From NCBI RefSeq assembly GCF_004310335.1, contig NZ_SIRS01000001.1, forward strand, positions 124,001 through 188,000: 64,000 bases of DNA. Reading direction: 5' to 3'. Made by a program: the position numbers and the translations under genes. Under the pieces are notes generated by a model. That model searched no databases and was not told the origin of the DNA. It was given only the letters and a program-made list of their open reading frames with translations. Of the stretch, positions 1 to 64,000 are shown piece by piece. This DNA comes from Hyunsoonleella pacifica (GTDB lineage Bacteria > Bacteroidota > Bacteroidia > Flavobacteriales > Flavobacteriaceae). Each line of letters starts with the position of its first letter. Within the stretch, counting starts at the first letter, position 1.

Positions 1-1
1 A

Positions 2-1390
2 TTAGTTACTAATTATAAAGGAAAAGAAGGGCTGGATGCAGGAGAAGCGTTTGATGTGTCTTATGAAAACATACAAAACCGACTAAACTCAGGAAAACTT
101 CAAAAAACCCCAATAGAGTATGGTTTTATAAAGAAAAATAATCGAGGAAAAACGGTTAACTTATTATTTGTTATAAGAAATGGTAATGTTAATGATTTCA
201 TGAATAAAGGGCGATTAGCAAATTACACAGCTAGAATGCTAAATAAGGGGACTACAAATTATTCTAGGCAAGATATTGAAGACAAGCTAAGTGCTTTGAA
301 ATCTTCAGTTAGTCTTTCTGGAGGTAACGGAAGAATAAGCGCACGTATTAGTACTACTGAAGAATATCTCATGGAAACTTTAGCATTAATGACAGATATG
401 TTGAAAAACCCAACGTTTAATGAAGCAGAATTAGAGAAATTAAAAACTGCAGATTTAGCAAATATTGAGCGTAATAAAACAGAACCTCAGTTTTTAGCAA
501 GTAAAGCCCTTGGTAATTTAAATCAACATTATAAAAAAGGACATCCACTTTATTCTACATCAGTTGAAGATGACATTGAGAACATAAATGCGATAACAGT
601 TGAAGGTCTCAAAAATTATTATGATGAGTTTTATGGTATTTCAGACAATGCATCTTTAGTAGCCATTGGGAATATAGATGAAAACGCTCTAAAGAATTAT
701 TTTGAAACTGAGTTTGCCAACTTTAAGGTGGATAAACCCTATAAGCCTATTGAAGACCCGTATAGAAAAAACAATGCTATAAATGAGAAAATAAAAACAC
801 CAGACAAGAAAAATGCTATCAGTATTGGTGTAATGGCTTTTGAAGGTAGTGTGGTGGATGAGGATTATGCAGCACTTCAAGTCGCTAGTTCAATATTTGG
901 TGGAGGGTTTTTAAATTCCAGAATAGCAGGAAGATTACGTCAAAAAGATGGTATAAGTTATGGTGCTGGTGGTAGAGTAGATGTAGATGGAGACCCTAAA
1001 GATTCAAAATCATCAATACTTGTATATGCTATTTATGCGCCAGAGAATGCTGATAAAGTACAAAAAGGATTTAGTGAAGAAATAGAGCGTTATATTAATG
1101 AAGGTATTACAGAAGATGAATTGAAGGTAGCTATTACCAGTTGGGTGCAAGGTAGAAGTGTATCTAGAGCAAAGGATAATGAACTATCAAGAACTATAAA
1201 TAATAACTTGTATTATGATAGAGATATGATGTTCTACAAAGGTATTGAAGACAAAGTAACTTCTTTAACAGTGGAAGATGTAAATAAAGTCATAAAAAAA
1301 TACTTTAAAACATTTGATAATTGGACGGTGGTAAACGCAGGAGATTTTGAAAAAGCACCAGAAATTAAAAGTGAGAAAAAGGTAGATTAG
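2..1390 (+). CDS. M16 family (insulinase-like) metallopeptidase, C-terminal part; 5' end outside the window
   Basis: The reading frame is open from the first bases, so this is the C-terminal half of a longer protein. A GTG at 56 exists but is internal. The visible part looks like the second, non-catalytic half of a two-lobed M16 peptidase: a beta-strand/helix pattern, an FGGGFLNSRI region near the middle, and an RxxDGISYG motif typical of the M16 C-domain, which contacts substrate in the closed clamp. No HxxEH zinc motif is seen, as expected for this half. Members of this family with about 900 residues are usually periplasmic in Bacteroidota. A strong terminator follows the stop. The assignment rests on family resemblance. 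Confidence 0.85.
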   Translation, partial: LVTNYKGKEGLDAGEAFDVSYENIQNRLNSGKLQKTPIEYGFIKKNNRGKTVNLLFVIRNGNVNDFMNKGRLANYTARMLNKGTTNYSRQDIEDKLSALKSSVSLSGGNGRISARISTTEEYLMETLALMTDMLKNPTFNEAELEKLKTADLANIERNKTEPQFLASKALGNLNQHYKKGHPLYSTSVEDDIENINAITVEGLKNYYDEFYGISDNASLVAIGNIDENALKNYFETEFANFKVDKPYKPIEDPYRKNNAINEKIKTPDKKNAISIGVMAFEGSVVDEDYAALQVASSIFGGGFLNSRIAGRLRQKDGISYGAGGRVDVDGDPKDSKSSILVYAIYAPENADKVQKGFSEEIERYINEGITEDELKVAITSWVQGRSVSRAKDNELSRTINNNLYYDRDMMFYKGIEDKVTSLTVEDVNKVIKKYFKTFDNWTVVNAGDFEKAPEIKSEKKVD

Positions 1391-1410
1391 TTGAAAAATC
1401 CATAAACTTA

Positions 1411-1446
1411 AGAGCCAAATCTTTTTTTGATTTGGCTTTTGTTTTT
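1411..1446 (+). terminator. Rho-independent terminator of the M16 peptidase gene
   Basis: Nine-base-pair stem AGCCAAATC / GATTTGGCT with a seven-T loop, followed by a T-rich tail. It lies 20 bases past the peptidase stop and before the convergent 78-aa gene, so it ends the peptidase transcript. Confidence 0.8.
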
Positions 1447-1489
1447 ACGACAAAATATAATGCCATAGATATTTCGTATAGTAAAAGCT

Positions 1490-1726
1490 CTATGGCTGAT
1501 ATACCTGTCCTCTATGAGGTTTTAGAGCATCTCTAACAGGCTTCATTTCATCTTCATTTACTATCATAAAAGCTATAGCATGTAACGTGTTGATGGCTTG
1601 ATAACCAGTTATGCTTAATACTAGGCTTTGGCTTTTAATATACTCTTTCAAGTGAATTTCATGATGTTCAGCAATTTTTAAGGCATCAGGTCCACGAAAA
1701 TCCCAAATAAGTTTTAATTGTCGCAT
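1490..1726 (-). CDS. small conserved hypothetical protein (78 aa)
   Basis: A compact 78-residue soluble protein with no signal peptide or membrane segment. It begins MRQLKLIWDFRGPDA and carries an HHEIHLKEY stretch rich in histidine and an acidic segment near the end. Its composition and codon use look like a real gene. It is convergent with the M16 gene and divergent from the parvulin operon, standing alone. I do not recognise a named family; the fold could be a small ferredoxin-like alpha/beta domain, but that is a guess. Confidence 0.6.
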   Translation of the reverse strand: MRQLKLIWDFRGPDALKIAEHHEIHLKEYIKSQSLVLSITGYQAINTLHAIAFMIVNEDEMKPVRDALKPHRGQVYQP

Positions 1727-1809
1727 AGGCTTTTGTTTGATTTCAAAGATCTTAAATTAAGAGGAAAAACTTAAAATAAAACTGCTTTATTCACGTTTGT
1801 TAACACAAC

Positions 1810-1839
1810 TTGTTTTAAAGCTATATATTAGTATTTTTG
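1810..1839 (+). promoter_or_regulatory. Bacteroidota-type promoter of the parvulin operon
   Basis: TTG at 1810-1812, a 19-base spacer, and TATTTTTG at 1832-1839 match the Bacteroidota primary sigma consensus (TTG-N19-TAnnTTTG) exactly. It lies 27 bases before the first ATG of the operon. Confidence 0.75.
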
Positions 1840-1865
1840 CACTTGTTGATTAATAATTTTCTACT

Positions 1866-3812
1866 ATGAAATTAAAGTATTGCATCCTAGTTTTTCCATT
1901 ATTTTTTATAACTATTGGGTTTGCTCAAAAGCAAAATAAAGACGTATTATTTACTATTGCAGAGGAGCCTGTATATGTTTCAGAATTTTTAAGAGTTTAT
2001 AATAAAAACTTAGATTTGGTACAGGATGAATCCCAAAAAGATGTCGAAGAGTATTTAAAGTTGTTTGTAAATTACAAATTAAAATTACAGGAAGCTAAGG
2101 CACAAGGATTACATGAAAAACCTTCATACCAAAGAGAGTTAGGGAATTACAAAAAGCAGCTGGCAAAAAATTATATGACCGATGCTGAAGTAAATGAGAC
2201 ATTGGTGAAAGAGGCATACGATCATATTACCACAGATGTAAAGGCAAATCATATTCTAGTACGAGTGGCAGAAGATGCGAGCCCTAAAGATACATTAGTA
2301 GCTTTCAATAAAATTAGTAATTTAAGAGAGCGAGCTCTAGAAGAAGGATTTGAAACTGTTAGAAAGCAAATACATAATGGTAAAACACTTTTTGGAGAAG
2401 AACTAGGTTGGTTTTCTGCATTTAAAATGGTGTATAAGTTTGAGAAATCTGCTTATAGTACTCCAGTAGGTAATATTTCTCAACCTTTTAGAACACGTTT
2501 TGGTTATCACATTGTTAAAGTTTTAGATAGACGCAAAGCTCGTGGAGAACGAACTGTTAAGCATATAATGATTATACCAAAAAGTGAAAGTGAAGCCTCT
2601 AATGCTGAAAAGAGAATTAATGAGATTTACAAGAAAATTCAACAAGGAGAAGAATACGAAGCCTTAGCTAAAGAGTTTTCCGATGATAAAAATTCGGCAC
2701 CTAGTGGAGGTTTACTCAAACCCTTTTCTAGCGGACAACTGAGTGTGCCAGAATTTGAAGAAGCTGCATTTGCATTACAGAATCAAGGCGATATATCCAA
2801 ACCTATGAAAACAGATTTTGGATGGCATATCTTAAAACTTGTAAATGCAAAACCTATTGGTGCTTTTGAAAATATAAAGCCTGAGCTTGAACAAAAAGTA
2901 AAAAAAGATTCCCGTTCGCAATTGATTGAAGAGGCTTTAATAGCTAAATTAAAGCAGAAATATAATATAGGAGATAACACGCCAGATTTAAGCTATTTTG
3001 TGTCTATATTAAATGACGATTTTTACAAACGCACTTGGGAATTACCTAAGGAATTTAAAGGTAATTTGCCTCTGGTAAGAATTGGAGATAAACAATTAAC
3101 AAATGCTGATTTTGCAGATGCATTATTATCTCAGCAAAAACGAATTAGAGGTAAACAGAGTTTTCAAGGTATAGTTTATAGTACCTATGAAGCGTTTTTA
3201 AATTCAAATTTAAAGCAATATCAGGAAGAAAATCTTGAAAATGAAAATGAAGACTTTGCTCATATTTTTAGTGAATATAGAGATGGGTTATTGTTATTTG
3301 ATTTAATGGAGAATACTATTTGGAAATCTGCTAAAACAGATTCTGTAGAAGTTAAAGAATTCTATGAAACGCATAAAGAAAAATATAAGTGGCCTGTAAG
3401 GGTAGAAGCAGAAGTTGCTTCCTCAACAAATAAAAAAATCATAAAGAAAGTTGCTAAACTCATGGGCGAGAACATGTCGGCAGAAGATATTAAGGCATTA
3501 GTAAATACAAACGGTAAGGTTAATGTAATTTTTACTATTGATACGATGGGGACTGAGCATCAAGCATTACCAAAAAACTTTGATTTAACGAAAGGTATTT
3601 CAAAGGTGTGTAAGCATAACAATGGCTTTGTAGTAGCTAATGTTAGTAACGTATTTCCAGAAAAACAAAAACCTTATGAAGAAGTTAAAGGGTTAGTAAT
3701 AAGTGATTATCAAACACATAAAGAAAACCTTTGGTTAGAAGAACTTAAAAATAAATATAAGGTGGTTATTAATACAGATGTTTTTAAGAAGGTTAAAGCA
3801 GACATTAATTAG
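1866..3812 (+). CDS. peptidylprolyl isomerase with two parvulin domains (periplasmic chaperone)
   Basis: This is probably an exported folding catalyst for outer-membrane or secreted proteins. Residues 1-21 form a signal peptide ending FAQ. An N-terminal helical region is followed by two parvulin/rotamase domains at about 126-222 and 228-330. Each shows the family signatures: NHILV or KHIMI at the start, FSDD-type and GG segments, and an FGYHIVKV or FGWHILKL strand at the end. A 300-residue C-terminal region without an obvious domain follows. It is the first gene of an operon with two more SurA-like genes and a MoxR ATPase, which supports an envelope-biogenesis role. Confidence 0.88.
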   Translation: MKLKYCILVFPLFFITIGFAQKQNKDVLFTIAEEPVYVSEFLRVYNKNLDLVQDESQKDVEEYLKLFVNYKLKLQEAKAQGLHEKPSYQRELGNYKKQLAKNYMTDAEVNETLVKEAYDHITTDVKANHILVRVAEDASPKDTLVAFNKISNLRERALEEGFETVRKQIHNGKTLFGEELGWFSAFKMVYKFEKSAYSTPVGNISQPFRTRFGYHIVKVLDRRKARGERTVKHIMIIPKSESEASNAEKRINEIYKKIQQGEEYEALAKEFSDDKNSAPSGGLLKPFSSGQLSVPEFEEAAFALQNQGDISKPMKTDFGWHILKLVNAKPIGAFENIKPELEQKVKKDSRSQLIEEALIAKLKQKYNIGDNTPDLSYFVSILNDDFYKRTWELPKEFKGNLPLVRIGDKQLTNADFADALLSQQKRIRGKQSFQGIVYSTYEAFLNSNLKQYQEENLENENEDFAHIFSEYRDGLLLFDLMENTIWKSAKTDSVEVKEFYETHKEKYKWPVRVEAEVASSTNKKIIKKVAKLMGENMSAEDIKALVNTNGKVNVIFTIDTMGTEHQALPKNFDLTKGISKVCKHNNGFVVANVSNVFPEKQKPYEEVKGLVISDYQTHKENLWLEELKNKYKVVINTDVFKKVKADIN

Positions 3813-4671
3813 TATTTTGCATATCAAATCCCTCAATATAATCCTAATTTTTATTTTGCTAGCATCATGTGATATTTTTAGAAAAACAGATGATAGGAAA
3901 CCCATTGCCAGAGTTAATGATACTTACCTTTATGAAGATGATTTAAAAGGTTTAGGTACTGATGGTATTACTGGAGAGGATAGTACTTTAATTGTTCAGA
4001 ATTTTATAAAAGAATGGGCTACTGCACAACTTTTGGTTGACGGAGCTCAGATAAACTTAAACGAAAAAAAGCAAGAAGATTTCAATAAACTGGTTATTCA
4101 ATATAAGAATGACTTATTTAGTAAGGCGTACTTAGAAGCGTTGGTAAAGCAAAATTTAGATACAACAGTTAGTGCTGAAGAAGCTAATAGTTATTATGAA
4201 TTGCATAAAGATGTATTTAAATTAAATGAAGAACTTATAAAATTTAGGTATGTTCATGTAGATGAAAACATCATAGATTTTGATGTAATTAAAGAACGTT
4301 TTAAACGATTTGAAGAAGACGATAAAACAGCATTAGATTCCATAGCAATTCAGTTTAAATCTTATTCACTTAATGATTCTATTTGGATAAAAATGAGTCA
4401 GGTTATAGCTAAGATACCCGTAGTGAATTCAGAAAATAAAAATCAACTGTTAAAAAAATCTAATTTTGTGCAACTCAAAGATTCATTAGGAGTATATTTG
4501 ATGCAAGTTAATGATGTTTTGATCAGGAATGATACAGCTCCGTTAGAGTACGTAAGGCCAACAATTAATCAAATTGTTACTAATAAAAGAAAGCTAGAAC
4601 TCATTAAAAAATTAGAAAAAGATATTACTAAAGATGCCATTAAGAATAAAGAATTTGAAATATATAATTAG
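3778..4671 (+). CDS. SurA/PpiC-like lipoprotein of the parvulin operon
   Basis: The ATG at 3778 overlaps the preceding gene by 35 bases and gives an unusually long n-region. An in-frame TTG at 3817, five bases after the upstream stop, would give a textbook lipoprotein signal (HIKSLNIILIFILLASC), so the true start may be TTG. The lipobox LASC places the mature protein in a membrane, probably periplasm-facing. The rest is helical and resembles the SurA N-domain chaperone part. I see no clear complete parvulin domain, so isomerase activity is doubtful. It is probably a chaperone subunit working with its two neighbours. Confidence 0.75.
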   Translation: MFLRRLKQTLISILHIKSLNIILIFILLASCDIFRKTDDRKPIARVNDTYLYEDDLKGLGTDGITGEDSTLIVQNFIKEWATAQLLVDGAQINLNEKKQEDFNKLVIQYKNDLFSKAYLEALVKQNLDTTVSAEEANSYYELHKDVFKLNEELIKFRYVHVDENIIDFDVIKERFKRFEEDDKTALDSIAIQFKSYSLNDSIWIKMSQVIAKIPVVNSENKNQLLKKSNFVQLKDSLGVYLMQVNDVLIRNDTAPLEYVRPTINQIVTNKRKLELIKKLEKDITKDAIKNKEFEIYN

Positions 4672-6082
4672 TATATTAACGTTACTCATGTTCGTTGGAG
4701 TAATTAAAGCACAAGAGATTATTGAAGATGAGCCTACTGTAGTTGAAGAAGAGGAAAAGAAAATAGTTACCGACTCTACTTCAGTATTTAAGCCTGTAAA
4801 AGTTGATGGTGTAGCTGGTGTTGTGGGAGACTACATTGTATTAAACTCTGATATAGATAAAGAGTTTTTACAGTTACAAGCTTCGGGTGTAGATACTAAA
4901 AACATTACCAGATGTCAACTTTTTGGTAAACTCTTAGAAAATAAATTATATGCTCACCATGCTATTCAAGATAGTATATTAGTATCTGATGCAGAAGTTA
5001 GAAACAATGTAGAGTACCAATTACAACAATTTTTGTCTCAGGTAAATGGAGATATGGATCGTTTGTTGCGCATTTATAATAAAGAAAGCGAAGAAAGCCT
5101 TAGGGATGAAATGTTTAAAACCAATAAGGATATGATGTTGGCACAACGTATGCAAGCTAAGGTGGTTGAAGAGGTTGAAATAACTCCAGAAGAAGTAAGA
5201 CAGTTTTTTAATAAAATTCCTAAAGAAGAACGTCCAAATTTCGGTACTGAATTAAAAGTAGCTCAAATAGTAGTGGAGCCAAAAGTATCCGAAGATGAAA
5301 AGCAACGCATCATCAATCAATTGCAACAGTTTAAGACTGATGTAGAGGAGAATGGAGCAAGTTTTAGATCTAAAGTTATTCTATATGGGCAAGATCCAGG
5401 TATAAAGCAATCAGGTTATAAATATACCCTTAATAGAAAGAAACCAAGAATGGTTAAAGAGTTTCGTGAAGCAGCATTTTCATTGCAGGAAGGACAAGTT
5501 TCTGAGCCTTTTGAAACTGATTTTGGATTTCACATTGTCTATTGCGAAAAAATTAGAGGTCAGGAGTACGATGTAAGTCATGTGCTATTAATTCCAAAAG
5601 TTTCTGATGCTTCAGTAGTTGAGGCAAAAGAAAAACTTGAGGAAGTAAGACAAAAAATAGTTAGTGGAGAAATTACATTTGAAGCAGCAGCAAGAGAAAT
5701 AAGTGATGATGAGGTAACGCGATTTGATGGAGGACAGTTAATAAACCCAGAAACTCAAGACTATAATTTTGAGTTAACGCGTATGGATCCTGAATTGTAT
5801 TCTCAAATTCAAGACTTAAAGGATGGAGAGATTAGTCAAGTGGTTGCAGAATCTGATAGATCTCAAAAGCTTAAATTTAAAATCCTTACAGTTTCTGATA
5901 GGGTAGAAGACCATGAAGCTGATTATGCAAGAGACTTCTTAAAAATTAAGGGACTTGCTCTTAACGAAAAGAAAATTAAAGCTATAGAAAATTGGCAAGC
6001 AGAAAAGATTGATGATACTTACATTAAGATAACAGGTAATACAAGAAATTGTGAGTTTTCTAGTAACTGGTTAAAAAAATAG
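4634..6082 (+). CDS. SurA-like periplasmic peptidylprolyl isomerase
   Basis: This third member has a SurA-type layout: signal peptide, helical SurA N-domain at about 55-200 (starts VDGVAGVVGDYIVLNSDID), and two parvulin domains at about 207-310 and 313-420. The first carries the FGFHIVYCEK strand and the second the SHVLLIPK strand. Its role by family is chaperoning outer-membrane beta-barrel proteins. The ATG at 4634 overlaps the upstream gene by 38 bases. An in-frame TTG at 4655 would remove the odd leader and start directly at the signal peptide (KYIISILTLL). The overlap points to coupled translation. Confidence 0.85.
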   Translation: MPLRIKNLKYIISILTLLMFVGVIKAQEIIEDEPTVVEEEEKKIVTDSTSVFKPVKVDGVAGVVGDYIVLNSDIDKEFLQLQASGVDTKNITRCQLFGKLLENKLYAHHAIQDSILVSDAEVRNNVEYQLQQFLSQVNGDMDRLLRIYNKESEESLRDEMFKTNKDMMLAQRMQAKVVEEVEITPEEVRQFFNKIPKEERPNFGTELKVAQIVVEPKVSEDEKQRIINQLQQFKTDVEENGASFRSKVILYGQDPGIKQSGYKYTLNRKKPRMVKEFREAAFSLQEGQVSEPFETDFGFHIVYCEKIRGQEYDVSHVLLIPKVSDASVVEAKEKLEEVRQKIVSGEITFEAAAREISDDEVTRFDGGQLINPETQDYNFELTRMDPELYSQIQDLKDGEISQVVAESDRSQKLKFKILTVSDRVEDHEADYARDFLKIKGLALNEKKIKAIENWQAEKIDDTYIKITGNTRNCEFSSNWLKK

Positions 6083-6088
6083 AAATTT

Positions 6089-7042
6089 ATGTCTGATGTT
6101 GCTGCAATAGAACATTTTGTTAAAAAATATAAAGCGTTAAAACAGGAAATAGCCAAAGTCATTGTAGGACAAGATGATGTTATCGATCAAATTTTAATAT
6201 CTGTATTTTCTGGAGGGCACTCTTTACTTGTAGGAGTACCAGGTTTGGCTAAAACACTAATGGTTAACACTATTGCGCAAGCTTTAGGTTTGGATTTTAA
6301 GCGTATACAGTTTACGCCAGATTTAATGCCAAGCGACATTTTAGGAAGTGAAATTCTTGATGAGGATCGTCATTTTAAATTTGTAAAAGGTCCTATTTTT
6401 GCTAATATTATATTAGCCGATGAGATAAACCGTACACCTCCAAAAACCCAAGCAGCTTTATTAGAAGCAATGCAAGAACGAGCAGTAACAGTAGCTGGAC
6501 ATCATTATAAACTAGATTTACCTTATTTTGTTTTAGCAACGCAAAATCCTATTGAGCAAGAAGGAACTTATCCTTTACCAGAAGCGCAATTAGACCGTTT
6601 TATGTTTGCTATTAACTTAGAATACCCTTCATTTAAGGAAGAAGTAGAAGTGGTAAAGGCTACAACAAACGATGTGAAAGTTGAGGTAAATCCACTTTTT
6701 ACTGCAAAAGAAATTTTAGAATTACAACACGTTATTAGAAGGATTCCCGTAGCTGATAATGTTATTGAATATGCAGTTACTATAGTTGGCAAGACAAGAC
6801 CAAATAGTACTGCAGCATCAGATTTAGTAAAACAATACATAGATTGGGGAGCAGGGCCAAGAGCATCTCAAAACTTAATATTAGCAGCCAAAACCCATGC
6901 TGCAGTTAATGGTAAATTTTCTCCAGATAATGAAGATGTACAGGCTGTAGCCACCAGTATTCTAAGGCACCGAATCATTAAAAACTACAAAGCTGAAGCA
7001 GAAGGCATTTCAGAAAATCAGATCATTAAGAGTTTATTTTAA
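6089..7042 (+). CDS. MoxR-family AAA+ ATPase
   Basis: A 317-residue cytoplasmic AAA_3 ATPase. Walker A is GVPGLAKT at 49-56 and Walker B is IILADE at 107-112, followed by INRTPPKTQAALLEAMQE, the MoxR signature. The C-terminal AAA lid is present. MoxR proteins are chaperone-like ATPases that usually act with DUF58 and von Willebrand-factor partners. Those partners are not downstream here; instead the gene closes the parvulin operon, seven bases after the SurA-like gene. Its stop codon directly abuts the stop codon of the convergent gene, with no terminator between them. Confidence 0.9.
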   Translation: MSDVAAIEHFVKKYKALKQEIAKVIVGQDDVIDQILISVFSGGHSLLVGVPGLAKTLMVNTIAQALGLDFKRIQFTPDLMPSDILGSEILDEDRHFKFVKGPIFANIILADEINRTPPKTQAALLEAMQERAVTVAGHHYKLDLPYFVLATQNPIEQEGTYPLPEAQLDRFMFAINLEYPSFKEEVEVVKATTNDVKVEVNPLFTAKEILELQHVIRRIPVADNVIEYAVTIVGKTRPNSTAASDLVKQYIDWGAGPRASQNLILAAKTHAAVNGKFSPDNEDVQAVATSILRHRIIKNYKAEAEGISENQIIKSLF

Positions 7043-8722
7043 TTAAGGATTGGTTTTTTTGGACATAAACCCATCTTTTAAGCTGTCCCCTCTCAACTTA
7101 GGAATATAATGATAATAAGACTTTATATATTCTACCTGTTGCTGATTCACACAAGGTAAACTGCCATTGCCAGTACCCCAGAAGAACACATCTTTTTCAG
7201 GGGTATAAAAATCAAACCCATTAATAGTAACTTTAGAAAAAGTAGTGGCAGTTTTAGTATTGTTCTCGGGAATAATAATATTCTTAAACTTGAAATTATT
7301 TAGCGTCATAGCAAATTTATTTGAAGTAAAAGCATTTAAATTTAAAGGAATAAAAATGGGAATTGCACTTAAAATTATGGCACTATACGTGAGATATAAT
7401 CCCAATTTTTGAGATTTAAATAAAGTAACGAATATTTGAAGCGAAAAAATAACAATAAATATAAAAAAGAAACGGTATTGAGGAGAATTAAGCCAAACTA
7501 TTACAAGTTGTACAAGTCCTAATAGGTAAATAATTAACAGTTGCGTTTTGTGTTTATTTTTAAGAATACAAAAAGGAAAAAGCACTAAAAGTAACAAGAA
7601 CATTTTGTTAAATAGCCCATGAAGTTTTGGGATTTGTAGCCAATATTTAAGTGTTTCAAGAAAGCTAAAAGATGAAGTGTCAATATTATTAAAAACAGAT
7701 TGATAGGTGCCAGTTTTGTATAGCTGTAATAATTCAGGCGGTAATTTCCAATCTACGTTTAAGATGTCTAAAGCAGATGTAGGGTAAAATAAGTATCCAG
7801 AGATGATATAATTTTTAAATAAAAACAGTCCAAGTATTCCAATACATAGTAAGGTAAACTTAATACTATATATTTTCAATGTATTATAATGTTTTAAAAA
7901 TAGAATCAATATGAGAATGGATAGTACCAACATCGTTACTTTTACAAGACATAAAAAAAGTACTACAGATAAAAGTTGTTTAAACGTATTGATAGATATG
8001 GTGTTATAATTCATTACGAATTCATAGACGACATAAGGCGTTAGTAAAAAGATAATTAAATCAGGAGAAGGTGTATTTGCAAATTGCATAAAGAACAAAC
8101 TAAAAACAAGTACCAGACCTAAAAAATAGTCTTGAACATTAGAATTATGATTCAACTTTTCAATAAACAGAAATCCTAAAAGCACAAAAACAAATCCGTT
8201 AATATCATTAAAGCAATTAGTGATAAAAGGAAAATTAAAACCAGCTTGTAAGGAGTGCCATGAAGAATTTTGTCCTAAAAAGAGATGTATGTTGGCAAGC
8301 CCTTTTACATAACCAAATTCATTTATCCATTTTATGGTTTGTATATAATAGGATTCGTTATCAATTAAATAAGGCTTGGTGGCACTTTGCGCTAGTATTA
8401 AAATACATAGCAGTAGGTATAATAGTTTATAAGGAGTTTTTAAATTTTTGATAGCATGCCACACACTGTTTAAAAGCTGTTTAATTTCTGCTCTAAACCA
8501 AATAATTAGTATACAATTAAGCATTAAAATACTTATATAGTATTCAATATGAATTCTCATAAAAAAAGCTGCGACACTAGTTGTAATGGTATAAAGAAAA
8601 AGCCCTAAGATATGATGTATTGTAAAGTGGCAATTGTCAATTTTGATAATTCTCCTGAAAACAAATCCAAAATTCAGGCAGGTTAGAGCAATGTATATCC
8701 AACTTAATAGTATAAGAAGCAT
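7043..8722 (-). CDS. polytopic membrane protein, resembles the LIC_10190 family
   Basis: A 559-residue protein with roughly a dozen hydrophobic helices spread over the first 450 residues and a short soluble tail. The N-terminus (MLLILLSWIYIALTCLNFG) and the loop with DNESYYIQTIKWINEFG recall the LIC_10190 family. These proteins look like GT-C glycosyltransferases, with an acidic first periplasmic loop. It could transfer or polymerise a sugar at the inner membrane, but the substrate is unknown. It is a single gene, convergent with moxR and divergent from acnB. Confidence 0.65.
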   Translation of the reverse strand: MLLILLSWIYIALTCLNFGFVFRRIIKIDNCHFTIHHILGLFLYTITTSVAAFFMRIHIEYYISILMLNCILIIWFRAEIKQLLNSVWHAIKNLKTPYKLLYLLLCILILAQSATKPYLIDNESYYIQTIKWINEFGYVKGLANIHLFLGQNSSWHSLQAGFNFPFITNCFNDINGFVFVLLGFLFIEKLNHNSNVQDYFLGLVLVFSLFFMQFANTPSPDLIIFLLTPYVVYEFVMNYNTISINTFKQLLSVVLFLCLVKVTMLVLSILILILFLKHYNTLKIYSIKFTLLCIGILGLFLFKNYIISGYLFYPTSALDILNVDWKLPPELLQLYKTGTYQSVFNNIDTSSFSFLETLKYWLQIPKLHGLFNKMFLLLLVLFPFCILKNKHKTQLLIIYLLGLVQLVIVWLNSPQYRFFFIFIVIFSLQIFVTLFKSQKLGLYLTYSAIILSAIPIFIPLNLNAFTSNKFAMTLNNFKFKNIIIPENNTKTATTFSKVTINGFDFYTPEKDVFFWGTGNGSLPCVNQQQVEYIKSYYHYIPKLRGDSLKDGFMSKKTNP

Positions 8723-8848
8723 CTTCTTGTTTGGTTTACCTCAAAGGTATAGATTAAAAGTCAACATCAAATTATTAATTCATTAGAAATTGCTGTATTC
8801 AACTAACAAAAATTCAATCATTTTATTTAATAATGATACTATAACAAT

Positions 8849-8864
8849 TAAGTATAGATACTTA
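8849..8864. promoter_or_regulatory. palindromic operator-like site upstream of acnB
   Basis: Perfect inverted repeat with seven-base arms TAAGTAT / ATACTTA around AG, about 90 bases before acnB and inside the region shared with the divergent membrane-protein gene. A dimeric regulator could bind here; which one is unknown. Confidence 0.35.
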
Positions 8865-8955
8865 GTTTTATTGTAGTTTTCCTTTTAAACCTTTGCATTA
8901 AATTCGTATTTTGCGTCACTTTTTTAAATAAAACTAAAACTGAAATATTTCTTAT

Positions 8956-11730
8956 ATGAACTACAACGATTACATCAAGGAAATCGAGGAAAGAAAAGCT
9001 CAGGGCTTACACCCAAAGCCAATCGACGGTGCAGATTTATTGAGTGAAATTATCGCTCAAATTAAGGATGAAGGTAATGCGCACAGAGAAGCGTCTCTAA
9101 ATTTCTTTATTTATAACACATTGCCAGGTACAACAAGTGCTGCAGGTGTAAAAGCAAAATTTTTAAAAGAAATTATTCTTGGTGAGTTTGTAGTAAAAGA
9201 AATAACACCAACATTTGCGTTCGAGCAGTTATCGCACATGAAAGGTGGACCGTCTATCGAGGTGTTATTAGACATTGCTTTAGAAGACGATGCAGCATTA
9301 GCAGCAGAAGCCGCTAAAGTATTAAAAACACAAGTGTTTTTATACGAAGCCGATACAGAGCGTTTAGAAAATGCTATGAAATCAGGAAACGCCCTAGCAA
9401 AAGATATTATGGAAAGCTATGCGCAAGCAGAATTCTTTACAAAGTTACCAGAGGTAGACGAAGAAATAGAAATAGTAACTTACATTGCAGGTGTTGGCGA
9501 TATTTCTACCGATTTATTATCACCAGGAGCCGATGCACACTCGCGTTCGGATAGAGAATTACACGGACAGTGTATTTTTGAGCACAACAAAGACATGCAG
9601 AAAGAAGTGTTAGCTCTTAAAGAGCAGCACCCCGATAAGCGTGTAATGCTTATTGCTGAAAAAGGGACTATGGGCGTAGGATCGTCTAGAATGTCTGGTG
9701 TAAATAACGTGGCATTATGGACAGGTATCTCATCTAGCCCATACGTACCATTTATAAACATTGCACCAGTAATAGCAGGAACAAACGGTATAGCACCAAT
9801 TTTCTTAACTACAGTAGGTGTAACAGGAGGTATAGGGATAGACCTTAAAAACTGGGTAAAGAAAAAAGACGCAGAAGGTAATACGGTTTACGATGCCGAT
9901 GGAGAGCCAGTATTAGAGCAAGTATACTCTGTAGAAACAGGAACAGTACTTACTATAAACACAAAAACTAAAAAATTATACAACGGCGATAAAGAATTAA
10001 AAGACATCTCTACAGCACTAACCCCACAAAAAATGGAGTTTATAAAAGCTGGAGGATCTTACGCTGTAGTATTTGGTAAAAAATTACAAACATTTGCTTG
10101 TAAAGCCTTAGGTATCGATGTGCCACAAGTATACGCACCATCTAAAGAAATTTCTATAGAAGGACAAGGCTTAACAGCAGTAGAGAAAATATTCAACAAA
10201 AATGCTGTAGGTACAACACCAGGCAAAACATTACATACAGGTTCTAACGTACGTGTAGAAGTAAACATTGTAGGCTCTCAGGATACTACAGGTTTAATGA
10301 CGTCGCAAGAGCTTGAAATGATGGCAGCAACAGTGGTATCGCCAATAGTAGATGCCAGTTACCAGTCTGGATGTCACACCGCTTCTGTGTGGGATGATAA
10401 GTCTAAGGCTAACATCCCAAGATTAATGAAGTTTATGAACGACTTCGGTTTAATTACAGGACGTGACCCTAAAGGTGTATATTTCCCAATGACCGATGTA
10501 ATACACAAGGTATTAAACGATATCACGGTAGACGATTGGGATATCATTATCGGTGGCGATTCGCACACACGTATGTCTAAAGGGGTAGCTTTCGGTGCCG
10601 ATTCTGGTACAGTAGCTTTAGCTTTAGCAACAGGAGAGGCTACAATGCCAATTCCAGAGTCTGTTAAAGTCACTTTTAAAGGCAACATGAGAAGTTTTAT
10701 GGACTTCCGCGATGTGGTGCACGCTACGCAGCAACAAATGTTAAAGCAATTTGGAGGTGAAAACGTATTCCAAGGACGTATTATAGAAGTTCATATTGGA
10801 ACATTAACATCAGATCAAGCCTTTACATTTACAGACTGGACAGCAGAGATGAAAGCTAAGGCGTCTATCTGTATCTCAGAAGACGATACATTAGTAGAAT
10901 CTTTAGAAATTGCAAGAGACCGTATCCAAATCATGATAGATAAAGGTATGGACAACGAAAAGCAAGTGCTTAAAGGTTTAGTAGATAAAGCAAATACCAG
11001 AATAACAGAAGTTAAAACAGGTATTAAGCCAGCATTAAAACCAGATGCAAACGCTAAGTATTATGCAGATGTGGTTATCGATTTAGATGAAATCGCAGAG
11101 CCAATGATAGCAGATCCAGATGTAAACAACGAAGACCCATCACGTCGTTATACGCACGATACTATTCGTCCATTATCATACTACGGAGGTACAAAGCAAG
11201 TCGATTTAGGTTTCATAGGGTCTTGTATGGTACACAAGGGCGATATGAAGATTTTAGCACAAATGCTAAAAAACATAGAAGCGCAACAAGGCAAAGTAGA
11301 ATTTAAAGCGCCACTAGTCGTAGCGCCACCAACATACAACATTGTAGACGAGTTAAAAGCCGAAGGCGATTGGGAAGTACTACAAAAGTACTCAGGTTTC
11401 GAGTTTGACGATAGCGCACCAAAAGGCTTAGCACGTACCAAGTACGAAAACATGCTATACCTAGAGCGTCCAGGATGTAACCTATGTATGGGTAACCAAG
11501 AAAAAGCAGAACCAGGAGATACTGTAATGGCAACCTCTACACGTTTATTCCAAGGTCGTGTGGTAAAAGATAAGGACGGTAAAAAAGGAGAATCTTTACT
11601 ATCGTCTACGCCAGTAGTAGTATTATCTACCATTTTAGGTCGTACACCAACTATGACAGAATACGAAACAGCAGTAGATGGTATCGTATTAACCAAGTTT
11701 AAACCCTCTCAAAAAGAATTAGTTATCTAA
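8956..11730 (+). CDS. acnB: bifunctional aconitate hydratase 2 / 2-methylisocitrate dehydratase
   Basis: AcnB interconverts citrate and isocitrate in the TCA cycle and can dehydrate 2-methylcitrate derivatives in propionate breakdown. Length (924 aa) fits the family. The N-terminal HEAT-like domain is followed by the swivel domain and the catalytic iron-sulfur domains. The three cluster ligands are visible: C757 in GSCMVHKG and C841, C844 in PGCNLCMGNQ. GSSRMSGVN lies in the swivel region. Base composition is richer in G+C than the flanks, with a biased codon set as expected for a highly expressed gene. A second, unrelated aconitase lies 1.4 kb downstream. A weak promoter-like TATTTTG sits at 8907-8913. 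Confidence 0.97.
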   Translation: MNYNDYIKEIEERKAQGLHPKPIDGADLLSEIIAQIKDEGNAHREASLNFFIYNTLPGTTSAAGVKAKFLKEIILGEFVVKEITPTFAFEQLSHMKGGPSIEVLLDIALEDDAALAAEAAKVLKTQVFLYEADTERLENAMKSGNALAKDIMESYAQAEFFTKLPEVDEEIEIVTYIAGVGDISTDLLSPGADAHSRSDRELHGQCIFEHNKDMQKEVLALKEQHPDKRVMLIAEKGTMGVGSSRMSGVNNVALWTGISSSPYVPFINIAPVIAGTNGIAPIFLTTVGVTGGIGIDLKNWVKKKDAEGNTVYDADGEPVLEQVYSVETGTVLTINTKTKKLYNGDKELKDISTALTPQKMEFIKAGGSYAVVFGKKLQTFACKALGIDVPQVYAPSKEISIEGQGLTAVEKIFNKNAVGTTPGKTLHTGSNVRVEVNIVGSQDTTGLMTSQELEMMAATVVSPIVDASYQSGCHTASVWDDKSKANIPRLMKFMNDFGLITGRDPKGVYFPMTDVIHKVLNDITVDDWDIIIGGDSHTRMSKGVAFGADSGTVALALATGEATMPIPESVKVTFKGNMRSFMDFRDVVHATQQQMLKQFGGENVFQGRIIEVHIGTLTSDQAFTFTDWTAEMKAKASICISEDDTLVESLEIARDRIQIMIDKGMDNEKQVLKGLVDKANTRITEVKTGIKPALKPDANAKYYADVVIDLDEIAEPMIADPDVNNEDPSRRYTHDTIRPLSYYGGTKQVDLGFIGSCMVHKGDMKILAQMLKNIEAQQGKVEFKAPLVVAPPTYNIVDELKAEGDWEVLQKYSGFEFDDSAPKGLARTKYENMLYLERPGCNLCMGNQEKAEPGDTVMATSTRLFQGRVVKDKDGKKGESLLSSTPVVVLSTILGRTPTMTEYETAVDGIVLTKFKPSQKELVI

Positions 11731-11755
11731 TTTTAACTTGAGAATACACATACTG

Positions 11756-11786
11756 AAAAGCCTAAGCGTAATGCTTAGGCTTTTTT
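11756..11786 (+). terminator. Rho-independent terminator of acnB
   Basis: Ten-base stem AAGCCTAAGC / GCTTAGGCTT, loop GTAAT, then T4. It lies 26 bases after the acnB stop, between convergent genes, and the A-rich left arm may let it work in both directions. Confidence 0.88.
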
Positions 11787-11797
11787 ATGCTTTGGAT

Positions 11798-11998
11798 TTA
11801 TTTTGCTATTCGTTTTTTCATTAAACAATAATTACAAGCTTTGTGCATAGTATATTCAATTTTATGCTCCTGTAACAACTTTGCAATTATTTTCATTGTT
11901 TCATCTTCGTTAAGACCAATAGTTGCTCCAAGATCTATTTCGTTAAGTAAACCATCATTTATAATAAATGTATCTAAATATCTTTTTTTATAGTTCAT
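11798..11998 (-). CDS. small hypothetical protein (66 aa), coupled to the methyltransferase
   Basis: A 66-residue soluble protein starting MNYKKRYLDTF. The middle is predicted helical and could be a small helix-turn-helix-like unit (IGLNEDETMKIIAKLLQEHK). A CNYC motif near the end could bind metal or form a disulfide. Its start lies inside the end of the upstream methyltransferase gene (11-base overlap), so the two are surely co-transcribed and probably translationally coupled. I do not recognise a family. Its stop is next to the acnB terminator. Confidence 0.6.
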   Translation of the reverse strand: MNYKKRYLDTFIINDGLLNEIDLGATIGLNEDETMKIIAKLLQEHKIEYTMHKACNYCLMKKRIAK

Positions 11999-12824
11999 AC
12001 GGTAATTTTTTTGTTGCTATCATTATGTGAGGACTAAAAGCTAAAAGTGCATCATCAGTCTCGGTTATATTTAAGAGTTGCAATAAAGTTTCTTTTCTAT
12101 TACTATTAGCCATACTTAGAAAAAAATCTTTATCTAACCATGTTATTCCCTCTACAGCATGTAGGTTAATATGATGTAGCTGTTGATTAATAAACTCTTC
12201 TTTGAGCTGTTCTGGCCTATGATAATATGCTTCAGCTAAAATCCACGGGAACTCATTAGGTTGATGATGTAAACCTGTTGTTAATTCTTCTCTGCACATA
12301 TTAAGAAATGGCTTTTTATGGATATAACCATTTAACAAACCAACTAACGTTGATGCTGTATAATTAATCGCAAAACCTAAAATTATACCATTATTTTTTA
12401 AGATGCGTTTGGCTTCTTTTATACACAATGCCCTATCTTCTCTTTTTTGAAGATGATATAGGGGGCCATGTAGTATTATAAGGTCGGCAAAGTTGTTAGG
12501 GAACTCTAGTTTTCTTGCCTCTCCATAGTTTACGGTAAATTTGTTCTTTAATTTATGAGCTCTATTTTGAGCTAGTTTTATGTGTTTATTAATGGGATCA
12601 ACTAAGTGTATTAGATGTCCTTTTTTTGCAAGCCACTCGGCGTATTTTCCTGTACCTCCTCCAACATCTATTATTGTTGAGCATTGTTTTGGAATATACT
12701 TTTCTATGAGAGTTTTATTCCTTTCAAACTCAAAAACTCCCATACCTTGATTTAGTCTTGTTTCTTCTGATGAATTATTATAAAATTGTTCTATACTCTT
12801 ATTTATTAACTGTTTTTTATTCAT
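11988..12824 (-). CDS. class I SAM-dependent methyltransferase
   Basis: A Rossmann-type methyltransferase. Motif I is IIDVGGGTGKYAEWL near the N-terminus, the acidic SAM-ribose residue is in HLVDP, and motif IV resembles DLIILHGPLYHL, followed by an AKRILKNNG segment. I chose the ATG at 12824 (MNKKQLINKS), because the longer frame from 12854 adds only ten unconserved-looking residues. The substrate cannot be read from sequence. Domain order and the wet, helical C-terminal cap resemble small-molecule methyltransferases of the methyltransferase-11/25 type. It sits with the 66-aa gene on the minus strand between the two aconitases. Confidence 0.85.
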   Translation of the reverse strand: MNKKQLINKSIEQFYNNSSEETRLNQGMGVFEFERNKTLIEKYIPKQCSTIIDVGGGTGKYAEWLAKKGHLIHLVDPINKHIKLAQNRAHKLKNKFTVNYGEARKLEFPNNFADLIILHGPLYHLQKREDRALCIKEAKRILKNNGIILGFAINYTASTLVGLLNGYIHKKPFLNMCREELTTGLHHQPNEFPWILAEAYYHRPEQLKEEFINQQLHHINLHAVEGITWLDKDFFLSMANSNRKETLLQLLNITETDDALLAFSPHIMIATKKLPYEL

Positions 12825-12854
12825 TATTGTCTGTTTTTTAATCACATTTAACAA

Positions 12855-13179
12855 AGCATCAATGCTGGTATAGCTTTTTTTGTGATCTTTATTTTTAAGT
12901 TTTTAGTGAAAAATGAATGTGTCTATCTATGCATTAAAAAACAAGAAGATGTTATAATGCAATTTTTACTCTTTTTTAAGAGTTGTCTTTCTTGAAAAGA
13001 CTCAGATAGTATGTAATGAAAAATATAACAGACTGTAAAGATATAAATTACGGATCGATTTTTCTAAAAGTTGTTTTTAACTATGAAATTTATGTGTTAT
13101 CTCTTTTTCAATACCTTACATATTTTCGTATCTTAGAGAGCGTTAAAAAGAAACTAAAAATTAAATAAAATAAATTTCT
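12855..13179. other. intergenic region between the methyltransferase and the second aconitase
   Basis: About 325 AT-rich bases holding the divergent promoters. Two small hairpins lie side by side: ACTCTT/AAGAGT at 12968-12983 and GTCTTT/AAAGAC at 12984-13000. TATTTTCG at 13121-13128 is one base off the TAnnTTTG box and could serve the aconitase gene. No reading frame of interest was seen. Confidence 0.4.
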
Positions 13180-15447
13180 ATGACATTCGATATTGATATG
13201 ATAAAAGGCGTTTACGCAAGAATGAAAGAACGTGTAGATGCTGCTCGAGAAGTTGTTGGTAAGCCACTAACACTTTCAGAAAAAATATTATATAATCACT
13301 TATGGGATGGTACTCCAACCAAAGCCTTTGTAAGAGGAAAAGATTATGTGGATTTTGCGCCAGATAGAATCGCATGTCAAGATGCAACAGCACAAATGGC
13401 TTTGTTGCAATTTATGCAAGCTGGAAAAGATAAAGTAGCAGTACCAACAACTGTGCATTGCGATCACTTAATACAAGCTAAAGAAGGTGCAGCAAAAGAT
13501 TTAAAACATGCCAATACAGTAAGTAGTGAAGTTTTTAACTTTTTAGAATCTGTATCTAATAAATATGGTATAGGATTCTGGAAACCAGGTGCAGGAATCA
13601 TCCATCAAGTTGTATTAGAAAATTATGCTTTCCCAGGAGGGATGATGATTGGTACAGACTCGCATACGGTAAATGCAGGAGGTTTGGGCATGGTGGCCAT
13701 TGGTGTTGGTGGAGCAGATGCAGTAGATGTGATGGCAGGTATGGCGTGGGAATTAAAATTTCCAAAGTTAATAGGCGTTAAGTTAACAGGAAAACTATCG
13801 GGATGGACAGCACCAAAAGACGTGATTTTAAAAGTTGCAGAAATCCTAACGGTAAAAGGAGGAACAGGAGCCATTGTTGAATATTTTGGACCAGGAGCAT
13901 TAGCCATGTCTTGTACTGGAAAAGGTACCATCTGTAATATGGGAGCAGAGATAGGTGCAACCACATCAACTTTTGGATATGACGATTCAATGGATAGGTA
14001 TTTACGTGCTACAGATAGAGAAGGTGTTGCTGATGCTGCTAACGAAGTGGCAGCTTATTTAACTGCTGATGCTGAGGTTTATGAAAATCCAGAGCAGTAT
14101 TTTGATCAAGTTATAGAGATTAATTTATCGGAACTAGGCCCATTATTAAATGGCCCGTTTACGCCAGATTTATCTACAACAGTGGGTTCAGCAATGACAA
14201 AAAAAGCTAGTGATAACGAATGGCCGATAAAAGTAGAGTGGGGCTTGATTGGGTCTTGTACTAATTCCTCGTACGAAGATTTATCCAGGGCAGCCTCAAT
14301 AGCACAACAAGCATTAGATAAGAATTTAAAAACAAAAGCAGAATTTGGTATTAATCCAGGATCTGAACAAGTGCGTTTTACTGCTGAGCGTGACGGTATT
14401 TTACAAGTTTTTGAAAAATTAGATGCTACCATATTTACCAATGCCTGTGGACCTTGTATTGGCCAATGGGCACGATACTCCGATCCTAAAAATGCACCAA
14501 AAAATAGTATCGTACATTCATTCAATAGAAACTTTGCGAAGCGTGCAGATGGAAATCCAAATACACATGCATTTGTAGCCTCTCCCGAAATTACAGCAGC
14601 AATAGCTATTGCAGGACGCTTGGATTTTAATCCGATGACGGATAAACTCATTAATGAGAATGGGGAACAAGTGATGCTAGATGAACCTACAGGATGGGAA
14701 TTACCTCCAAAAGGTTTTGAGGTTGAGGAAAATGGGTATTTAGCTCCTGAAGAGGATGGTAGCCACGTAAATGTTGTAGTTAAAGAAGATTCAGAACGTT
14801 TGCAATTGTTAACTCCGTTTGTGCCTTTAGGAGACACTATTACAGGAGCAAAATTATTAATAAAAGCCTTTGGTAAGTGTACAACAGACCATATTTCTAT
14901 GGCTGGACCATGGTTGCGTTTTAGAGGACATTTAGATAACATAGCCAATAATACCTTAATTGGAGCAGTTAATGCTTTTAATAAAAAAACAAACTTTGTT
15001 AAAAATCAATTAACCGGGGATTATGGTGGTGTACCAGACGTGCAACGTGCTTATAAAGCAGCAGGTATTAAAACTATTGTGGTAGGAGATCACAATTATG
15101 GAGAAGGCTCTTCTAGGGAGCATGCAGCAATGCAACCACGTCACTTAGGGGTAGCAGCAGTAATTGTAAAGTCGTTTGCACGTATCCATGAAACCAACCT
15201 AAAAAAACAAGGGATGCTAGGATTAACGTTTGCTAACGAAAATGATTATGATTTAATTCAGGAAGATGATACATTCAACTTTATAGATTTAAATGAATTT
15301 GCACCAGATAAGCAGTTAACATTGGAAGTTGTACATGCAGATGGTAGTAAGGATACTATTAAATTAAACCATACCTACAACGCAGCGCAAATAGCATGGT
15401 ATCATGAAGGTTCTGCGTTAAATCTTATAAAGAAGCAAAACGCTTAA
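13180..15447 (+). CDS. acn: aconitate hydratase, mitochondrial type
   Basis: A 755-residue aconitase of the ACO2-like type, with the three alpha/beta/alpha domains first and the swivel domain last. This is the opposite order to AcnB. Cluster ligands are C360 in IGSCTNSS and C423, C426 in ACGPCIG. Substrate-loop signatures HCDHLI, GTDSHT and EGSSREHAA are present. It catalyses citrate-isocitrate conversion in the TCA cycle. It is monocistronic: it ends in a bidirectional terminator, and the gene before it is divergent. Sequence composition resembles other highly expressed genes. AcnA/IRP-like enzymes are longer (about 890 residues), so the symbol acnA would be loose. Confidence 0.96.
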
Positions 15448-15470
15448 TATTTACAAGACGATAGAAAATT

Positions 15471-15499
15471 AAAAAATCCAGCTACATGCTGGATTTTTT
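15471..15499. terminator. bidirectional terminator between acn and the NYN gene
   Basis: Stem AAAAAATCCAGC / GCTGGATTTTTT with loop TACAT. The A6 arm and T6 arm make it usable from both sides, as fits the convergent gene pair. Confidence 0.9.
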
Positions 15500-15517
15500 G
15501 TTTTTAATATAAAAATG

Positions 15518-16297
15518 TTAAGGTTTAGTACGTCTTCCACTATGTTTTTGTTTTTCCTTATTTTTAATATAGATATGTTTATATCTGCTGTTATTTGGTG
15601 CATTACGCTCCTCTATATCAAACTTTCCAGTAGATTTTATCAAAGGTGTTAGTTTTTGAAAGCCATAGTTTCTAGAATCAAAATTAGGGCGTTTTTTCTG
15701 TATTAAACTGCCAATATCACCAAGGAATGCCCAACCATCTTCATCAGAGAGATCTTCAATAGATGATTTTATCAAATTAATTTCTTTTGCAGTAATAGTA
15801 TCTACTGATGGTTTTTTAGATGTTTTATGGTCATCATCGGTATCACTATCATCTTTTTCATTATCCCTACTTTTCAAAATTTCAATATAAATAAACTTAT
15901 CACAAGCCACTATAAATGGATTTGGTGTTTTCTTTTCCCCAATACCAATCACTTGCATACGAGCTTCTCTAAGTCTTGTAGCCAAACGTGTAAAATCACT
16001 ATCACTAGAAACCAAGCAGAACCCTTCAACTTTATTGGAATATAAAATATCCATAGCATCAATTATCATGGCAGAGTCTGTAGCGTTTTTTCCAATAGTA
16101 TAACTATATTGTTGTATAGGCGTAATAGCATTTTCAAGTAATACTTTTTTCCATTTGTTTAAGTTTGGTTTGGTCCAGTCTCCATAAATACGCTTTATAG
16201 TGGGGTTGCCGTATTTTGCAATTTCTTCCATCATCTCTTTTACATTACCCGCAGGTATGTTATCTCCATCAATTAAAACAGCAAGGTTAATATTCAT
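15518..16297 (-). CDS. NYN domain (PIN-like) protein with C-terminal OST-HTH/LOTUS domain
   Basis: Residues 1-145 form a LabA/DUF88-type NYN domain with acidic residues expected for a metal-dependent RNase fold: D10 and D12 in VLIDGDN, an Asp in NATDSAMIID, and SSDSDF near 97-102. After a charged linker, residues 165-245 look like an OST-HTH/LOTUS RNA-binding domain (ED-GWAFLGDIGSLI, FDSRNYGFQKLTPLI). Together they suggest an RNA-processing or RNA-binding role in the cytoplasm; the target is unknown. It is a single gene with a TAAGTTTG box 51 bases upstream. Confidence 0.88.
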   Translation of the reverse strand: MNINLAVLIDGDNIPAGNVKEMMEEIAKYGNPTIKRIYGDWTKPNLNKWKKVLLENAITPIQQYSYTIGKNATDSAMIIDAMDILYSNKVEGFCLVSSDSDFTRLATRLREARMQVIGIGEKKTPNPFIVACDKFIYIEILKSRDNEKDDSDTDDDHKTSKKPSVDTITAKEINLIKSSIEDLSDEDGWAFLGDIGSLIQKKRPNFDSRNYGFQKLTPLIKSTGKFDIEERNAPNNSRYKHIYIKNKEKQKHSGRRTKP

Positions 16298-16347
16298 AAT
16301 AAGTATTTAAAATTAGCCTCCAAGTTACAGGATAGTTATGCCAGAAC

Positions 16348-16355
16348 CAAACTTA
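16348..16355 (-). promoter_or_regulatory. -7 box of the NYN gene promoter
   Basis: On the minus strand this reads TAAGTTTG, an exact TAnnTTTG match, about 50 bases before the start codon. No TTG at the ideal -33 spacing, so it is only a partial promoter match. Confidence 0.4.
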
Positions 16356-16504
16356 TGACGGATTTATTAAAAACATAAAATCATTAAAATATGTATTTAT
16401 ATCATGAGTTTATTTTCATATTGTTTAAAAATTAATGATATTTTAATAATATGATAAAAGTCATAATTAATATTTAGGGTTCTCTTTAATTTTACCACAA
16501 CAAA

Positions 16505-17302
16505 ATGATTGTAAAGAATGAAATTGATGAAGTTTCATTTTTAGAGAAATCACAAACTTTAAAACTGGTAAGCATGATACCTAAAAAGAACCCAGAATTA
16601 GAGGTGGGCCGGAATAGCAGCCTTTATTTCGCTATCGGACTTAATATTATGTTATTTATTTCGTGGCAAGCCATTGAATATAAAACATACGAAGAGGAAG
16701 CAGTGGTATTAGATGTACTAGTAATGGATACTGAAATTGATGAGGAAATTCCATTGGTAAGTATAAATACACCACCACCACCTCCGCCGCCTGTTGTAAT
16801 GCAAGAGACAGTACAGATTGTTGAAGATACTGAAGAAATAGAAGAAACTGTTTTTGAAAGCACAGAAACAAGTCAGGATGATTTAATTAGTGATAACGTA
16901 ATACGTGTTGAAGATGTTAATGTAGGACAAATAGAAGAGGAAGTTGAGGTGCCATTTGCTTTAATTGAAGATATTCCTTTATTTCCTGGATGCGAAAAAG
17001 TTAAAAAATCTCAGCGTCGTAAGTGCTTTCAAGAAAAAATGAATGCACACGTATCAAAAAATTTTAACTATCCTGAAATGGCATTAGATATGGAAATATC
17101 AGGACGCGTTTTTGTAATCTTTGTTATAGCTCCAGATGGACGAATTACGAAGATTAGAACAAGAGGTCCAGATAAAATATTGGAAGAAGAGGCATATCGT
17201 ATAGTAAGTTTATTGCCAACAATGATTCCAGGAAAGCAGAGAGGAAAACCCGTAAGTGTACCATTTAGTTTGCCTATTAATTTTAAAATGGCAGAACAAT
17301 AA
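16505..17302 (+). CDS. TonB-like energy transducer
   Basis: TonB links the inner-membrane proton-motive force to outer-membrane receptors. A single membrane anchor lies at about 39-57, after a long cytoplasmic N-terminus. A short proline stretch (TPPPPPPPVV) and an acidic linker span the periplasm, and residues 170-265 form the TonB C-terminal domain (YPEMALDMEISGRVFVIF, INFKM at the end). No exbB/exbD genes are adjacent. The gene stands alone and ends at a strong terminator. Two TonB-dependent receptors elsewhere in the window are possible partners, but many others must exist in the genome. Confidence 0.92.
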   Translation: MIVKNEIDEVSFLEKSQTLKLVSMIPKKNPELEVGRNSSLYFAIGLNIMLFISWQAIEYKTYEEEAVVLDVLVMDTEIDEEIPLVSINTPPPPPPPVVMQETVQIVEDTEEIEETVFESTETSQDDLISDNVIRVEDVNVGQIEEEVEVPFALIEDIPLFPGCEKVKKSQRRKCFQEKMNAHVSKNFNYPEMALDMEISGRVFVIFVIAPDGRITKIRTRGPDKILEEEAYRIVSLLPTMIPGKQRGKPVSVPFSLPINFKMAEQ

Positions 17303-17357
17303 AACAAATTCATAACAAGCTTTTTTAGGGTTAATACCCAGTTATCATGTTTGGACG

Positions 17358-17396
17358 GTTAAGGATACTTTATTATAAAGTATCCTTAACTTTTTT
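17358..17396 (+). terminator. strong terminator after the TonB gene
   Basis: Perfect 15-bp stem GTTAAGGATACTTTA / TAAAGTATCCTTAAC with a three-base loop, followed by T6. Confidence 0.93.
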
Positions 17397-17446
17397 ATGC
17401 CTGTTTACTCTAGTTTAAAAGAAAACTACAATTCAGTATCTATTTT

Positions 17447-17506
17447 TTACAGTTCGGTCAGTTCAATTTTAAAAACGTGTGCTTTGATGTGATATTTGAA
17501 CTGTAA
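17447..17506. promoter_or_regulatory. candidate LytTR-regulator sites upstream of the DUF2141-LytS-LytTR operon
   Basis: TTACAGTTC at 17447-17455 and its exact reverse complement GAACTGTAA at 17498-17506 bracket the promoter region. A further CAGTTCAA lies at 17459-17466. ACAGTTC-like half-sites resemble known LytTR targets such as the AgrA element ACAGTTAAG. Because a LytTR regulator is encoded in the same operon, autoregulation is a reasonable inference. Confidence 0.4.
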
Positions 17507-17523
17507 TTAAAAATAGAACAGTC

Positions 17524-17949
17524 ATGCAACAACTTATTAAAATTATCTGCTTCATCGTAATTAGTACATCACTTTCGTTTGCACAAGAAATTATTGAAAA
17601 TAATGTAACTGTAACAATTTCTAATCTAGAAAGTAATGATGGAAAAGTTTTTATATCACTTTATAATTCTGAAGGAAGCTTTTTAGCAAAAGGATATCAA
17701 TCAACTGTTTCAGAAATAAAAAACAACAGTTGTGAAGTGGTGTTTAAAAACATACCAAACGGAACCTATGCAGTGTCTTTTTATCATGATGAAAACAGTA
17801 ATAACAAAATGGATACAGGTATGTTTGGTATTCCTAAAGAAGATTATGGATGTTCTAATAATGCAAAGGGATTTATGGGGCCACCAAAATGGAAAGATGC
17901 CAAATTCACAATCAATAACGAATCAGTAACACAACATATAACATTATAA
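17524..17949 (+). CDS. DUF2141 domain protein, exported
   Basis: A 141-residue protein with a signal peptide (ends SLSFAQ) and a single DUF2141 domain. It contains the family's characteristic FYHDENSNNKMDTGMFG and PKEDYGCSNNA stretches. The fold is probably a beta-sandwich in the periplasm or cell surface; the family's function is not known. It is the first gene of an operon that continues with a TPR protein, a LytS-type kinase, a 2TM protein and a LytTR regulator, with a 10-base gap to the next gene. Confidence 0.88.
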   Translation: MQQLIKIICFIVISTSLSFAQEIIENNVTVTISNLESNDGKVFISLYNSEGSFLAKGYQSTVSEIKNNSCEVVFKNIPNGTYAVSFYHDENSNNKMDTGMFGIPKEDYGCSNNAKGFMGPPKWKDAKFTINNESVTQHITL

Positions 17950-17959
17950 CATTGAAATC

Positions 17960-18583
17960 ATGAAACAATTATTCATTATTGCCACACTTTTAATTTCGGT
18001 AATGGCAACAGCACAAACCAATTATGAAAAAGGAATGCAAAAAGCATTTGAGCTATGGGGAGAAAATAAACCATCAGAAGCTGCTAATATGTTTGAGCGT
18101 ATTGCATCTGCAGAGCCAGACAATTGGTTACCTCCATATTGGGCAGCACAAATAAATATAGTTACCAGTTTTGGAGAACAGGATAAGGATAAACTGGCGG
18201 CTAAATTAAAAAAAGGACAGGATTTATTGAATGACGCTACAGCTATTTCAAAAAATAACCCTGAGATAATGGTAATGCAAGCTCTACTGCATACAGCTTG
18301 GATAGCATCAGATGGAGCTACTTATGGTATGACGTTATCTCCTAAAGTAATAGAATTATATGCTAAAGCTGAAGCAATTGCACCAGATAATCCTAGAGTT
18401 ATATTATCCAAAGCAGAGTGGAATATAGGTAGCGCTAAATATTTTGGGCAAGATACAGCACCATTTTGTAAAGACTTAGAACGCGCCTTAGAACTTTTTG
18501 CTAAATTTAAAGCAGAAACGGAATTTCATCCCAAATGGGGTAAGGATCGCGTTGAGGAGTTACTAAAATCGTGTAAACAGTAA
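17960..18583 (+). CDS. exported TPR-like protein (207 aa)
   Basis: Signal peptide MKQLFIIATLLISVMATAQ, then an all-helical protein built of TPR-like pairs (YEKGMQKAFELWGENKPSEA, EAIAPDNPRVILSKAEW). It is probably periplasmic. It sits 10 bases after the DUF2141 gene and 21 bases before the LytS kinase, so it belongs to the same transcript and may take part in sensing. No enzymatic motif is seen. Its exact role is unknown. Confidence 0.75.
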   Translation: MKQLFIIATLLISVMATAQTNYEKGMQKAFELWGENKPSEAANMFERIASAEPDNWLPPYWAAQINIVTSFGEQDKDKLAAKLKKGQDLLNDATAISKNNPEIMVMQALLHTAWIASDGATYGMTLSPKVIELYAKAEAIAPDNPRVILSKAEWNIGSAKYFGQDTAPFCKDLERALELFAKFKAETEFHPKWGKDRVEELLKSCKQ

Positions 18584-18604
18584 ATTTTTGCAATAAAACG
18601 TATC

Positions 18605-19945
18605 ATGAAAAAATCGATTAGACAAATTCTTATGACATTTATAATTGGTTGTATAGTTTATGTTATTGGAGAGCTACTATCCGATAGGTTTAGCTATGAC
18701 AGTATACAGGATTTTTTAATCGATTTTGGATTCTATCAATTGTATGCATTTCTATTAGGGTACTCTAATATGTACTTTTTTGATAAAATGAATGCCTACA
18801 AATGGAAAAAGAACAGCACATTAAAGCGTATTATCGCTGGAATTATAGGGTCAACACTAATTACATTAATAGGTTTATTCTTTTTAAGATTGTTTACTTA
18901 CTTTGTTTTTGGAGGGGTCTCTATTGAAGAATTTATAGCAAATGACAAATTGGAATATTACTATTTCGGGCTTTGGATTACCCTTGCTATAGTATCTGTA
19001 TTCCACATTATATACTTTTATAATAAGTACCAGCAAAACAAATTAAAGGAACAAAAAGTAATAGCAGGTACGGCAAGTGCGAAGTTTGATGCTTTAAAGA
19101 ATCAGTTAGATCCACATTTCCTATTTAATAGTTTAAATGTATTAACCAGTTTAATTGAAGAGAATCCCCATCAAGCACAAAAGTTCACTACCTCATTATC
19201 CAAAGTATATCGCTATGTGTTAGAGCAAAAAAATAAGGAATTGGTAACGGTAGATGAAGAGTTACAGTTTGCAAAAACTTATATGTCACTCTTAAAAATG
19301 AGATTTGAAGACAGTATAGTGTTTACTATGCCAGAACAAGCTAAAAATCCAGAAAGTAAAGTGGTGCCATTATCGCTACAATTATTGTTAGAAAATGCTG
19401 TAAAACACAATATGGTTACCACAAGTAAACCTTTGCATATCACAATTTATGAGGATAGTGGATATCTGGTAGTAGAAAACAATCTACAACCCAAACAAAT
19501 AGTAAAAAAGAGTAGTGGTGTAGGTTTGACAAATATTATGCAACGTTACAAACTGCTCACAAAGAAACAAGTAGACATTAATAAAGAAGCAAATAGGTTT
19601 GCAGTAGCAATACCAATGCTTACAAAACAAATATCAGTTATGAGAACACAAACATCAAATCAAATAGACGATACTTATTTAAGAGCCCGAAATCATGTAG
19701 AAGAATTAAAAAACTTTTACTACAGTTTAATATCCTACTGTTTAGTGATACCATTTTTAGTATTTATCAATTATAAAACGTTTTGGGGTTTTCAATGGTT
19801 TTGGTTTCCAATGATAGGTTGGGGCATAGGTTTAACCATACAAGCTTTTAAAGTGTTTGTAAGTGATAAAACTTTTGGAGGTAACTGGGAACGACGCAAA
19901 ATAGAGCAATTTATGCGTGAGGAGGAAGAGAATAGATGGAAATAG
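18605..19945 (+). CDS. LytS-type sensor histidine kinase with a C-terminal 2TM domain
   Basis: Four N-terminal membrane helices (about 8-150) lead into a His_kinase domain whose phospho-acceptor is H171 in LDPHFLFNSLN. An HATPase_c part with LLENAVKHN and SSGVGLTNI follows. The last 95 residues form a 2TM domain: LRARNHVEELKNFYYS, two membrane helices with WGIGLTIQAFKVF, then WERRKIEQFM. This tail is clearly paralogous to the next gene. The protein therefore has membrane parts at both ends. Its partner is the LytTR regulator two genes on. Confidence 0.9.
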   Translation: MKKSIRQILMTFIIGCIVYVIGELLSDRFSYDSIQDFLIDFGFYQLYAFLLGYSNMYFFDKMNAYKWKKNSTLKRIIAGIIGSTLITLIGLFFLRLFTYFVFGGVSIEEFIANDKLEYYYFGLWITLAIVSVFHIIYFYNKYQQNKLKEQKVIAGTASAKFDALKNQLDPHFLFNSLNVLTSLIEENPHQAQKFTTSLSKVYRYVLEQKNKELVTVDEELQFAKTYMSLLKMRFEDSIVFTMPEQAKNPESKVVPLSLQLLLENAVKHNMVTTSKPLHITIYEDSGYLVVENNLQPKQIVKKSSGVGLTNIMQRYKLLTKKQVDINKEANRFAVAIPMLTKQISVMRTQTSNQIDDTYLRARNHVEELKNFYYSLISYCLVIPFLVFINYKTFWGFQWFWFPMIGWGIGLTIQAFKVFVSDKTFGGNWERRKIEQFMREEEENRWK

Positions 19946-19998
19946 AACTGAAGTTGTAGCAGTTTTATAAAGTAAACAAAAAATAAAAATTTAAAACA

Positions 19999-20337
19999 AT
20001 GGATAAGTACGATATACAACCTTACGGAGAACGAAATTATAGAAACGAAGATGCGTATTTACGTGCAGAAAAACGCTTAAAAGCTCTTAAGGGCTTTTAC
20101 TGGCATGCCTTCTGGTATGTAGTCGTAAATATTTTTATTGTTGTGATGATTGTCGTTAATGGTGGGAATATGTGGCATTTCGGCACATGGTCAACACCAG
20201 TTTTTTGGGGTATAGGCTTGGGGTTTCATGCCATAGGTGTATTTGGCAAGCGTCTAGCCTTCAATAAAAAATGGGAAGAACGTAAAATACGAGAGTATAT
20301 GGAAAGAGAACAACGAGACGAGCGTCAATTTGAATAA
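19999..20337 (+). CDS. free-standing 2TM domain protein
   Basis: A 112-residue membrane protein with two helices between conserved soluble ends. It shares with the C-terminus of the preceding kinase the pattern YLRA...LKxFY, WGIGL, VF and WExRKIxxxM. The duplication suggests that the free copy may form hetero-oligomers with the kinase tail. It is the fourth gene of the operon; a 122-base gap separates it from the regulator gene. Confidence 0.85.
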   Translation: MDKYDIQPYGERNYRNEDAYLRAEKRLKALKGFYWHAFWYVVVNIFIVVMIVVNGGNMWHFGTWSTPVFWGIGLGFHAIGVFGKRLAFNKKWEERKIREYMEREQRDERQFE

Positions 20338-20459
20338 TCATTTAAATGCCTCTCTGTTGGCAGGCTTTCACTGCGCAATCCTTAACGTGGGTTTAGCAAA
20401 AAAAAAGTATAGAGTACTAGTATAAAGTTTATCAACTAAAAATAGTCAATCAAAATACA

Positions 20460-21215
20460 ATGAACGTAATAATTATAGAAGACGAAAAACCATCAGCAAG
20501 GCGTTTACAGCGCATGCTTCAAACATTACATATAGAAGCACAAGTTATGCTACATTCTGTAGAAGAATCTATAGCATGGTTTCAAAACAATACGCATCCC
20601 GATTTAATATTTTTAGATATTCAATTAAGTGATGGACTCTCCTTTGAAATTTTTGAGACTATAGAAATAAAGTCGGCCGTAATATTCACAACAGCTTATG
20701 ATGAATATGCACTGCAAGCCTTCAAATTAAATAGCATAGATTATTTATTAAAACCAATAGATGAAGACGATTTAGCTATAGCAGTAAAAAAATACCAAGA
20801 CCGTGCGCCACAAAAACAAGCCGTAACACTAGATTTTAATGATATTAAAAAACTATTAGTAAACCCTATAGATAGGGAATATAAAAAGCGATTTTCTGTA
20901 AAAGTTGGGCAACACTTAAAATTGATAAATATAGACGAGATAGAGTGTTTTTATAGCGAAAATAAAGGCACCTATTTACACACTACAGATGGTAGAAATT
21001 ATTTAATAGATACTACTTTAGAGCAATTAGAGGAAGAGCTAGAACCACAAACCTTTTTCCGAATTAACCGTAAATTTTTTGTAAACATTAACGCTATAAA
21101 CGATATGGTAAGCTATACCAATTCGCGTTTACAAATAAAATTAAACTCTTATAGCGAACAAGACGTTATTGTAGCCAGAGAACGCGTTAAGGACTTTAAA
21201 GGTTGGTTGGAATAA
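20460..21215 (+). CDS. LytTR-family response regulator
   Basis: The receiver domain spans 1-120, with acidic pocket EDE at 7-9, phospho-acceptor D53 in FLDIQL, a Thr/Lys pair in FTTAYD and LLKPID. The LytTR DNA-binding domain covers about 145-250 (RFSVKVGQHLKLI, YFRINRKFFVN-like core, FFRINRKF). It is the cognate regulator of the LytS-type kinase upstream. LytTR proteins usually bind pairs of direct repeats; candidate half-sites lie before the first gene of this operon. Confidence 0.93.
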   Translation: MNVIIIEDEKPSARRLQRMLQTLHIEAQVMLHSVEESIAWFQNNTHPDLIFLDIQLSDGLSFEIFETIEIKSAVIFTTAYDEYALQAFKLNSIDYLLKPIDEDDLAIAVKKYQDRAPQKQAVTLDFNDIKKLLVNPIDREYKKRFSVKVGQHLKLINIDEIECFYSENKGTYLHTTDGRNYLIDTTLEQLEEELEPQTFFRINRKFFVNINAINDMVSYTNSRLQIKLNSYSEQDVIVARERVKDFKGWLE

Positions 21216-21260
21216 TTTTAATATCGGATAGAATTATTTTTAAATACAAACGATATTTAG

Positions 21261-21268
21261 TATATTTG
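21261..21268 (+). promoter_or_regulatory. -7 box very close to the Fic start codon
   Basis: TATATTTG matches TAnnTTTG. It lies only four bases before the GTG start at 21273, so transcription should begin at or near the start codon. No good -33 TTG is seen. Confidence 0.4.
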
Positions 21269-21272
21269 TACT

Positions 21273-22226
21273 GTGTGGGATATAGATGTTACATACAGGC
21301 AAGATTTAAATGAAACGTTTCAACGTTTGTTTGATAAAGTTGCAATGCTAGAAGCTGCAAGACCATTGCCTAATATTGCGTTACAAAAAATTAAGGAAGC
21401 CCTATCTATAGAGTGGACTTACAATTCCAATAGCATAGAGGGTAACACATTAAGTTTACGAGAAACTCAAATGGTACTTCAGGAAGGGGTTACCATTAAA
21501 GGAAAATCCTTGAGAGAACATTTTGAGGCAAAAAACCACGAAACTGCTATAAACTATTTGTACACGTTGGTTTCTAAAGGTTACAAGCTTAATGAAAAGG
21601 ATATTTTAGCGCTTCATGCATTAGTATTACGTTCTATAGAAGATGATTTTGCAGGAAGGTTAAGAAATGCTGGTGTTAGAATTTCCGGTGCCAATTTTAT
21701 ACCTCCCAATGCTCGTAAAGTATCTCAATTATTAGACGATCTTGTGCATTTTGTAACTAAAAACCCTTTGGGTTTAAATGTTATAGAATTGGCTACAGTA
21801 TTTCATCATAAGTTTGTGTGGATACATCCTTTTTTTGATGGTAATGGTAGAACTGTGCGTTTATCTATGAACTTAATTTTAATGGCGCATGGTTTTCCTC
21901 CCGCTATTATTTTAAAAAATGATAGAAAGAAATATTACGATGCTCTAAACCTTGCTAATAAAGGCAACTATGCTAAACTAATGTTGTTAATGTGTCAGTC
22001 TTTGGAGCGCACACTTAATATTTATTTAAGTGCATTGCCTGATAACACCGAAGATTACAAAATAATCTCAGATATTGTTGAAGAGCCCGATGTACATTAT
22101 GGGCAAGAATACATTAGTTTATTAGCAAGACAAGGCAAAATTGATGCCCACAAAGAAGGCCGCAATTGGTACACCACCAAAAAGGCTATTGATGATTACA
22201 TACAACAAAGAAAGCGTAAACGGTAG
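21273..22226 (+). CDS. Fic family protein, class II, with C-terminal DNA-binding-like domain
   Basis: The catalytic Fic motif HPFFDGNGRT is intact at 185-194, so AMPylation or a similar transfer onto a protein hydroxyl is expected. The N-terminal inhibitory motif (S/T)xxxE(G/N) appears as SNSIEG near residue 53, defining class II (self-inhibited) Fic proteins. The last 50 residues (YGQEYISLLARQGKIDAHKE, then NWYTTKKAIDDYI) look like an excisionase-type helix-turn-helix. The start is GTG at 21273, and a promoter box lies four bases upstream. No partner gene is adjacent. It could be a housekeeping regulator or a solitary toxin-like enzyme. Confidence 0.9.
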   Translation: MWDIDVTYRQDLNETFQRLFDKVAMLEAARPLPNIALQKIKEALSIEWTYNSNSIEGNTLSLRETQMVLQEGVTIKGKSLREHFEAKNHETAINYLYTLVSKGYKLNEKDILALHALVLRSIEDDFAGRLRNAGVRISGANFIPPNARKVSQLLDDLVHFVTKNPLGLNVIELATVFHHKFVWIHPFFDGNGRTVRLSMNLILMAHGFPPAIILKNDRKKYYDALNLANKGNYAKLMLLMCQSLERTLNIYLSALPDNTEDYKIISDIVEEPDVHYGQEYISLLARQGKIDAHKEGRNWYTTKKAIDDYIQQRKRKR

Positions 22227-22412
22227 TGTTAGCTTGCATTTTTCAACTAAAAAAAACAACTTTGGGAAGATTACAGTTTAAGGGAGAATTGAAGTGATTT
22301 TGGATTAAGTTAATAGTTAGCAATAAGAATAGTCCGTATTTTAACAACTAATATTAGCAATGCATGAAGCTAAAAAACTAAAAGACCCTCTGAGGAATAT
22401 GAGAATAAGTAA

Positions 22413-23042
22413 TTACTTTGGTTTATTGATAGTAAAAGATTTTATTTCATTTAACAACCCTTTCCAATAGCCATATTCTCCTCTTTCAGAGATGTAATTG
22501 CCTTTACTATCAATTATTACATAACCTCCACAAGGATAAGGGATAGGGTAAAATGTCTTTTCAATTAAATTATCAATATCAGATTGCCAATTGATCTTAT
22601 TACCAAACCCTTTTAATCCGTCATTTGATTTATAGACAAATAGTTGTTTTAAATTTTCTATTTTATCAAATTTTCGTCGATACTGACTATAGTATGATTT
22701 AAAACTTGATTTATATCCATCTGTACTACATCTGTCATTTCCTGGATAATAGTTTATCAGGAATATTTCATTATCATTAAACTTCTTATTTTTATAAAAT
22801 ATTTTTTTAATTGAGTCTAGTATCTTTAATTCAATTTTGCCTTTTTTGTATCTAGATACTTTTACATTTAGGTAAGCTGAGTCTAATTCGAATCTTAATT
22901 TATAATCAAGAGGCTCTTTAGATATTTTGTCAAACTCAGTTTTTGATATATATTCAAAATCATCATTAACATAAAGCTCTTTTTTCTGACCAAATAAAAT
23001 AAGGTTATAGAAGATTAGTAAGACTGTTATAGTTACTTTCAT
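22413..23042 (-). CDS. exported protein of unknown function
   Basis: I start at the ATG at 23042 because it gives a clean signal peptide (MKVTITVLLIFYNLILFGQ); the frame opens at 23069. The mature part of about 190 residues is lysine- and tyrosine-rich, with NYYPGNDRCSTDGY and PCGGYVIIDSKGNYISERG segments. The latter looks like a strand-turn-strand seen in redox-like or NTF2-like folds, but I cannot assign it. It lies 55 bases after the LETM1-related gene on the same strand, so the two may be co-transcribed. Confidence 0.6.
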   Translation of the reverse strand: MKVTITVLLIFYNLILFGQKKELYVNDDFEYISKTEFDKISKEPLDYKLRFELDSAYLNVKVSRYKKGKIELKILDSIKKIFYKNKKFNDNEIFLINYYPGNDRCSTDGYKSSFKSYYSQYRRKFDKIENLKQLFVYKSNDGLKGFGNKINWQSDIDNLIEKTFYPIPYPCGGYVIIDSKGNYISERGEYGYWKGLLNEIKSFTINKPK

Positions 23043-23124
23043 TTTGCAAACTTTCACTAGCGTGTTCACGCATATCTATCGCGAACGAATTTAGTAGAAA
23101 ATTTTTACAAAGTCAAATGTTAAG

Positions 23125-24297
23125 CTACTCGTCTACCCGGTTTTCATCAAAAGCAGAGGGCAACAATTTTGGTATAAATTTTACCACTAAAGGCAATAAT
23201 AAAGCGCCACCAGGTAACATAAAAATCGCTAGACTAGGTATGGATTTAAAAATATCTAAAAGTTGTTCTTGTACTTTTTGCTGTTCTTCTTTATTTAAAT
23301 CCCTAACGGTAGAATGTGTGAGTAATACCATGAGTTCTTTACTGTCCTTAAGTTCTTGGTATAAACGTTTACTGTTGCGGGTAATCAACTTCTTTACCAT
23401 TTTACTGGAGTTATTGTAAAAGCTCTGCACCACATTTTTAGAACTCAATAGAGCAATGTTATCCTTGTTTACGGTATAAAAACGATTTACAACTTTTATG
23501 GCCTGTAAAGTACGAGAGAGCGGTAATTGTAAATCGGTACCCAGTTTTTCTAGAAAGTGTTGTTCGTCCACATCAATCATTTGGTCGCTCCAAGTTGCCA
23601 TACATGCTAGGTCTAGAATATAGTACCGTTCTTCTTCAGATACTATGTAATTAATGGCTTTTTTATAATCTAAATTCTCGTTTTCATTAAAGCGTAACGA
23701 CGATTGAAATAACTTTACTAAACTTTCATCATAACTATGTTTTTCTTCTTTAGCATTTAAAACGTCTAAGGCTATAGTCACAATAGCTGCTTCTAATTGT
23801 TTTATATAGGCCACGGAAAACACCTCTTTGGATAAATACTGCTGATAGGCTAACACATCTACATAAAGTAATGCGTTAATGATGAAGTAATTAAAATTCT
23901 TGGTAAGTATATTAGCATCAATTTGAATGCGTTTATGAATGATGTTTTCAAGTTGTTCACTAGATTTTATACCACCTAATAAGCCTTTAAAAAATGATGT
24001 TTTTATATCGCTTATTTCCGAATAAAAATTGATGACACTCTCTACAAAAGGTTGTTTGCAACTAGAGTTGTAATGTGCATAGTATAACGCTATACACAGG
24101 TTAACTTTACAGATTTCTTCTTCTTGGAGGTCTCGTTTTGGTAAGATTTGAGATGCAATATCTTGATTACTACCATAAATAAACCCGCAATCTCTTAACG
24201 CATCATAAAATGTGGCTCTGCTAAACTTTAAAAAAAGATTATTTAAAGCTAATTCGCTTTCAAGTTTTTTTATCCATCCTGATGCTGAAGGGTTCAT
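23125..24297 (-). CDS. LETM1-related biofilm-associated protein
   Basis: A 390-residue protein of the flavobacterial family annotated as LETM1-related and biofilm-associated. A helical N-terminal half is followed by a TerB-like segment (EERYYILDLACMATWSDQ) near 230-250. The C-terminus (residues about 340-380) has the LETM1-like sequence IPSLAIFMLPGGALLLPLVV, which could insert in a membrane. The start MNPSASGWIKKL appears family-typical. The region from this start codon to about 40 bases upstream is repeated at 28065-28120, beyond the neighbouring TonB-receptor/AraC pair. Confidence 0.8.
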   Translation of the reverse strand: MNPSASGWIKKLESELALNNLFLKFSRATFYDALRDCGFIYGSNQDIASQILPKRDLQEEEICKVNLCIALYYAHYNSSCKQPFVESVINFYSEISDIKTSFFKGLLGGIKSSEQLENIIHKRIQIDANILTKNFNYFIINALLYVDVLAYQQYLSKEVFSVAYIKQLEAAIVTIALDVLNAKEEKHSYDESLVKLFQSSLRFNENENLDYKKAINYIVSEEERYYILDLACMATWSDQMIDVDEQHFLEKLGTDLQLPLSRTLQAIKVVNRFYTVNKDNIALLSSKNVVQSFYNNSSKMVKKLITRNSKRLYQELKDSKELMVLLTHSTVRDLNKEEQQKVQEQLLDIFKSIPSLAIFMLPGGALLLPLVVKFIPKLLPSAFDENRVDE

Positions 24298-24338
24298 AGT
24301 CTTCTATTAGGAAAAGTAAAATTAAACTTTTAAGCTAA
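24282..24338. repeat. direct repeat copy A: start of the LETM1-related gene and its upstream region
   Basis: 19 bases (24282-24300) are identical to 28065-28083; the next ~38 bases remain clearly alignable (both contain TAAACTTTT and AGCT in the same order). Copy A covers the first six codons and promoter-proximal region of the intact gene. Confidence 0.85.
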
Positions 24339-24370
24339 AGATACCCGAACATATTCTTTTTTATTAAACT

Positions 24371-26746
24371 TTAATTCACTCTATTAGTTTCTTCCTCATT
24401 ACCAAATCTTCTGTTTTTTGTGCTTATTTTTTTGTTTCCAAAACTGTAACGTAGCGAAAATCTAAGGTATCTGTTATTTCTGTTTTGTCCGTATACTTGT
24501 CTAACATTGTTAATTGTAGATTCTAAATTATTTAATGCCGATGTGTTAAATACATCTTTTATAAGAGCGGAAAACTGTAAGTTTTTATTAAAGAATGTAG
24601 TACTATATCCCAAATCTAAACTAAATGTACTGCCTACTGAAAATAAGCCGTATTGCACATTAGATTCGTAATTGGCATTAACTTGAATGTTTTGGTTATT
24701 ATTAAGTTTAATATTATTATTTGAAGATGCTATGTAAGCAAAGCCATTTTGAAGTGGTGCATTAAAAGGCTTAGTAAATTTACTTTTTATATGAATTAGC
24801 GTAAAGTTGTTTTGACTCTCTAACCACTTTAATTTATTAAATGTATAACTCTCTCCTAATCCAAATACATATTGATTTAAAAAATTATTTCTAGTAACAA
24901 TTTGTGTATTTGTATCAATGTCCGACGTAAATATCACACTTGATAAATCCGTTTTAATATTGAAGAATATATTGGTAGTAAAGTTTCTTTTATGAGTATG
25001 TTTTAACTCAAAGTTATCTGTAAATGATGGTTGTAAAAAGGGGTTACCTTCACTAAAGGTATTGCTACTTACAAAAACTCTAAATGGATTTAGATTGTTA
25101 AAAGATGGTCTTTCTATACGTTTGCTATAGCTAAAGGAAAAGGTATTGTTTTCATCTTTTTTGTATAAGGCATAAACCGTTGGAAATACTTTTGAGTAGT
25201 TATTTTTATTAGTTTGATTTAAATCTTCTGAGAACCCTTCTGTTTGGGTGCTTTCATAGCGCAAACCCATTTGTAATTGCCATTTTTTACCAATTGTTTT
25301 ATTTGCACTTACATATACTGCTTGGTTGTTTTCTTTATATTTAAATGTATTGGAAATATTTGTGTCCAATACAGGTGTTCCGCTTTCAGTATTAAAAAAC
25401 GCTATGCCACTTTCACTATTTATACTGCTTATTCTCGCACCATAGGATACATTTATATGTTTAAAAGGGTGTTCCATATCTAACTTTAAACTTTTGTTTT
25501 TTATAGATTGTAAAGAAGTAGTTATTGCCGAAAGGTTTATGTTTTGAAAATTATTATTTACATCAAAACTTTCTGTTCTAAATATTCTGTTTCTATCGGC
25601 TTCATAGGTAAAGTAATCTGCATCTAATGATAGTGTTCTGCCTAAAGTATCAAGTTTCGTTATAGCGTGTAAATTTAAAGAATGGCTTAACCTTGTTTGG
25701 TCTTCATTACCATTATTAACCAATAGGGAATCTATAGTATTGGCTGGATTCACTATTCTTGTTATACTACGATCGGTAATTCCAGGTTGCGTTTCATTTC
25801 CAAAGTATTGTACACCAATTGTTGTATTATCAGTAATATTATAGTCTAATAATAATCGTCCAGAAAATGCTGTTTTACTGTCTTTCGTATCAATGGCTAT
25901 ATCCCAAGTGCTATTAGGATAAAATACTTGAAAGTCTTCTATTCCACGAATGTTCCCTCGAGTTTTATCTAAACTAGCAGATAGGTTGAGTTTGTCTTTT
26001 CTGAAAGAAAAACTGTTTCTAATTGTTGTAAAGTTGTAAGTGTCAATATTGTGTATTACAGATACTGTATTCTTCCATGAGTTTTGTGTACCAGTTTTTA
26101 GTATAATATTAATTAAACCTCCATCTCCAGCAGCGTCATATTTTGCAGGAGGCGCTGTAATTACTTCAATTTTTTTAATGTCTTCGCCTGCAATACTATT
26201 TAAATAATTTGTAAGCTCTTCGCCTGTAATTGGTATAAGTCTGCCATTTATCATAATTTGAGTATTTCCCTTTCCAAAAATTGAAACACCTTCGTTTCTT
26301 ACTTGTAAACCTGGAGTAATTTTTAACGCTTCTATAGCATCTCCATTTCTAGCGACAATACTGTTTTCAACATTAAAAACAATACGGTCTGCTTTTTGTT
26401 CGACCAATCTTTTTTTGCCAGTAATTACTACTTCATCTAATGTATTTGTGTCTTCTTTTAAATTTACAATACCTAAATCTATATTTTCTGTTGCATTAAT
26501 TTCTTTTGTGTAACTTATGTATCCTACATAACTCACGGTAAGGTCATATAGGTCTTTATCAACTTCCAATATAAAGTTGCCATCAAAATCTGAGATGGTT
26601 CCAATAACTTTAGATTGGCTATTTTTAAGTACTACATTAGCTCCAGCTACAGCACCTAAATCATCTATAATTTTACCTGTAATAGATATTTGTGAGAAAG
26701 TTAATAGTGGTAATACTAAGATTAAAATAAGGGTAATACGCTTCAT
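24371..26746 (-). CDS. TonB-dependent outer-membrane receptor (OMP_b-brl_3 type)
   Basis: I start at the ATG at 26746, which begins the signal peptide MKRITLILILVLPLLTFSQ; the longer frame from 26797 adds an unlikely leader. A carboxypeptidase-regulatory-like domain (ISITGKIIDDLGAVAGANV) is followed by a plug domain (DEVVITGKKRLVEQKADR, IKKIEVITAPPAKYDAAGDG) and a 22-strand-like barrel ending in LRFSLRYSFGN. It has no SusD partner. It lies downstream of an AraC regulator gene, with three operator-like sites in between, so its expression is probably controlled by that regulator. The substrate is unknown. Confidence 0.88.
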   Translation of the reverse strand: MKRITLILILVLPLLTFSQISITGKIIDDLGAVAGANVVLKNSQSKVIGTISDFDGNFILEVDKDLYDLTVSYVGYISYTKEINATENIDLGIVNLKEDTNTLDEVVITGKKRLVEQKADRIVFNVENSIVARNGDAIEALKITPGLQVRNEGVSIFGKGNTQIMINGRLIPITGEELTNYLNSIAGEDIKKIEVITAPPAKYDAAGDGGLINIILKTGTQNSWKNTVSVIHNIDTYNFTTIRNSFSFRKDKLNLSASLDKTRGNIRGIEDFQVFYPNSTWDIAIDTKDSKTAFSGRLLLDYNITDNTTIGVQYFGNETQPGITDRSITRIVNPANTIDSLLVNNGNEDQTRLSHSLNLHAITKLDTLGRTLSLDADYFTYEADRNRIFRTESFDVNNNFQNINLSAITTSLQSIKNKSLKLDMEHPFKHINVSYGARISSINSESGIAFFNTESGTPVLDTNISNTFKYKENNQAVYVSANKTIGKKWQLQMGLRYESTQTEGFSEDLNQTNKNNYSKVFPTVYALYKKDENNTFSFSYSKRIERPSFNNLNPFRVFVSSNTFSEGNPFLQPSFTDNFELKHTHKRNFTTNIFFNIKTDLSSVIFTSDIDTNTQIVTRNNFLNQYVFGLGESYTFNKLKWLESQNNFTLIHIKSKFTKPFNAPLQNGFAYIASSNNNIKLNNNQNIQVNANYESNVQYGLFSVGSTFSLDLGYSTTFFNKNLQFSALIKDVFNTSALNNLESTINNVRQVYGQNRNNRYLRFSLRYSFGNKKISTKNRRFGNEEETNRVN

Positions 26747-26822
26747 GACAATTGTTTTTTGATGATTTACATTTTGTTTGATGCAAAGATGTCTCACAAT
26801 ATGAAGCTACACGACCGAATGC

Positions 26823-26889
26823 AGAAAGTCGAACGTATTTATTATCAAAAAATGCGTTCGACTTTCTTTTTGTAAACGTTCGACTTTTT
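26823..26889 (-). promoter_or_regulatory. three-copy operator array before the TonB receptor gene
   Basis: The core AAAGTCGAACG occurs at 26825-26835 (plus strand) and, on the minus strand, at 26855-26865 and 26877-26887. The latter two are direct repeats 22 bp apart, about two helical turns, as for AraC-type half-sites. The first is inverted and makes a 13-bp-arm inverted repeat with the second. The array lies about 77-140 bases before the receptor start and next to the 3' end of the AraC gene. Confidence 0.75.
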
Positions 26890-26902
26890 ACAAGTAACTG
26901 TA

Positions 26903-28030
26903 TTACAGTTTTTTACGAAATACTGTAGGTGTTAAACCTGTGTGTTTTTTAAAAGCGGTATTAAATGAAGATTTAGAATTGAAACCAACTTCGTATAAAA
27001 TTTCCAATACAGTATACTTCTTTTTAGAAGGGTCTTTTAAGATGGATTTTGCCTTTTCTATGCGATAACTATTAACAAAATCGAAAAAATGTTGCCCTAG
27101 TTGTTGGTTGATTAGAATGGATAATTCGCGATGCGGGATATCTATTTGCTCTGATAATTTTTTTACAGTTAACGATGGTTCTAAAAAAGGTTCTTCATTT
27201 ACCATATACCTTTTTAGATGCTCTATTTGCTGATTCTTAGTTGTATTATTATCAGATGTAGATAACATCTCTTTAGATAATTGTAGTTTTACATTTATAC
27301 CTCTAAATAATTTAGGCGAGACTAATGCTTTAAATACTAGCCACAAACTAAAAAAAAGACCAAACGCCAAAAGAATAATCCTAAAAACATTTACGAGTTC
27401 CATATCAAAAGGACCATTATCCCTTAGGTAGCCCTTTGTATAGGTTAATAATTGACCAATAAGAATAAAAGTAATCAGTTGTTTTACCCAACGGTAATTA
27501 TCAAAAGCTTCTTTCCCTGTAAAATTTTCAAGAAGTAATTTTCTATACCTAATGATATAGTATAATTCTGCAATTATGTACACTACTTCTATCATTTTAG
27601 ACAAAGTACCTATAATTTCTGCTTCCCTGGTTTGATTATAATTTGATAAAAAAGAGGCTTGTATTTCTTGAGAAACCAAAAAGAAATTAGGTGTTAGAAT
27701 GATAATACAAATTAACCAAGGTATAGCATGTATTAAATGAATCCATTTGAGTTTAAAATCAGAATAGATAATTGACAGGATATAAAGAAATAATAAAGGA
27801 TCTTTAAAATTGGAAATTTGTATCCTTAACATTTCAACAGTTGGAGGAAATGAGATAAAATTATGATAAAAAAATACGCTTATATCAATAGCAGTGATAA
27901 TTAAAAAGCTTGCAAGTAATTGATTGCTAAGTTTTTTAGAGGTTTTTACGCTTAGTAGAAAGGTAGAAAGCAGAACAAATAGAAGAACTATAATAAAACT
28001 TATAATACCTATAATGGATAAGTTATTCAT
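26903..28030 (-). CDS. AraC-family regulator with N-terminal membrane domain
   Basis: Residues 1-235 hold about seven hydrophobic helices. The last 110 residues form an AraC/XylS-type double helix-turn-helix (LSEQIDIPHRELSILINQQL, VLEILYEVGFNSKSSFNTAF, KHTGLTPTVFRKK). Such membrane-embedded AraC proteins may sense a ligand at the inner membrane and bind DNA directly. The gene lies just upstream of the TonB receptor, with an operator array between them. Its ATG overlaps the stop of a 17-codon frame (ATGA), so its translation may be coupled to that leader. Confidence 0.9.
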   Translation of the reverse strand: MNNLSIIGIISFIIVLLFVLLSTFLLSVKTSKKLSNQLLASFLIITAIDISVFFYHNFISFPPTVEMLRIQISNFKDPLLFLYILSIIYSDFKLKWIHLIHAIPWLICIIILTPNFFLVSQEIQASFLSNYNQTREAEIIGTLSKMIEVVYIIAELYYIIRYRKLLLENFTGKEAFDNYRWVKQLITFILIGQLLTYTKGYLRDNGPFDMELVNVFRIILLAFGLFFSLWLVFKALVSPKLFRGINVKLQLSKEMLSTSDNNTTKNQQIEHLKRYMVNEEPFLEPSLTVKKLSEQIDIPHRELSILINQQLGQHFFDFVNSYRIEKAKSILKDPSKKKYTVLEILYEVGFNSKSSFNTAFKKHTGLTPTVFRKKL

Positions 28031-28080
28031 TGATTAGTTGTTGTTTGTGGGTTCTTTTTTCTATATGCTGAAGGGTTCAT
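28027..28080 (-). pseudogene. remnant of the LETM1-related gene start, now a 17-codon leader frame before the AraC gene
   Basis: The frame starts MNPSA, identical to the start of the LETM1-related protein at 24297, then diverges (YRKKNPQTTTNQ) and stops. Its TGA overlaps the AraC ATG as ATGA. It sits in direct repeat copy B. It may be only a fossil, but the overlap makes it able to act as a coupled leader peptide. Confidence 0.65.
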
Positions 28081-28120
28081 AGTTTATTATCACAATGATG
28101 TAAAAATAAACTTTTAGCTG
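28065..28120. repeat. direct repeat copy B: duplicated start region of the LETM1-related gene
   Basis: Same orientation as copy A, 3.78 kb away. It is identical over 19 bases (28065-28083) and similar over about 56. The two copies flank exactly the TonB receptor and AraC genes, as if that pair entered at the start of an ancestral LETM1-related gene. Confidence 0.85.
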
Positions 28121-28157
28121 AAAACTATTTTAATTTTTTCTTTAACAAAAATTTAAC

Positions 28158-28183
28158 AAAACCACTAAAATCATTTTTCCGTA
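28158..28183 (+). promoter_or_regulatory. ECF-sigma-type promoter before the DUF4331 genes
   Basis: AAAACC ending at 28163 and CGTA at 28180-28183, with 17 bases between AAC and CGT, resemble the AAC / CGT layout recognised by many ECF sigma factors. An ECF sigma gene lies 3.5 kb away. Transcription from here would begin near 28190, supporting the start codon at 28232. Confidence 0.4.
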
Positions 28184-28231
28184 GGTATGTCTGAGAGTCA
28201 AAAATTAATAATAACAAAATCTCAGAAAATC

Positions 28232-28882
28232 ATGAAACATTTAAAAACAATTCTAGGCGTGGGAGTTCTAGCGGTAGCTAGCTTTTTCGTAATTGCAGCA
28301 GATCATATTGATGCACCTGCTGTACAAGGTGGTACAAGTGATATTACCGATTTTTACGCTTTTCAAGGCGAAAACACATCTAACTTAGCCTTTGTGGTAA
28401 ACGTACAGGGGTTGATAAGCCCTGCTAATACTGCTAATGCTTCTTTTGATGAAGGTGTTTTGGTAGAAATTAACATTGACAACACTGGAGATAACGTGGA
28501 AGATTTGGTAATACAGGCTATTCCAAGAGATGGAAAAATGTACTTTTTTGGTCCAGTAGCCCCATCGCAAACAGGTTTAAATAGTGTGATACAAACTAAC
28601 TCTCAAGCTAGTGGAGTAGTAGCAATTACAAAATATGGAGAAAGCCCAGTAATTGGTACAAGTACTGGTATGAGCTTTTTCGCAGGACCTAGAGACGACC
28701 CATTCTTCATGGATTTTGCACAGTATTCTGAAATTATTGCTGGTAACGCTTCTGGTTTTAACGACCCAGGGACCGACACATTTGCAGGATCTAATGTTAT
28801 GTCTATCGTAGTAGAGGTTCCAAAATCAATGATTGGAGGAACAGGTACGATAAACACATGGGTAGAAACCAAAACCAAATAA
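28232..28882 (+). CDS. DUF4331 family protein, N-terminal half type
   Basis: I use the ATG at 28232, where a signal peptide starts (MKHLKTILGVGVLAVASFF); an ATG at 28187 adds 15 residues with no signal character. The mature part begins ADHIDAPAV and continues DITDFYAFQ, the hallmark N-terminal region of DUF4331. It includes MYFFGP and FFAGPRDDPFF and ends at TWVETKTK. In the fused form of the family the chain would continue with a QxDQMGRPAVNTVF segment. Here that part is encoded by the next gene, 28 bases downstream, so the two products may form one complex. Confidence 0.85.
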   Translation: MKHLKTILGVGVLAVASFFVIAADHIDAPAVQGGTSDITDFYAFQGENTSNLAFVVNVQGLISPANTANASFDEGVLVEINIDNTGDNVEDLVIQAIPRDGKMYFFGPVAPSQTGLNSVIQTNSQASGVVAITKYGESPVIGTSTGMSFFAGPRDDPFFMDFAQYSEIIAGNASGFNDPGTDTFAGSNVMSIVVEVPKSMIGGTGTINTWVETKTK

Positions 28883-28910
28883 AAGTTATTAACTTATTAA
28901 GATATAAATT

Positions 28911-29465
28911 ATGAAAATTTTAAAAATATTAACGATAACCCTAACACTATCATTTTTAGTATTTAATTGCTCTAATAATGATGATGATGTAACTATACCT
29001 TCAGGTCCAGATTTCTCTGGAACTTATACTCAAGCAGATCAAATGGGGAGACCAGCAGTAAATACTGTGTTTGTATCATCTTCAAGTAAAGATATGTTTA
29101 ATACTACTATACCTTCACAACAAAGTGCAGCGTTTCAAAGCATGTTTGAAACTAATTTAACAGGTTTAAGCCCTGCATTTGCAAACCCAGGCGATCAAAA
29201 TGCTTTAGGGCAAGATGCGGCAACATTCACAGGATTACTTGCTACTGATGTTTTAAATGTCTCTTTAGATGGAACAACTACATTTTTTGATGGAACTAAT
29301 GTATTAACAGGTCGCGCTTTAGCCGATGATGTTATTACCGTAGAGCTTCTGTTAATTTTTGGAGGAGAAGATTTTTCTGAAAACCCAACACTATCCAATG
29401 ACAATGTGGATGCTAATGACAAAGCATTTTTAAGCACATTCCCTTATTTGGCGTCTCCTTGGTAA
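28911..29465 (+). CDS. DUF4331-like lipoprotein, C-terminal half type
   Basis: A lipoprotein signal peptide with lipobox LVFNC is followed by a low-complexity acidic linker. Then comes a region starting QADQMGRPAVNTVFV, which corresponds to the C-terminal half of DUF4331, with FFDGTNVLTGRALADDVI and FPYLASPW at the end. It is co-transcribed with the previous gene and ends at a clear terminator. The function is unknown. The pair is probably surface- or periplasm-located. Confidence 0.82.
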   Translation: MKILKILTITLTLSFLVFNCSNNDDDVTIPSGPDFSGTYTQADQMGRPAVNTVFVSSSSKDMFNTTIPSQQSAAFQSMFETNLTGLSPAFANPGDQNALGQDAATFTGLLATDVLNVSLDGTTTFFDGTNVLTGRALADDVITVELLLIFGGEDFSENPTLSNDNVDANDKAFLSTFPYLASPW

Positions 29466-29482
29466 TACTATTTAATTATTCT

Positions 29483-29517
29483 CCGAGTATGTCTCATTAA
29501 GGCATATTCGGGTTTTT
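29483..29517 (+). terminator. terminator after the DUF4331 pair
   Basis: Eleven-base stem CCGAGTATGTC / GGCATATTCGG (two G-T pairs), loop TCATTAA, then G and T5. Confidence 0.82.
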
Positions 29518-29541
29518 AATTTCAAACAAAAACTACATAAA

Positions 29542-30840
29542 ATGAAACCTATATATCTAATATTTTATATCACTTTACTTTTTGCATATAGTTGTAAAAA
29601 TAAAACGGAATTGCCTTCTGTTGTTTCAAACACAAAAGATTATAATCAGTATTTACAAGTTGAAAGAAATGAGATTTTGGATGCTGCAAAACAAGACTAT
29701 GTATTTTGGGAAAAAAAGCTAGAGAAAGCGCCAAATCAGTTTCCTTATTTGGCAAAAGCTGCAGCATCTCAATCTCTGTTATTCAATGAAACAGGTAAAA
29801 TTGAACATTTAATTAATGCAGAAAAAAAATTAGTTGTAGCGAATAACGCTGTAAATTATAGCAATTCTGGTTATCTAAGAGCTTTGGCAATGAATTATAT
29901 CTCTCAGCATAAATTTAAAGAAGCTTTAGGACTTTTAAAAAAGGCAGAAGTAAATGGAGATCGTTTAAAATCAACTCAAAAGATGCTATTTGATGTGTAT
30001 TTGGAATTGGGAAATACAGATGAAGCAAAAAGCTATCTTTCTAAAATTGAGAATTTTAAAGACTTTGACTTTCTGATTAGATTATCTAAATGGAGCGATC
30101 ATATTGGTGATTTAGATAAAGCTATTATTTACTTAGAAAAAGCTACAGAAAAAGTTGAAGCTTCTAAAAATAAAAATTTGATGCAGTGGGCTTATACAAA
30201 TTTAGCTGATTACTATGGTCACGCTGGTAGAATTGAAGATTCATATCAACATTATTTAAAGGCATTAGAACTAAATGCTAATGATGCTTATGCTAAAAAA
30301 GGAATAGCTTGGATAGTATATTCGCACGAGAAAAATGCGGATGAAGCACTACGTATTTTGAATACTATTACTAAAAATTATGATACACCTGATTACCATT
30401 TATTAAAAGCTGAAATAGCCGCTTTTAAAGGCAATACAGATTTAGAAAATAAGGAGATTGCTCAGTATAAAGAGAAAACAGCTGATACATTGTATGGCGA
30501 TATGTACAATGCATACAATGTGCTAATTTTTGCTAAAAATAAAGCTGAAATAGATAAAGCACTGCAAATAGCAACTAAAGAAATTAATAACAGACCAACA
30601 GCGCAATCTTATGATTTATTGGCTTGGACGCATTATAATAATGGTAATATTAAAGAAGCATTAGATATAGTAGAAAACCATGTTACTGGTTACACGTTTG
30701 AGCCTGAAGTTTTATACCACATGGCTGAGATTTATAAAGCTAATGGAAAACTTAACGAAGCTAAACATTTAAAAGGAGAACTTTTAAGTAGTAGTTTTGA
30801 ACTTGGTCCATTAACAATACAAACAGTTAAAAATATATAG
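29542..30840 (+). CDS. TPR-repeat lipoprotein
   Basis: Lipobox YSCKN follows a signal of 17 residues. The rest is an array of tetratricopeptide-like helix pairs, e.g. AYTNLADYYGHAGRIEDSYQ and AYAKKGIAWIVYSHEKNADE, interrupted by less regular parts. It is probably exported and acts as a protein-interaction scaffold. It starts 77 bases after the DUF4331-like gene, behind that gene's terminator, so it may depend on read-through or on its own promoter. Its position suggests a role with the DUF4331 pair. Confidence 0.8.
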   Translation: MKPIYLIFYITLLFAYSCKNKTELPSVVSNTKDYNQYLQVERNEILDAAKQDYVFWEKKLEKAPNQFPYLAKAAASQSLLFNETGKIEHLINAEKKLVVANNAVNYSNSGYLRALAMNYISQHKFKEALGLLKKAEVNGDRLKSTQKMLFDVYLELGNTDEAKSYLSKIENFKDFDFLIRLSKWSDHIGDLDKAIIYLEKATEKVEASKNKNLMQWAYTNLADYYGHAGRIEDSYQHYLKALELNANDAYAKKGIAWIVYSHEKNADEALRILNTITKNYDTPDYHLLKAEIAAFKGNTDLENKEIAQYKEKTADTLYGDMYNAYNVLIFAKNKAEIDKALQIATKEINNRPTAQSYDLLAWTHYNNGNIKEALDIVENHVTGYTFEPEVLYHMAEIYKANGKLNEAKHLKGELLSSSFELGPLTIQTVKNI

Positions 30841-30938
30841 TTGTATGGAGAAAACTAAAACAAATTGATTTTTGAGGGAAAATTGATTGTGCTAGGTACA
30901 ATCTTAAGAAGATTGATTTTTAGTTTTTTTGTTTGATG

Positions 30939-30979
30939 AAAGCCACTCAACTTCAGAAATGAATTGGGTGGTTTTTTTT
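30939..30979. terminator. terminator between the TPR gene and the anti-sigma gene
   Basis: Stem CCACTCAA / TTGGGTGG (one G-T pair) extended by A-T pairs, followed by T8. It lies between convergent genes. Confidence 0.85.
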
Positions 30980-31010
30980 GATATTTCTTTATTTGGTTTT
31001 CTAGATATTA

Positions 31011-31814
31011 TCAACCAGTTTCAACTACACCCAATGTGTACAACTGTTCCATTGTAGGGGAGTCACTTCCACCTTTAGGCTCAAGTGTAATACCAAAAGC
31101 TTCACTTTCATTGGCATTATCTATTTCGAAAATTTTATTGGTGTCTGTCATAAAATCATCGATAATACCTAAACTAGTTGGTGTTAGCGGACTTAATTTT
31201 AATGACCAAACTTGATATACCTTCCCTTCAGGAGGTGCGGGTAAACCTTGTGCATCTAAAAATATACGTTGGGAAGCTTTATCCCAATAGACTTTTGCAA
31301 AAGTATTGGAGAAATTACCTTGTCCAGCTAAAGGAACTTGCAGAATGTTATCATCACGCAATACAGAAATAAGTGTATTTGCTTCAGCTAAACTATTTTT
31401 AGAATTTTCTATATGTTGTTCTAAAATTGATTGTTGGGTTTCTGATATTTTAATGTCAGATTTTAATTGATTATTTTGTTGTGTGGTCCATAATAAGCCA
31501 ACACCTAAAATTATGGATGCTGCCCAACCAGTATAAGTTACCCAGTTGTATTTAGTTTTGTTAATTGGGATAACTTTAGATGTTCCAGTATTAAGATTGA
31601 GTTTTTCTTGTACCTCTTTTAATATATGAGTATTTGAACTTTGTGATACAGATGCTGTTAATTTTACTACAGCAGATTCAATTTCCAGAACTTCTTGTAA
31701 GATTTCAGGATGTTTTTGCATAAGCGTATAGACTTCTTCATTTTCTTTTTCAGAAAGCGTACCAGCTACATAAAGCTCTAAAATCCCTGATGCTATGTAT
31801 GCGTTAATATCCAT
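31011..31814 (-). CDS. anti-sigma factor, RskA type
   Basis: A short cytoplasmic N-terminal domain (MDINAYIASGILELYVAGTL, a zinc-less anti-sigma helix set) precedes one membrane helix at about 90-109. A coiled-coil-like stretch (112-155) and a periplasmic RskA domain (VYWDKASQRIFLDAQGLPAP, GKVYQVWSLKL, FGITLEPKGGSDSPT) follow. RskA-type proteins hold an ECF sigma factor and release it upon an envelope signal through regulated proteolysis. The start lies one base after the sigma stop, so they are coupled partners. Confidence 0.92.
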   Translation of the reverse strand: MDINAYIASGILELYVAGTLSEKENEEVYTLMQKHPEILQEVLEIESAVVKLTASVSQSSNTHILKEVQEKLNLNTGTSKVIPINKTKYNWVTYTGWAASIILGVGLLWTTQQNNQLKSDIKISETQQSILEQHIENSKNSLAEANTLISVLRDDNILQVPLAGQGNFSNTFAKVYWDKASQRIFLDAQGLPAPPEGKVYQVWSLKLSPLTPTSLGIIDDFMTDTNKIFEIDNANESEAFGITLEPKGGSDSPTMEQLYTLGVVETG

Positions 31815-31815
31815 T

Positions 31816-32346
31816 TTAATTCAAAACCATGTTTCTAAGTTCTTGAATACAGTTTCTATTTCTTGTTTTAATTGTGCCTATGGGCATATCAAGAGCTTCT
31901 GATGCCTCACTCTGCGTATAGCCTTTAAAGTATAGCAGTTCTATAACTTCTTTACATTTTTCGGCAAGTTTTGTTACAAACTTTGCTATCCCAATGGCAT
32001 CAGTTTTTCTATCTAAATTTTCACTAGTTTGTAATATATCTACGAAAAAAGTGGCATCGAGGTTTTGCTTTGAAGTTTTGTATGCTTTAGATCTGGTTTT
32101 ATCTATAGCTGCATTTCTAGCAATATTTAAAAGCCAAGTAAAAAAACGCCCTTTTTTTGGAGCATAGCTGTCTGATTTATGCCATGCTTTGATAAAAACA
32201 TCTTGCATAACTTCTTCTGCTATAGCATTATCCCTAACAATATTGTAAATAACACCATGCATACTATCACTATACATGTTGTATAATGTCTCAAACGCCT
32301 TTTCGTCTTTTCTTTTGAATTTTTCTATCAAACTATCTAAATCCAT
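31816..32346 (-). CDS. ECF-type RNA polymerase sigma factor
   Basis: A 176-residue sigma-70 family protein. Region 2 is visible as AFETLYNMYSDSMHGVIYN, AIAEEVMQDVFIKAWHK and FTWLLNIARNAAIDKTRSK. Region 4 spans LAEKCKEVIELLYFKGYTQ and a helix-turn-helix SEASEALDMPIGTIKTRN. It is encoded directly before its RskA-type anti-sigma. The DUF4331/TPR genes that converge on it have an ECF-like promoter and are plausible targets. Confidence 0.93.
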   Translation of the reverse strand: MDLDSLIEKFKRKDEKAFETLYNMYSDSMHGVIYNIVRDNAIAEEVMQDVFIKAWHKSDSYAPKKGRFFTWLLNIARNAAIDKTRSKAYKTSKQNLDATFFVDILQTSENLDRKTDAIGIAKFVTKLAEKCKEVIELLYFKGYTQSEASEALDMPIGTIKTRNRNCIQELRNMVLN

Positions 32347-32483
32347 TCACAGCTAAAAATTTATTGAAAAATACTAAATAATTGATTAAACTATTCATAA
32401 AACTCAAACTTTATCAAGTGAAAATATAATAGTAATTGGGGTAGATTTATTGAAATGAGCTAAGCAATCTGTTTTAAGATCTA

Positions 32484-34604
32484 TTAGTCGATTAAAATTT
32501 TTAAAATTTGAATAGCAGCGTCACTAATTTTTGTGCCAGGACCAAAAACGGCTAAGGCTCCAGCATCAAATAGAAATTGATAATCTTGCTTTGGTATTAC
32601 GCCACCAACAATTACCATAATATCATCGCGTCCGTAATTTTTTAATGCTTCAATTACCTGTGGTACAAGTGTTTTGTGTCCTGCAGCTTGTGAAGATACG
32701 CCAAGAATATGTACGTCATTTTCAACGGCTTGTTTCGCTGCTTCTTCAGGTGTTTGAAATAAAGGGCCAATATCTACATCAAAACCAATATCAGCATAAC
32801 TTGTAGCTACAACTTTTGCACCACGATCATGACCGTCTTGTCCCATTTTTGCAATCATTATTCGAGGTCTTCTACCTTCTTGTTCTGCAAAAACATCAGC
32901 TAGTTGTTGTGCTTTTTTAAAAGTGTCATCGTTTTCTATAGCTTTACTGTACACGCCCGAGAATGATTTTATTTGTGCTTTATGTCTTCCAAATTCTGCT
33001 TCTAGTGCATCACTTATCTCACCTAAAGTAGCACGTTTTTTCGCAGCTTCAATAGCTAAAGCTAATAAATTTTCTTGTCCTGATTTAGCAGCTACTGTTA
33101 ATTTAGATAATACAGACTTAACTTCATCAGAGTTTCGAGTAGCCTTAATACGATTTAAGCGTTCAATTTGAGCGTCTCTTACCGTTTGATTATCCACCTC
33201 TAGAGTAGAAATAGGATCCTCTTTTTCTAGTTGATATTTATTTACGCCAACAATAATATCTTGTCCAGAATCTATCTTTGCCTGTTTTCTTGCTGCCGCT
33301 TCTTCAATTCTAATTTTAGGTATGCCGGCTTCAATAGCTTTGGTCATGCCTCCTAGATCTTCAATTTCTTCAATGAGTTTCCATGCTTTTTTTGCTATAT
33401 CATGAGTTAACTTTTCAACATAGTAGCTGCCTGCCCAAGGATCTACTGTTTTAGTTATTTTAGTCTCTTTTTGTATATATAATTGTGTGTTTCTAGCAAT
33501 ACGAGCAGAAAAATCAGTTGGTAATGCGATAGCTTCATCTAAAGCATTGGTATGCAAACTTTGTGTACCGCCAAAAACTGCAGCAGTAGCTTCAATGGTA
33601 GTTCTAGCAACATTATTAAACGGATCTTGCTCTGTTAAGCTCCAACCTGAAGTTTGGCAATGTGTGCGTAATGCTAAAGATTTTGGATTTTTAGGATTAA
33701 ATTGTTTAACAATTTTTGCCCAAAGCATTCTAGCGGCTCGCATTTTAGCAATTTCCATAAAATGATTCATACCAATAGCCCAAAAGAAAGAAAGCCGAGG
33801 CGCAAAGGTGTCAATATCCATCCCAGTCTCTAAGCCTGTTTTTAGATATTCTAAACCATCTGCCAATGTATAAGCGAGTTCTATATCACAAGTAGCACCA
33901 GCTTCTTGCATGTGGTAACCAGAAATACTAATACTGTTGAACTTAGGCATGTGTTTACTAGTAAACTCAAAAATATCAGAGATAATTTTCATGGAAGGTT
34001 TGGGCGGATAGATGTAGGTATTACGCACCATAAATTCCTTTAAAATATCGTTTTGAATAGTGCCCGAAAGTAATTCTAGTTTTACACCCTGTTCTTCGGC
34101 TGCGACAATGTAAAACGCCATGACGGGAAGTACAGCACCATTCATAGTCATGGAGACCGACATTTTATCAAGAGGAATGTGATTAAACAGGATTTTCATG
34201 TCTTCAACCGAATCAATGGCTACACCAGCTTTTCCCACATCTCCAACCACACGTTCATGGTCTGAATCATACCCTCTATGCGTTGCCAAATCAAAAGCTA
34301 CAGATAGCCCTTTTTGTCCAGCAACCAAATTTCTTCTATAAAACGCATTACTTTCTTCGGCTGTACTGTAACCTGCATATTGACGAATAGTCCAAGGACG
34401 TCTTACATACATCGTGCTATATGGACCTCTCAAGTATGGAGGTATTCCAGCTGCGAAATTTAGGTGTCTTATATGTTTTAAATCCTCTTTAGAATATAGA
34501 GATTTTATACTGATACCTTCTGCGGTGTCATGAGTTTTTATATCAGAGTTTTGATTTCTGTATTCACTTTGAATCTTTATATGTTGTAAAGATTTCCTAG
34601 ACAT
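32484..34604 (-). CDS. scpA: methylmalonyl-CoA mutase large subunit
   Basis: A 706-residue adenosylcobalamin enzyme that interconverts succinyl-CoA and methylmalonyl-CoA. The N-terminal TIM-barrel domain contains [19 protein letters not shown] and [16 protein letters not shown]. The C-terminal B12-binding domain has DGHDRG with the cobalt-ligand H592. It is the last gene of an operon that begins with uridine kinase. Its ATG overlaps the upstream lipoprotein stop as TAATG. The small subunit is encoded three genes upstream, with two lipoprotein genes between. Confidence 0.96.
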
Positions 34605-35248
34605 TACAACACCATTTTTTTAATGTAAGGATTAAAGTCTATATCGTAAATGCTAGAAAGCTTAATCATTACGGTTTTACGATTTGACGATATAATATAA
34701 GAAGTGTTAAATAATGACGAACCCTTTTCAGGATAATCTACTCTGTATATAGCTTTAAAAATTTGCTGTTTTTTATTGCCACTGTATTTGGCAGTAAGTT
34801 TGGTAAAGTCTATGTTTTGGGTTTCAGATACCTTTTCGTTATTCAACCTAATTATCCCTAATAGTAGGGAGGCATCCCTTTTAGAAAACGGGAAATAGGG
34901 TAAGGTGTTTATGGTATAGGTAATGCCATAAGTGTCGTCAAAATAGATATAAAAATTACCTTCAAGATCTCTTAACGTTTCTACAACTTTAGATTCGAAT
35001 TCATAATCTTTTTTAGAAGATATTGAATCTAAAAGCTGTAGGTATTTGTTTGTGTTATATTTTTTAAATGTATTAGGTAAATATACTTTTATACCATCAT
35101 CGCTTAGTGAATGATATTTTCCAGAAATATCTTCAGAATTTTTAATTTCAATCCAGTTTTCAATACCACTGGTTCCATTAAGACACGAAGCCAATGTTAA
35201 TGAATACAAAAGAATGAACAGGTATGATAGTAATTTTTTATACATCAA
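34604..35248 (-). CDS. hypothetical lipoprotein between the mutase genes
   Basis: Lipobox LASC at the end of a hydrophobic signal (about residues 5-22), then a mixed alpha/beta protein of about 190 residues with [19 protein letters not shown] and [19 protein letters not shown] near the C-terminus. I do not recognise a family. The stop overlaps the mutase start by one base, so translation is coupled. The membrane location makes a direct role in the mutase reaction unlikely. Confidence 0.65.
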
Positions 35249-35257
35249 AAATAACGC

Positions 35258-35938
35258 TTAATGATTATGTCCTGCATGCGGATCGTTTTGAGTTGTTGGT
35301 TGTGGGATTTTATTAAAATCTACCTTAGGTTCTGGTGTTTCAGAAATTTGAGATAAATCCACATCAAATAATTTACCATAGAAAAACTCTAAAGCTACGT
35401 AGGCTGATAAATATTTATCGCGAATTGCTACACCATAGTTAGATTGTAGAGCTGGGCCGTATAGTTTAGGACTCATACTATTGGTCTCAATTAAGGCATT
35501 AAAAGTAGTTTTTAAGCTTTTATCTGTCATGTTTTTAGAGATACATTCCATAACCGAACTACTGTAATTTAATTTAGTATCTGGATGGGTTGAGTCCCAT
35601 AATTCTGATCGTGACTTTAAAACTTCGAAAACCTTAACTGAATGTGGAGATACAACCTCAGTATATTTTATACGACCATACATGGCATTTCTTATAAACT
35701 GCGAATAAGCTCGAGTAAGGTTAGGGTTTCCGGTTTGCCCTGTTTTACCATACTTTTTTAAGATATCATCTTCAAAAGAAAAAAGTGCCTCGTTTAATAG
35801 TTTTAAATCGAATTGATCACAGTTTAATACGATACCTTTTTCTGAGAATTTATATTCATCCAAGGTTTTCTGTTTTTCTCCTTTTTTACAACTAAACAAA
35901 GTGATGATTGCTAAACATGTAATAAATTTTAATTTCAT
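35258..35938 (-). CDS. hypothetical lipoprotein with histidine-rich C-terminus
   Basis: A short lipoprotein signal (LFSCKKG) is followed by a mostly helical protein of about 205 residues and a C-terminal PHAGHNH tail that could bind metal. I see no known domain. It lies nine bases before the next lipoprotein gene and five bases after the mutase small-subunit gene, inside the udk-mutA-scpA operon. It probably faces the periplasm. Confidence 0.65.
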   Translation of the reverse strand: MKLKFITCLAIITLFSCKKGEKQKTLDEYKFSEKGIVLNCDQFDLKLLNEALFSFEDDILKKYGKTGQTGNPNLTRAYSQFIRNAMYGRIKYTEVVSPHSVKVFEVLKSRSELWDSTHPDTKLNYSSSVMECISKNMTDKSLKTTFNALIETNSMSPKLYGPALQSNYGVAIRDKYLSAYVALEFFYGKLFDVDLSQISETPEPKVDFNKIPQPTTQNDPHAGHNH

Positions 35939-35943
35939 AATAC

Positions 35944-37308
35944 TTACTCTTTTTTTAATCGTTCTTGTTCTAAACTTTCGGTTAAACGTTTTTTTATTAT
36001 TGGTGTTATTAAAGTTTTTCTTTTTTTTATTTTTGGGAAAGGAGAGATATCTAAATCATCTTTCATTTTATCATTTGGGTTTGGATGTGCGTTACTACCA
36101 AGAATAATTTCACTACCTGCATCAAATTGTTGTTGCTCTTTCGTAGCACTTTCTTTTATTTTACGTTGAATAGTGCCATGTTTAAGTTGTTTTAAAAGGC
36201 CACCATTTGCTTCAATGTTTTTGAATAGTTGAAGTGACTTTTCTGTTAATTGCTGGGTTATCGATTCAATGTAATAACTACCATCAGAGGCATTGTTTAC
36301 TACATCAAAATAACTTTCATGCTTTAAAATTAATAATTGATTTCTAGCTATTCTAGATCCGAATGTATTGTTTTTATGGAATAATACATCATAGGGTAAA
36401 TTACTAATAGTATCTGCTCCTCCTAAAATGGCACTCATACATTCTGTGGTTGTACGAAGCATATTGGTGTTATAATCATAAATAGCTTTATTTCGTTTGG
36501 ATGGAGTAGCAAAAATGGAGCATTTGTAATCCTGCACATATTCTTTTTGAAGCGTATTAAAAAGTAAACGCAATGCTCTTAATTTTGCAATTTCAAAAAA
36601 ATAATTTGAGCCTATAGCTACATTAAAAATAACATTGCATATTGATGTACTTGATGAGTTGTTTTCAATATAATTAAAATACTCGTTTACATGGGCCAGA
36701 GTGTAGGCTAGTTGTTGTACTATATTGGCGCCAGAATTTTGATATAAACCTCCGTCGACCGATATCGTATTTGAATGTTTTAATCCATTTTCAAAGTTTA
36801 AAAAGTCTTCTTTTAAGTTTGAAAACCAATTTCCTGTTTTGGCCAAATTTCCGATAATATCATGCTGAATAAAAATACCTGCTTTTGGAGTTATTGAGGA
36901 AAAATGTTTAACAATATCTATAGATGAAAGCTGTAACTTAATGTAAACTGGGATTTCGTCTAGATTTATATTGCTTAATAACGTTTTTGCAGAAATAGTT
37001 TCTGGCGGCAATACAAATTTTATTGATTCTGCACCATTTGCAATAGCTGAGAGCGCTAACTGATTAGCTAACTTAGCGTCTTTAACAATTATAGTTTCAC
37101 ATATTTTAAACTTACCCGGAGAAGTTGTGAAGTTTTTAGGAGCTATAGCAATATCTTCTGAATGGTAAAATGGCTTTACTTGAATACCTTCGTTACTGGT
37201 CCAAACAAGAGTATCATTATAATCTGCTCCTTTTAGATCAACTTGTATTTTTTGTTTCCATTGTTTCATGGAAACTGGTTCAAATTCATTAAATAACGAA
37301 TCACTCAT
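35944..37308 (-). CDS. mutA: methylmalonyl-CoA mutase small subunit
   Basis: A 454-residue member of the mutase barrel family, shorter than the large subunit because the B12-binding domain is absent, as is common for the small subunit in Bacteroidota. Recognisable segments are SVDGGLYQNSGANIVQQLAY, AIGSNYFFEIAKLRALRLLF and NMLRTTTECMSAILGGADT. It forms the heterodimer with the large subunit encoded downstream. Its start overlaps the end of the FtsB/DivIC-like gene by eight bases. Confidence 0.93.
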   Translation of the reverse strand: MSDSLFNEFEPVSMKQWKQKIQVDLKGADYNDTLVWTSNEGIQVKPFYHSEDIAIAPKNFTTSPGKFKICETIIVKDAKLANQLALSAIANGAESIKFVLPPETISAKTLLSNINLDEIPVYIKLQLSSIDIVKHFSSITPKAGIFIQHDIIGNLAKTGNWFSNLKEDFLNFENGLKHSNTISVDGGLYQNSGANIVQQLAYTLAHVNEYFNYIENNSSSTSICNVIFNVAIGSNYFFEIAKLRALRLLFNTLQKEYVQDYKCSIFATPSKRNKAIYDYNTNMLRTTTECMSAILGGADTISNLPYDVLFHKNNTFGSRIARNQLLILKHESYFDVVNNASDGSYYIESITQQLTEKSLQLFKNIEANGGLLKQLKHGTIQRKIKESATKEQQQFDAGSEIILGSNAHPNPNDKMKDDLDISPFPKIKKRKTLITPIIKKRLTESLEQERLKKE

Positions 37309-37630
37309 TATCCTTTGTTTTTAAACTATCTTCGTATTCAATAATAAAAATTTCCTCGTTTTCACGTTTCATATAGTACTCTTCACGCGCAAACTTTTCT
37401 AAACCTTGTTTGGAGCTTAATTTTTTAAACTCTTTATCGTCTTTTTCTTTTCCTTTTTGGTAATATTCTTTTTCAGCTTCTAAATCATTAATTTCAGTAT
37501 TCAATTCATTATGAATAAACCAAGAATTACTATCAAAAAAAATCATCCAAACCACAAAAACTACTAAAACAAGAATGTAAATATTCTTGAAAGGTTTTAA
37601 ATATTTGTTATTGGTATTGATTTTTTTCAT
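37301..37630 (-). CDS. septum formation initiator (FtsB/DivIC) family protein
   Basis: A small bitopic protein with one membrane helix at about 16-34 (IYILVLVVFVVWMIFF), then a coiled coil (ELNTEINDLEAEKEYYQKGK) and the family motif KFAREEYYMKRENEEIFII. It is probably part of the divisome. The start abuts the stop of uridine kinase, and the 3' end overlaps mutA, so it is transcribed with metabolism genes. Confidence 0.9.
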   Translation of the reverse strand: MKKINTNNKYLKPFKNIYILVLVVFVVWMIFFDSNSWFIHNELNTEINDLEAEKEYYQKGKEKDDKEFKKLSSKQGLEKFAREEYYMKRENEEIFIIEYEDSLKTKDNE

Positions 37631-38236
37631 TTATAATTTTTCATTAATAATAGTACGAACGATATCTATAGCAACTGTATTATAATGATTGTTAGGTATT
37701 ATAATATCTGCATATTCTTTCATAGGTTCTATAAACTGATCGTGCATGGGTTTTAATGTGGTTTTGTATCGTGTTAAAACTTCATCTAAATCTCTGCCAC
37801 GCTCAGAAATATCCCGTTTTAGACGTCGTATTAAACGCTCATCACTATCTGCATGCACAAATATCTTAATATCAAACATATCTCTAAGTTGTGGATTAGT
37901 AAGGATTAAAATACCTTCAATAATCATCACTTTTCTTGGATGCGTTACTATGGTGTCTCCAGTTCTATTATGCTTAACAAACGAATATATAGGTTGATGT
38001 ATAGGTTCGTTATTTTTTAAAGCTTTTAAATGTTGTACTAATAAGTCAAAATCTATACTTCTGGGGTGGTCAAAATTTATTTTAACACGTTCATCGTAAC
38101 TTAAATGAGATGTGTCTTTGTAATAAGAATCTTGAGAAATAACACCAACTTCTCCTTCAGGAAGTTCTTTAAGTAATTGATTCACAACTGTAGTTTTACC
38201 ACACCCTGTGCCTCCTGCAATTCCTATTACTAACAT
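37631..38236 (-). CDS. udk: uridine kinase
   Basis: A 201-residue P-loop kinase that phosphorylates uridine and cytidine for pyrimidine salvage. The Walker A motif is GGTGCGKTT near 9-17. Family segments include SQDSYYKDTSHLSYDERV, NFDHPRSIDFDLL and RDISERGRDLDEVL. It is the first gene of the udk-ftsB/divIC-mutA-lipoprotein-lipoprotein-scpA operon. A TAACTTTG box sits upstream on the same strand. Confidence 0.95.
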   Translation of the reverse strand: MLVIGIAGGTGCGKTTVVNQLLKELPEGEVGVISQDSYYKDTSHLSYDERVKINFDHPRSIDFDLLVQHLKALKNNEPIHQPIYSFVKHNRTGDTIVTHPRKVMIIEGILILTNPQLRDMFDIKIFVHADSDERLIRRLKRDISERGRDLDEVLTRYKTTLKPMHDQFIEPMKEYADIIIPNNHYNTVAIDIVRTIINEKL

Positions 38237-38262
38237 ATAATCTTAAGATTTTAGGCAATAAA

Positions 38263-38270
38263 CAAAGTTA
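38263..38270 (-). promoter_or_regulatory. -7 box of the udk operon promoter
   Basis: Minus strand TAACTTTG is an exact TAnnTTTG match about 27 bases before the udk ATG. A good -33 TTG is not seen at the ideal distance. Confidence 0.45.
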
Positions 38271-38299
38271 GTAAATGTAAAATTATAAGATTGGGATTC

Positions 38300-38707
38300 C
38301 TATTGTTTTTTTACAGCGGTAACCTCTTCTTTGGTTACAATTTTAGTATTAGAATTTTCCCAACTATTATTTATAAAGTTCATTACATCTGCTACTTCTT
38401 CGTCATCTAAACCCATAGGAGCCATGTAGCCATTGTAAACAACGCCATTTACAGTTATTTCTCCTTTTTGTCCATATTTAATGCCTCGAATACTAGCTTC
38501 TCTATTATTTTTTAGATAGTCTGATTTTGCTAACGGTGGGTATGTTTTCTCTACACCTTCTCCACTTGCCATGTGGCAGTTTATACAAAAATCAGTATAT
38601 ATTTCTTGTCCTCTTGTGATGCTTTCTTGTAGTTTGTCTTGTTGTGATATTGTTGTAAAACCAAATATTGTTGTACCTGCTAATACTATAAATAAAAATA
38701 GCTTCAT
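38300..38707 (-). CDS. class I c-type cytochrome
   Basis: A 135-residue exported cytochrome with one heme site, CINCH at 41-45 (C41, C44, H45). The likely Met ligand is in GYMAPMG, followed by DEEVADVMNFINNSW, typical of small class I domains. A signal peptide precedes it. It lies 12 bases after the sugar-dehydrogenase-like gene on the same strand and is a natural electron acceptor for it. Confidence 0.9.
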   Translation of the reverse strand: MKLFLFIVLAGTTIFGFTTISQQDKLQESITRGQEIYTDFCINCHMASGEGVEKTYPPLAKSDYLKNNREASIRGIKYGQKGEITVNGVVYNGYMAPMGLDDEEVADVMNFINNSWENSNTKIVTKEEVTAVKKQ

Positions 38708-38719
38708 GTCGTTAATGTT

Positions 38720-39853
38720 TTAAAATGAGTCGGGAATAATTTTTACGATACCTATACCTTCAACACCAGCATATAAATAGCCATCAGGTGCTTGTTTTAT
38801 ATTTCTAAATCTGCCTAAGCCTTCAAATAACTTTTCTCGTTTAACAACTTTATTATTCTTTATTACTAAACGTTCTAAATACTCAAACTTAAGAGAACCA
38901 ACTAAAACACTACCTTTCCAATCGGGATATTTATTTGAACTAACAAATGCCATTCCGCTAGGAGCTATAGAAGGTGTCCAATAAAATAAAGGTTGTTCCA
39001 TCCCTTCTTTTTCAGTGATTTCAGTGAATTGTGTTCCACTGTAATTAATACCATAAGATATTACTGGCCAGCCATAATTATTTCCTTTTTCAACTATATT
39101 TATTTCGTCTCCGCCTTTAGGGCCATGCTCATTTACCCAAATTTTACCAGTTTCTGGATGCATTACCATACCCTGAGGGTTTCTGTGTCCGTAACTAAAA
39201 ATAGCACTTTTAGCATCAGTTTTATCTACAAAAGGGTTGTCTTTAGGTATAGAGCCATCATCATGTAATCTGTAAATTTTACCACCATCTTTGGTAATAT
39301 CTTGGGGATTCACATCACGATTTCCTCGATCTCCAATAGAGAAGTATAAATATCCATTTTTATCAAATTCTATTCGAGACCCCCAGTGCTGCCCTTTTTT
39401 AGTATTAGGTGCTCCTTTGTATAGATGTTCAATATTAGAAAGTGTATTTTCGTTTAATTTTGCTCTGATAATGGCAGTATGTCCACCATCTCCATCACCT
39501 TCAGAAGACGCATAGGAAAAATAAATCCAACCATTATTTTTATAATCAGGATGAAGTTTAATATCCATTAAGCCACCTTGTCCTCTAACGTATACTTCTG
39601 GTAATCCTTCTATAGTTGTTTTATTACCATTTTTAAAATGAATTAATTCGCCTGTTTTTTCTGTGATTAGTATACTCGTATCAGGCAAAAATGCCATACC
39701 CCATGGTATATTTAATTCAGGAACAACAACTTTAGTAATATAGTTGACCCTTATTGGTGTTTTTGCTAAAACTTTAGAAGGGGTTTGTTGAGCGCATGAG
39801 AATAAACATGTTAAAGTAATAGCTAAGAATAAGGTAAACTGTTTCATTTTCAT
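38720..39853 (-). CDS. PQQ-dependent sugar dehydrogenase-like lipoprotein (GSDH family)
   Basis: A lipoprotein (LFSCAQQ) of 377 residues with a six-bladed propeller of the glucose/sorbosone dehydrogenase family. It shows LNIPWGMAFLPD, GGHTAIIRAKL, HWGSRIEFDKNGYLYFSIGD and NEHGPKGGDEINI, the last being near the expected PQQ/calcium site. It would oxidise an aldose in the periplasm and hand electrons to the adjacent cytochrome c. PQQ is not made by genes in this window, so cofactor supply is unknown. Confidence 0.88.
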   Translation of the reverse strand: MKMKQFTLFLAITLTCLFSCAQQTPSKVLAKTPIRVNYITKVVVPELNIPWGMAFLPDTSILITEKTGELIHFKNGNKTTIEGLPEVYVRGQGGLMDIKLHPDYKNNGWIYFSYASSEGDGDGGHTAIIRAKLNENTLSNIEHLYKGAPNTKKGQHWGSRIEFDKNGYLYFSIGDRGNRDVNPQDITKDGGKIYRLHDDGSIPKDNPFVDKTDAKSAIFSYGHRNPQGMVMHPETGKIWVNEHGPKGGDEINIVEKGNNYGWPVISYGINYSGTQFTEITEKEGMEQPLFYWTPSIAPSGMAFVSSNKYPDWKGSVLVGSLKFEYLERLVIKNNKVVKREKLFEGLGRFRNIKQAPDGYLYAGVEGIGIVKIIPDSF

Positions 39854-39875
39854 TGATTTATAGAGTAAATATACA

Positions 39876-42170
39876 TTAAAACGAATAATTTAAAGCTAGA
39901 GCAGTGTAATAGTTTACAGGATTTCCAGGGTAAAAATAGCGAGGGGCATTACCTCCAAAACTTCTAGCGTTAATTAATAGTTGAGATGCATAGGTAGTAT
40001 CAAATATGTTGTTGATACCAAAATATGTATGTATCGTTAATTGTGGGATAAGTATTTTTTTATACCCTATTTTAAAGTTGGAAATTGTATAAGCTTCGCT
40101 GTAAATTGTATTACTATCTGTGATTGGCATTTCTCCAACATTTTGAATGTTAATGTTGCCATAAAGTCCAGATGAAGTGTTGAAATCTAGCCCTAAGTTT
40201 AAAATGTGAGATGGTACACCTGTTAAATCATTTCCAGAAAAATCATTATTATCATCTATAAAACTTTTAAACTTATATAGGTTTAACGTACAACTACTAA
40301 ATATTGAAAGTTGTGTTTTTGCAGTATTAACAAAGTTGTAATTTATATCAGCCTCCAAGCCATCATGGTGCGTTTTTCCAGCATTTACACCTATAAATTC
40401 ATCTTCAGCAGTACGTCTGGCTACCAAAAGATTTTTAATAGCTAAACGGTAAACAGAAATATTGTATTCAAAACACTTTTCAAGAGTTGATCCTTTCATT
40501 CCTAACTCAAAATTCCAACCTGTTTCGGGATTTAAATTATTGTTAATTTGGCCGTTTGGTAAAAGTGTTTCTTGTAGTGAAAGAGGCGAGAATCCATGAC
40601 TAATATTTGCATAAATATTAGAGGTTGTATTTAAACGATATAACATACCTAGTTTAGGAGAAAGTATTCCCTTAAAAGTAAAGCTTCCAGATTGATTTGG
40701 GTTGTTAGTTGATACTGGAAATTTATCTTCTAAATTATATTGTGTTTTATTATAATTGATGCCCAATACGACATCAGTGTTTTGAGAAATATCATATCTG
40801 CCTTCGAAAAAGAGATTGTAGTATTGTCTTTCTTCTTTAAAATTTGATAAGGTATTACCCTGAACACTGCCATTTGCCTCAGGAAAATCTTGATACAGGT
40901 TCTCAAGGGTTTTGTATTTGTAATTATCTTTGAAAAATTCAATTCCAGAAGTCCATTTAACGACTTTATCATTGATATTGAAATTACCAATATAGCGATG
41001 TCTTACGCCGTAACCAAAAACAGATTCGTCTAAAATATTAAAAGGTCTTGGCTCATAAGAGTCTCTGTAAGATGTAAATATACTAGTAGTTTGTTTAAGT
41101 TTAATATTAAACTTATGTTGAAACGATACACCTAATATATTACGTTTTGTGTCTTCAAACCCTTTAGATGCAGCCCAAGTAAAAGCAGCTGCCTTTGGGT
41201 TATTTCTAAAATTGGTTTCACTTAAAGAGCTTGGGATAAAAGCTTTTAAACCTGAAAACGCACCAAATATAGAAAGCTCATTTTTCTTATTAATTTTGTA
41301 TGTAGTATTTAGTGTTAAGCTATTTCTTTTGTAGTTATTATTGTCTCTATACCCATCACTATTTGTATGGCTATACACTAGCTTTAAATTATGCTTTGAA
41401 TCTCCATAATTAAACTGAGATAAGTTTTTAAACAATCCAAAAGAGCCAATAGTGGTTTCATTTACAATACTAAAATCATTTAGACTTGCCGATTTAGGAA
41501 TAAGTTGCATAACACCTCCTAAGCCTGAACCGTAAATGCTTGAGGTAGCACCTTTAGTAATTTCCATTCTTGAAATCGCTCCTAACTCAAAATCTTCTAA
41601 ACTTGTTTCTCCACTACCATTAGTTAAAGGGATGTCCTTGAAATAAGCTCTAATTTTAGATGTTCCAAATAGATTCCTAGATCCTACTCCTCTTATAGTA
41701 ATACGGTTTGTGTTGAGTGCGCCAGTTTGCATAAATATTCCAGAAACTCTATTAAGTGCTTCATTAACATTAATATTGTTGCTTCTCTCTATAGCTTTAG
41801 TTGTAACAAGGGCTGTACTTGTTGTAGAAGATTTTAATTTGGTGGGTAAGTGATTGGCATTTATGACAATCTCATTCAATAAATCTGGTACTTTTTGAAG
41901 TATTATTGTATATGTTTTTTTTAAGTTAAGCTTAATTCTTTTAGATATATAACCATCTTTACTAAACTTATAAACACCAGATGTTTCTATTTTGAAGTAG
42001 CCGTTATTACTTATAAAAGTTGAATCGCTTTCAATATTCATAATACTAATATCTGATAATAAGTTTTCATTTTCATTATCAATTATTGTATTCTGGCCTA
42101 AGTCTTGAGCGTAATGAAATTGCTTAAAAACAATTATAAAAAGGAAAGAAAGGAATAGTTTTTTTTTCAC
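39876..42170 (-). CDS. TonB-dependent outer-membrane receptor
   Basis: A 764-residue receptor: signal peptide ending HYAQ, a short N-terminal carboxypeptidase-like region, plug domain (ITIRGVGSRNLFGTSKIRAY, ISRMEITKGATSSIYGSGLG) and a barrel ending ALNYSF. The sequence style is that of iron-siderophore or metal receptors. It lies 22 bases upstream of the sugar-dehydrogenase-like gene, so the three genes form one transcript. The receptor might import PQQ or a substrate for the dehydrogenase, but this is inference. Confidence 0.9.
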   Translation of the reverse strand: MKKKLFLSFLFIIVFKQFHYAQDLGQNTIIDNENENLLSDISIMNIESDSTFISNNGYFKIETSGVYKFSKDGYISKRIKLNLKKTYTIILQKVPDLLNEIVINANHLPTKLKSSTTSTALVTTKAIERSNNINVNEALNRVSGIFMQTGALNTNRITIRGVGSRNLFGTSKIRAYFKDIPLTNGSGETSLEDFELGAISRMEITKGATSSIYGSGLGGVMQLIPKSASLNDFSIVNETTIGSFGLFKNLSQFNYGDSKHNLKLVYSHTNSDGYRDNNNYKRNSLTLNTTYKINKKNELSIFGAFSGLKAFIPSSLSETNFRNNPKAAAFTWAASKGFEDTKRNILGVSFQHKFNIKLKQTTSIFTSYRDSYEPRPFNILDESVFGYGVRHRYIGNFNINDKVVKWTSGIEFFKDNYKYKTLENLYQDFPEANGSVQGNTLSNFKEERQYYNLFFEGRYDISQNTDVVLGINYNKTQYNLEDKFPVSTNNPNQSGSFTFKGILSPKLGMLYRLNTTSNIYANISHGFSPLSLQETLLPNGQINNNLNPETGWNFELGMKGSTLEKCFEYNISVYRLAIKNLLVARRTAEDEFIGVNAGKTHHDGLEADINYNFVNTAKTQLSIFSSCTLNLYKFKSFIDDNNDFSGNDLTGVPSHILNLGLDFNTSSGLYGNINIQNVGEMPITDSNTIYSEAYTISNFKIGYKKILIPQLTIHTYFGINNIFDTTYASQLLINARSFGGNAPRYFYPGNPVNYYTALALNYSF

Positions 42171-42259
42171 TTGTGTAAAGTAGATGTTTTGTGAAAATTG
42201 AAAAAGTTTAAAAAACTAAAATTTTCTTAAAAAATCATTTCAAAACTAACTAAAATAAG

Positions 42260-42267
42260 TATATTTG
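42260..42267 (+). promoter_or_regulatory. -7 box of the tRNA-Pro promoter
   Basis: TATATTTG matches TAnnTTTG exactly, 21 bases before the mature tRNA. The -33 region has TTTC rather than TTG. Confidence 0.6.
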
Positions 42268-42288
42268 CACCCGCTTAGATAGCTGTAT

Positions 42289-42363
42289 CGGGGTGTAGCG
42301 TAGCCCGGTTATCGCGCCGCGTTTGGGACGCGGAGGTCGCAGGTTCGAATCCTGCCACCCCGA
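42289..42363 (+). tRNA. tRNA-Pro (anticodon TGG)
   Basis: A full 75-base cloverleaf: acceptor CGGGGTG / CACCCCG, anticodon stem CCGCG / CGCGG with loop TTTGGGA, T-arm GCAGG / CCTGC with TTCGAAT, discriminator A. G37 follows the anticodon as in Pro tRNAs. CCA is not encoded. It sits between the TonB receptor and the polysaccharide locus. Confidence 0.97.
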
Positions 42364-42554
42364 CAAAATTCTCTCCTGAAATAGACCAGCAAATTAATTT
42401 TGTTGTGTCACTTCATTAATAGCGTGTTTACTAGAAGCAAAGCTAATATACTTGTGTTGTATGATTTTAATATGCAAATCATTCAATAGTGCGTGTTTTA
42501 TCAAATTTGTATATAAATAGGTATGTCAGCATGCAACAAGACTACAGTTTTATT

Positions 42555-42584
42555 TTGTGTTTTACAGTAAACGCTATACTTTTG
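42555..42584 (+). promoter_or_regulatory. promoter of the polysaccharide locus (before the UpxY-type gene)
   Basis: TTG at 42555-42557, 19-base spacer, TACTTTTG at 42577-42584: an exact match to the Bacteroidota consensus. It predicts a 5' leader of only about 20 bases before the ATG at 42610. Confidence 0.75.
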
Positions 42585-42609
42585 TTTTAACTCTAAATCT
42601 ATTATATAT

Positions 42610-43098
42610 ATGCCTAAAAATTGGTATGTTCTTTATGTAAAACCTCAAAGTGAAATAAAGGTAGCAGATAGGTTATCTAAAAATGGAATTCAGGTATATT
42701 GTCCAGTAATAGAGGAAATAAAAATTTGGAGCGATCGTAAAAAAGTAGTTAAGGTTCCTTTATTTAAATCTTATGTGTTTGTTTGTTTACCAGATAAAGA
42801 AAGACAACTAGTTTTTGATTTTCCTGGTATTGTAAGATATTTATTTTGGCTAGGAAAACCAGCTATTGTAAGAGATGAAGAGATTGATGCAATAAAAGAA
42901 TGGGTAGCCAAAGATAGTGTAGAAGAATATAAATTATCACAATTAACACCTGGAGATAGGGTGTCAATTAATAATAATGTATTAGGAGTAATAGGGGGTA
43001 AGCGAGCAATAGTAAAAGAAGTTGGTAAAAATAGAGTACGACTTATATTGGAAGATGTTGGTTTAGTAATAAACATGAAGATAAAGCAAGTATCTTAA
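42610..43098 (+). CDS. UpxY-type NusG-like transcription antiterminator
   Basis: A 162-residue NusG paralogue with an NGN domain at about 5-100 (WYVLYVKPQSEIKVADRL, PLFKSYVFV, FDFPGIVRYLFWLGKPA) and a KOW-containing C-terminal domain (LTPGDRVSINNNVLG). In Bacteroides, UpxY proteins allow read-through of long capsular polysaccharide operons and are encoded first in them. Here it is also the first gene of a polysaccharide locus, followed by a 509-bp untranslated gap that may hold its recognition site. Confidence 0.9.
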   Translation: MPKNWYVLYVKPQSEIKVADRLSKNGIQVYCPVIEEIKIWSDRKKVVKVPLFKSYVFVCLPDKERQLVFDFPGIVRYLFWLGKPAIVRDEEIDAIKEWVAKDSVEEYKLSQLTPGDRVSINNNVLGVIGGKRAIVKEVGKNRVRLILEDVGLVINMKIKQVS

Positions 43099-43607
43099 AA
43101 CTTGTAATTAACAGATATCTAGATACAGATATTTATATCGCTATGAGATTTTCATTAAAATGAATTAGCAATTCCTAGTTAAATTAAGTGGATTTGTTAC
43201 TTATCGGATAAATAAAACTTTAATCGAGAATCGATATTTGGGGCTTAAATTAGGTTAATTTTTAAATTGCGGATATGTTAAAAAATCTAGTACATAAATA
43301 GAAATGTATCATATTCATTAGTCATAAAAATTAAAACCATAATTTTTTAAAATTATATTACTTATGTTTTGCAAGAGCCAATGGCATTTATAATTTTACA
43401 CTGTATAAACATTCATAAATATCACAAATGTGATTTATGTCGCGGAGCGGTGTTCTAATTTTACTTAATATTAGAAAATACACAAAAAATCCCTGTAAGA
43501 AATAGTTTTTTTAATGATAAATATTTAGCAATCTTTTTAGGAGCTAATTATTTTGTCAGTTTTTTTAAACACAATTTTACATCTTAAATACTAAAATCAA
43601 CAAAATT
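43099..43607. other. 509-bp untranslated region between the antiterminator gene and gmd
   Basis: AT-rich, no reading frame of interest. It contains an imperfect inverted repeat (43414-43439) followed immediately by a short GC-rich block (43441-43451), the only GC-rich stretch in the gap, 150 bases before gmd. No exact TAnnTTTG promoter with a -33 was found. Confidence 0.5.
43414..43455 (+). promoter_or_regulatory. candidate antiterminator recognition element (hairpin plus GC block)
   Basis: Arms ATCACA / TGTGAT around AA, extended by CATAA / TTATG, then CGCGGAGCGGTGTTC. It sits in the leader after the UpxY-type gene. It faintly recalls the enteric ops element (GGCGGTAGCGTG) used by the NusG paralogue RfaH, but this is only a resemblance. 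Confidence 0.35.
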
Positions 43608-44735
43608 ATGAAAGTAGCATTAATCACTGGAATAACAGGTCAAGACGGCTCTTATTTAGCTGAACTATTATTAGAAAAAGGTTACATGGTGCATGGTATA
43701 AAACGAAGAGCGTCACTTTTTAATACTGATAGAATTGATCATCTTTATCAAGATCCTCATGATCCTAACCTAAGATTAAAATTACATTATGGAGATCTTA
43801 CAGATTCCATGAATCTTACTAGAATCATACAAGAGTGTCAACCTGACGAGATATACAACTTGGGAGCAATGTCTCACGTTAAAGTATCTTTCGAGTGTCC
43901 AGAATATGTGGGTAATGTTGATGGTTTGGGTACTTTGAGAATTTTAGAAGCAGTAAGAATTCTAGGATTAGAAAAGAAAACCAGAATTTATCAAGCTTCC
44001 ACATCAGAGTTGTATGGTGGGATGACAGATAATAAAAATGAGAGAGGCTTTTATGATGAAAACACACCATTTTATCCTAGATCTCCTTATGGTGTAGCTA
44101 AGATATATGGTTTTTGGATTACTAAAAATTATCGTGAAGCATATGATTTGTATGCTTGCAACGGTATTTTATTTAATCACGAATCTCCACGTCGTGGAGA
44201 GACCTTTGTAACTAGGAAAATTACTAGGGCAGTTGCAAAAATAGCGTTAGGATTGCAAGAAAAAGTTTACTTAGGGAATTTAGAAGCAAAACGTGACTGG
44301 GGTCATGCCAAAGATTATGTTAGAATGATGTGGATGATTTTACAGGCAGAAAAAGCAGAGGATTGGGTTATAGCTACTGGTGTTACTACAACCGTGAGAG
44401 ATTTTGTAAGGATGGCATTTAGCGAAGTAGGAATTGAATTAGAGTTTAAAGGCGAGGGTGTAAATGAGAAAGCTTATGTTGTTGCGTGTAAAAACAAAGA
44501 GTTTCAATTAGAAATAGGTAAAGAAGTCTTATCTGTAGACCCTACTTATTTTCGTCCAACGGAAGTAGATTTATTAATTGGAGATCCTACTAAGGCAAAG
44601 GAAAAACTTGGTTGGATTCCAGAGTATGACTTAGAAGCATTAGTTAAAGATATGATGGAGTCTGATGTAAAGCTAATGAAGAAAGATGTTGATTTGTTAA
44701 AAGCGGGACACGAGATATTAAAGCAAGCTGAATAA
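43608..44735 (+). CDS. gmd: GDP-mannose 4,6-dehydratase
   Basis: A 375-residue SDR enzyme converting GDP-D-mannose to GDP-4-keto-6-deoxymannose. The NAD(P) site is [12 protein letters not shown] at the N-terminus, the catalytic Tyr-Lys pair is in [10 protein letters not shown], and [19 protein letters not shown] is the family signature. It works with the next gene, GDP-L-fucose synthase, so the polysaccharide probably contains L-fucose or a derivative. Confidence 0.96.
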
Positions 44736-44794
44736 AAGTGGTCTTATTTTATAAAACTACACCATATTTAAAAATCCCCTATCAATTTTAATCT

Positions 44795-45877
44795 ATGAAA
44801 AAAAACGATAAGATATTTGTCGCTGGCCACAGAGGATTAGTGGGTAGTGCTATTGTTAAAAACCTAAAAACTAAAGGCTATGATAATATCATAACTTGTA
44901 CACGTCAAGAACTTGATTTATGTAATGCTATTGCAGTAAAAGAATTTTTTGAAATACAAAAACCAGATTATGTAATTCTAGCAGCGGCTAAAGTTGGAGG
45001 TATTGTTGCAAACAATGTGTACAGGGCAGATTTTATTTATGAGAATTTGATGATTCAGAATAATGTGATTCATTATAGCTATAAAAACAACGTTAAGAAG
45101 TTATTGTTTCTTGGAAGTACTTGTATATATCCAAAAAACTGTCCTCAACCGATGAATGAAAATAGTCTCTTAACAGATGTTTTAGAATATACAAATGAAC
45201 CTTATGCAATTGCAAAGATTGCAGGTATAAAGATGTGTGAGAGCTATAACATACAGTATGGTACCAATTTCATTTCAGTAATGCCTACTAATTTATACGG
45301 TCCTAATGATAATTTTGATTTGGAAAAATCTCATGTTCTTCCAGCTCTTATCCGTAAGATGCATTTAGGTAAGGCTTTGGAAGAGGACGATTGGGATGTT
45401 ATTAGGGAAGATGTAAATAAATTACCAATAGAAGGGGTAAATGGTAATAATGATCAAGAAGCGATAGTAGAAATTCTTGATAAATACGGTGTTCAAAAAA
45501 AAGAAGGTAATGTAAGTATAGAGATTTGGGGTACAGGTAATCCTATGCGCGAATTCCTGTGGTCTGAAGATATGGCAGATGCATGTGTTTTTCTAATGGA
45601 AAATCGAGATTTTAAAGATTGTTTAGATGCTAGTGATAAGGAAATTAGGAATACTCATATCAACATAGGAACCGGAATTGATATTTCTGTAAAAGAATTA
45701 GCAGAAATAATTAAAAATAGTATTGGTTTTGAAGGGACTTTGTACTTTAATTCTGAAAAACCAGATGGTACAATGAAAAAGCTAACAGACCCAACAAAGC
45801 TACATAATTTGGGTTGGAAACATAAAATAGAGTTAGAAGAAGGGATAAATAAATTGTATAGTTGGTATTCTAATTAA
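44795..45877 (+). CDS. fcl: GDP-L-fucose synthase
   Basis: A 360-residue SDR enzyme (epimerase/reductase) that makes GDP-L-fucose from the Gmd product. The N-terminal coenzyme site is GHRGLVGSAIV, and the catalytic Y-x3-K is in EPYAIAKIAG. LGSTCIYPKNCPQP and NLYGPNDNFD are typical. It carries an inserted acidic loop near residues 190-240, also found in Bacteroidota homologues. It lies 59 bases after gmd. Confidence 0.95.
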   Translation: MKKNDKIFVAGHRGLVGSAIVKNLKTKGYDNIITCTRQELDLCNAIAVKEFFEIQKPDYVILAAAKVGGIVANNVYRADFIYENLMIQNNVIHYSYKNNVKKLLFLGSTCIYPKNCPQPMNENSLLTDVLEYTNEPYAIAKIAGIKMCESYNIQYGTNFISVMPTNLYGPNDNFDLEKSHVLPALIRKMHLGKALEEDDWDVIREDVNKLPIEGVNGNNDQEAIVEILDKYGVQKKEGNVSIEIWGTGNPMREFLWSEDMADACVFLMENRDFKDCLDASDKEIRNTHINIGTGIDISVKELAEIIKNSIGFEGTLYFNSEKPDGTMKKLTDPTKLHNLGWKHKIELEEGINKLYSWYSN

Positions 45878-46099
45878 TATTGGGTCCATACATCTTCGTC
45901 AGAAATTTATTCTGTTACAAAAAAATCAAAACTATTGGTTAATAGCAAAATTAAGTTTAGTGCAAAAAATAAAATCTCCTGCATAATTAATAAGTCTTTT
46001 AGACTTAAATTTTGAAGCATTATCTATTTAATCTCTACCAAAATCATCATGCTTAGCTAATGATAATTTGGTTGATTAAGCTATCTTAAAATTGTAAAA

Positions 46100-47449
46100 A
46101 TGAAAAAGTCTTATTTTGGTGTTCCTCTTTCGTTGATATTTCATTTAGTTGCGATAAATACAACCTTATTTTTTTTAACACCAGTAACATATTGTGAAAC
46201 TGTTTTTGGTGTAATTTACTACAATCTGGTGTGGTTGATTATTACGCATTCAATAAAATTTTACTCTAATTCAAGACGTAATAATTTTAGAATAAGAACA
46301 GCAAACTTTCTGCGTTTATTTGTTTTATTCGGATTAGTATTTTTTACCTCATTTATATTTTTTGGACAAAAGGCATATAGTTCATTTTACTTAACGGGTG
46401 TGTATGCTTTTTTATGTGTACAATTTGTCCTTTTTCGTTTAGTATTTAGATGGGCAAGAACTCAGTATAGATCTAAGGCTTTTAAAAAATCAAAGGTTGT
46501 AGTTGTTGGGTGGGATAAAAACTTAAAAAAAGTAAGACAGATTTTTGATAGCAGTGAGCATAATTATGAATATGTAGGTTTCTTTGATAATAAAAAGTCT
46601 AAAAGTCCAACTTACCTAGGCGCTATAGAAAATTGTTTTGAATATATTTTTGAAAATGATATACAAGAAGTGTTTTGCATTGCTTCCAGACTTTCAAAAA
46701 ATGAAATAAAAAGTTTAATGTCGATAGCAGATAATAGCTTTAAGCGCATCAGGATTATCCCAGACAATAAAGAGTTCTTTTCCAGAGCAATGTCTATAGA
46801 ACTTTATGGAGCTGTTCCTGTGTTGAATTTGAGAGCCTCTCAATTAGAATTGGAATATGCTAATCTGGTTAAGCGTAGTTTTGATATCGTATTTTCGAGT
46901 TTTGTTATTTTATTTATCCTATCATGGCTTACTCCATTGGTTTATATTTTACAGAAACTAGACTCTAAAGGACCTTTATTTTTTAAACAAAAACGAAATG
47001 GAGTAAATAAAAATTCTTTTTTATGTTATAAGTTTAGATCTATGACAGAAAGTAAGGAAAGTGATACTAAAATGGCTAGTAAAAATGATATGCGGGTTAC
47101 GCGTTTAGGAAAAATTTTAAGAAAAACTAGCATAGATGAGTTGCCACAGTTTTTCAATGTGTTAAAGGGGGATATGAGCGTTGTTGGACCTCGTCCGCAC
47201 ATGCAATTGCACACAGAGCAATATCAAGAATATGTTGATAAATACCTTGTTAGGCATTTCTTGAAGCCGGGAATAACAGGTTTGGCTCAAGTAAAAGGAT
47301 ATAGAGGAGAAATTTTAAAAATGTCAGATATTGTGAATAGAGTACGATTTGATATTTTTTATATGGAGAAATGGTCATTACGTTTAGATATGTTTATCAT
47401 ATACTTAACTGTTTATAATATTTTTAAAGGAGAAGAAAAAGCGTATTAG
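46100..47449 (+). CDS. undecaprenyl-phosphate sugar phosphotransferase (polyisoprenyl glycosylphosphotransferase)
   Basis: This enzyme starts repeat-unit assembly by moving a sugar-1-phosphate from a nucleotide sugar to undecaprenyl phosphate. The N-terminal part has about four membrane helices and a CoA-binding-like Rossmann stretch (VVVVGWDKNLKKVRQIF). The C-terminal bacterial sugar transferase domain begins at about 255 with KRSFDIVFSS, followed by CYKFRSMT, TSIDELPQFFNVLKGDMSVV and GPRPH. Full length (449 aa) matches WcaJ-like proteins. Which sugar it transfers cannot be read. Confidence 0.92.
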   Translation: MKKSYFGVPLSLIFHLVAINTTLFFLTPVTYCETVFGVIYYNLVWLIITHSIKFYSNSRRNNFRIRTANFLRLFVLFGLVFFTSFIFFGQKAYSSFYLTGVYAFLCVQFVLFRLVFRWARTQYRSKAFKKSKVVVVGWDKNLKKVRQIFDSSEHNYEYVGFFDNKKSKSPTYLGAIENCFEYIFENDIQEVFCIASRLSKNEIKSLMSIADNSFKRIRIIPDNKEFFSRAMSIELYGAVPVLNLRASQLELEYANLVKRSFDIVFSSFVILFILSWLTPLVYILQKLDSKGPLFFKQKRNGVNKNSFLCYKFRSMTESKESDTKMASKNDMRVTRLGKILRKTSIDELPQFFNVLKGDMSVVGPRPHMQLHTEQYQEYVDKYLVRHFLKPGITGLAQVKGYRGEILKMSDIVNRVRFDIFYMEKWSLRLDMFIIYLTVYNIFKGEEKAY

Positions 47450-47491
47450 ATTTTCATAAATTAAATATCCTCATAATAAGCGAGTGCATAT

Positions 47492-48178
47492 ATGTTTTTA
47501 AAAATCCTTTTTGTTTTAGACTTGATTTTCATTCTATTACATTCGGTTTTTATAACTTACTATAGCTTAAATTATGATATTTTGAGGCTAGATGCTATAT
47601 CACCAAATGCTCCAGAGTTTTTTCAATATTTAAAATATTTAGGCATAATATGTTTTGCTTTATATCTTTTATCAGTAAAAAAAAACCAGTTATATTTTAC
47701 ATTTATACTCTTGTTTTTGTTTTTATTAATCGATGATGTGACACAACTCCACCAAATAGTGGGCAGATATTTTGTCGAATGGATTAATTTAAAAATGACT
47801 TTTAAAAGAAAAGTATACCCCGTATTTGGTCAAATAATATATTTACTTATCACTTTAATTATATTTTCCATAGTCTTTATAACACAGTTTAAATTTACAT
47901 CAGCTAATAATAAAAAATTATTATTATCAATATTTAAGTTTTTAGGTGTCTTTTTGTTTTTTGGCGTTTTTTTAGATTTAATTCATACTATTACAAGTGA
48001 TTATGTCTTTATATCTAAAATATTAACAATTATTGAAGAGGGTGGTGAAATGCTAAGTCTTAGTTTAATAGTATGGCTGTTTTATTTATTAACGTTTAAA
48101 CCAGAAAAAACAGGTGGGCAATCATTATTAGGATTTTTTCATTTCAAAAAAAAGAGTGAACATGTTAATATGCATTGA
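47492..48178 (+). CDS. unrecognised six-helix membrane protein of the polysaccharide locus
   Basis: A 228-residue protein with about six hydrophobic helices. Charged and polar residues lie within or beside the helices: LIDDVTQLHQ in the third, FLDLIHTI in the fifth, IEEGGEML before the sixth. This pattern of intramembrane acidic/histidine residues suggests a membrane enzyme or channel rather than a simple anchor. I do not recognise a family. It lies 42 bases after the phosphotransferase gene and 29 before the acyltransferase. Confidence 0.65.
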   Translation: MFLKILFVLDLIFILLHSVFITYYSLNYDILRLDAISPNAPEFFQYLKYLGIICFALYLLSVKKNQLYFTFILLFLFLLIDDVTQLHQIVGRYFVEWINLKMTFKRKVYPVFGQIIYLLITLIIFSIVFITQFKFTSANNKKLLLSIFKFLGVFLFFGVFLDLIHTITSDYVFISKILTIIEEGGEMLSLSLIVWLFYLLTFKPEKTGGQSLLGFFHFKKKSEHVNMH

Positions 48179-48207
48179 ATTAAAATAGTTTAATCAATAA
48201 AATAGCA

Positions 48208-49230
48208 ATGTCTAAAACTATCAAAAAGCGAATTGAATATATAGATAGATTAAGAGGTATTAACATATTATTAGTAGTTATGGGTCACGTAATTACGGGT
48301 AATGTTATAAATGGTCAGAGCTCTGAAATATTGATTTATGGATCTACCTTTAGAATGCCTTTATTTATGTTTCTGTGTGGTTATGTGGCAAGCAAAGTGA
48401 TAAAACCAAAAATATTTGATAATTATGGAGCTTTTGTGTTAAAGAAGTGTAGAACTATTCTCTTACCATTTTTCGCATGGCCATTAATTGTTGACCCCTT
48501 TTTTTTCTCTGATACACTAGTATTTGACTTTGTAGAAAAATTTAAAGAATTAATTAATGGCGGAGGATTTTGGTTCCTATACTATTTATTTTTTATAACA
48601 ATACTTTATTCTTTATGGTTGTTTCTTTCGTACCGTTTTAACACTAAAAAAAATATTGTATATGATTTAATCTTTTTACTAATTATAGCTTTAGCTCTTT
48701 TAGCAATTTGGAAACTTGATGTTATAAGTTTTATGAGGAATTTTATGTTGTTTTACGTATTTTATTTTTTAGGAGTTATTATAGCTAAATACGATTTTTT
48801 AAGTAAGTTACTAATGAGTAAAATTGGAATTTCAGTTTCGCTTGTAATATTCGTTTTGTTAGTAGGGCACTACCAATATGGTATTTCTTCATTTAAAAAC
48901 ACAATTATAAAACTATTATGTGCCATTTCAGCAATCGTGGTTTTTTACAATTTAATAAGGCAGTTTACTTTTAACAATTTTATCGATAAGTATATACGTC
49001 TATGGGGCGTACATTCTTTAGTTTTATATGTAACCAATACTTATGTAGCTTATTTATTCCCAACGTCATTTATTAGCGAAGAACTAAACCAAATTCCATT
49101 ATTTGTAATAACAGGTTTATTAACAGTATTTGTGGCGGCAGTGTGTATGTTTATTTACAGAGTTTTATCATATAGTAATATTCTAGGCTTAATATTGTAT
49201 GGTAACAAGTTAAACCTAAAGGTTAGTTGA
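48208..49230 (+). CDS. acyltransferase family 3 membrane protein
   Basis: A 340-residue polytopic protein with about ten helices and the family signature near the N-terminus (IEYIDRLRGINILLVVMGHV), including the Arg and His typical of acyltransferase_3. It would transfer an acetyl or related group to a sugar of the surface polysaccharide. The flippase gene follows after 113 bases. Confidence 0.88.
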   Translation: MSKTIKKRIEYIDRLRGINILLVVMGHVITGNVINGQSSEILIYGSTFRMPLFMFLCGYVASKVIKPKIFDNYGAFVLKKCRTILLPFFAWPLIVDPFFFSDTLVFDFVEKFKELINGGGFWFLYYLFFITILYSLWLFLSYRFNTKKNIVYDLIFLLIIALALLAIWKLDVISFMRNFMLFYVFYFLGVIIAKYDFLSKLLMSKIGISVSLVIFVLLVGHYQYGISSFKNTIIKLLCAISAIVVFYNLIRQFTFNNFIDKYIRLWGVHSLVLYVTNTYVAYLFPTSFISEELNQIPLFVITGLLTVFVAAVCMFIYRVLSYSNILGLILYGNKLNLKVS

Positions 49231-49343
49231 TAATCTATTTATATAACAATATCTCTTTTTTAGTTTAATTAATATGGAGTATTTGTTAAATTAAAATTTT
49301 AGAATCAAACATAATAAGAACTAAAGGTTCGAAAAATTTTTAG

Positions 49344-50888
49344 ATGCAAGAAACAAAATATGCCGCAAATCGTGTAGCAAAAAACACTGGTATTTTATAT
49401 GCTCGAATGGCAATTACAGTGTTTATATCACTTTATGTTACGCGATTAGTGGTCGCAGCTCTAGGTACAGAAGATTTTGGAATATTTAATATCGTTGGAG
49501 GAGCTATTGCAATGCTTACCTTTTTAAATGTGGCTATGGCAAGTGCTAGTCAACGTTTTATGTCTTACGTGCATGGAGAAGGTAATCAAATCAAGCAGAA
49601 AAGCATCTTTAACGTGAGCGTAATACTTCATTTTTTAATTGGAATAGCGGTAGTAATATTGCTTGAAATAGCTGGTTGTTTTTTCTTTAATGGCATTTTA
49701 AAAATTGATTTAGATCGTATCTATGCGGCTAAACTAATTTATCAATTTTTAATAGTAAGCACTTTTTTTACTATTATATCAGTGCCTTATGATGCTGTTA
49801 TCAACGCAAGAGAAAATATGGTGTTTGTTGCAGTAACGGGTATTATTGAAGCTTTACTAAAATTAGGGATAGCTTTTTACATTACTTTTACCAACAACGA
49901 TAAATTAATTAGTTATGGTTTATTAATGGCTTTATTAACTATACTACTATTAATTATTAAGCGAATTTATTGTCACTTAAAATATGAAGAAGTAATCATC
50001 AATATTCGTAAATATTACGATAAGGCATTGTTTAAAGAAATGGGAGGTTTTGGTGGCTGGTCATTACTAGGGAGTACAGTGGGAATGTTAAGTATATATG
50101 GTCAAGGAATTGTTATCAATGTTTTTTTTGGAACTACAATCAATGCAGCACAAGGAATTGCAAATCAAATTAATGGGCAATTAAACGCTTTCTCTTCAAC
50201 TATGTTAAAGGCACTTAACCCAGTAATAATAAAAAAAGAGGGTTCAGGTAATAGAGACGCTATGTTAAGAGCCTCTATAACAGGAAGTAAGTTTTCATTT
50301 GCATTATTAGCTTTATTTGCAATTCCCGCAATAGTTGAAATGCCGTATATTTTAAATTTATGGTTAACTGAAGTACCTGAGTTTAGTATCATTTTTTGTA
50401 GGCTTTTACTGGTCAAAACTTTAATAGAACAACAATTTATAACTTTGTCAACTTCAATTGCCGCTACAGGAAAAATTAGAAATTTTCAAATTTCACTTTC
50501 TTTGCTAGCTATGCTGCCACTTATTATCTCTTATTTTTTGTTTAAAGCAGGCTTTAGTCCACCAACTATTTATGTGGTATTTATTATTCAAGTAATTTTT
50601 AGGTCTTTTGGTATCATACTGTATTATGCTAAAAAGGTGTGTGATTTATCAATTCCAGTTTTTTTAAAAGATAGTATTTTTAAAGAATATTTAACTGTAA
50701 TTTTAACTTTGGTATTAATTGCTTTACCATTTTTGTTTATGGATACAAGCTGGTATCGTTTAATTATAATTCTAATTGTCAATACACTTGGCTTTATGAG
50801 TTTCTTTTATACCGTTGTTTTAAATCAATTTGAGAAAAATACTATCAAACAAGGTGTTTTTAACTTAAAAAATAAATTAATTAAATGA
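49344..50888 (+). CDS. Wzx-like oligosaccharide flippase
   Basis: A 514-residue membrane protein with 12-14 helices, of the MOP exporter/polysaccharide flippase type (RVAKNTGILYARMAITVFIS, YVTRLVVAALGTEDFGIFNI, NIVGGAIAMLTFLNVAMASA). It is expected to flip the lipid-linked repeat unit across the inner membrane. Its stop overlaps the next start by four bases (ATGA). Confidence 0.9.
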   Translation: MQETKYAANRVAKNTGILYARMAITVFISLYVTRLVVAALGTEDFGIFNIVGGAIAMLTFLNVAMASASQRFMSYVHGEGNQIKQKSIFNVSVILHFLIGIAVVILLEIAGCFFFNGILKIDLDRIYAAKLIYQFLIVSTFFTIISVPYDAVINARENMVFVAVTGIIEALLKLGIAFYITFTNNDKLISYGLLMALLTILLLIIKRIYCHLKYEEVIINIRKYYDKALFKEMGGFGGWSLLGSTVGMLSIYGQGIVINVFFGTTINAAQGIANQINGQLNAFSSTMLKALNPVIIKKEGSGNRDAMLRASITGSKFSFALLALFAIPAIVEMPYILNLWLTEVPEFSIIFCRLLLVKTLIEQQFITLSTSIAATGKIRNFQISLSLLAMLPLIISYFLFKAGFSPPTIYVVFIIQVIFRSFGIILYYAKKVCDLSIPVFLKDSIFKEYLTVILTLVLIALPFLFMDTSWYRLIIILIVNTLGFMSFFYTVVLNQFEKNTIKQGVFNLKNKLIK

Positions 50889-52294
50889 AAACTGAATCAC
50901 AAATTTTAAATGAAACAGTAATTAAAAACGGTTACTGTATTGGTTGTGGTGCATGTGCTGCTAAGAAAGATTCGCCATTTGAAATGAAAATGGATAAGTA
51001 TGGGAATTTTGTTGCTGAATCTTCTGTTGTTAATTTATCATCGAATACTACGAAAGTATTAAATACTTGTCCCTTTTCTAATACATCTAAAAATGAAACA
51101 GAGTTAGCTAAAGAGTTTTTTCCAGAAATAAAAAAAACTGATCATAAGATAGGTAGATTTGCGAAAAATTTTGCAGGTTATGTAAAAGAAAACGATTTTA
51201 GAAAAAGAGGAAGTTCTGGAGGTGTTGCGAAATGGATTGGTTATCAATTGTTAAAAAATAAAGAGATAGACTATTTTGTGCAATTAATCCCTAATCAGTC
51301 TAAAGACTCCTCCGAATTATTATTTGATTATGGGTTTTTTTCAGACCCAGAAGATGTTTTAAAAGGATCTAAATCTTCGTATTACCCTGTCACATTAGTC
51401 GATGTTATTAATAAGATAGCAAATGAAGAGGCACGTTATGCTATCACTGGAGTTCCTTGCTTTATAAAAACACTACGATTAATAGCATCAGAAGATAAGC
51501 TTCTTAAAGAACGTATAAAGTTTACTTTAGGTATTGTTTGTGGCGGTATGAAAAGTGCTAATCATGCTAAAATGATAGGCTGGGAATTAGGTGTTAATCC
51601 TGAAAACCTAATTAGTATTGATTTTAGACGAAAGTATAAAGATAGGCCAGCAAGCCAGAAAATTTATCAGGTCTGGTCAAATAATGATGCCGTAGAACGA
51701 TATAGAAATGCTGGTGAAATTTTTGGTACTGATTATGGTTCTGGTCTATTTAAGCCAAAAGCATGCGATTATTGTGACGATGTTGTTGGGGAGTTGGCAG
51801 ATGTAAGTATTGGAGATGCTTGGCTGAGAGATTACAGAAATGACCCTGAGGGTACATCTTTAATCATAGTTCGTAACAAAAAAATATTAACACTTCTTGA
51901 AAACGCTTCTAAGGAAGACCGCGTTAAACTTACAGAGATAACTGAAATTGAGGCAGGAGACTCTCAGGCTGGAGGTTTTAGACATCGTAGACAAGGCTTA
52001 TCATACCGTTTAAAGAAAAGACAGGAAAATGGCGAATGGGCTCCAAAAAAAAGAGTCAAGCCAGGTGAGTTTAATATTCCTACCAAAAGACAAAAAATAT
52101 ACGATTTAAGGGAACAGTTAGCTACAGATAGTCATATTTTCTTCCATGAAGCATTGATGAAAAACGACTTAAAAATTTTTAAATCAAAAATTGGAGTTCT
52201 AATGAATAAATATTATAAAGCTAATTTACCTCCTGTCCATAAAAGAATAATGAATAAAGCCGAAAGAGTGCTCAAAAAATTAAAATTAAAATAA
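50885..52294 (+). CDS. coenzyme F420 hydrogenase beta-subunit-like iron-sulfur protein
   Basis: A 469-residue protein with a ferredoxin-like N-terminal cluster motif (CIGCGAC at 18-24, with C61 in NTCPF) and a FrhB-type C-terminal domain (CGGMKSANHAKMIGWELGV, ACDYCDDVVGELADVSIGDA). In polysaccharide loci this family is regularly paired with pyruvyl transferases, as here with the next gene after one base. It may carry out a redox step on a sugar or the pyruvyl donor. F420 itself is not expected in this lineage; the true cofactor is probably a flavin. Confidence 0.88.
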   Translation: MKTESQILNETVIKNGYCIGCGACAAKKDSPFEMKMDKYGNFVAESSVVNLSSNTTKVLNTCPFSNTSKNETELAKEFFPEIKKTDHKIGRFAKNFAGYVKENDFRKRGSSGGVAKWIGYQLLKNKEIDYFVQLIPNQSKDSSELLFDYGFFSDPEDVLKGSKSSYYPVTLVDVINKIANEEARYAITGVPCFIKTLRLIASEDKLLKERIKFTLGIVCGGMKSANHAKMIGWELGVNPENLISIDFRRKYKDRPASQKIYQVWSNNDAVERYRNAGEIFGTDYGSGLFKPKACDYCDDVVGELADVSIGDAWLRDYRNDPEGTSLIIVRNKKILTLLENASKEDRVKLTEITEIEAGDSQAGGFRHRRQGLSYRLKKRQENGEWAPKKRVKPGEFNIPTKRQKIYDLREQLATDSHIFFHEALMKNDLKIFKSKIGVLMNKYYKANLPPVHKRIMNKAERVLKKLKLK

Positions 52295-52295
52295 A

Positions 52296-53399
52296 ATGAA
52301 AATTGGAATTTTAACATTTCACACACCAATAAATTATGGAGCTGCGCTTCAAGCTTTTGCGTTACAAAAATACTTGAAGGCAAAATACCCTCAGGCATCT
52401 GTAAAAAATATAGATTTTAAAACAGAACAGCATATCAAAGAATATAATATTTTAATTCCTTTTAGGCGAAATGTTCTATTATATCTGTACAAGCAATTTT
52501 TTGTTTTATTACGCTATCCTTCACTTAAAAGACGAAAGCATCGATTTGAGAATTTTATCAAAGAAGAATTTAAATTAACAGAGAGATTTAGAACAGAAGA
52601 AGAATTATTGCAAAATATGCCTGTTTTTGATCACTATATCGTTGGTAGCGATCAAGTATTTCATCCAAATTATAAATATTTAGAAGCTTTCTATTTTAAT
52701 TTTACTAAAAACAACGCTAAGAAAACTGCATACGCTCCTAGTTTTGGGATTTCGTCATTTGAAAAAATATCAGATGACAGAATTAAATTATTTTTAGAAG
52801 ATTTTGATCATTTAAGTTGTAGAGAGTCAGACGGGGCTAATTATATTTCAAGTCTCTTAAATAAAGATGTACCTGTAGTATTAGATCCTATATTTTTATT
52901 GTCAGATCAACAATGGGAGGAGATGTCTAGTGGACCTTTGGTTGATGAAAAATATATCTTTATTTATGATTTAAACGGTGGTTATGACCTACTGAAAATA
53001 GCTAACAAAATTAGTAAAGAAACTGGTTTAAAAATAGTTTGTCAAACTCAATCTGCTGATCATTTTTATAAAAATTGTACACAAATTTATGATAGCGGCC
53101 CAAGAGAATTTATAAGCTTAATAAAAAATGCGGAGTATGTCGTTACAGATTCTTTTCATGGCACAGCATTTTCTGTTTTATTTAATAAGAAACAATTTAT
53201 TTATGTTGCTCGACCCCACGCAGCAGGAAGAATAAGATCTATAATGGCGATTAGTAATATTACAGAACGAATCATTGAAAATGGTAATGCTGATAATTTT
53301 AACTATTTAGACAAAAAGAATCTAAATACAAGTAATAGAGATAATTTAAATAAACTTATAGAAAGCTCAAAAGCATACCTTAGCCAATCATTAAACTAA
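52296..53399 (+). CDS. polysaccharide pyruvyl transferase family protein
   Basis: A 367-residue protein of the WcaK/CsaB type: NYGAALQAFALQKYL at the N-terminus, GSDQVFHPNYKYLEAFYFN in the middle and VTDSFHGTAFSVLFNKK at the end. By family it would add a pyruvate ketal to a sugar of the polysaccharide. It is coupled with the F420-beta-like gene before it and the glycosyltransferase gene after it (6-base gap). Confidence 0.9.
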   Translation: MKIGILTFHTPINYGAALQAFALQKYLKAKYPQASVKNIDFKTEQHIKEYNILIPFRRNVLLYLYKQFFVLLRYPSLKRRKHRFENFIKEEFKLTERFRTEEELLQNMPVFDHYIVGSDQVFHPNYKYLEAFYFNFTKNNAKKTAYAPSFGISSFEKISDDRIKLFLEDFDHLSCRESDGANYISSLLNKDVPVVLDPIFLLSDQQWEEMSSGPLVDEKYIFIYDLNGGYDLLKIANKISKETGLKIVCQTQSADHFYKNCTQIYDSGPREFISLIKNAEYVVTDSFHGTAFSVLFNKKQFIYVARPHAAGRIRSIMAISNITERIIENGNADNFNYLDKKNLNTSNRDNLNKLIESSKAYLSQSLN

Positions 53400-53405
53400 T
53401 TAACT

Positions 53406-54359
53406 ATGATTACAGTTGTTATACCATTATATAACAAAGCACATACTATAACTCGAACTTTGGATACAGTTTTGAATCAAACATATAAAGAGTTTGAAGT
53501 TGTTATTATAAATGATGGTAGTACAGATGATGGTGTTTCCGTTATTCAAAATTTTACAACCGATTCTAGGGTAAAAATTATAAATCAGTCCAATCAAGGC
53601 GTAAGTGTTGCTCGCAATGAGGGTGTTCGTCATGCTAAATACGAGTATATTGCTTTTTTGGATGGTGATGATGAATGGCTTCCCAATTATTTATCTAAAA
53701 TGCACGAGGCTATTCAAAAATTTCCCAATGCTGGCTTGTTTTGTTCTGCAGGAAAAGTAAGATCTGGAGGTAAGGAATATTTAAGACAAGCCGATAAATA
53801 CAAACACTTAATTGTAGAAATAGATTTTTTTGAAAATCCCCATGTGTTTTTACATACAAGTGCCACTGTTGTGGCAAAAGATTTATTTAAAGAATCCGGG
53901 GGGTTTCCTGCAGGCATGAAAAGAAACGAAGATTATGCTTTGTTTTTCAAATTAGCACTCAAAGCTAAGGTAATATATTCTGGCTTTACTTTGAGTATTT
54001 ATGTGGGAGATGTAGAAGGACAGGCTACCACCATCTCCTTTAATGTGGTTAAACATGATGTAATAAAAAGATTTAATACCGTTCATGACACTTGGCTAAA
54101 ATTAGAAGAAAAGAATTTAAATTATAAAATTTTTACCAAGTATGAACTTAGGCATTTTTTCTTGGCAAATTTAAAAGCCAAGAATTATAACAATATCTTA
54201 TTCTTTAAAGAAAATATACAGCCTAATTTATGTAAAATGTTTTCTTCAGGTGAATGGTTCTTATTTATAAATCGATTTTTCAGAAAATTTGCCATTGCTT
54301 TCGTTTATGTTACAAAAATAAGATGGCGATTACGGGGTTATCCAAGATTAAACTATTAA
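53406..54359 (+). CDS. glycosyltransferase family 2
   Basis: A GT-A fold inverting transferase of 317 residues. The nucleotide-binding start is ITVVIPLYNKAHTITRTLDT, with INDGSTDDG, GVSVARNEGV and the DxD-type FLDGDDEWLPNYL. The acceptor-side segment includes AGLFCSAG and KRNEDYALFFKLAL. It is cytoplasmic, at the membrane, and builds the repeat unit. Donor and acceptor are unknown. Confidence 0.92.
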   Translation: MITVVIPLYNKAHTITRTLDTVLNQTYKEFEVVIINDGSTDDGVSVIQNFTTDSRVKIINQSNQGVSVARNEGVRHAKYEYIAFLDGDDEWLPNYLSKMHEAIQKFPNAGLFCSAGKVRSGGKEYLRQADKYKHLIVEIDFFENPHVFLHTSATVVAKDLFKESGGFPAGMKRNEDYALFFKLALKAKVIYSGFTLSIYVGDVEGQATTISFNVVKHDVIKRFNTVHDTWLKLEEKNLNYKIFTKYELRHFFLANLKAKNYNNILFFKENIQPNLCKMFSSGEWFLFINRFFRKFAIAFVYVTKIRWRLRGYPRLNY

Positions 54360-54379
54360 TTAACTTAACACTTATCTAA

Positions 54380-55330
54380 GTGAAAGCAGTACTAAAACTT
54401 TTTAGAAGAGCAATTAAAACTTTAAATGAAGAACAATTTAAAGAAGGTAGAAACTGGTGGTTGTTTTCTAATAAAACTTATGCTAATCAGCTAATATATG
54501 ATGCTTTAAAGTCAAATGAGCCATGTATGATTGCTAGATACGGTTCAACCGAAATGGTTAATATTATAAATTATATAGGCGTTAAACAAAACAATAGGAA
54601 TATTAAGGATTTCATAACTGGTAAAAGCTTAAAGTGGTGGTGGGAACCGTCTGTTATGAAACAATTACAGTCTTGGAGTGGGTTTTTTCCGCCAACCCAA
54701 AAGAATATAGAAACCTTTTGTGATTTAATGTTAAAGGATACTCAACAAGTTGATATTTTGGGATCATGGCTACACGAGGAGCGTCATTTAGCTGAAGGTT
54801 TAGTCAATGCTAAACGTATTGTTTTAGAGGATTTAGAACCCTTTTTCTGCACCAATCCTTGGACTAAAGCCCTTGAAGGTAAAAAGGTATTAGTCGTTCA
54901 TCCATTTGCAGATACAATACAAAAACAGTACAAGAAACGAGACTTATTATTTGATAATAACCTACTCCCTGAATTCGACCTTAAGACCATTAAAGCAGTA
55001 CAAAGTGTTGCTGGTGCAGAAACAGAGTTTAAGGATTGGTTTGAGGCTTTAGAGTATATGAAACAACAAATAGATGCTTCAGATTATGATATTTGTATTA
55101 TTGGATGTGGTGCTTATGGTTTTCCATTAGCTGCGCATGTTAAACGTAGTGGAAAAAAAGCGATTCACATGGCAGGAGCCACACAATTATTATTTGGTAT
55201 TATAGGCAAAAGATGGGAAGACTACATAGTTTGGCCATATATAAATTTATTTAATGAGCACTGGGTACGTCCTGGGGAAAACGAAAAACCTAAAAATGCC
55301 AATGTTGTTGAAGGAGCATGCTATTGGTAA
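54380..55330 (+). CDS. GT-D-like putative glycosyltransferase
   Basis: A 316-residue protein starting at GTG (54380), 20 bases after the previous gene. The pattern PCMIARYGSTEMVN, LGSWLHEER, GKKVLVVHPFADTIQKQYKK and DICIIGCGAYGFPLAAHVK matches the GT-D fold of DUF1792-type transferases, which bind nucleotide sugars through a different motif from GT-A. Another possibility is a polysaccharide-modifying enzyme. Confidence in the fold is moderate and the substrate is unknown. Confidence 0.65.
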   Translation: MKAVLKLFRRAIKTLNEEQFKEGRNWWLFSNKTYANQLIYDALKSNEPCMIARYGSTEMVNIINYIGVKQNNRNIKDFITGKSLKWWWEPSVMKQLQSWSGFFPPTQKNIETFCDLMLKDTQQVDILGSWLHEERHLAEGLVNAKRIVLEDLEPFFCTNPWTKALEGKKVLVVHPFADTIQKQYKKRDLLFDNNLLPEFDLKTIKAVQSVAGAETEFKDWFEALEYMKQQIDASDYDICIIGCGAYGFPLAAHVKRSGKKAIHMAGATQLLFGIIGKRWEDYIVWPYINLFNEHWVRPGENEKPKNANVVEGACYW

Positions 55331-55339
55331 ATACATATT

Positions 55340-56032
55340 ATGACACTAAAAGAAAAGTTAGCACGTATTGTATGGTTTCCGTTAGGTTTATTTGGAGGGC
55401 TTTTAGAAGTCGCCAATAACAAGGCTAGAGACATACAAAACAGAAGACGGTTTCCAAATGCAAAAATTTCAAAAGGTTGTACCTTTTCTAATGATGTAAG
55501 TATAGGCGATTATACCAGTATACACGACAATACCACAATAAATCATAGTAAAATAGGGTTTTGTTCGTACACAAATTTTGACTGTATCATACAAAATGCT
55601 GAAATTGGTAATTATTGCTCTATTGCGCACGGGGTTAGAATAGGATTAGGCAGCCACCCTACACATTTATTTTCTACAGCACGTATGTTTTATAAACCAC
55701 ATACTTATTTTAATGCTCCAATAATTGAACAAAGTGAAGATTACGCAGAGTACGAAACGATTATTGTAGGTAGTGACGTATGGATAGGAGCCGAAGCGAT
55801 TATAATGGATGGGGTAACTGTTGGGCATGGTGCTATAATTGCAGCTGGTGCAGTAGTTACCAAAGACGTAGCACCGTACGCTATAGTAGGTGGTGTACCT
55901 GCTAAAATTATTAAGTATAGGTTTAATGAGAAGCAGCGCGAAGCAATGCTAAAAACGCAATGGTGGACAAAACAACCTCATGAGGTTAAGAAGATGGATA
56001 CAATTTTTAAAGGAATAATTAATAGTAATTAA
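55340..56032 (+). CDS. CatB-related O-acetyltransferase (left-handed beta-helix)
   Basis: A 230-residue hexapeptide-repeat acyltransferase. The left-handed helix runs from about 45 to 195, with the catalytic His likely in IAHGVRIGLGSHPTHLF. The coenzyme-A side has GSDVWIGAEAIIMDGVTVGH and GGVPAKIIKYRF near the C-terminus. It would acetylate a sugar on the polysaccharide. It begins nine bases after the previous gene. Confidence 0.9.
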   Translation: MTLKEKLARIVWFPLGLFGGLLEVANNKARDIQNRRRFPNAKISKGCTFSNDVSIGDYTSIHDNTTINHSKIGFCSYTNFDCIIQNAEIGNYCSIAHGVRIGLGSHPTHLFSTARMFYKPHTYFNAPIIEQSEDYAEYETIIVGSDVWIGAEAIIMDGVTVGHGAIIAAGAVVTKDVAPYAIVGGVPAKIIKYRFNEKQREAMLKTQWWTKQPHEVKKMDTIFKGIINSN

Positions 56033-56039
56033 ATAAATA

Positions 56040-56672
56040 ATGCAGCATATTTTAAGTTTAGTATACAAAGGTCTGCGAAAGTTATTTTATATAGGGAAGT
56101 ATTTTTGTGATGGTTGTATCTGCAGGGTTTTATTTTACTTGAATAAGGTTAAGTATCAAAGTATGAGTACTAAAGGCGTTCCAAAAATAATGGTCGCTAG
56201 AGGTGGGGTCATGGAGATTGGTAGAGGTTTTAGAATGAACAATACAATGATATCAAATCCTATAGGTTGTACACAGCCATGTATGTTTTTTGTAGACAAA
56301 GGTGCAAAATTAATCATTGGAGAAAATACTAATATGAGTCAGACAGCTTTAGTTTGTCATACATCAATTAATATTGGTAATCATGTAAAGATTGGAGGTG
56401 GTGTTTGTATATATGATACTGATTTTCATAGTCTTGATAAAGCAAAACGAATATCTATGGATGATGATATTAAATATAAGAAAGTAAGTCCAGTTCGTAT
56501 TGGAGATTATGTGTTTATAGGGGCATATTCAATTATACTTAAAGGAGTTACAATTGGAGAGAATTCTATAATAGGAGCTGGTTCTTTGGTAACTAAAAAT
56601 ATACCTGCAAATGAAATTTGGGCGGGTAATCCAGCAAAAAAGATAAAAACAATAAATTCTTATCCGCAATAA
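56040..56672 (+). CDS. hexapeptide-repeat acyltransferase (LbH family)
   Basis: A second left-handed beta-helix acetyltransferase of 210 residues, with repeats such as NIGNHVKIGGGVCIYDTDFH and GDYVFIGAYSIILKGVTIGE and the C-terminal WAGNPAKKIK. It resembles WcaF/maltose acetyltransferase-like enzymes of exopolysaccharide loci. It is unrelated in detail to its neighbour except for the fold. It lies eight bases after the CatB-like gene. Confidence 0.88.
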   Translation: MQHILSLVYKGLRKLFYIGKYFCDGCICRVLFYLNKVKYQSMSTKGVPKIMVARGGVMEIGRGFRMNNTMISNPIGCTQPCMFFVDKGAKLIIGENTNMSQTALVCHTSINIGNHVKIGGGVCIYDTDFHSLDKAKRISMDDDIKYKKVSPVRIGDYVFIGAYSIILKGVTIGENSIIGAGSLVTKNIPANEIWAGNPAKKIKTINSYPQ

Positions 56673-56828
56673 TCAAAACAAACAAACTTAAATAACACAA
56701 AAAACGTTTTGTAACAACATAGAAAAAATGTAGACCCAATAGCTGCTAGGTGTAGAAAATAAGCAATGTTAAATAATTAGTTTTATCTCTTGGTAAAACG
56801 ACAATAAAATATTACCCATTATTACTTA

Positions 56829-58142
56829 ATGATAAAAGCTATTAGTAAGCAAAGATGTTATATGATTACAAATAAACTAAATAAACATATTGTATTTCTT
56901 TTATTTATAGTTATTGTAAAAACTATTTCGCCTTGGTCTATTATTAACTTAGGTGGAATAAGTAGTTTTTGGGCTATTAATAGTATTGTTCTATTTTATA
57001 TTTTCAGTATCAAAAAGAGATTTTATGACACGACAAACAAGCGTTTTGATACTATAATTTTTGTCTTTTTAATTTGGAATATTAGTGCGATGGTAAGAGG
57101 CTGTTTTGTGGCAGAAAATTACTGGGAATGGAAAAACTTAATAACCATGAGTTTTGTTTTCTTGTTACCATTGACGATCTATTTTAGTACGCACAGGGAA
57201 ATGGTACAAAGTATTTTTAATATGTATATGAAGTATATGTTGCCAGCCTTCTTTTTGTTTATTTTAGTCATGAATGAAGTCGCGTACGGCGTGTATTTAA
57301 TTCCCGTTAGCTTTATGTTACTTTTTTTACCCTTGTTATCTCAAAAATGGAAAATAGTAATGCTAGCTTTTACAATGATAGTGATATTATCAAGTATTGA
57401 AGCTCGTAGTAATGTTATAAAATTTGTAATAGCATTAGGCTTTGGGATGTTGTATTATTTGAGACCATTTGTAAATGAAAAGATTTTGAGAATTACACGG
57501 CTTTTTTTGTTGGGACTTCCCTTTGTGTTATTTACGTTAGCTGTTTCGGGGACTTTTAATATATTTAATATAAGTGAATATACCGAAGGAGAGTATACAA
57601 CGAATAATACACTTGGTGATGAAGAAGACTTAACTGCAGATACACGTACTGAATTATACGTAGAAGTTATAGGCTCGGCAATAAAAAATGAATATGTTTG
57701 GTTTGGTAGGACATATGCTCGTGGTAATGATTCTGTACTATTTGGAGAAAAGATTGAAGCATTAACAGGGACAGGAAAATTTGAAAGGTATAGTAATGAA
57801 GTTTCCCTTCTAAATATTTTTACTTGGACAGGTTTGATAGGTGTCATATTATATTTCATTATTTTTATTAGAGCCTCTTATTTAGCTCTGTATAAATCTA
57901 AAAGTTGGTTTATGAAAATAATAGCGGTATATGTTTGTTTTCGATGGACTTATGCTTGGGTAGAGGATTTTAGTCGTTTCGACCTTTCCTATATTTGTCT
58001 ATGGATTTTAATTGGTATGTGCTATTCGTTATCCTTTAGAAGTATGACTGATGGTGAATTTAAATATTGGGTGTGTGGAATATTTGACATTCGTTATAGA
58101 AAAGCCACTTTAAAGAAAGTGCGAGCGATTAAACAATCATAA
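56829..58142 (+). CDS. O-antigen polymerase-like membrane protein (candidate Wzy)
   Basis: A 437-residue protein with about ten membrane helices and a large soluble loop at about 240-310 (SEYTEGEYTTNNTLGDEEDL), the usual place of the periplasmic loop of Wzy/WaaL proteins. Sequence identity in this family is always low, so the call rests on topology and context. An ATG at 56862 is an alternative start that removes 11 residues. It is the only polymerase candidate in the window. Confidence 0.7.
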   Translation: MIKAISKQRCYMITNKLNKHIVFLLFIVIVKTISPWSIINLGGISSFWAINSIVLFYIFSIKKRFYDTTNKRFDTIIFVFLIWNISAMVRGCFVAENYWEWKNLITMSFVFLLPLTIYFSTHREMVQSIFNMYMKYMLPAFFLFILVMNEVAYGVYLIPVSFMLLFLPLLSQKWKIVMLAFTMIVILSSIEARSNVIKFVIALGFGMLYYLRPFVNEKILRITRLFLLGLPFVLFTLAVSGTFNIFNISEYTEGEYTTNNTLGDEEDLTADTRTELYVEVIGSAIKNEYVWFGRTYARGNDSVLFGEKIEALTGTGKFERYSNEVSLLNIFTWTGLIGVILYFIIFIRASYLALYKSKSWFMKIIAVYVCFRWTYAWVEDFSRFDLSYICLWILIGMCYSLSFRSMTDGEFKYWVCGIFDIRYRKATLKKVRAIKQS

Positions 58143-58145
58143 ATT

Positions 58146-58970
58146 ATGAGTAAAATTGCAGTATTACTTACCTGTTTTAACAGAGTAAATAAAACCTTGT
58201 CATGCTTAGAAAACTTATTTACTTCCATTCCTGATAATACTAGTCTAGAAGTCTATTTGGTAGATGATGGCTCTACAGATGGTACGGGAGCTAGTGTTCG
58301 CGAGCAATTCCCACGAGTAAATGTTATTCAAGGGACAGGCAGTTTGTATTGGAACGGAGGTATGCATCTTGCCTGGAAAACAGCATCAAAACACGATAAG
58401 TATGATTACTATATACTATTAAATGATGATACGTTTTTATATCCAGATGCACTACAAGAGATGTTAGAAAGTGCTTTAGAAGAAGATAATAATGTTGTAG
58501 TTTGCGGAGCCTTCAAAAGTGAAAAAACAGGAGCGTTTACCTATGGCGGGCAAACGAAAAAAGGTCATCCCATAATACCTAATGGTACCATACAAGAATG
58601 TCACAACATTAATGGTAACTGCTTGCTCGTACCAAAAAAAGTATATGATCTCGTAGGTAATCTCGACCCTATTTTTCCACATGCTATTGGCGATTTTGAT
58701 TATGGCCATCGTGCTCTAGCAAAAGGATTTAAGCTTATAACAACAAAACGATATTTAGGTTCTTGCGAGAGTAACGATTATTTACCAAAATGGTGTTACA
58801 GTCATGTGCCTTTTAAAGAAAGGCTTAAAGCATTATACTCGCCTTTAGGTAATAGCCATCCAAAGTACTATTTTATTTATACTAAAAGACATTTCGGTTT
58901 AGGTTTAGCTTTAAAACACTTACTCTCTATACATTTAAGACTTTTGATACCCAACTTATGGAAACAGTAG
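58146..58970 (+). CDS. glycosyltransferase family 2, rhamnosyl/galactofuranosyl-type
   Basis: A 274-residue GT-A enzyme: AVLLTCFNRVNKTLSCLENL, YLVDDGSTDGTG, GSLYWNGGMHLAWKTA and the metal motif in LLNDDTFLYPDA. The GSLYWNGGM stretch is typical of GT2 members that move furanose or deoxy sugars. It is cytoplasmic. Its end overlaps the next gene by 13 bases. Confidence 0.9.
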   Translation: MSKIAVLLTCFNRVNKTLSCLENLFTSIPDNTSLEVYLVDDGSTDGTGASVREQFPRVNVIQGTGSLYWNGGMHLAWKTASKHDKYDYYILLNDDTFLYPDALQEMLESALEEDNNVVVCGAFKSEKTGAFTYGGQTKKGHPIIPNGTIQECHNINGNCLLVPKKVYDLVGNLDPIFPHAIGDFDYGHRALAKGFKLITTKRYLGSCESNDYLPKWCYSHVPFKERLKALYSPLGNSHPKYYFIYTKRHFGLGLALKHLLSIHLRLLIPNLWKQ

Positions 58971-59836
58971 ATAATTTTATATTTCAGATAGATAACCCAG
59001 AAGTTAAAGCGATTTACACCAATGCTAAGAACTATAAAGTAAAATTGCATGAAGGCGATAAAGTCCAGAAAGACCTTTGTGCTATCTATTTTAGCAGTAA
59101 CGAATTATATTATCCAAATACTAGCAAGGCGTTTCAAAATAGTATTTTAGTAAAAGATAAGTTTGAATGGCAACGTAATTTTTTTGACAATGCTCATAAA
59201 CATATTTTTATACGCGATGTGCAAAAACAGTGGTATGTAGAAGGGATAAGCGCCACCCACAATTCTCCAGATAAATTGCTAAAATTACTTAAGGAATTAA
59301 CACAAGGTTACAAGATATTTACACTTGGAAGTTCCGCTGGTGGTTATGCCGCAATGCTTTATGGAGGGTTGTTAAAAGCAGATCGTGTTTACGCGTTTAA
59401 TGCGCAGTTAAATTTAAATGTAGTTGTGCAAAGTTCTAATGCAATTACAAACCCATTGTTGTTTAAATACAAAGATTCTGAGCGTGCTAAATTTTTTAAG
59501 ATAGATAATTTCATAACTTCAGAGACTGACTATTTCTATTTTCAATCAAGTAAATCTTTAATTGATATTAAACAATACGAAAATTTCCATAAAAAAGAAG
59601 ATATTTTAAGGGTTGTATTTAAAACATCTAATCACGGTTTTCCTTTTTTGAGACACAATTTAAAACATGTTTTAAGTTTGGATAAAACAAAATTAATTAC
59701 ACTTTCAAAAAAGCAATACCATCCAGTTGTATTTGCTGCAAGTGTTGATGGGTGGTTTAAAACCATTCACACGGTTACTACAGCTGTGTTAAAACGTTTT
59801 AAAAAGAAGTTGATAGAAAAAAAAGCTAAATTCTAA
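58958..59836 (+). CDS. unrecognised serine-hydrolase-like protein
   Basis: A 292-residue soluble protein with a nucleophile-elbow motif GSSAGGY (Ser126 in G-x-S-x-G), preceded by a strand (YKIFTLG), as in alpha/beta hydrolases. A late His in TSNHGFPF could complete the triad. Rather than a classical lid, the N-terminal third resembles nothing I know. In this locus it may remove or transfer an acyl group. The start overlaps the upstream glycosyltransferase gene, so translation is coupled. Confidence 0.6.
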   Translation: METVDNFIFQIDNPEVKAIYTNAKNYKVKLHEGDKVQKDLCAIYFSSNELYYPNTSKAFQNSILVKDKFEWQRNFFDNAHKHIFIRDVQKQWYVEGISATHNSPDKLLKLLKELTQGYKIFTLGSSAGGYAAMLYGGLLKADRVYAFNAQLNLNVVVQSSNAITNPLLFKYKDSERAKFFKIDNFITSETDYFYFQSSKSLIDIKQYENFHKKEDILRVVFKTSNHGFPFLRHNLKHVLSLDKTKLITLSKKQYHPVVFAASVDGWFKTIHTVTTAVLKRFKKKLIEKKAKF

Positions 59837-60414
59837 AAAATATAATAGCACTAGGTATATTGCAAAAATTACTAATTACCTAATTATACTTTTATTGTAG
59901 TAGGAAAACAGGGTATTTTAAATGGGGTTTAATAAACATAATAATATAATTAAAAACTGAATAAAGCTAGATAGAACACTGTGTTTTGAAAATAAAAATA
60001 GTGCTATTTAGTTGTTATATGTTTTTAACCTCATAATTACATTCAATGAGGTTTAGCTAAAGGGAATCATTTTATGTGGGTTCTAGTCATTATTTCAATC
60101 GTCATGATAAAGACTTGTAATAAAATCTTAAAAACGATGCCTAATATTTACAAAAGAAAAGTTACTAGCAATTAAGCGACTAACGTTTTTTATAGAAAAA
60201 AGATAGAGTATAGACAAATTAGTCATATAGGTCTCAAATGTTCATAATTTTGTCAAATACGCAGACTTTTTTAAAAAATAAAACTTATTTGGGAAAAGCT
60301 CTATTAGATTTAATTTCAGTTTAAATCAACTATATGGACGCCAAAAGTGGTCAATACATTTAGTTTTTTACAAAGAAATTAAAATAGTACTCTCAAAGCT
60401 TTAACAAAAATATT
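59837..60414. other. 578-bp intergenic gap in the polysaccharide locus
   Basis: No supported gene; the longest frame (60073-60171) has only 32 codons and no family resemblance. A hairpin with eight-base arms AACCTCAT / ATGAGGTT lies at 60027-60053 without a T-run. It probably splits the locus into two transcription units, but no exact promoter match is seen. Confidence 0.5.
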
Positions 60415-61902
60415 ATGAGTTTAAAAAAATTAAAATTTAGACGACAGTTTATATTGTCTCCAGAGTCCTCATCAAAATTAGAAGGTTGGTTTCATGAACA
60501 ACTAGGACAGCACGAACTTTATGTCCACCCAGATTGTTTTACTACTATTGTAAAACATAATGAAAAAAAAGGAGTGCTTTTAGGGCATGTATTAGATCCT
60601 AGAAATGCTAAGTTGACATCAACTGATATTTTAGAAAAATTGGTAACCCAAAACGATGAAGAGGGTATTGCAGAAGTTTTATATGGACTTACAGGGAGGT
60701 TTGTTTTAATTATTGAGGAAGAAAATGAGTTTACTTTTTTTAATGACGCCTGTGGATTAAAAACGTTTTTCTATAAAACCATTAAAGATAAACTCTGTTT
60801 TGCTTCTCAACCTCTATTGATTAATCACGTTTTCCCAGGAACCATAGTTAAAGGAGAACGCTTTAATAGCTTCCATAATTCAGAATACCTTAAAAAAAGT
60901 AAAGAAAGCTGGTATCCAAGCGGTACTTCACTATATGACGGAGTAAATCAATTAGCACCAAACCATTACCTAAAAACTAATGAATTAAAGCAAACACGCT
61001 ATTGGCCAAATAAGATTCATAAAATCGAGGATTTTGAGAGTGCTTTTGAAAAATTTTCTACATTGTTAAAACAGACTTTGGAAGTTGGTAGTGAAAAATA
61101 TAATCTAGCTCTTGGTCTTACTGGGGGATTTGATAGCCGAATTATTTTGAGTGCATGTAAGACAGTTAAAGCTAAAATGATATTTTATACTTTAAAGTAT
61201 AGAACGCTAGATAAAAATAATAGTGATATTTGGATACCACTTAAACTCAAAGATACGTTAGGAATTGATCATAAGGTAATGAATTGTAAAATGTCTACCG
61301 ATGATGAATTTAAGGATATTTACTTAAGTAACTCAGATATGGCTCATCTTGATGATTGGGGGTACATTGCATATGGTATTTCAAAAAATTTACCAGAAGG
61401 TACAATGGCTATTAAAGGAAGTTGCTCTGAGACCGGACGGTGTTATTTTTATAAAAATGGGAAACATCCAAAAATAAATTCTAGTAAAGATATCTTAGCT
61501 TATAACCCAAACTGGAAAGGTATTTCGTTTATTGAAAATAGAATTGAAGAATGGTATGATAACATTAAAAGACCAGAAAATAATAAAGGCTATAATATTT
61601 TAGATTTATTCCACTGGGAAGTGAGTACGGGGAGCTGGCAAACGCAAAACCAATTAGAGTGGGATATGGTGCATGATACATTTACACCATTTAACAACCG
61701 TGAGTTATTAGATACAATGCTTCGAATTGTCCCTAAGTACCGTTCACAACCCAAAAACTATTTATTGTATCAAAAAACTATGGCTAAATTATGGCCCGAA
61801 GTACTTACAGAACCAATTAATCCAAAGTCTTTTAAGGAGCAAATAAAAGTTACTGTTAAATCATTTCTGGTAAAACTGGGTTATGAAAAATACAATCACT
61901 AA
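60415..61902 (+). CDS. asparagine-synthetase-like protein without glutaminase cysteine
   Basis: A 495-residue AsnB-family protein. The N-terminal half keeps the fold (GRFVLIIEEENEFTFFNDAC, LKTFFYKT), but the chain begins MSLKKLKFRR, so the Cys needed for glutamine hydrolysis is missing. The synthetase half has the PP-loop LTGGFDSR near residue 240, needed for ATP use and adenylation. It may amidate a sugar acid or another component with free ammonia or an amine. It opens the second half of the locus. Confidence 0.82.
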   Translation: MSLKKLKFRRQFILSPESSSKLEGWFHEQLGQHELYVHPDCFTTIVKHNEKKGVLLGHVLDPRNAKLTSTDILEKLVTQNDEEGIAEVLYGLTGRFVLIIEEENEFTFFNDACGLKTFFYKTIKDKLCFASQPLLINHVFPGTIVKGERFNSFHNSEYLKKSKESWYPSGTSLYDGVNQLAPNHYLKTNELKQTRYWPNKIHKIEDFESAFEKFSTLLKQTLEVGSEKYNLALGLTGGFDSRIILSACKTVKAKMIFYTLKYRTLDKNNSDIWIPLKLKDTLGIDHKVMNCKMSTDDEFKDIYLSNSDMAHLDDWGYIAYGISKNLPEGTMAIKGSCSETGRCYFYKNGKHPKINSSKDILAYNPNWKGISFIENRIEEWYDNIKRPENNKGYNILDLFHWEVSTGSWQTQNQLEWDMVHDTFTPFNNRELLDTMLRIVPKYRSQPKNYLLYQKTMAKLWPEVLTEPINPKSFKEQIKVTVKSFLVKLGYEKYNH

Positions 61903-61932
61903 ACATAAAACTTTTTCATACCTGATAATACT

Positions 61933-62835
61933 ATGAATTTAGCGCCTATTGCACTTTTTACATACAAAAAATTAGCACCTCTTAAAGCTACTGTGGAAGC
62001 ATTGAAGAATAATAATTTGGCAGAAAAATCTGAAATAATAATATTTTCCGATGGTCCTAAAAAAGAGACTGATGCTGCGCAAATTGAAGCAGTAAGAGCT
62101 TACATAAAGACGATAACTGGTTTTAAAAAAATAACCTGTATTTTTTCTAAAAAAAATAAAGGGCTAGCGAAATCAATTTTAGAAGGTGTTACTCAAATTT
62201 TGAAAGAAAATGAAACTGTTATTGTTTTGGAAGATGACCTAAAAACCAGTGCTAACTTTTTAGATTTCATGAATAAAAGTCTTGATTTTTATAAAGACAA
62301 TGACAAAATAATATCAATTTCTGGATATACACCTCCAATTAAAGTACCAAAACAATATGTTTATGATAATTACTTTACACAGAGAGCAAGTTCATGGGGT
62401 TGGGCAACCTATAGAACTCAGTGGGAAAAAGTAGATTGGGACGTTAGTGATTACTCAAATTTTAAAAATAATACTAATGCCAAAAGGAGGTTTAATAGAA
62501 TGGGGTCTGATATGTCATTTATGCTATCTAAGCAAATGAAAAATACTATTGATTCTTGGGCTATAAGATGGTGTTACCACCAATTTAAAAATGATCTCTA
62601 CTCAGTATTTCCTATTATCTCAAAAATAGAAAATATTGGTTTTACCCAAGGTGCTACACATACTAAAGGAAATTTTGAAATGTTACGTTTCGCTACTCCT
62701 TTAGATGCAACAAATACTACTAGATTTAATTTTTTAGATAAAGTAGTGCTTAATAATACTTTTATAAAACAGTTTAAAATACCATATAGCATAAAAACCA
62801 GAATAGTTTATAAACTCAAAGGTTTTTTTTATTAA
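61933..62835 (+). CDS. GT-A glycosyltransferase (GNT-I/GT2-like)
   Basis: A 300-residue transferase starting LAPIALFTYKKLAPLKATVE. It has EIIIFSDGPKKETD, CIFSKKNKGLAKSILEGVTQ and an EDD metal motif in VIVLEDDLKTSANFLDFMNK, followed by RASSWGWATYRTQWEKVDWD. The layout resembles the N-acetylglucosaminyltransferase-I-like group found in bacterial polysaccharide loci. The donor is unknown. It lies 31 bases after the AsnB-like gene. Confidence 0.85.
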   Translation: MNLAPIALFTYKKLAPLKATVEALKNNNLAEKSEIIIFSDGPKKETDAAQIEAVRAYIKTITGFKKITCIFSKKNKGLAKSILEGVTQILKENETVIVLEDDLKTSANFLDFMNKSLDFYKDNDKIISISGYTPPIKVPKQYVYDNYFTQRASSWGWATYRTQWEKVDWDVSDYSNFKNNTNAKRRFNRMGSDMSFMLSKQMKNTIDSWAIRWCYHQFKNDLYSVFPIISKIENIGFTQGATHTKGNFEMLRFATPLDATNTTRFNFLDKVVLNNTFIKQFKIPYSIKTRIVYKLKGFFY

Positions 62836-62876
62836 TAATTATGATACTGCTTCCTCAGTATTTTTAAATTTATTTC

Positions 62877-63992
62877 ATGGCATCTAAAATTCTATTCATC
62901 TTGCATATTCCACCTCCAATCAACGGAGCAGCTTTAGTAGGAAAGTATATTCAAGATAGTGAAATAATAAATACTAGATTTGAAACGAAATATGTTAATT
63001 TAACAGCGTCTTTTAGTTTAGAGAAAATAGGAAAAGGGGGCATTGGTAAGTTCAAACACATTTTCAGCATTATAAGAAATGTTTTTAGGAAATTAAAAAA
63101 TAGTAAGTACGATTTATGTTATATGACATTGACGGCCAAAGGTCCTGGTTTTTACAAAGATTTTCTTATAATCCTTTTAGTAAAGCTTTTTAAAGTTAAT
63201 ATTGTTTACCATTTCCATAATAAAGGGGTAGCGTTAAGTAGCAAAAAATGGTATAATGCGATTTTGTATAAATATGCTTTTAATAATACAAAATGTATTT
63301 TACTTGCTCCTTCTCTTTATAAAGATATAGAAAGATACGTTTCTGCAGAAAATGTATATTTCTGCCCCAATGGAATCCCAGAATACTCAACTTTTAATAC
63401 ATTTAAGGAATTAGAAAAAATAGAGACCTTAGAACCCTGTAAATTTTTGTTTTTATCAAATATGCTGAGACAAAAAGGTGTTTTAGAATTATTAAAAGCA
63501 TGTTATATCTTACACAAGCAGCGTCTAAAATTTGAATGTCATTTTATAGGTGCTTGGGCGGATATACAAGAAGAGGAGTTTAATAGTGCTATTGAAAAAT
63601 ATAAATTACAGCATGTAGTAACTTTTCATGGCAAACAATATGGACAGGATAAAGTATCTTTTTTTGAGAAATCCGATGTATTTGTGTTTCCTACTTTTTA
63701 TCATAATGAATGTTTTCCTTTAGTTCTTTTAGAAGCTATGCAATTTGGGCTTCCAATTATTACTACAGATGAAGGTGCAATTGGAGAAATAGTGCAAAAT
63801 AATAAAACGGGGATTATAGTAAAACAACAGGATGTGGATTCTCTCGCAGAAGCGATGTTGAAAATGTTGAAAGAGCCGGATATTAGAAAAGAATATGGAG
63901 CAAGGGGAAAGAAACGTTTCGAAGAAAACTTTACGCTTTCAATGTTTGAGAAAAAAATGGAAGCAATTTTAATTAAAGCTTTAAACAAATAA
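62877..63992 (+). CDS. glycosyltransferase family 4
   Basis: A 371-residue GT-B retaining transferase. The N-terminal lobe starts ILFILHIPPPINGAALVGKY. The C-terminal lobe has FLFLSNMLRQKGVLELLKAC, VTFHGKQYGQDKVSFFEKSD and the donor motif EAMQFGLPIITTDEGAIGEI. It ends eight bases before the window edge and is complete. The locus most likely continues beyond. Confidence 0.92.
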   Translation: MASKILFILHIPPPINGAALVGKYIQDSEIINTRFETKYVNLTASFSLEKIGKGGIGKFKHIFSIIRNVFRKLKNSKYDLCYMTLTAKGPGFYKDFLIILLVKLFKVNIVYHFHNKGVALSSKKWYNAILYKYAFNNTKCILLAPSLYKDIERYVSAENVYFCPNGIPEYSTFNTFKELEKIETLEPCKFLFLSNMLRQKGVLELLKACYILHKQRLKFECHFIGAWADIQEEEFNSAIEKYKLQHVVTFHGKQYGQDKVSFFEKSDVFVFPTFYHNECFPLVLLEAMQFGLPIITTDEGAIGEIVQNNKTGIIVKQQDVDSLAEAMLKMLKEPDIRKEYGARGKKRFEENFTLSMFEKKMEAILIKALNK

Positions 63993-64000
63993 GTCGTTAG

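Follow-up and report, generated by a model that had tools for sequence, protein, structure and literature searches.

In a 64,000-nucleotide window of the Hyunsoonleella pacifica genome (contig NZ_SIRS01000001.1, positions 124,001 to 188,000), a gene pair encoding a TonB-dependent receptor and an AraC-type regulator lies between two direct copies of the start of a LETM1-related gene. Comparison with related genomes leads us to regard it as probable that this repeat is a seam, left where recombination brought together two alternative layouts of one chromosomal site. The order in the window is LETM gene, its promoter region (P_L), receptor, AraC, a relic of the LETM start, a second spacer (P_R), the DUF4331 block and a methylmalonyl-CoA mutase gene. 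Layout A, as we infer it, would have comprised the LETM gene, its usual promoter P_L, the receptor and AraC; layout B would have had the order of the closest relative found, G002 (LETM protein 99% identical), i.e. LETM gene, P_R, DUF4331 block and mutase gene. The genome of the window is referred to as G000.

The two copies of the repeat, 24282–24300 and 28065–28083, are identical at 19 of 19 bases in the same orientation, as had been noted in the original prediction. On the minus strand, the left copy comprises codons 1–5 of the LETM-related gene, one base of codon 6 and the three bases upstream of the start; the right copy, also read on the minus strand, is a relic of a LETM start, and its counterpart in G002 is the real one. 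No other 19-mer is repeated in direct orientation in the window, and no 20-mer recurs; first-order Markov simulations of the window produced a repeated 19-mer of any kind in 1 of 40 cases. A search of the 4.1-Mb genome with up to two mismatches returned the two repeat copies alone (reversed control, zero). The possibility that the sequence is a widespread general promoter element, named in advance as a challenge to the prediction, was rejected on this count. Between the copies there are just two open reading frames of at least 90 amino acids, which Pfam assigns to the receptor and the AraC regulator, and so the enclosed content is also as predicted. The anticipated lack of a transposase was confirmed: none of eight proteins encoded at 21.3–30.8 kb matched a transposase family in Pfam (E up to 0.001), and no transposase or recombinase gene was found between the copies among open reading frames of at least 90 amino acids. 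Likewise, among the 25 inverted pairs listed, out of 26 of at least 16 bases, none had arms at both edges that could serve as terminal inverted repeats.

Beyond the 19 identical bases the copies differ. About 37 further bases per copy align loosely, with a best local score between the spacers of 31 (20.8 on average after shuffling; p ∼0.03), which lends weak support to the earlier impression that the copies are alignable over about 56 bases. On the left, the repeat continues into P_L (24301–24345, minus strand, right-hand limit approximate), which we delimited by its match to the LETM-mutase gap of G007 and by its scores with other relatives. Positions 24300–24332 match the G007 gap at 32 of 33 bases, and the P_L spacer scores 29 with G007 and 26 with each of G001, G005 and G009. 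Scores were low with G002 and with the right spacer (16 each), and with G008 (10), G010 (12), G003 (4) and G004 (7). P_L thus resembles well just four of the nine relatives compared and appears to be a LETM promoter region common to several relatives, not to all. On the right, the repeat passes into P_R (28084–28127), a LETM/DUF4331 spacer of the G002 type; the whole of 28065–28127 is identical to the G002 site (63/63 bases), and P_R runs into the promoter-like element of DUF4331. Because the left copy leads into a G007-like promoter and the right copy into a G002-type spacer, the two appear to share a LETM start and not to descend from one recently copied 57-base segment. The 57-bp target duplication originally proposed was rejected for this reason.

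The intact LETM-related gene (23125–24297, minus strand; LETM1_RBD, PF07766, residues 334–386) sides with G002. Site counts in the gene gave 207 positions at which G000 and G002 agree against G007, 14 at which G000 alone differs, 18 at which G002 alone differs and 7 at which all three differ; a donor tract, for which these counts were inspected, was rejected as none is visible. Within the repeat, bases 24289 and 24298 of both copies are those of G002 and differ from G007.

Of 40 genomes searched, 20 matched the LETM-related gene, namely the window's own and 19 of the 39 relatives. G002 contains the empty site that had been predicted: its LETM gene is directly divergent from DUF4331, with a single copy of the segment and no receptor/AraC pair. 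The LETM-DUF4331 adjacency recurs in 10 of the 19 relatives, and neither the window's receptor nor its AraC gene was found near LETM in any of the 19 (16 kb fetched), the reverse of a situation in which all relatives would carry the pair there without a repeat. The empty site and the identity of its spacer to the right copy support a seam, as do the affinity of the left spacer for the G007 group over the right spacer and the two bases that both copies share with G002 against G007.

In close relatives the pair has another place. The receptor gene (24371–26797, minus strand; likely true start 26746, as in orthologues) encodes OMP_b-brl_3 and CarbopepD_reg_2 domains, and the regulator gene (26903–28030, minus strand) encodes an HTH_18 domain and a hydrophobic N-terminal part; four hydrophobic segments of the protein lie above the cut-off. 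With an AraC helix-turn-helix and a receptor barrel side by side on the same strand, they resemble other AraC (HTH_18)/TonB receptor (OMP_b-brl_3) pairs, but differ in standing apart from the mutase gene and in having a LETM start relic in front. The mutase gene of the window (32484–34604, minus strand; MM_CoA_mutase, B12-binding) is the one that precedes the pair in close relatives: in G005 and G003 the orthologous pair lies 28 bases downstream of it, with AraC 83% and 75% and the receptor 80% and 76% identical to those of the window respectively. Pairs at least 75% identical are present in 3 of 12 genomes of the genus, the window's genome counted. We kept 80 of the 253 named AraC loci found; in 69 of them AraC and receptor sit side by side, and a mutase gene is present at 11 (a count that includes the G005 and G003 loci again, as L119 and L120), directly before AraC at seven (L119–L124, L126) and with one further AraC gene in between at four (L125, L127, L129, L154). 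The remaining 69 loci, most of which come from genera further away, gave no mutase gene. That G005 and G003 have the pair behind the mutase gene, and that a mutase gene is upstream at the 11 loci, is further support for a seam.

A tree of the pair places the window with G005 and then with G003 (supports 84/89 and 100/100), and a mutase/mutA tree groups the same three with their internal order open. It is plausible, not proven, that the pair descended together with the mutase gene in these genomes. The placement of the Algibacter locus L127 conflicts between the two trees; in other cases the pair has therefore probably moved between species, and the pair tree is weak evidence for vertical descent. 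A search for the pair elsewhere with flanking duplications of its own, which the original prediction had suggested, gave nothing comparable: among 69 pairs with both flanks, words of more than 14 bases were shared in the window's pair alone, and the longest in the other 68 was 14. For this reason, and given that close relatives have it behind the mutase gene, the pair seems not to be a mobile module.

The surroundings of the site have also been rearranged. In G000, G002 and G007 the LETM side adjoins the mutase cluster, and in G007 neither block separates the LETM gene from the mutase gene, its immediate neighbour. The gene w1866 adjoins M16 in G000 and G007 and parA in G002, where the M16 gene is missing from this position. 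G009 and G010 have their M16 and mutase genes side by side, and w1866 comes after LETM, or after the LETM-DUF4331 block, in G001, G003, G004, G005, G009 and G010. A single inversion that broke next to LETM at one end and next to the mutase gene at the other would account for the new junctions, and a rearrangement common to G000, G002 and G007 appears to have brought the mutase cluster to LETM. Both junctions, LETM-mutase cluster and w1866-M16/parA, favour the seam. Over 1866–32346 of the window, the w1866–w13180, HK-LytTR-Fic-LETM and DUF4331 blocks lie between the M16 and mutase genes; in relatives these blocks are separate or reordered.

The same three genomes form a group in the backbone tree (100/100), which rejects G007 with G001 (p-AU 4.6e-10). 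In the DUF4331-block tree the group is rejected (p-AU 0.00034) and G007 pairs with G001 (96/98); the AU tests were chosen after the trees had been seen. From this conflict, which also speaks for a seam, we conclude that exchange or movement of blocks around the site took place on more than one occasion. The DUF4331 block of the window (28187–32346) encodes DUF4331a, DUF4331b, a TPR protein, an anti-sigma factor (RskA_C) and a sigma factor (Sigma70_r2/r4), and would be the block of the other layout. In G007 and G001 a DUF4331-TPR-anti-sigma-sigma block is at the guaA locus (L078:4351–8666 and L079:4204–8317); G009, in which DUF4331 is beside LETM, has the same guaA neighbours and no block there. 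Identity to G002 per 100 columns is 86–97% at 28065–28864 and 68–92% at 28865–31000, a stretch that begins at the end of DUF4331a and takes in the TPR gene, with a lower value in the final part-block of 46 columns; the drop suggests a mosaic ancestry. A promoter-like element, TTTAACAAAACC..TTTTTNCGTAGGTA (28152–28187, plus strand), precedes DUF4331 and is conserved in the genus, with one match each (up to two mismatches) in 10 of 10 genomes that have DUF4331 and in 0 of 2 that do not. It may be read by the neighbouring sigma factor. DUF4331 had no match in the literature searched.

In the proposed recombination, the homologous end of the join would lie in or at the shared LETM gene, and there P_L picks up from the LETM start in the same register as in G007, with no donor tract seen in the gene. 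The illegitimate end would be at 28064/28065, where the AraC upstream region would meet codon 6 of layout B's LETM, and the outcome would be the 19-bp LETM-start relic beside AraC. The 34 bases upstream of AraC that end at this junction (28031–28064, minus strand) had no detectable similarity to either the G002 LETM start or the G005 mutase-AraC gap (two comparisons); this is what an illegitimate junction should look like, yet the unlikeness to the G005 gap also weighs against the seam. One homologous and one illegitimate end, with no need for mobile-element genes, would be shared with homology-facilitated illegitimate recombination, which its source describes from transfer experiments (PMC3240628); the window case differs in being read from its anatomy, with a donor layout that was not seen. 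Specifically, no genome was found with layout A intact, and G007 has P_L without the pair. Three further points count against the seam. The LETM gene has no imported tract, which leaves the homologous arm without a visible stretch of donor DNA. The low P_L scores of G002, G008, G010, G003 and G004 mean that LETM spacers also diverge on their own, and P_R could be one such variant. Finally, 19 of 19 identical bases beside strongly diverged spacers would be odd if the fusion were old.

The event could have run in either direction, and we prefer neither. The window genome may have gained P_L, receptor and AraC, with G002 as the unmodified state; this is favoured by the perfect identity of the repeat beside strongly differing spacers and disfavoured by the lack of a donor tract in LETM, although a crossover near the start would leave none. 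Alternatively, the fusion may have taken place in a common ancestor with G002, which would then have shed the pair when the repeats recombined. The loss is favoured by P_R, which lacks much of the LETM promoter of G007, G001, G005 and G009, as a relic would, and disfavoured by the undecayed start of the relic.

Closest to the original prediction is an insertion in which a G002-like chromosome took up the receptor/AraC module at its LETM start and duplicated 19 bp of the target. Much of what was expected of an insertion held: the sister genome G002 has the site without the pair, the identity stops sharply at 19 bases, LETM has no donor tract and the 19-mer is not a general promoter. However, the 57-bp duplication and the mobile nature of the pair were not supported, and the left edge of the supposed insert is a LETM-type promoter that stands in register with the LETM start and so looks homologous and not like a free end. 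Unlike a transposon or insertion element, the window case has no transposase or recombinase gene, no inverted-repeat pair at both edges among those listed and no flanking word over 14 bases at the other 68 pairs, and we consider an insertion unlikely. Chance similarity or an assembly error is easier still to doubt: a repeated 19-mer can arise by chance, as the one simulation in 40 illustrates, but the right copy opens 63 bases that G002 has unchanged in its LETM/DUF4331 spacer, where they start with a real LETM start, and the contig measures 849 kb, so that either explanation is hardly credible.

A further alternative is tandem duplication with differential loss. If the rearrangement of the clade had first produced the order LETM-DUF4331 block-receptor-AraC-mutase, a duplication from the LETM start to AraC, after which a DUF4331 block and a pair each disappeared once, would account for the swapped order. 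Tandem duplication–random loss has been applied to bacteria too. All genes keep their post-rearrangement orientation with just two blocks swapped, and both repeat copies bear the lineage's own LETM start bases; swapped neighbouring blocks with a gene-start remnant at the seam are what the window shares with this scheme, which the papers found describe for animal mitochondrial genomes. The window differs in that no remnant of the lost copies was found in 14 gap comparisons. The sigma-mutase gaps of G000 and G002 gave no convincing trace of a second AraC or receptor: of 10 comparisons, the lowest p was ∼0.05 (the G000 gap with the AraC start of G005) and the others were ≥ 0.12. The remaining four, between the LETM-receptor gap and four sigma upstream regions, showed no similarity. 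In addition, the spacers diverged strongly and the 19 bases did not, and the DUF4331-block tree parts G000 and G002 from G007. Duplication and loss is on these grounds quite improbable, and recombination between two layouts remains our preferred reading of the repeat.

The putative operator sites of the pair are strikingly conserved. Three putative operator half-sites, AAGTCGAAC, lie in the AraC-receptor gap at 26826–26886 (26826 forward, 26856 and 26878 reverse on the plus strand). In the AraC-receptor gaps of 70 pairs (the window's and 69 others), 12.8 kb in all, the motif was counted 153 times, against 21 in the remaining 1.59 Mb from the 80 loci and the window stretch, and at least two half-sites are present in 67 of the 70 pairs. 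Flavobacteriaceae contribute 65 of the 69 other pairs; three of the four from outside the family or unassigned have at least two sites, and the Saprospiraceae one does not. Half-sites are spaced by 20–23 (direct) or by 29–30 or 51–52 (inverted). The spaced direct pair, the one arrangement searched, was found once in the genome with up to two mismatches, and hence AraC probably controls its own receptor above all. We infer that the pair is an operator-controlled receptor unit with a putative operator.

By the proposed join, AraC would now have a copy of the LETM start region in front of it, and no longer the mutase gene. A 17-codon open reading frame (28027–28080, minus strand) opens at the relic LETM start codon, and its TGA overlaps the AraC ATG (ATGA); on rough reasoning, such an overlap arises by chance in several percent of cases. 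P_R may still hold part of a LETM-directed promoter aimed at AraC. We suggest only tentatively that AraC captured a second LETM promoter and start codon, with a 17-codon leader, and that the pair would be expressed on LETM signals and not after the mutase gene. As part of the same suggestion, the pair may represent a little-described, widely conserved one-target unit, in which a membrane-anchored AraC protein would read fixed AAGTCGAAC half-sites before its own receptor.

Ordinary genome plasticity accounts for most of the case; it left a clear scar and an interesting by-product in regulation. A gene-start repeat that resembles the footprint of a mobile element can be the seam between two native gene layouts. 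Given more sequenced strains, the order of events could be worked out from the empty site and the two types of spacer, and the conserved half-sites make the regulator-receptor pair directly testable.
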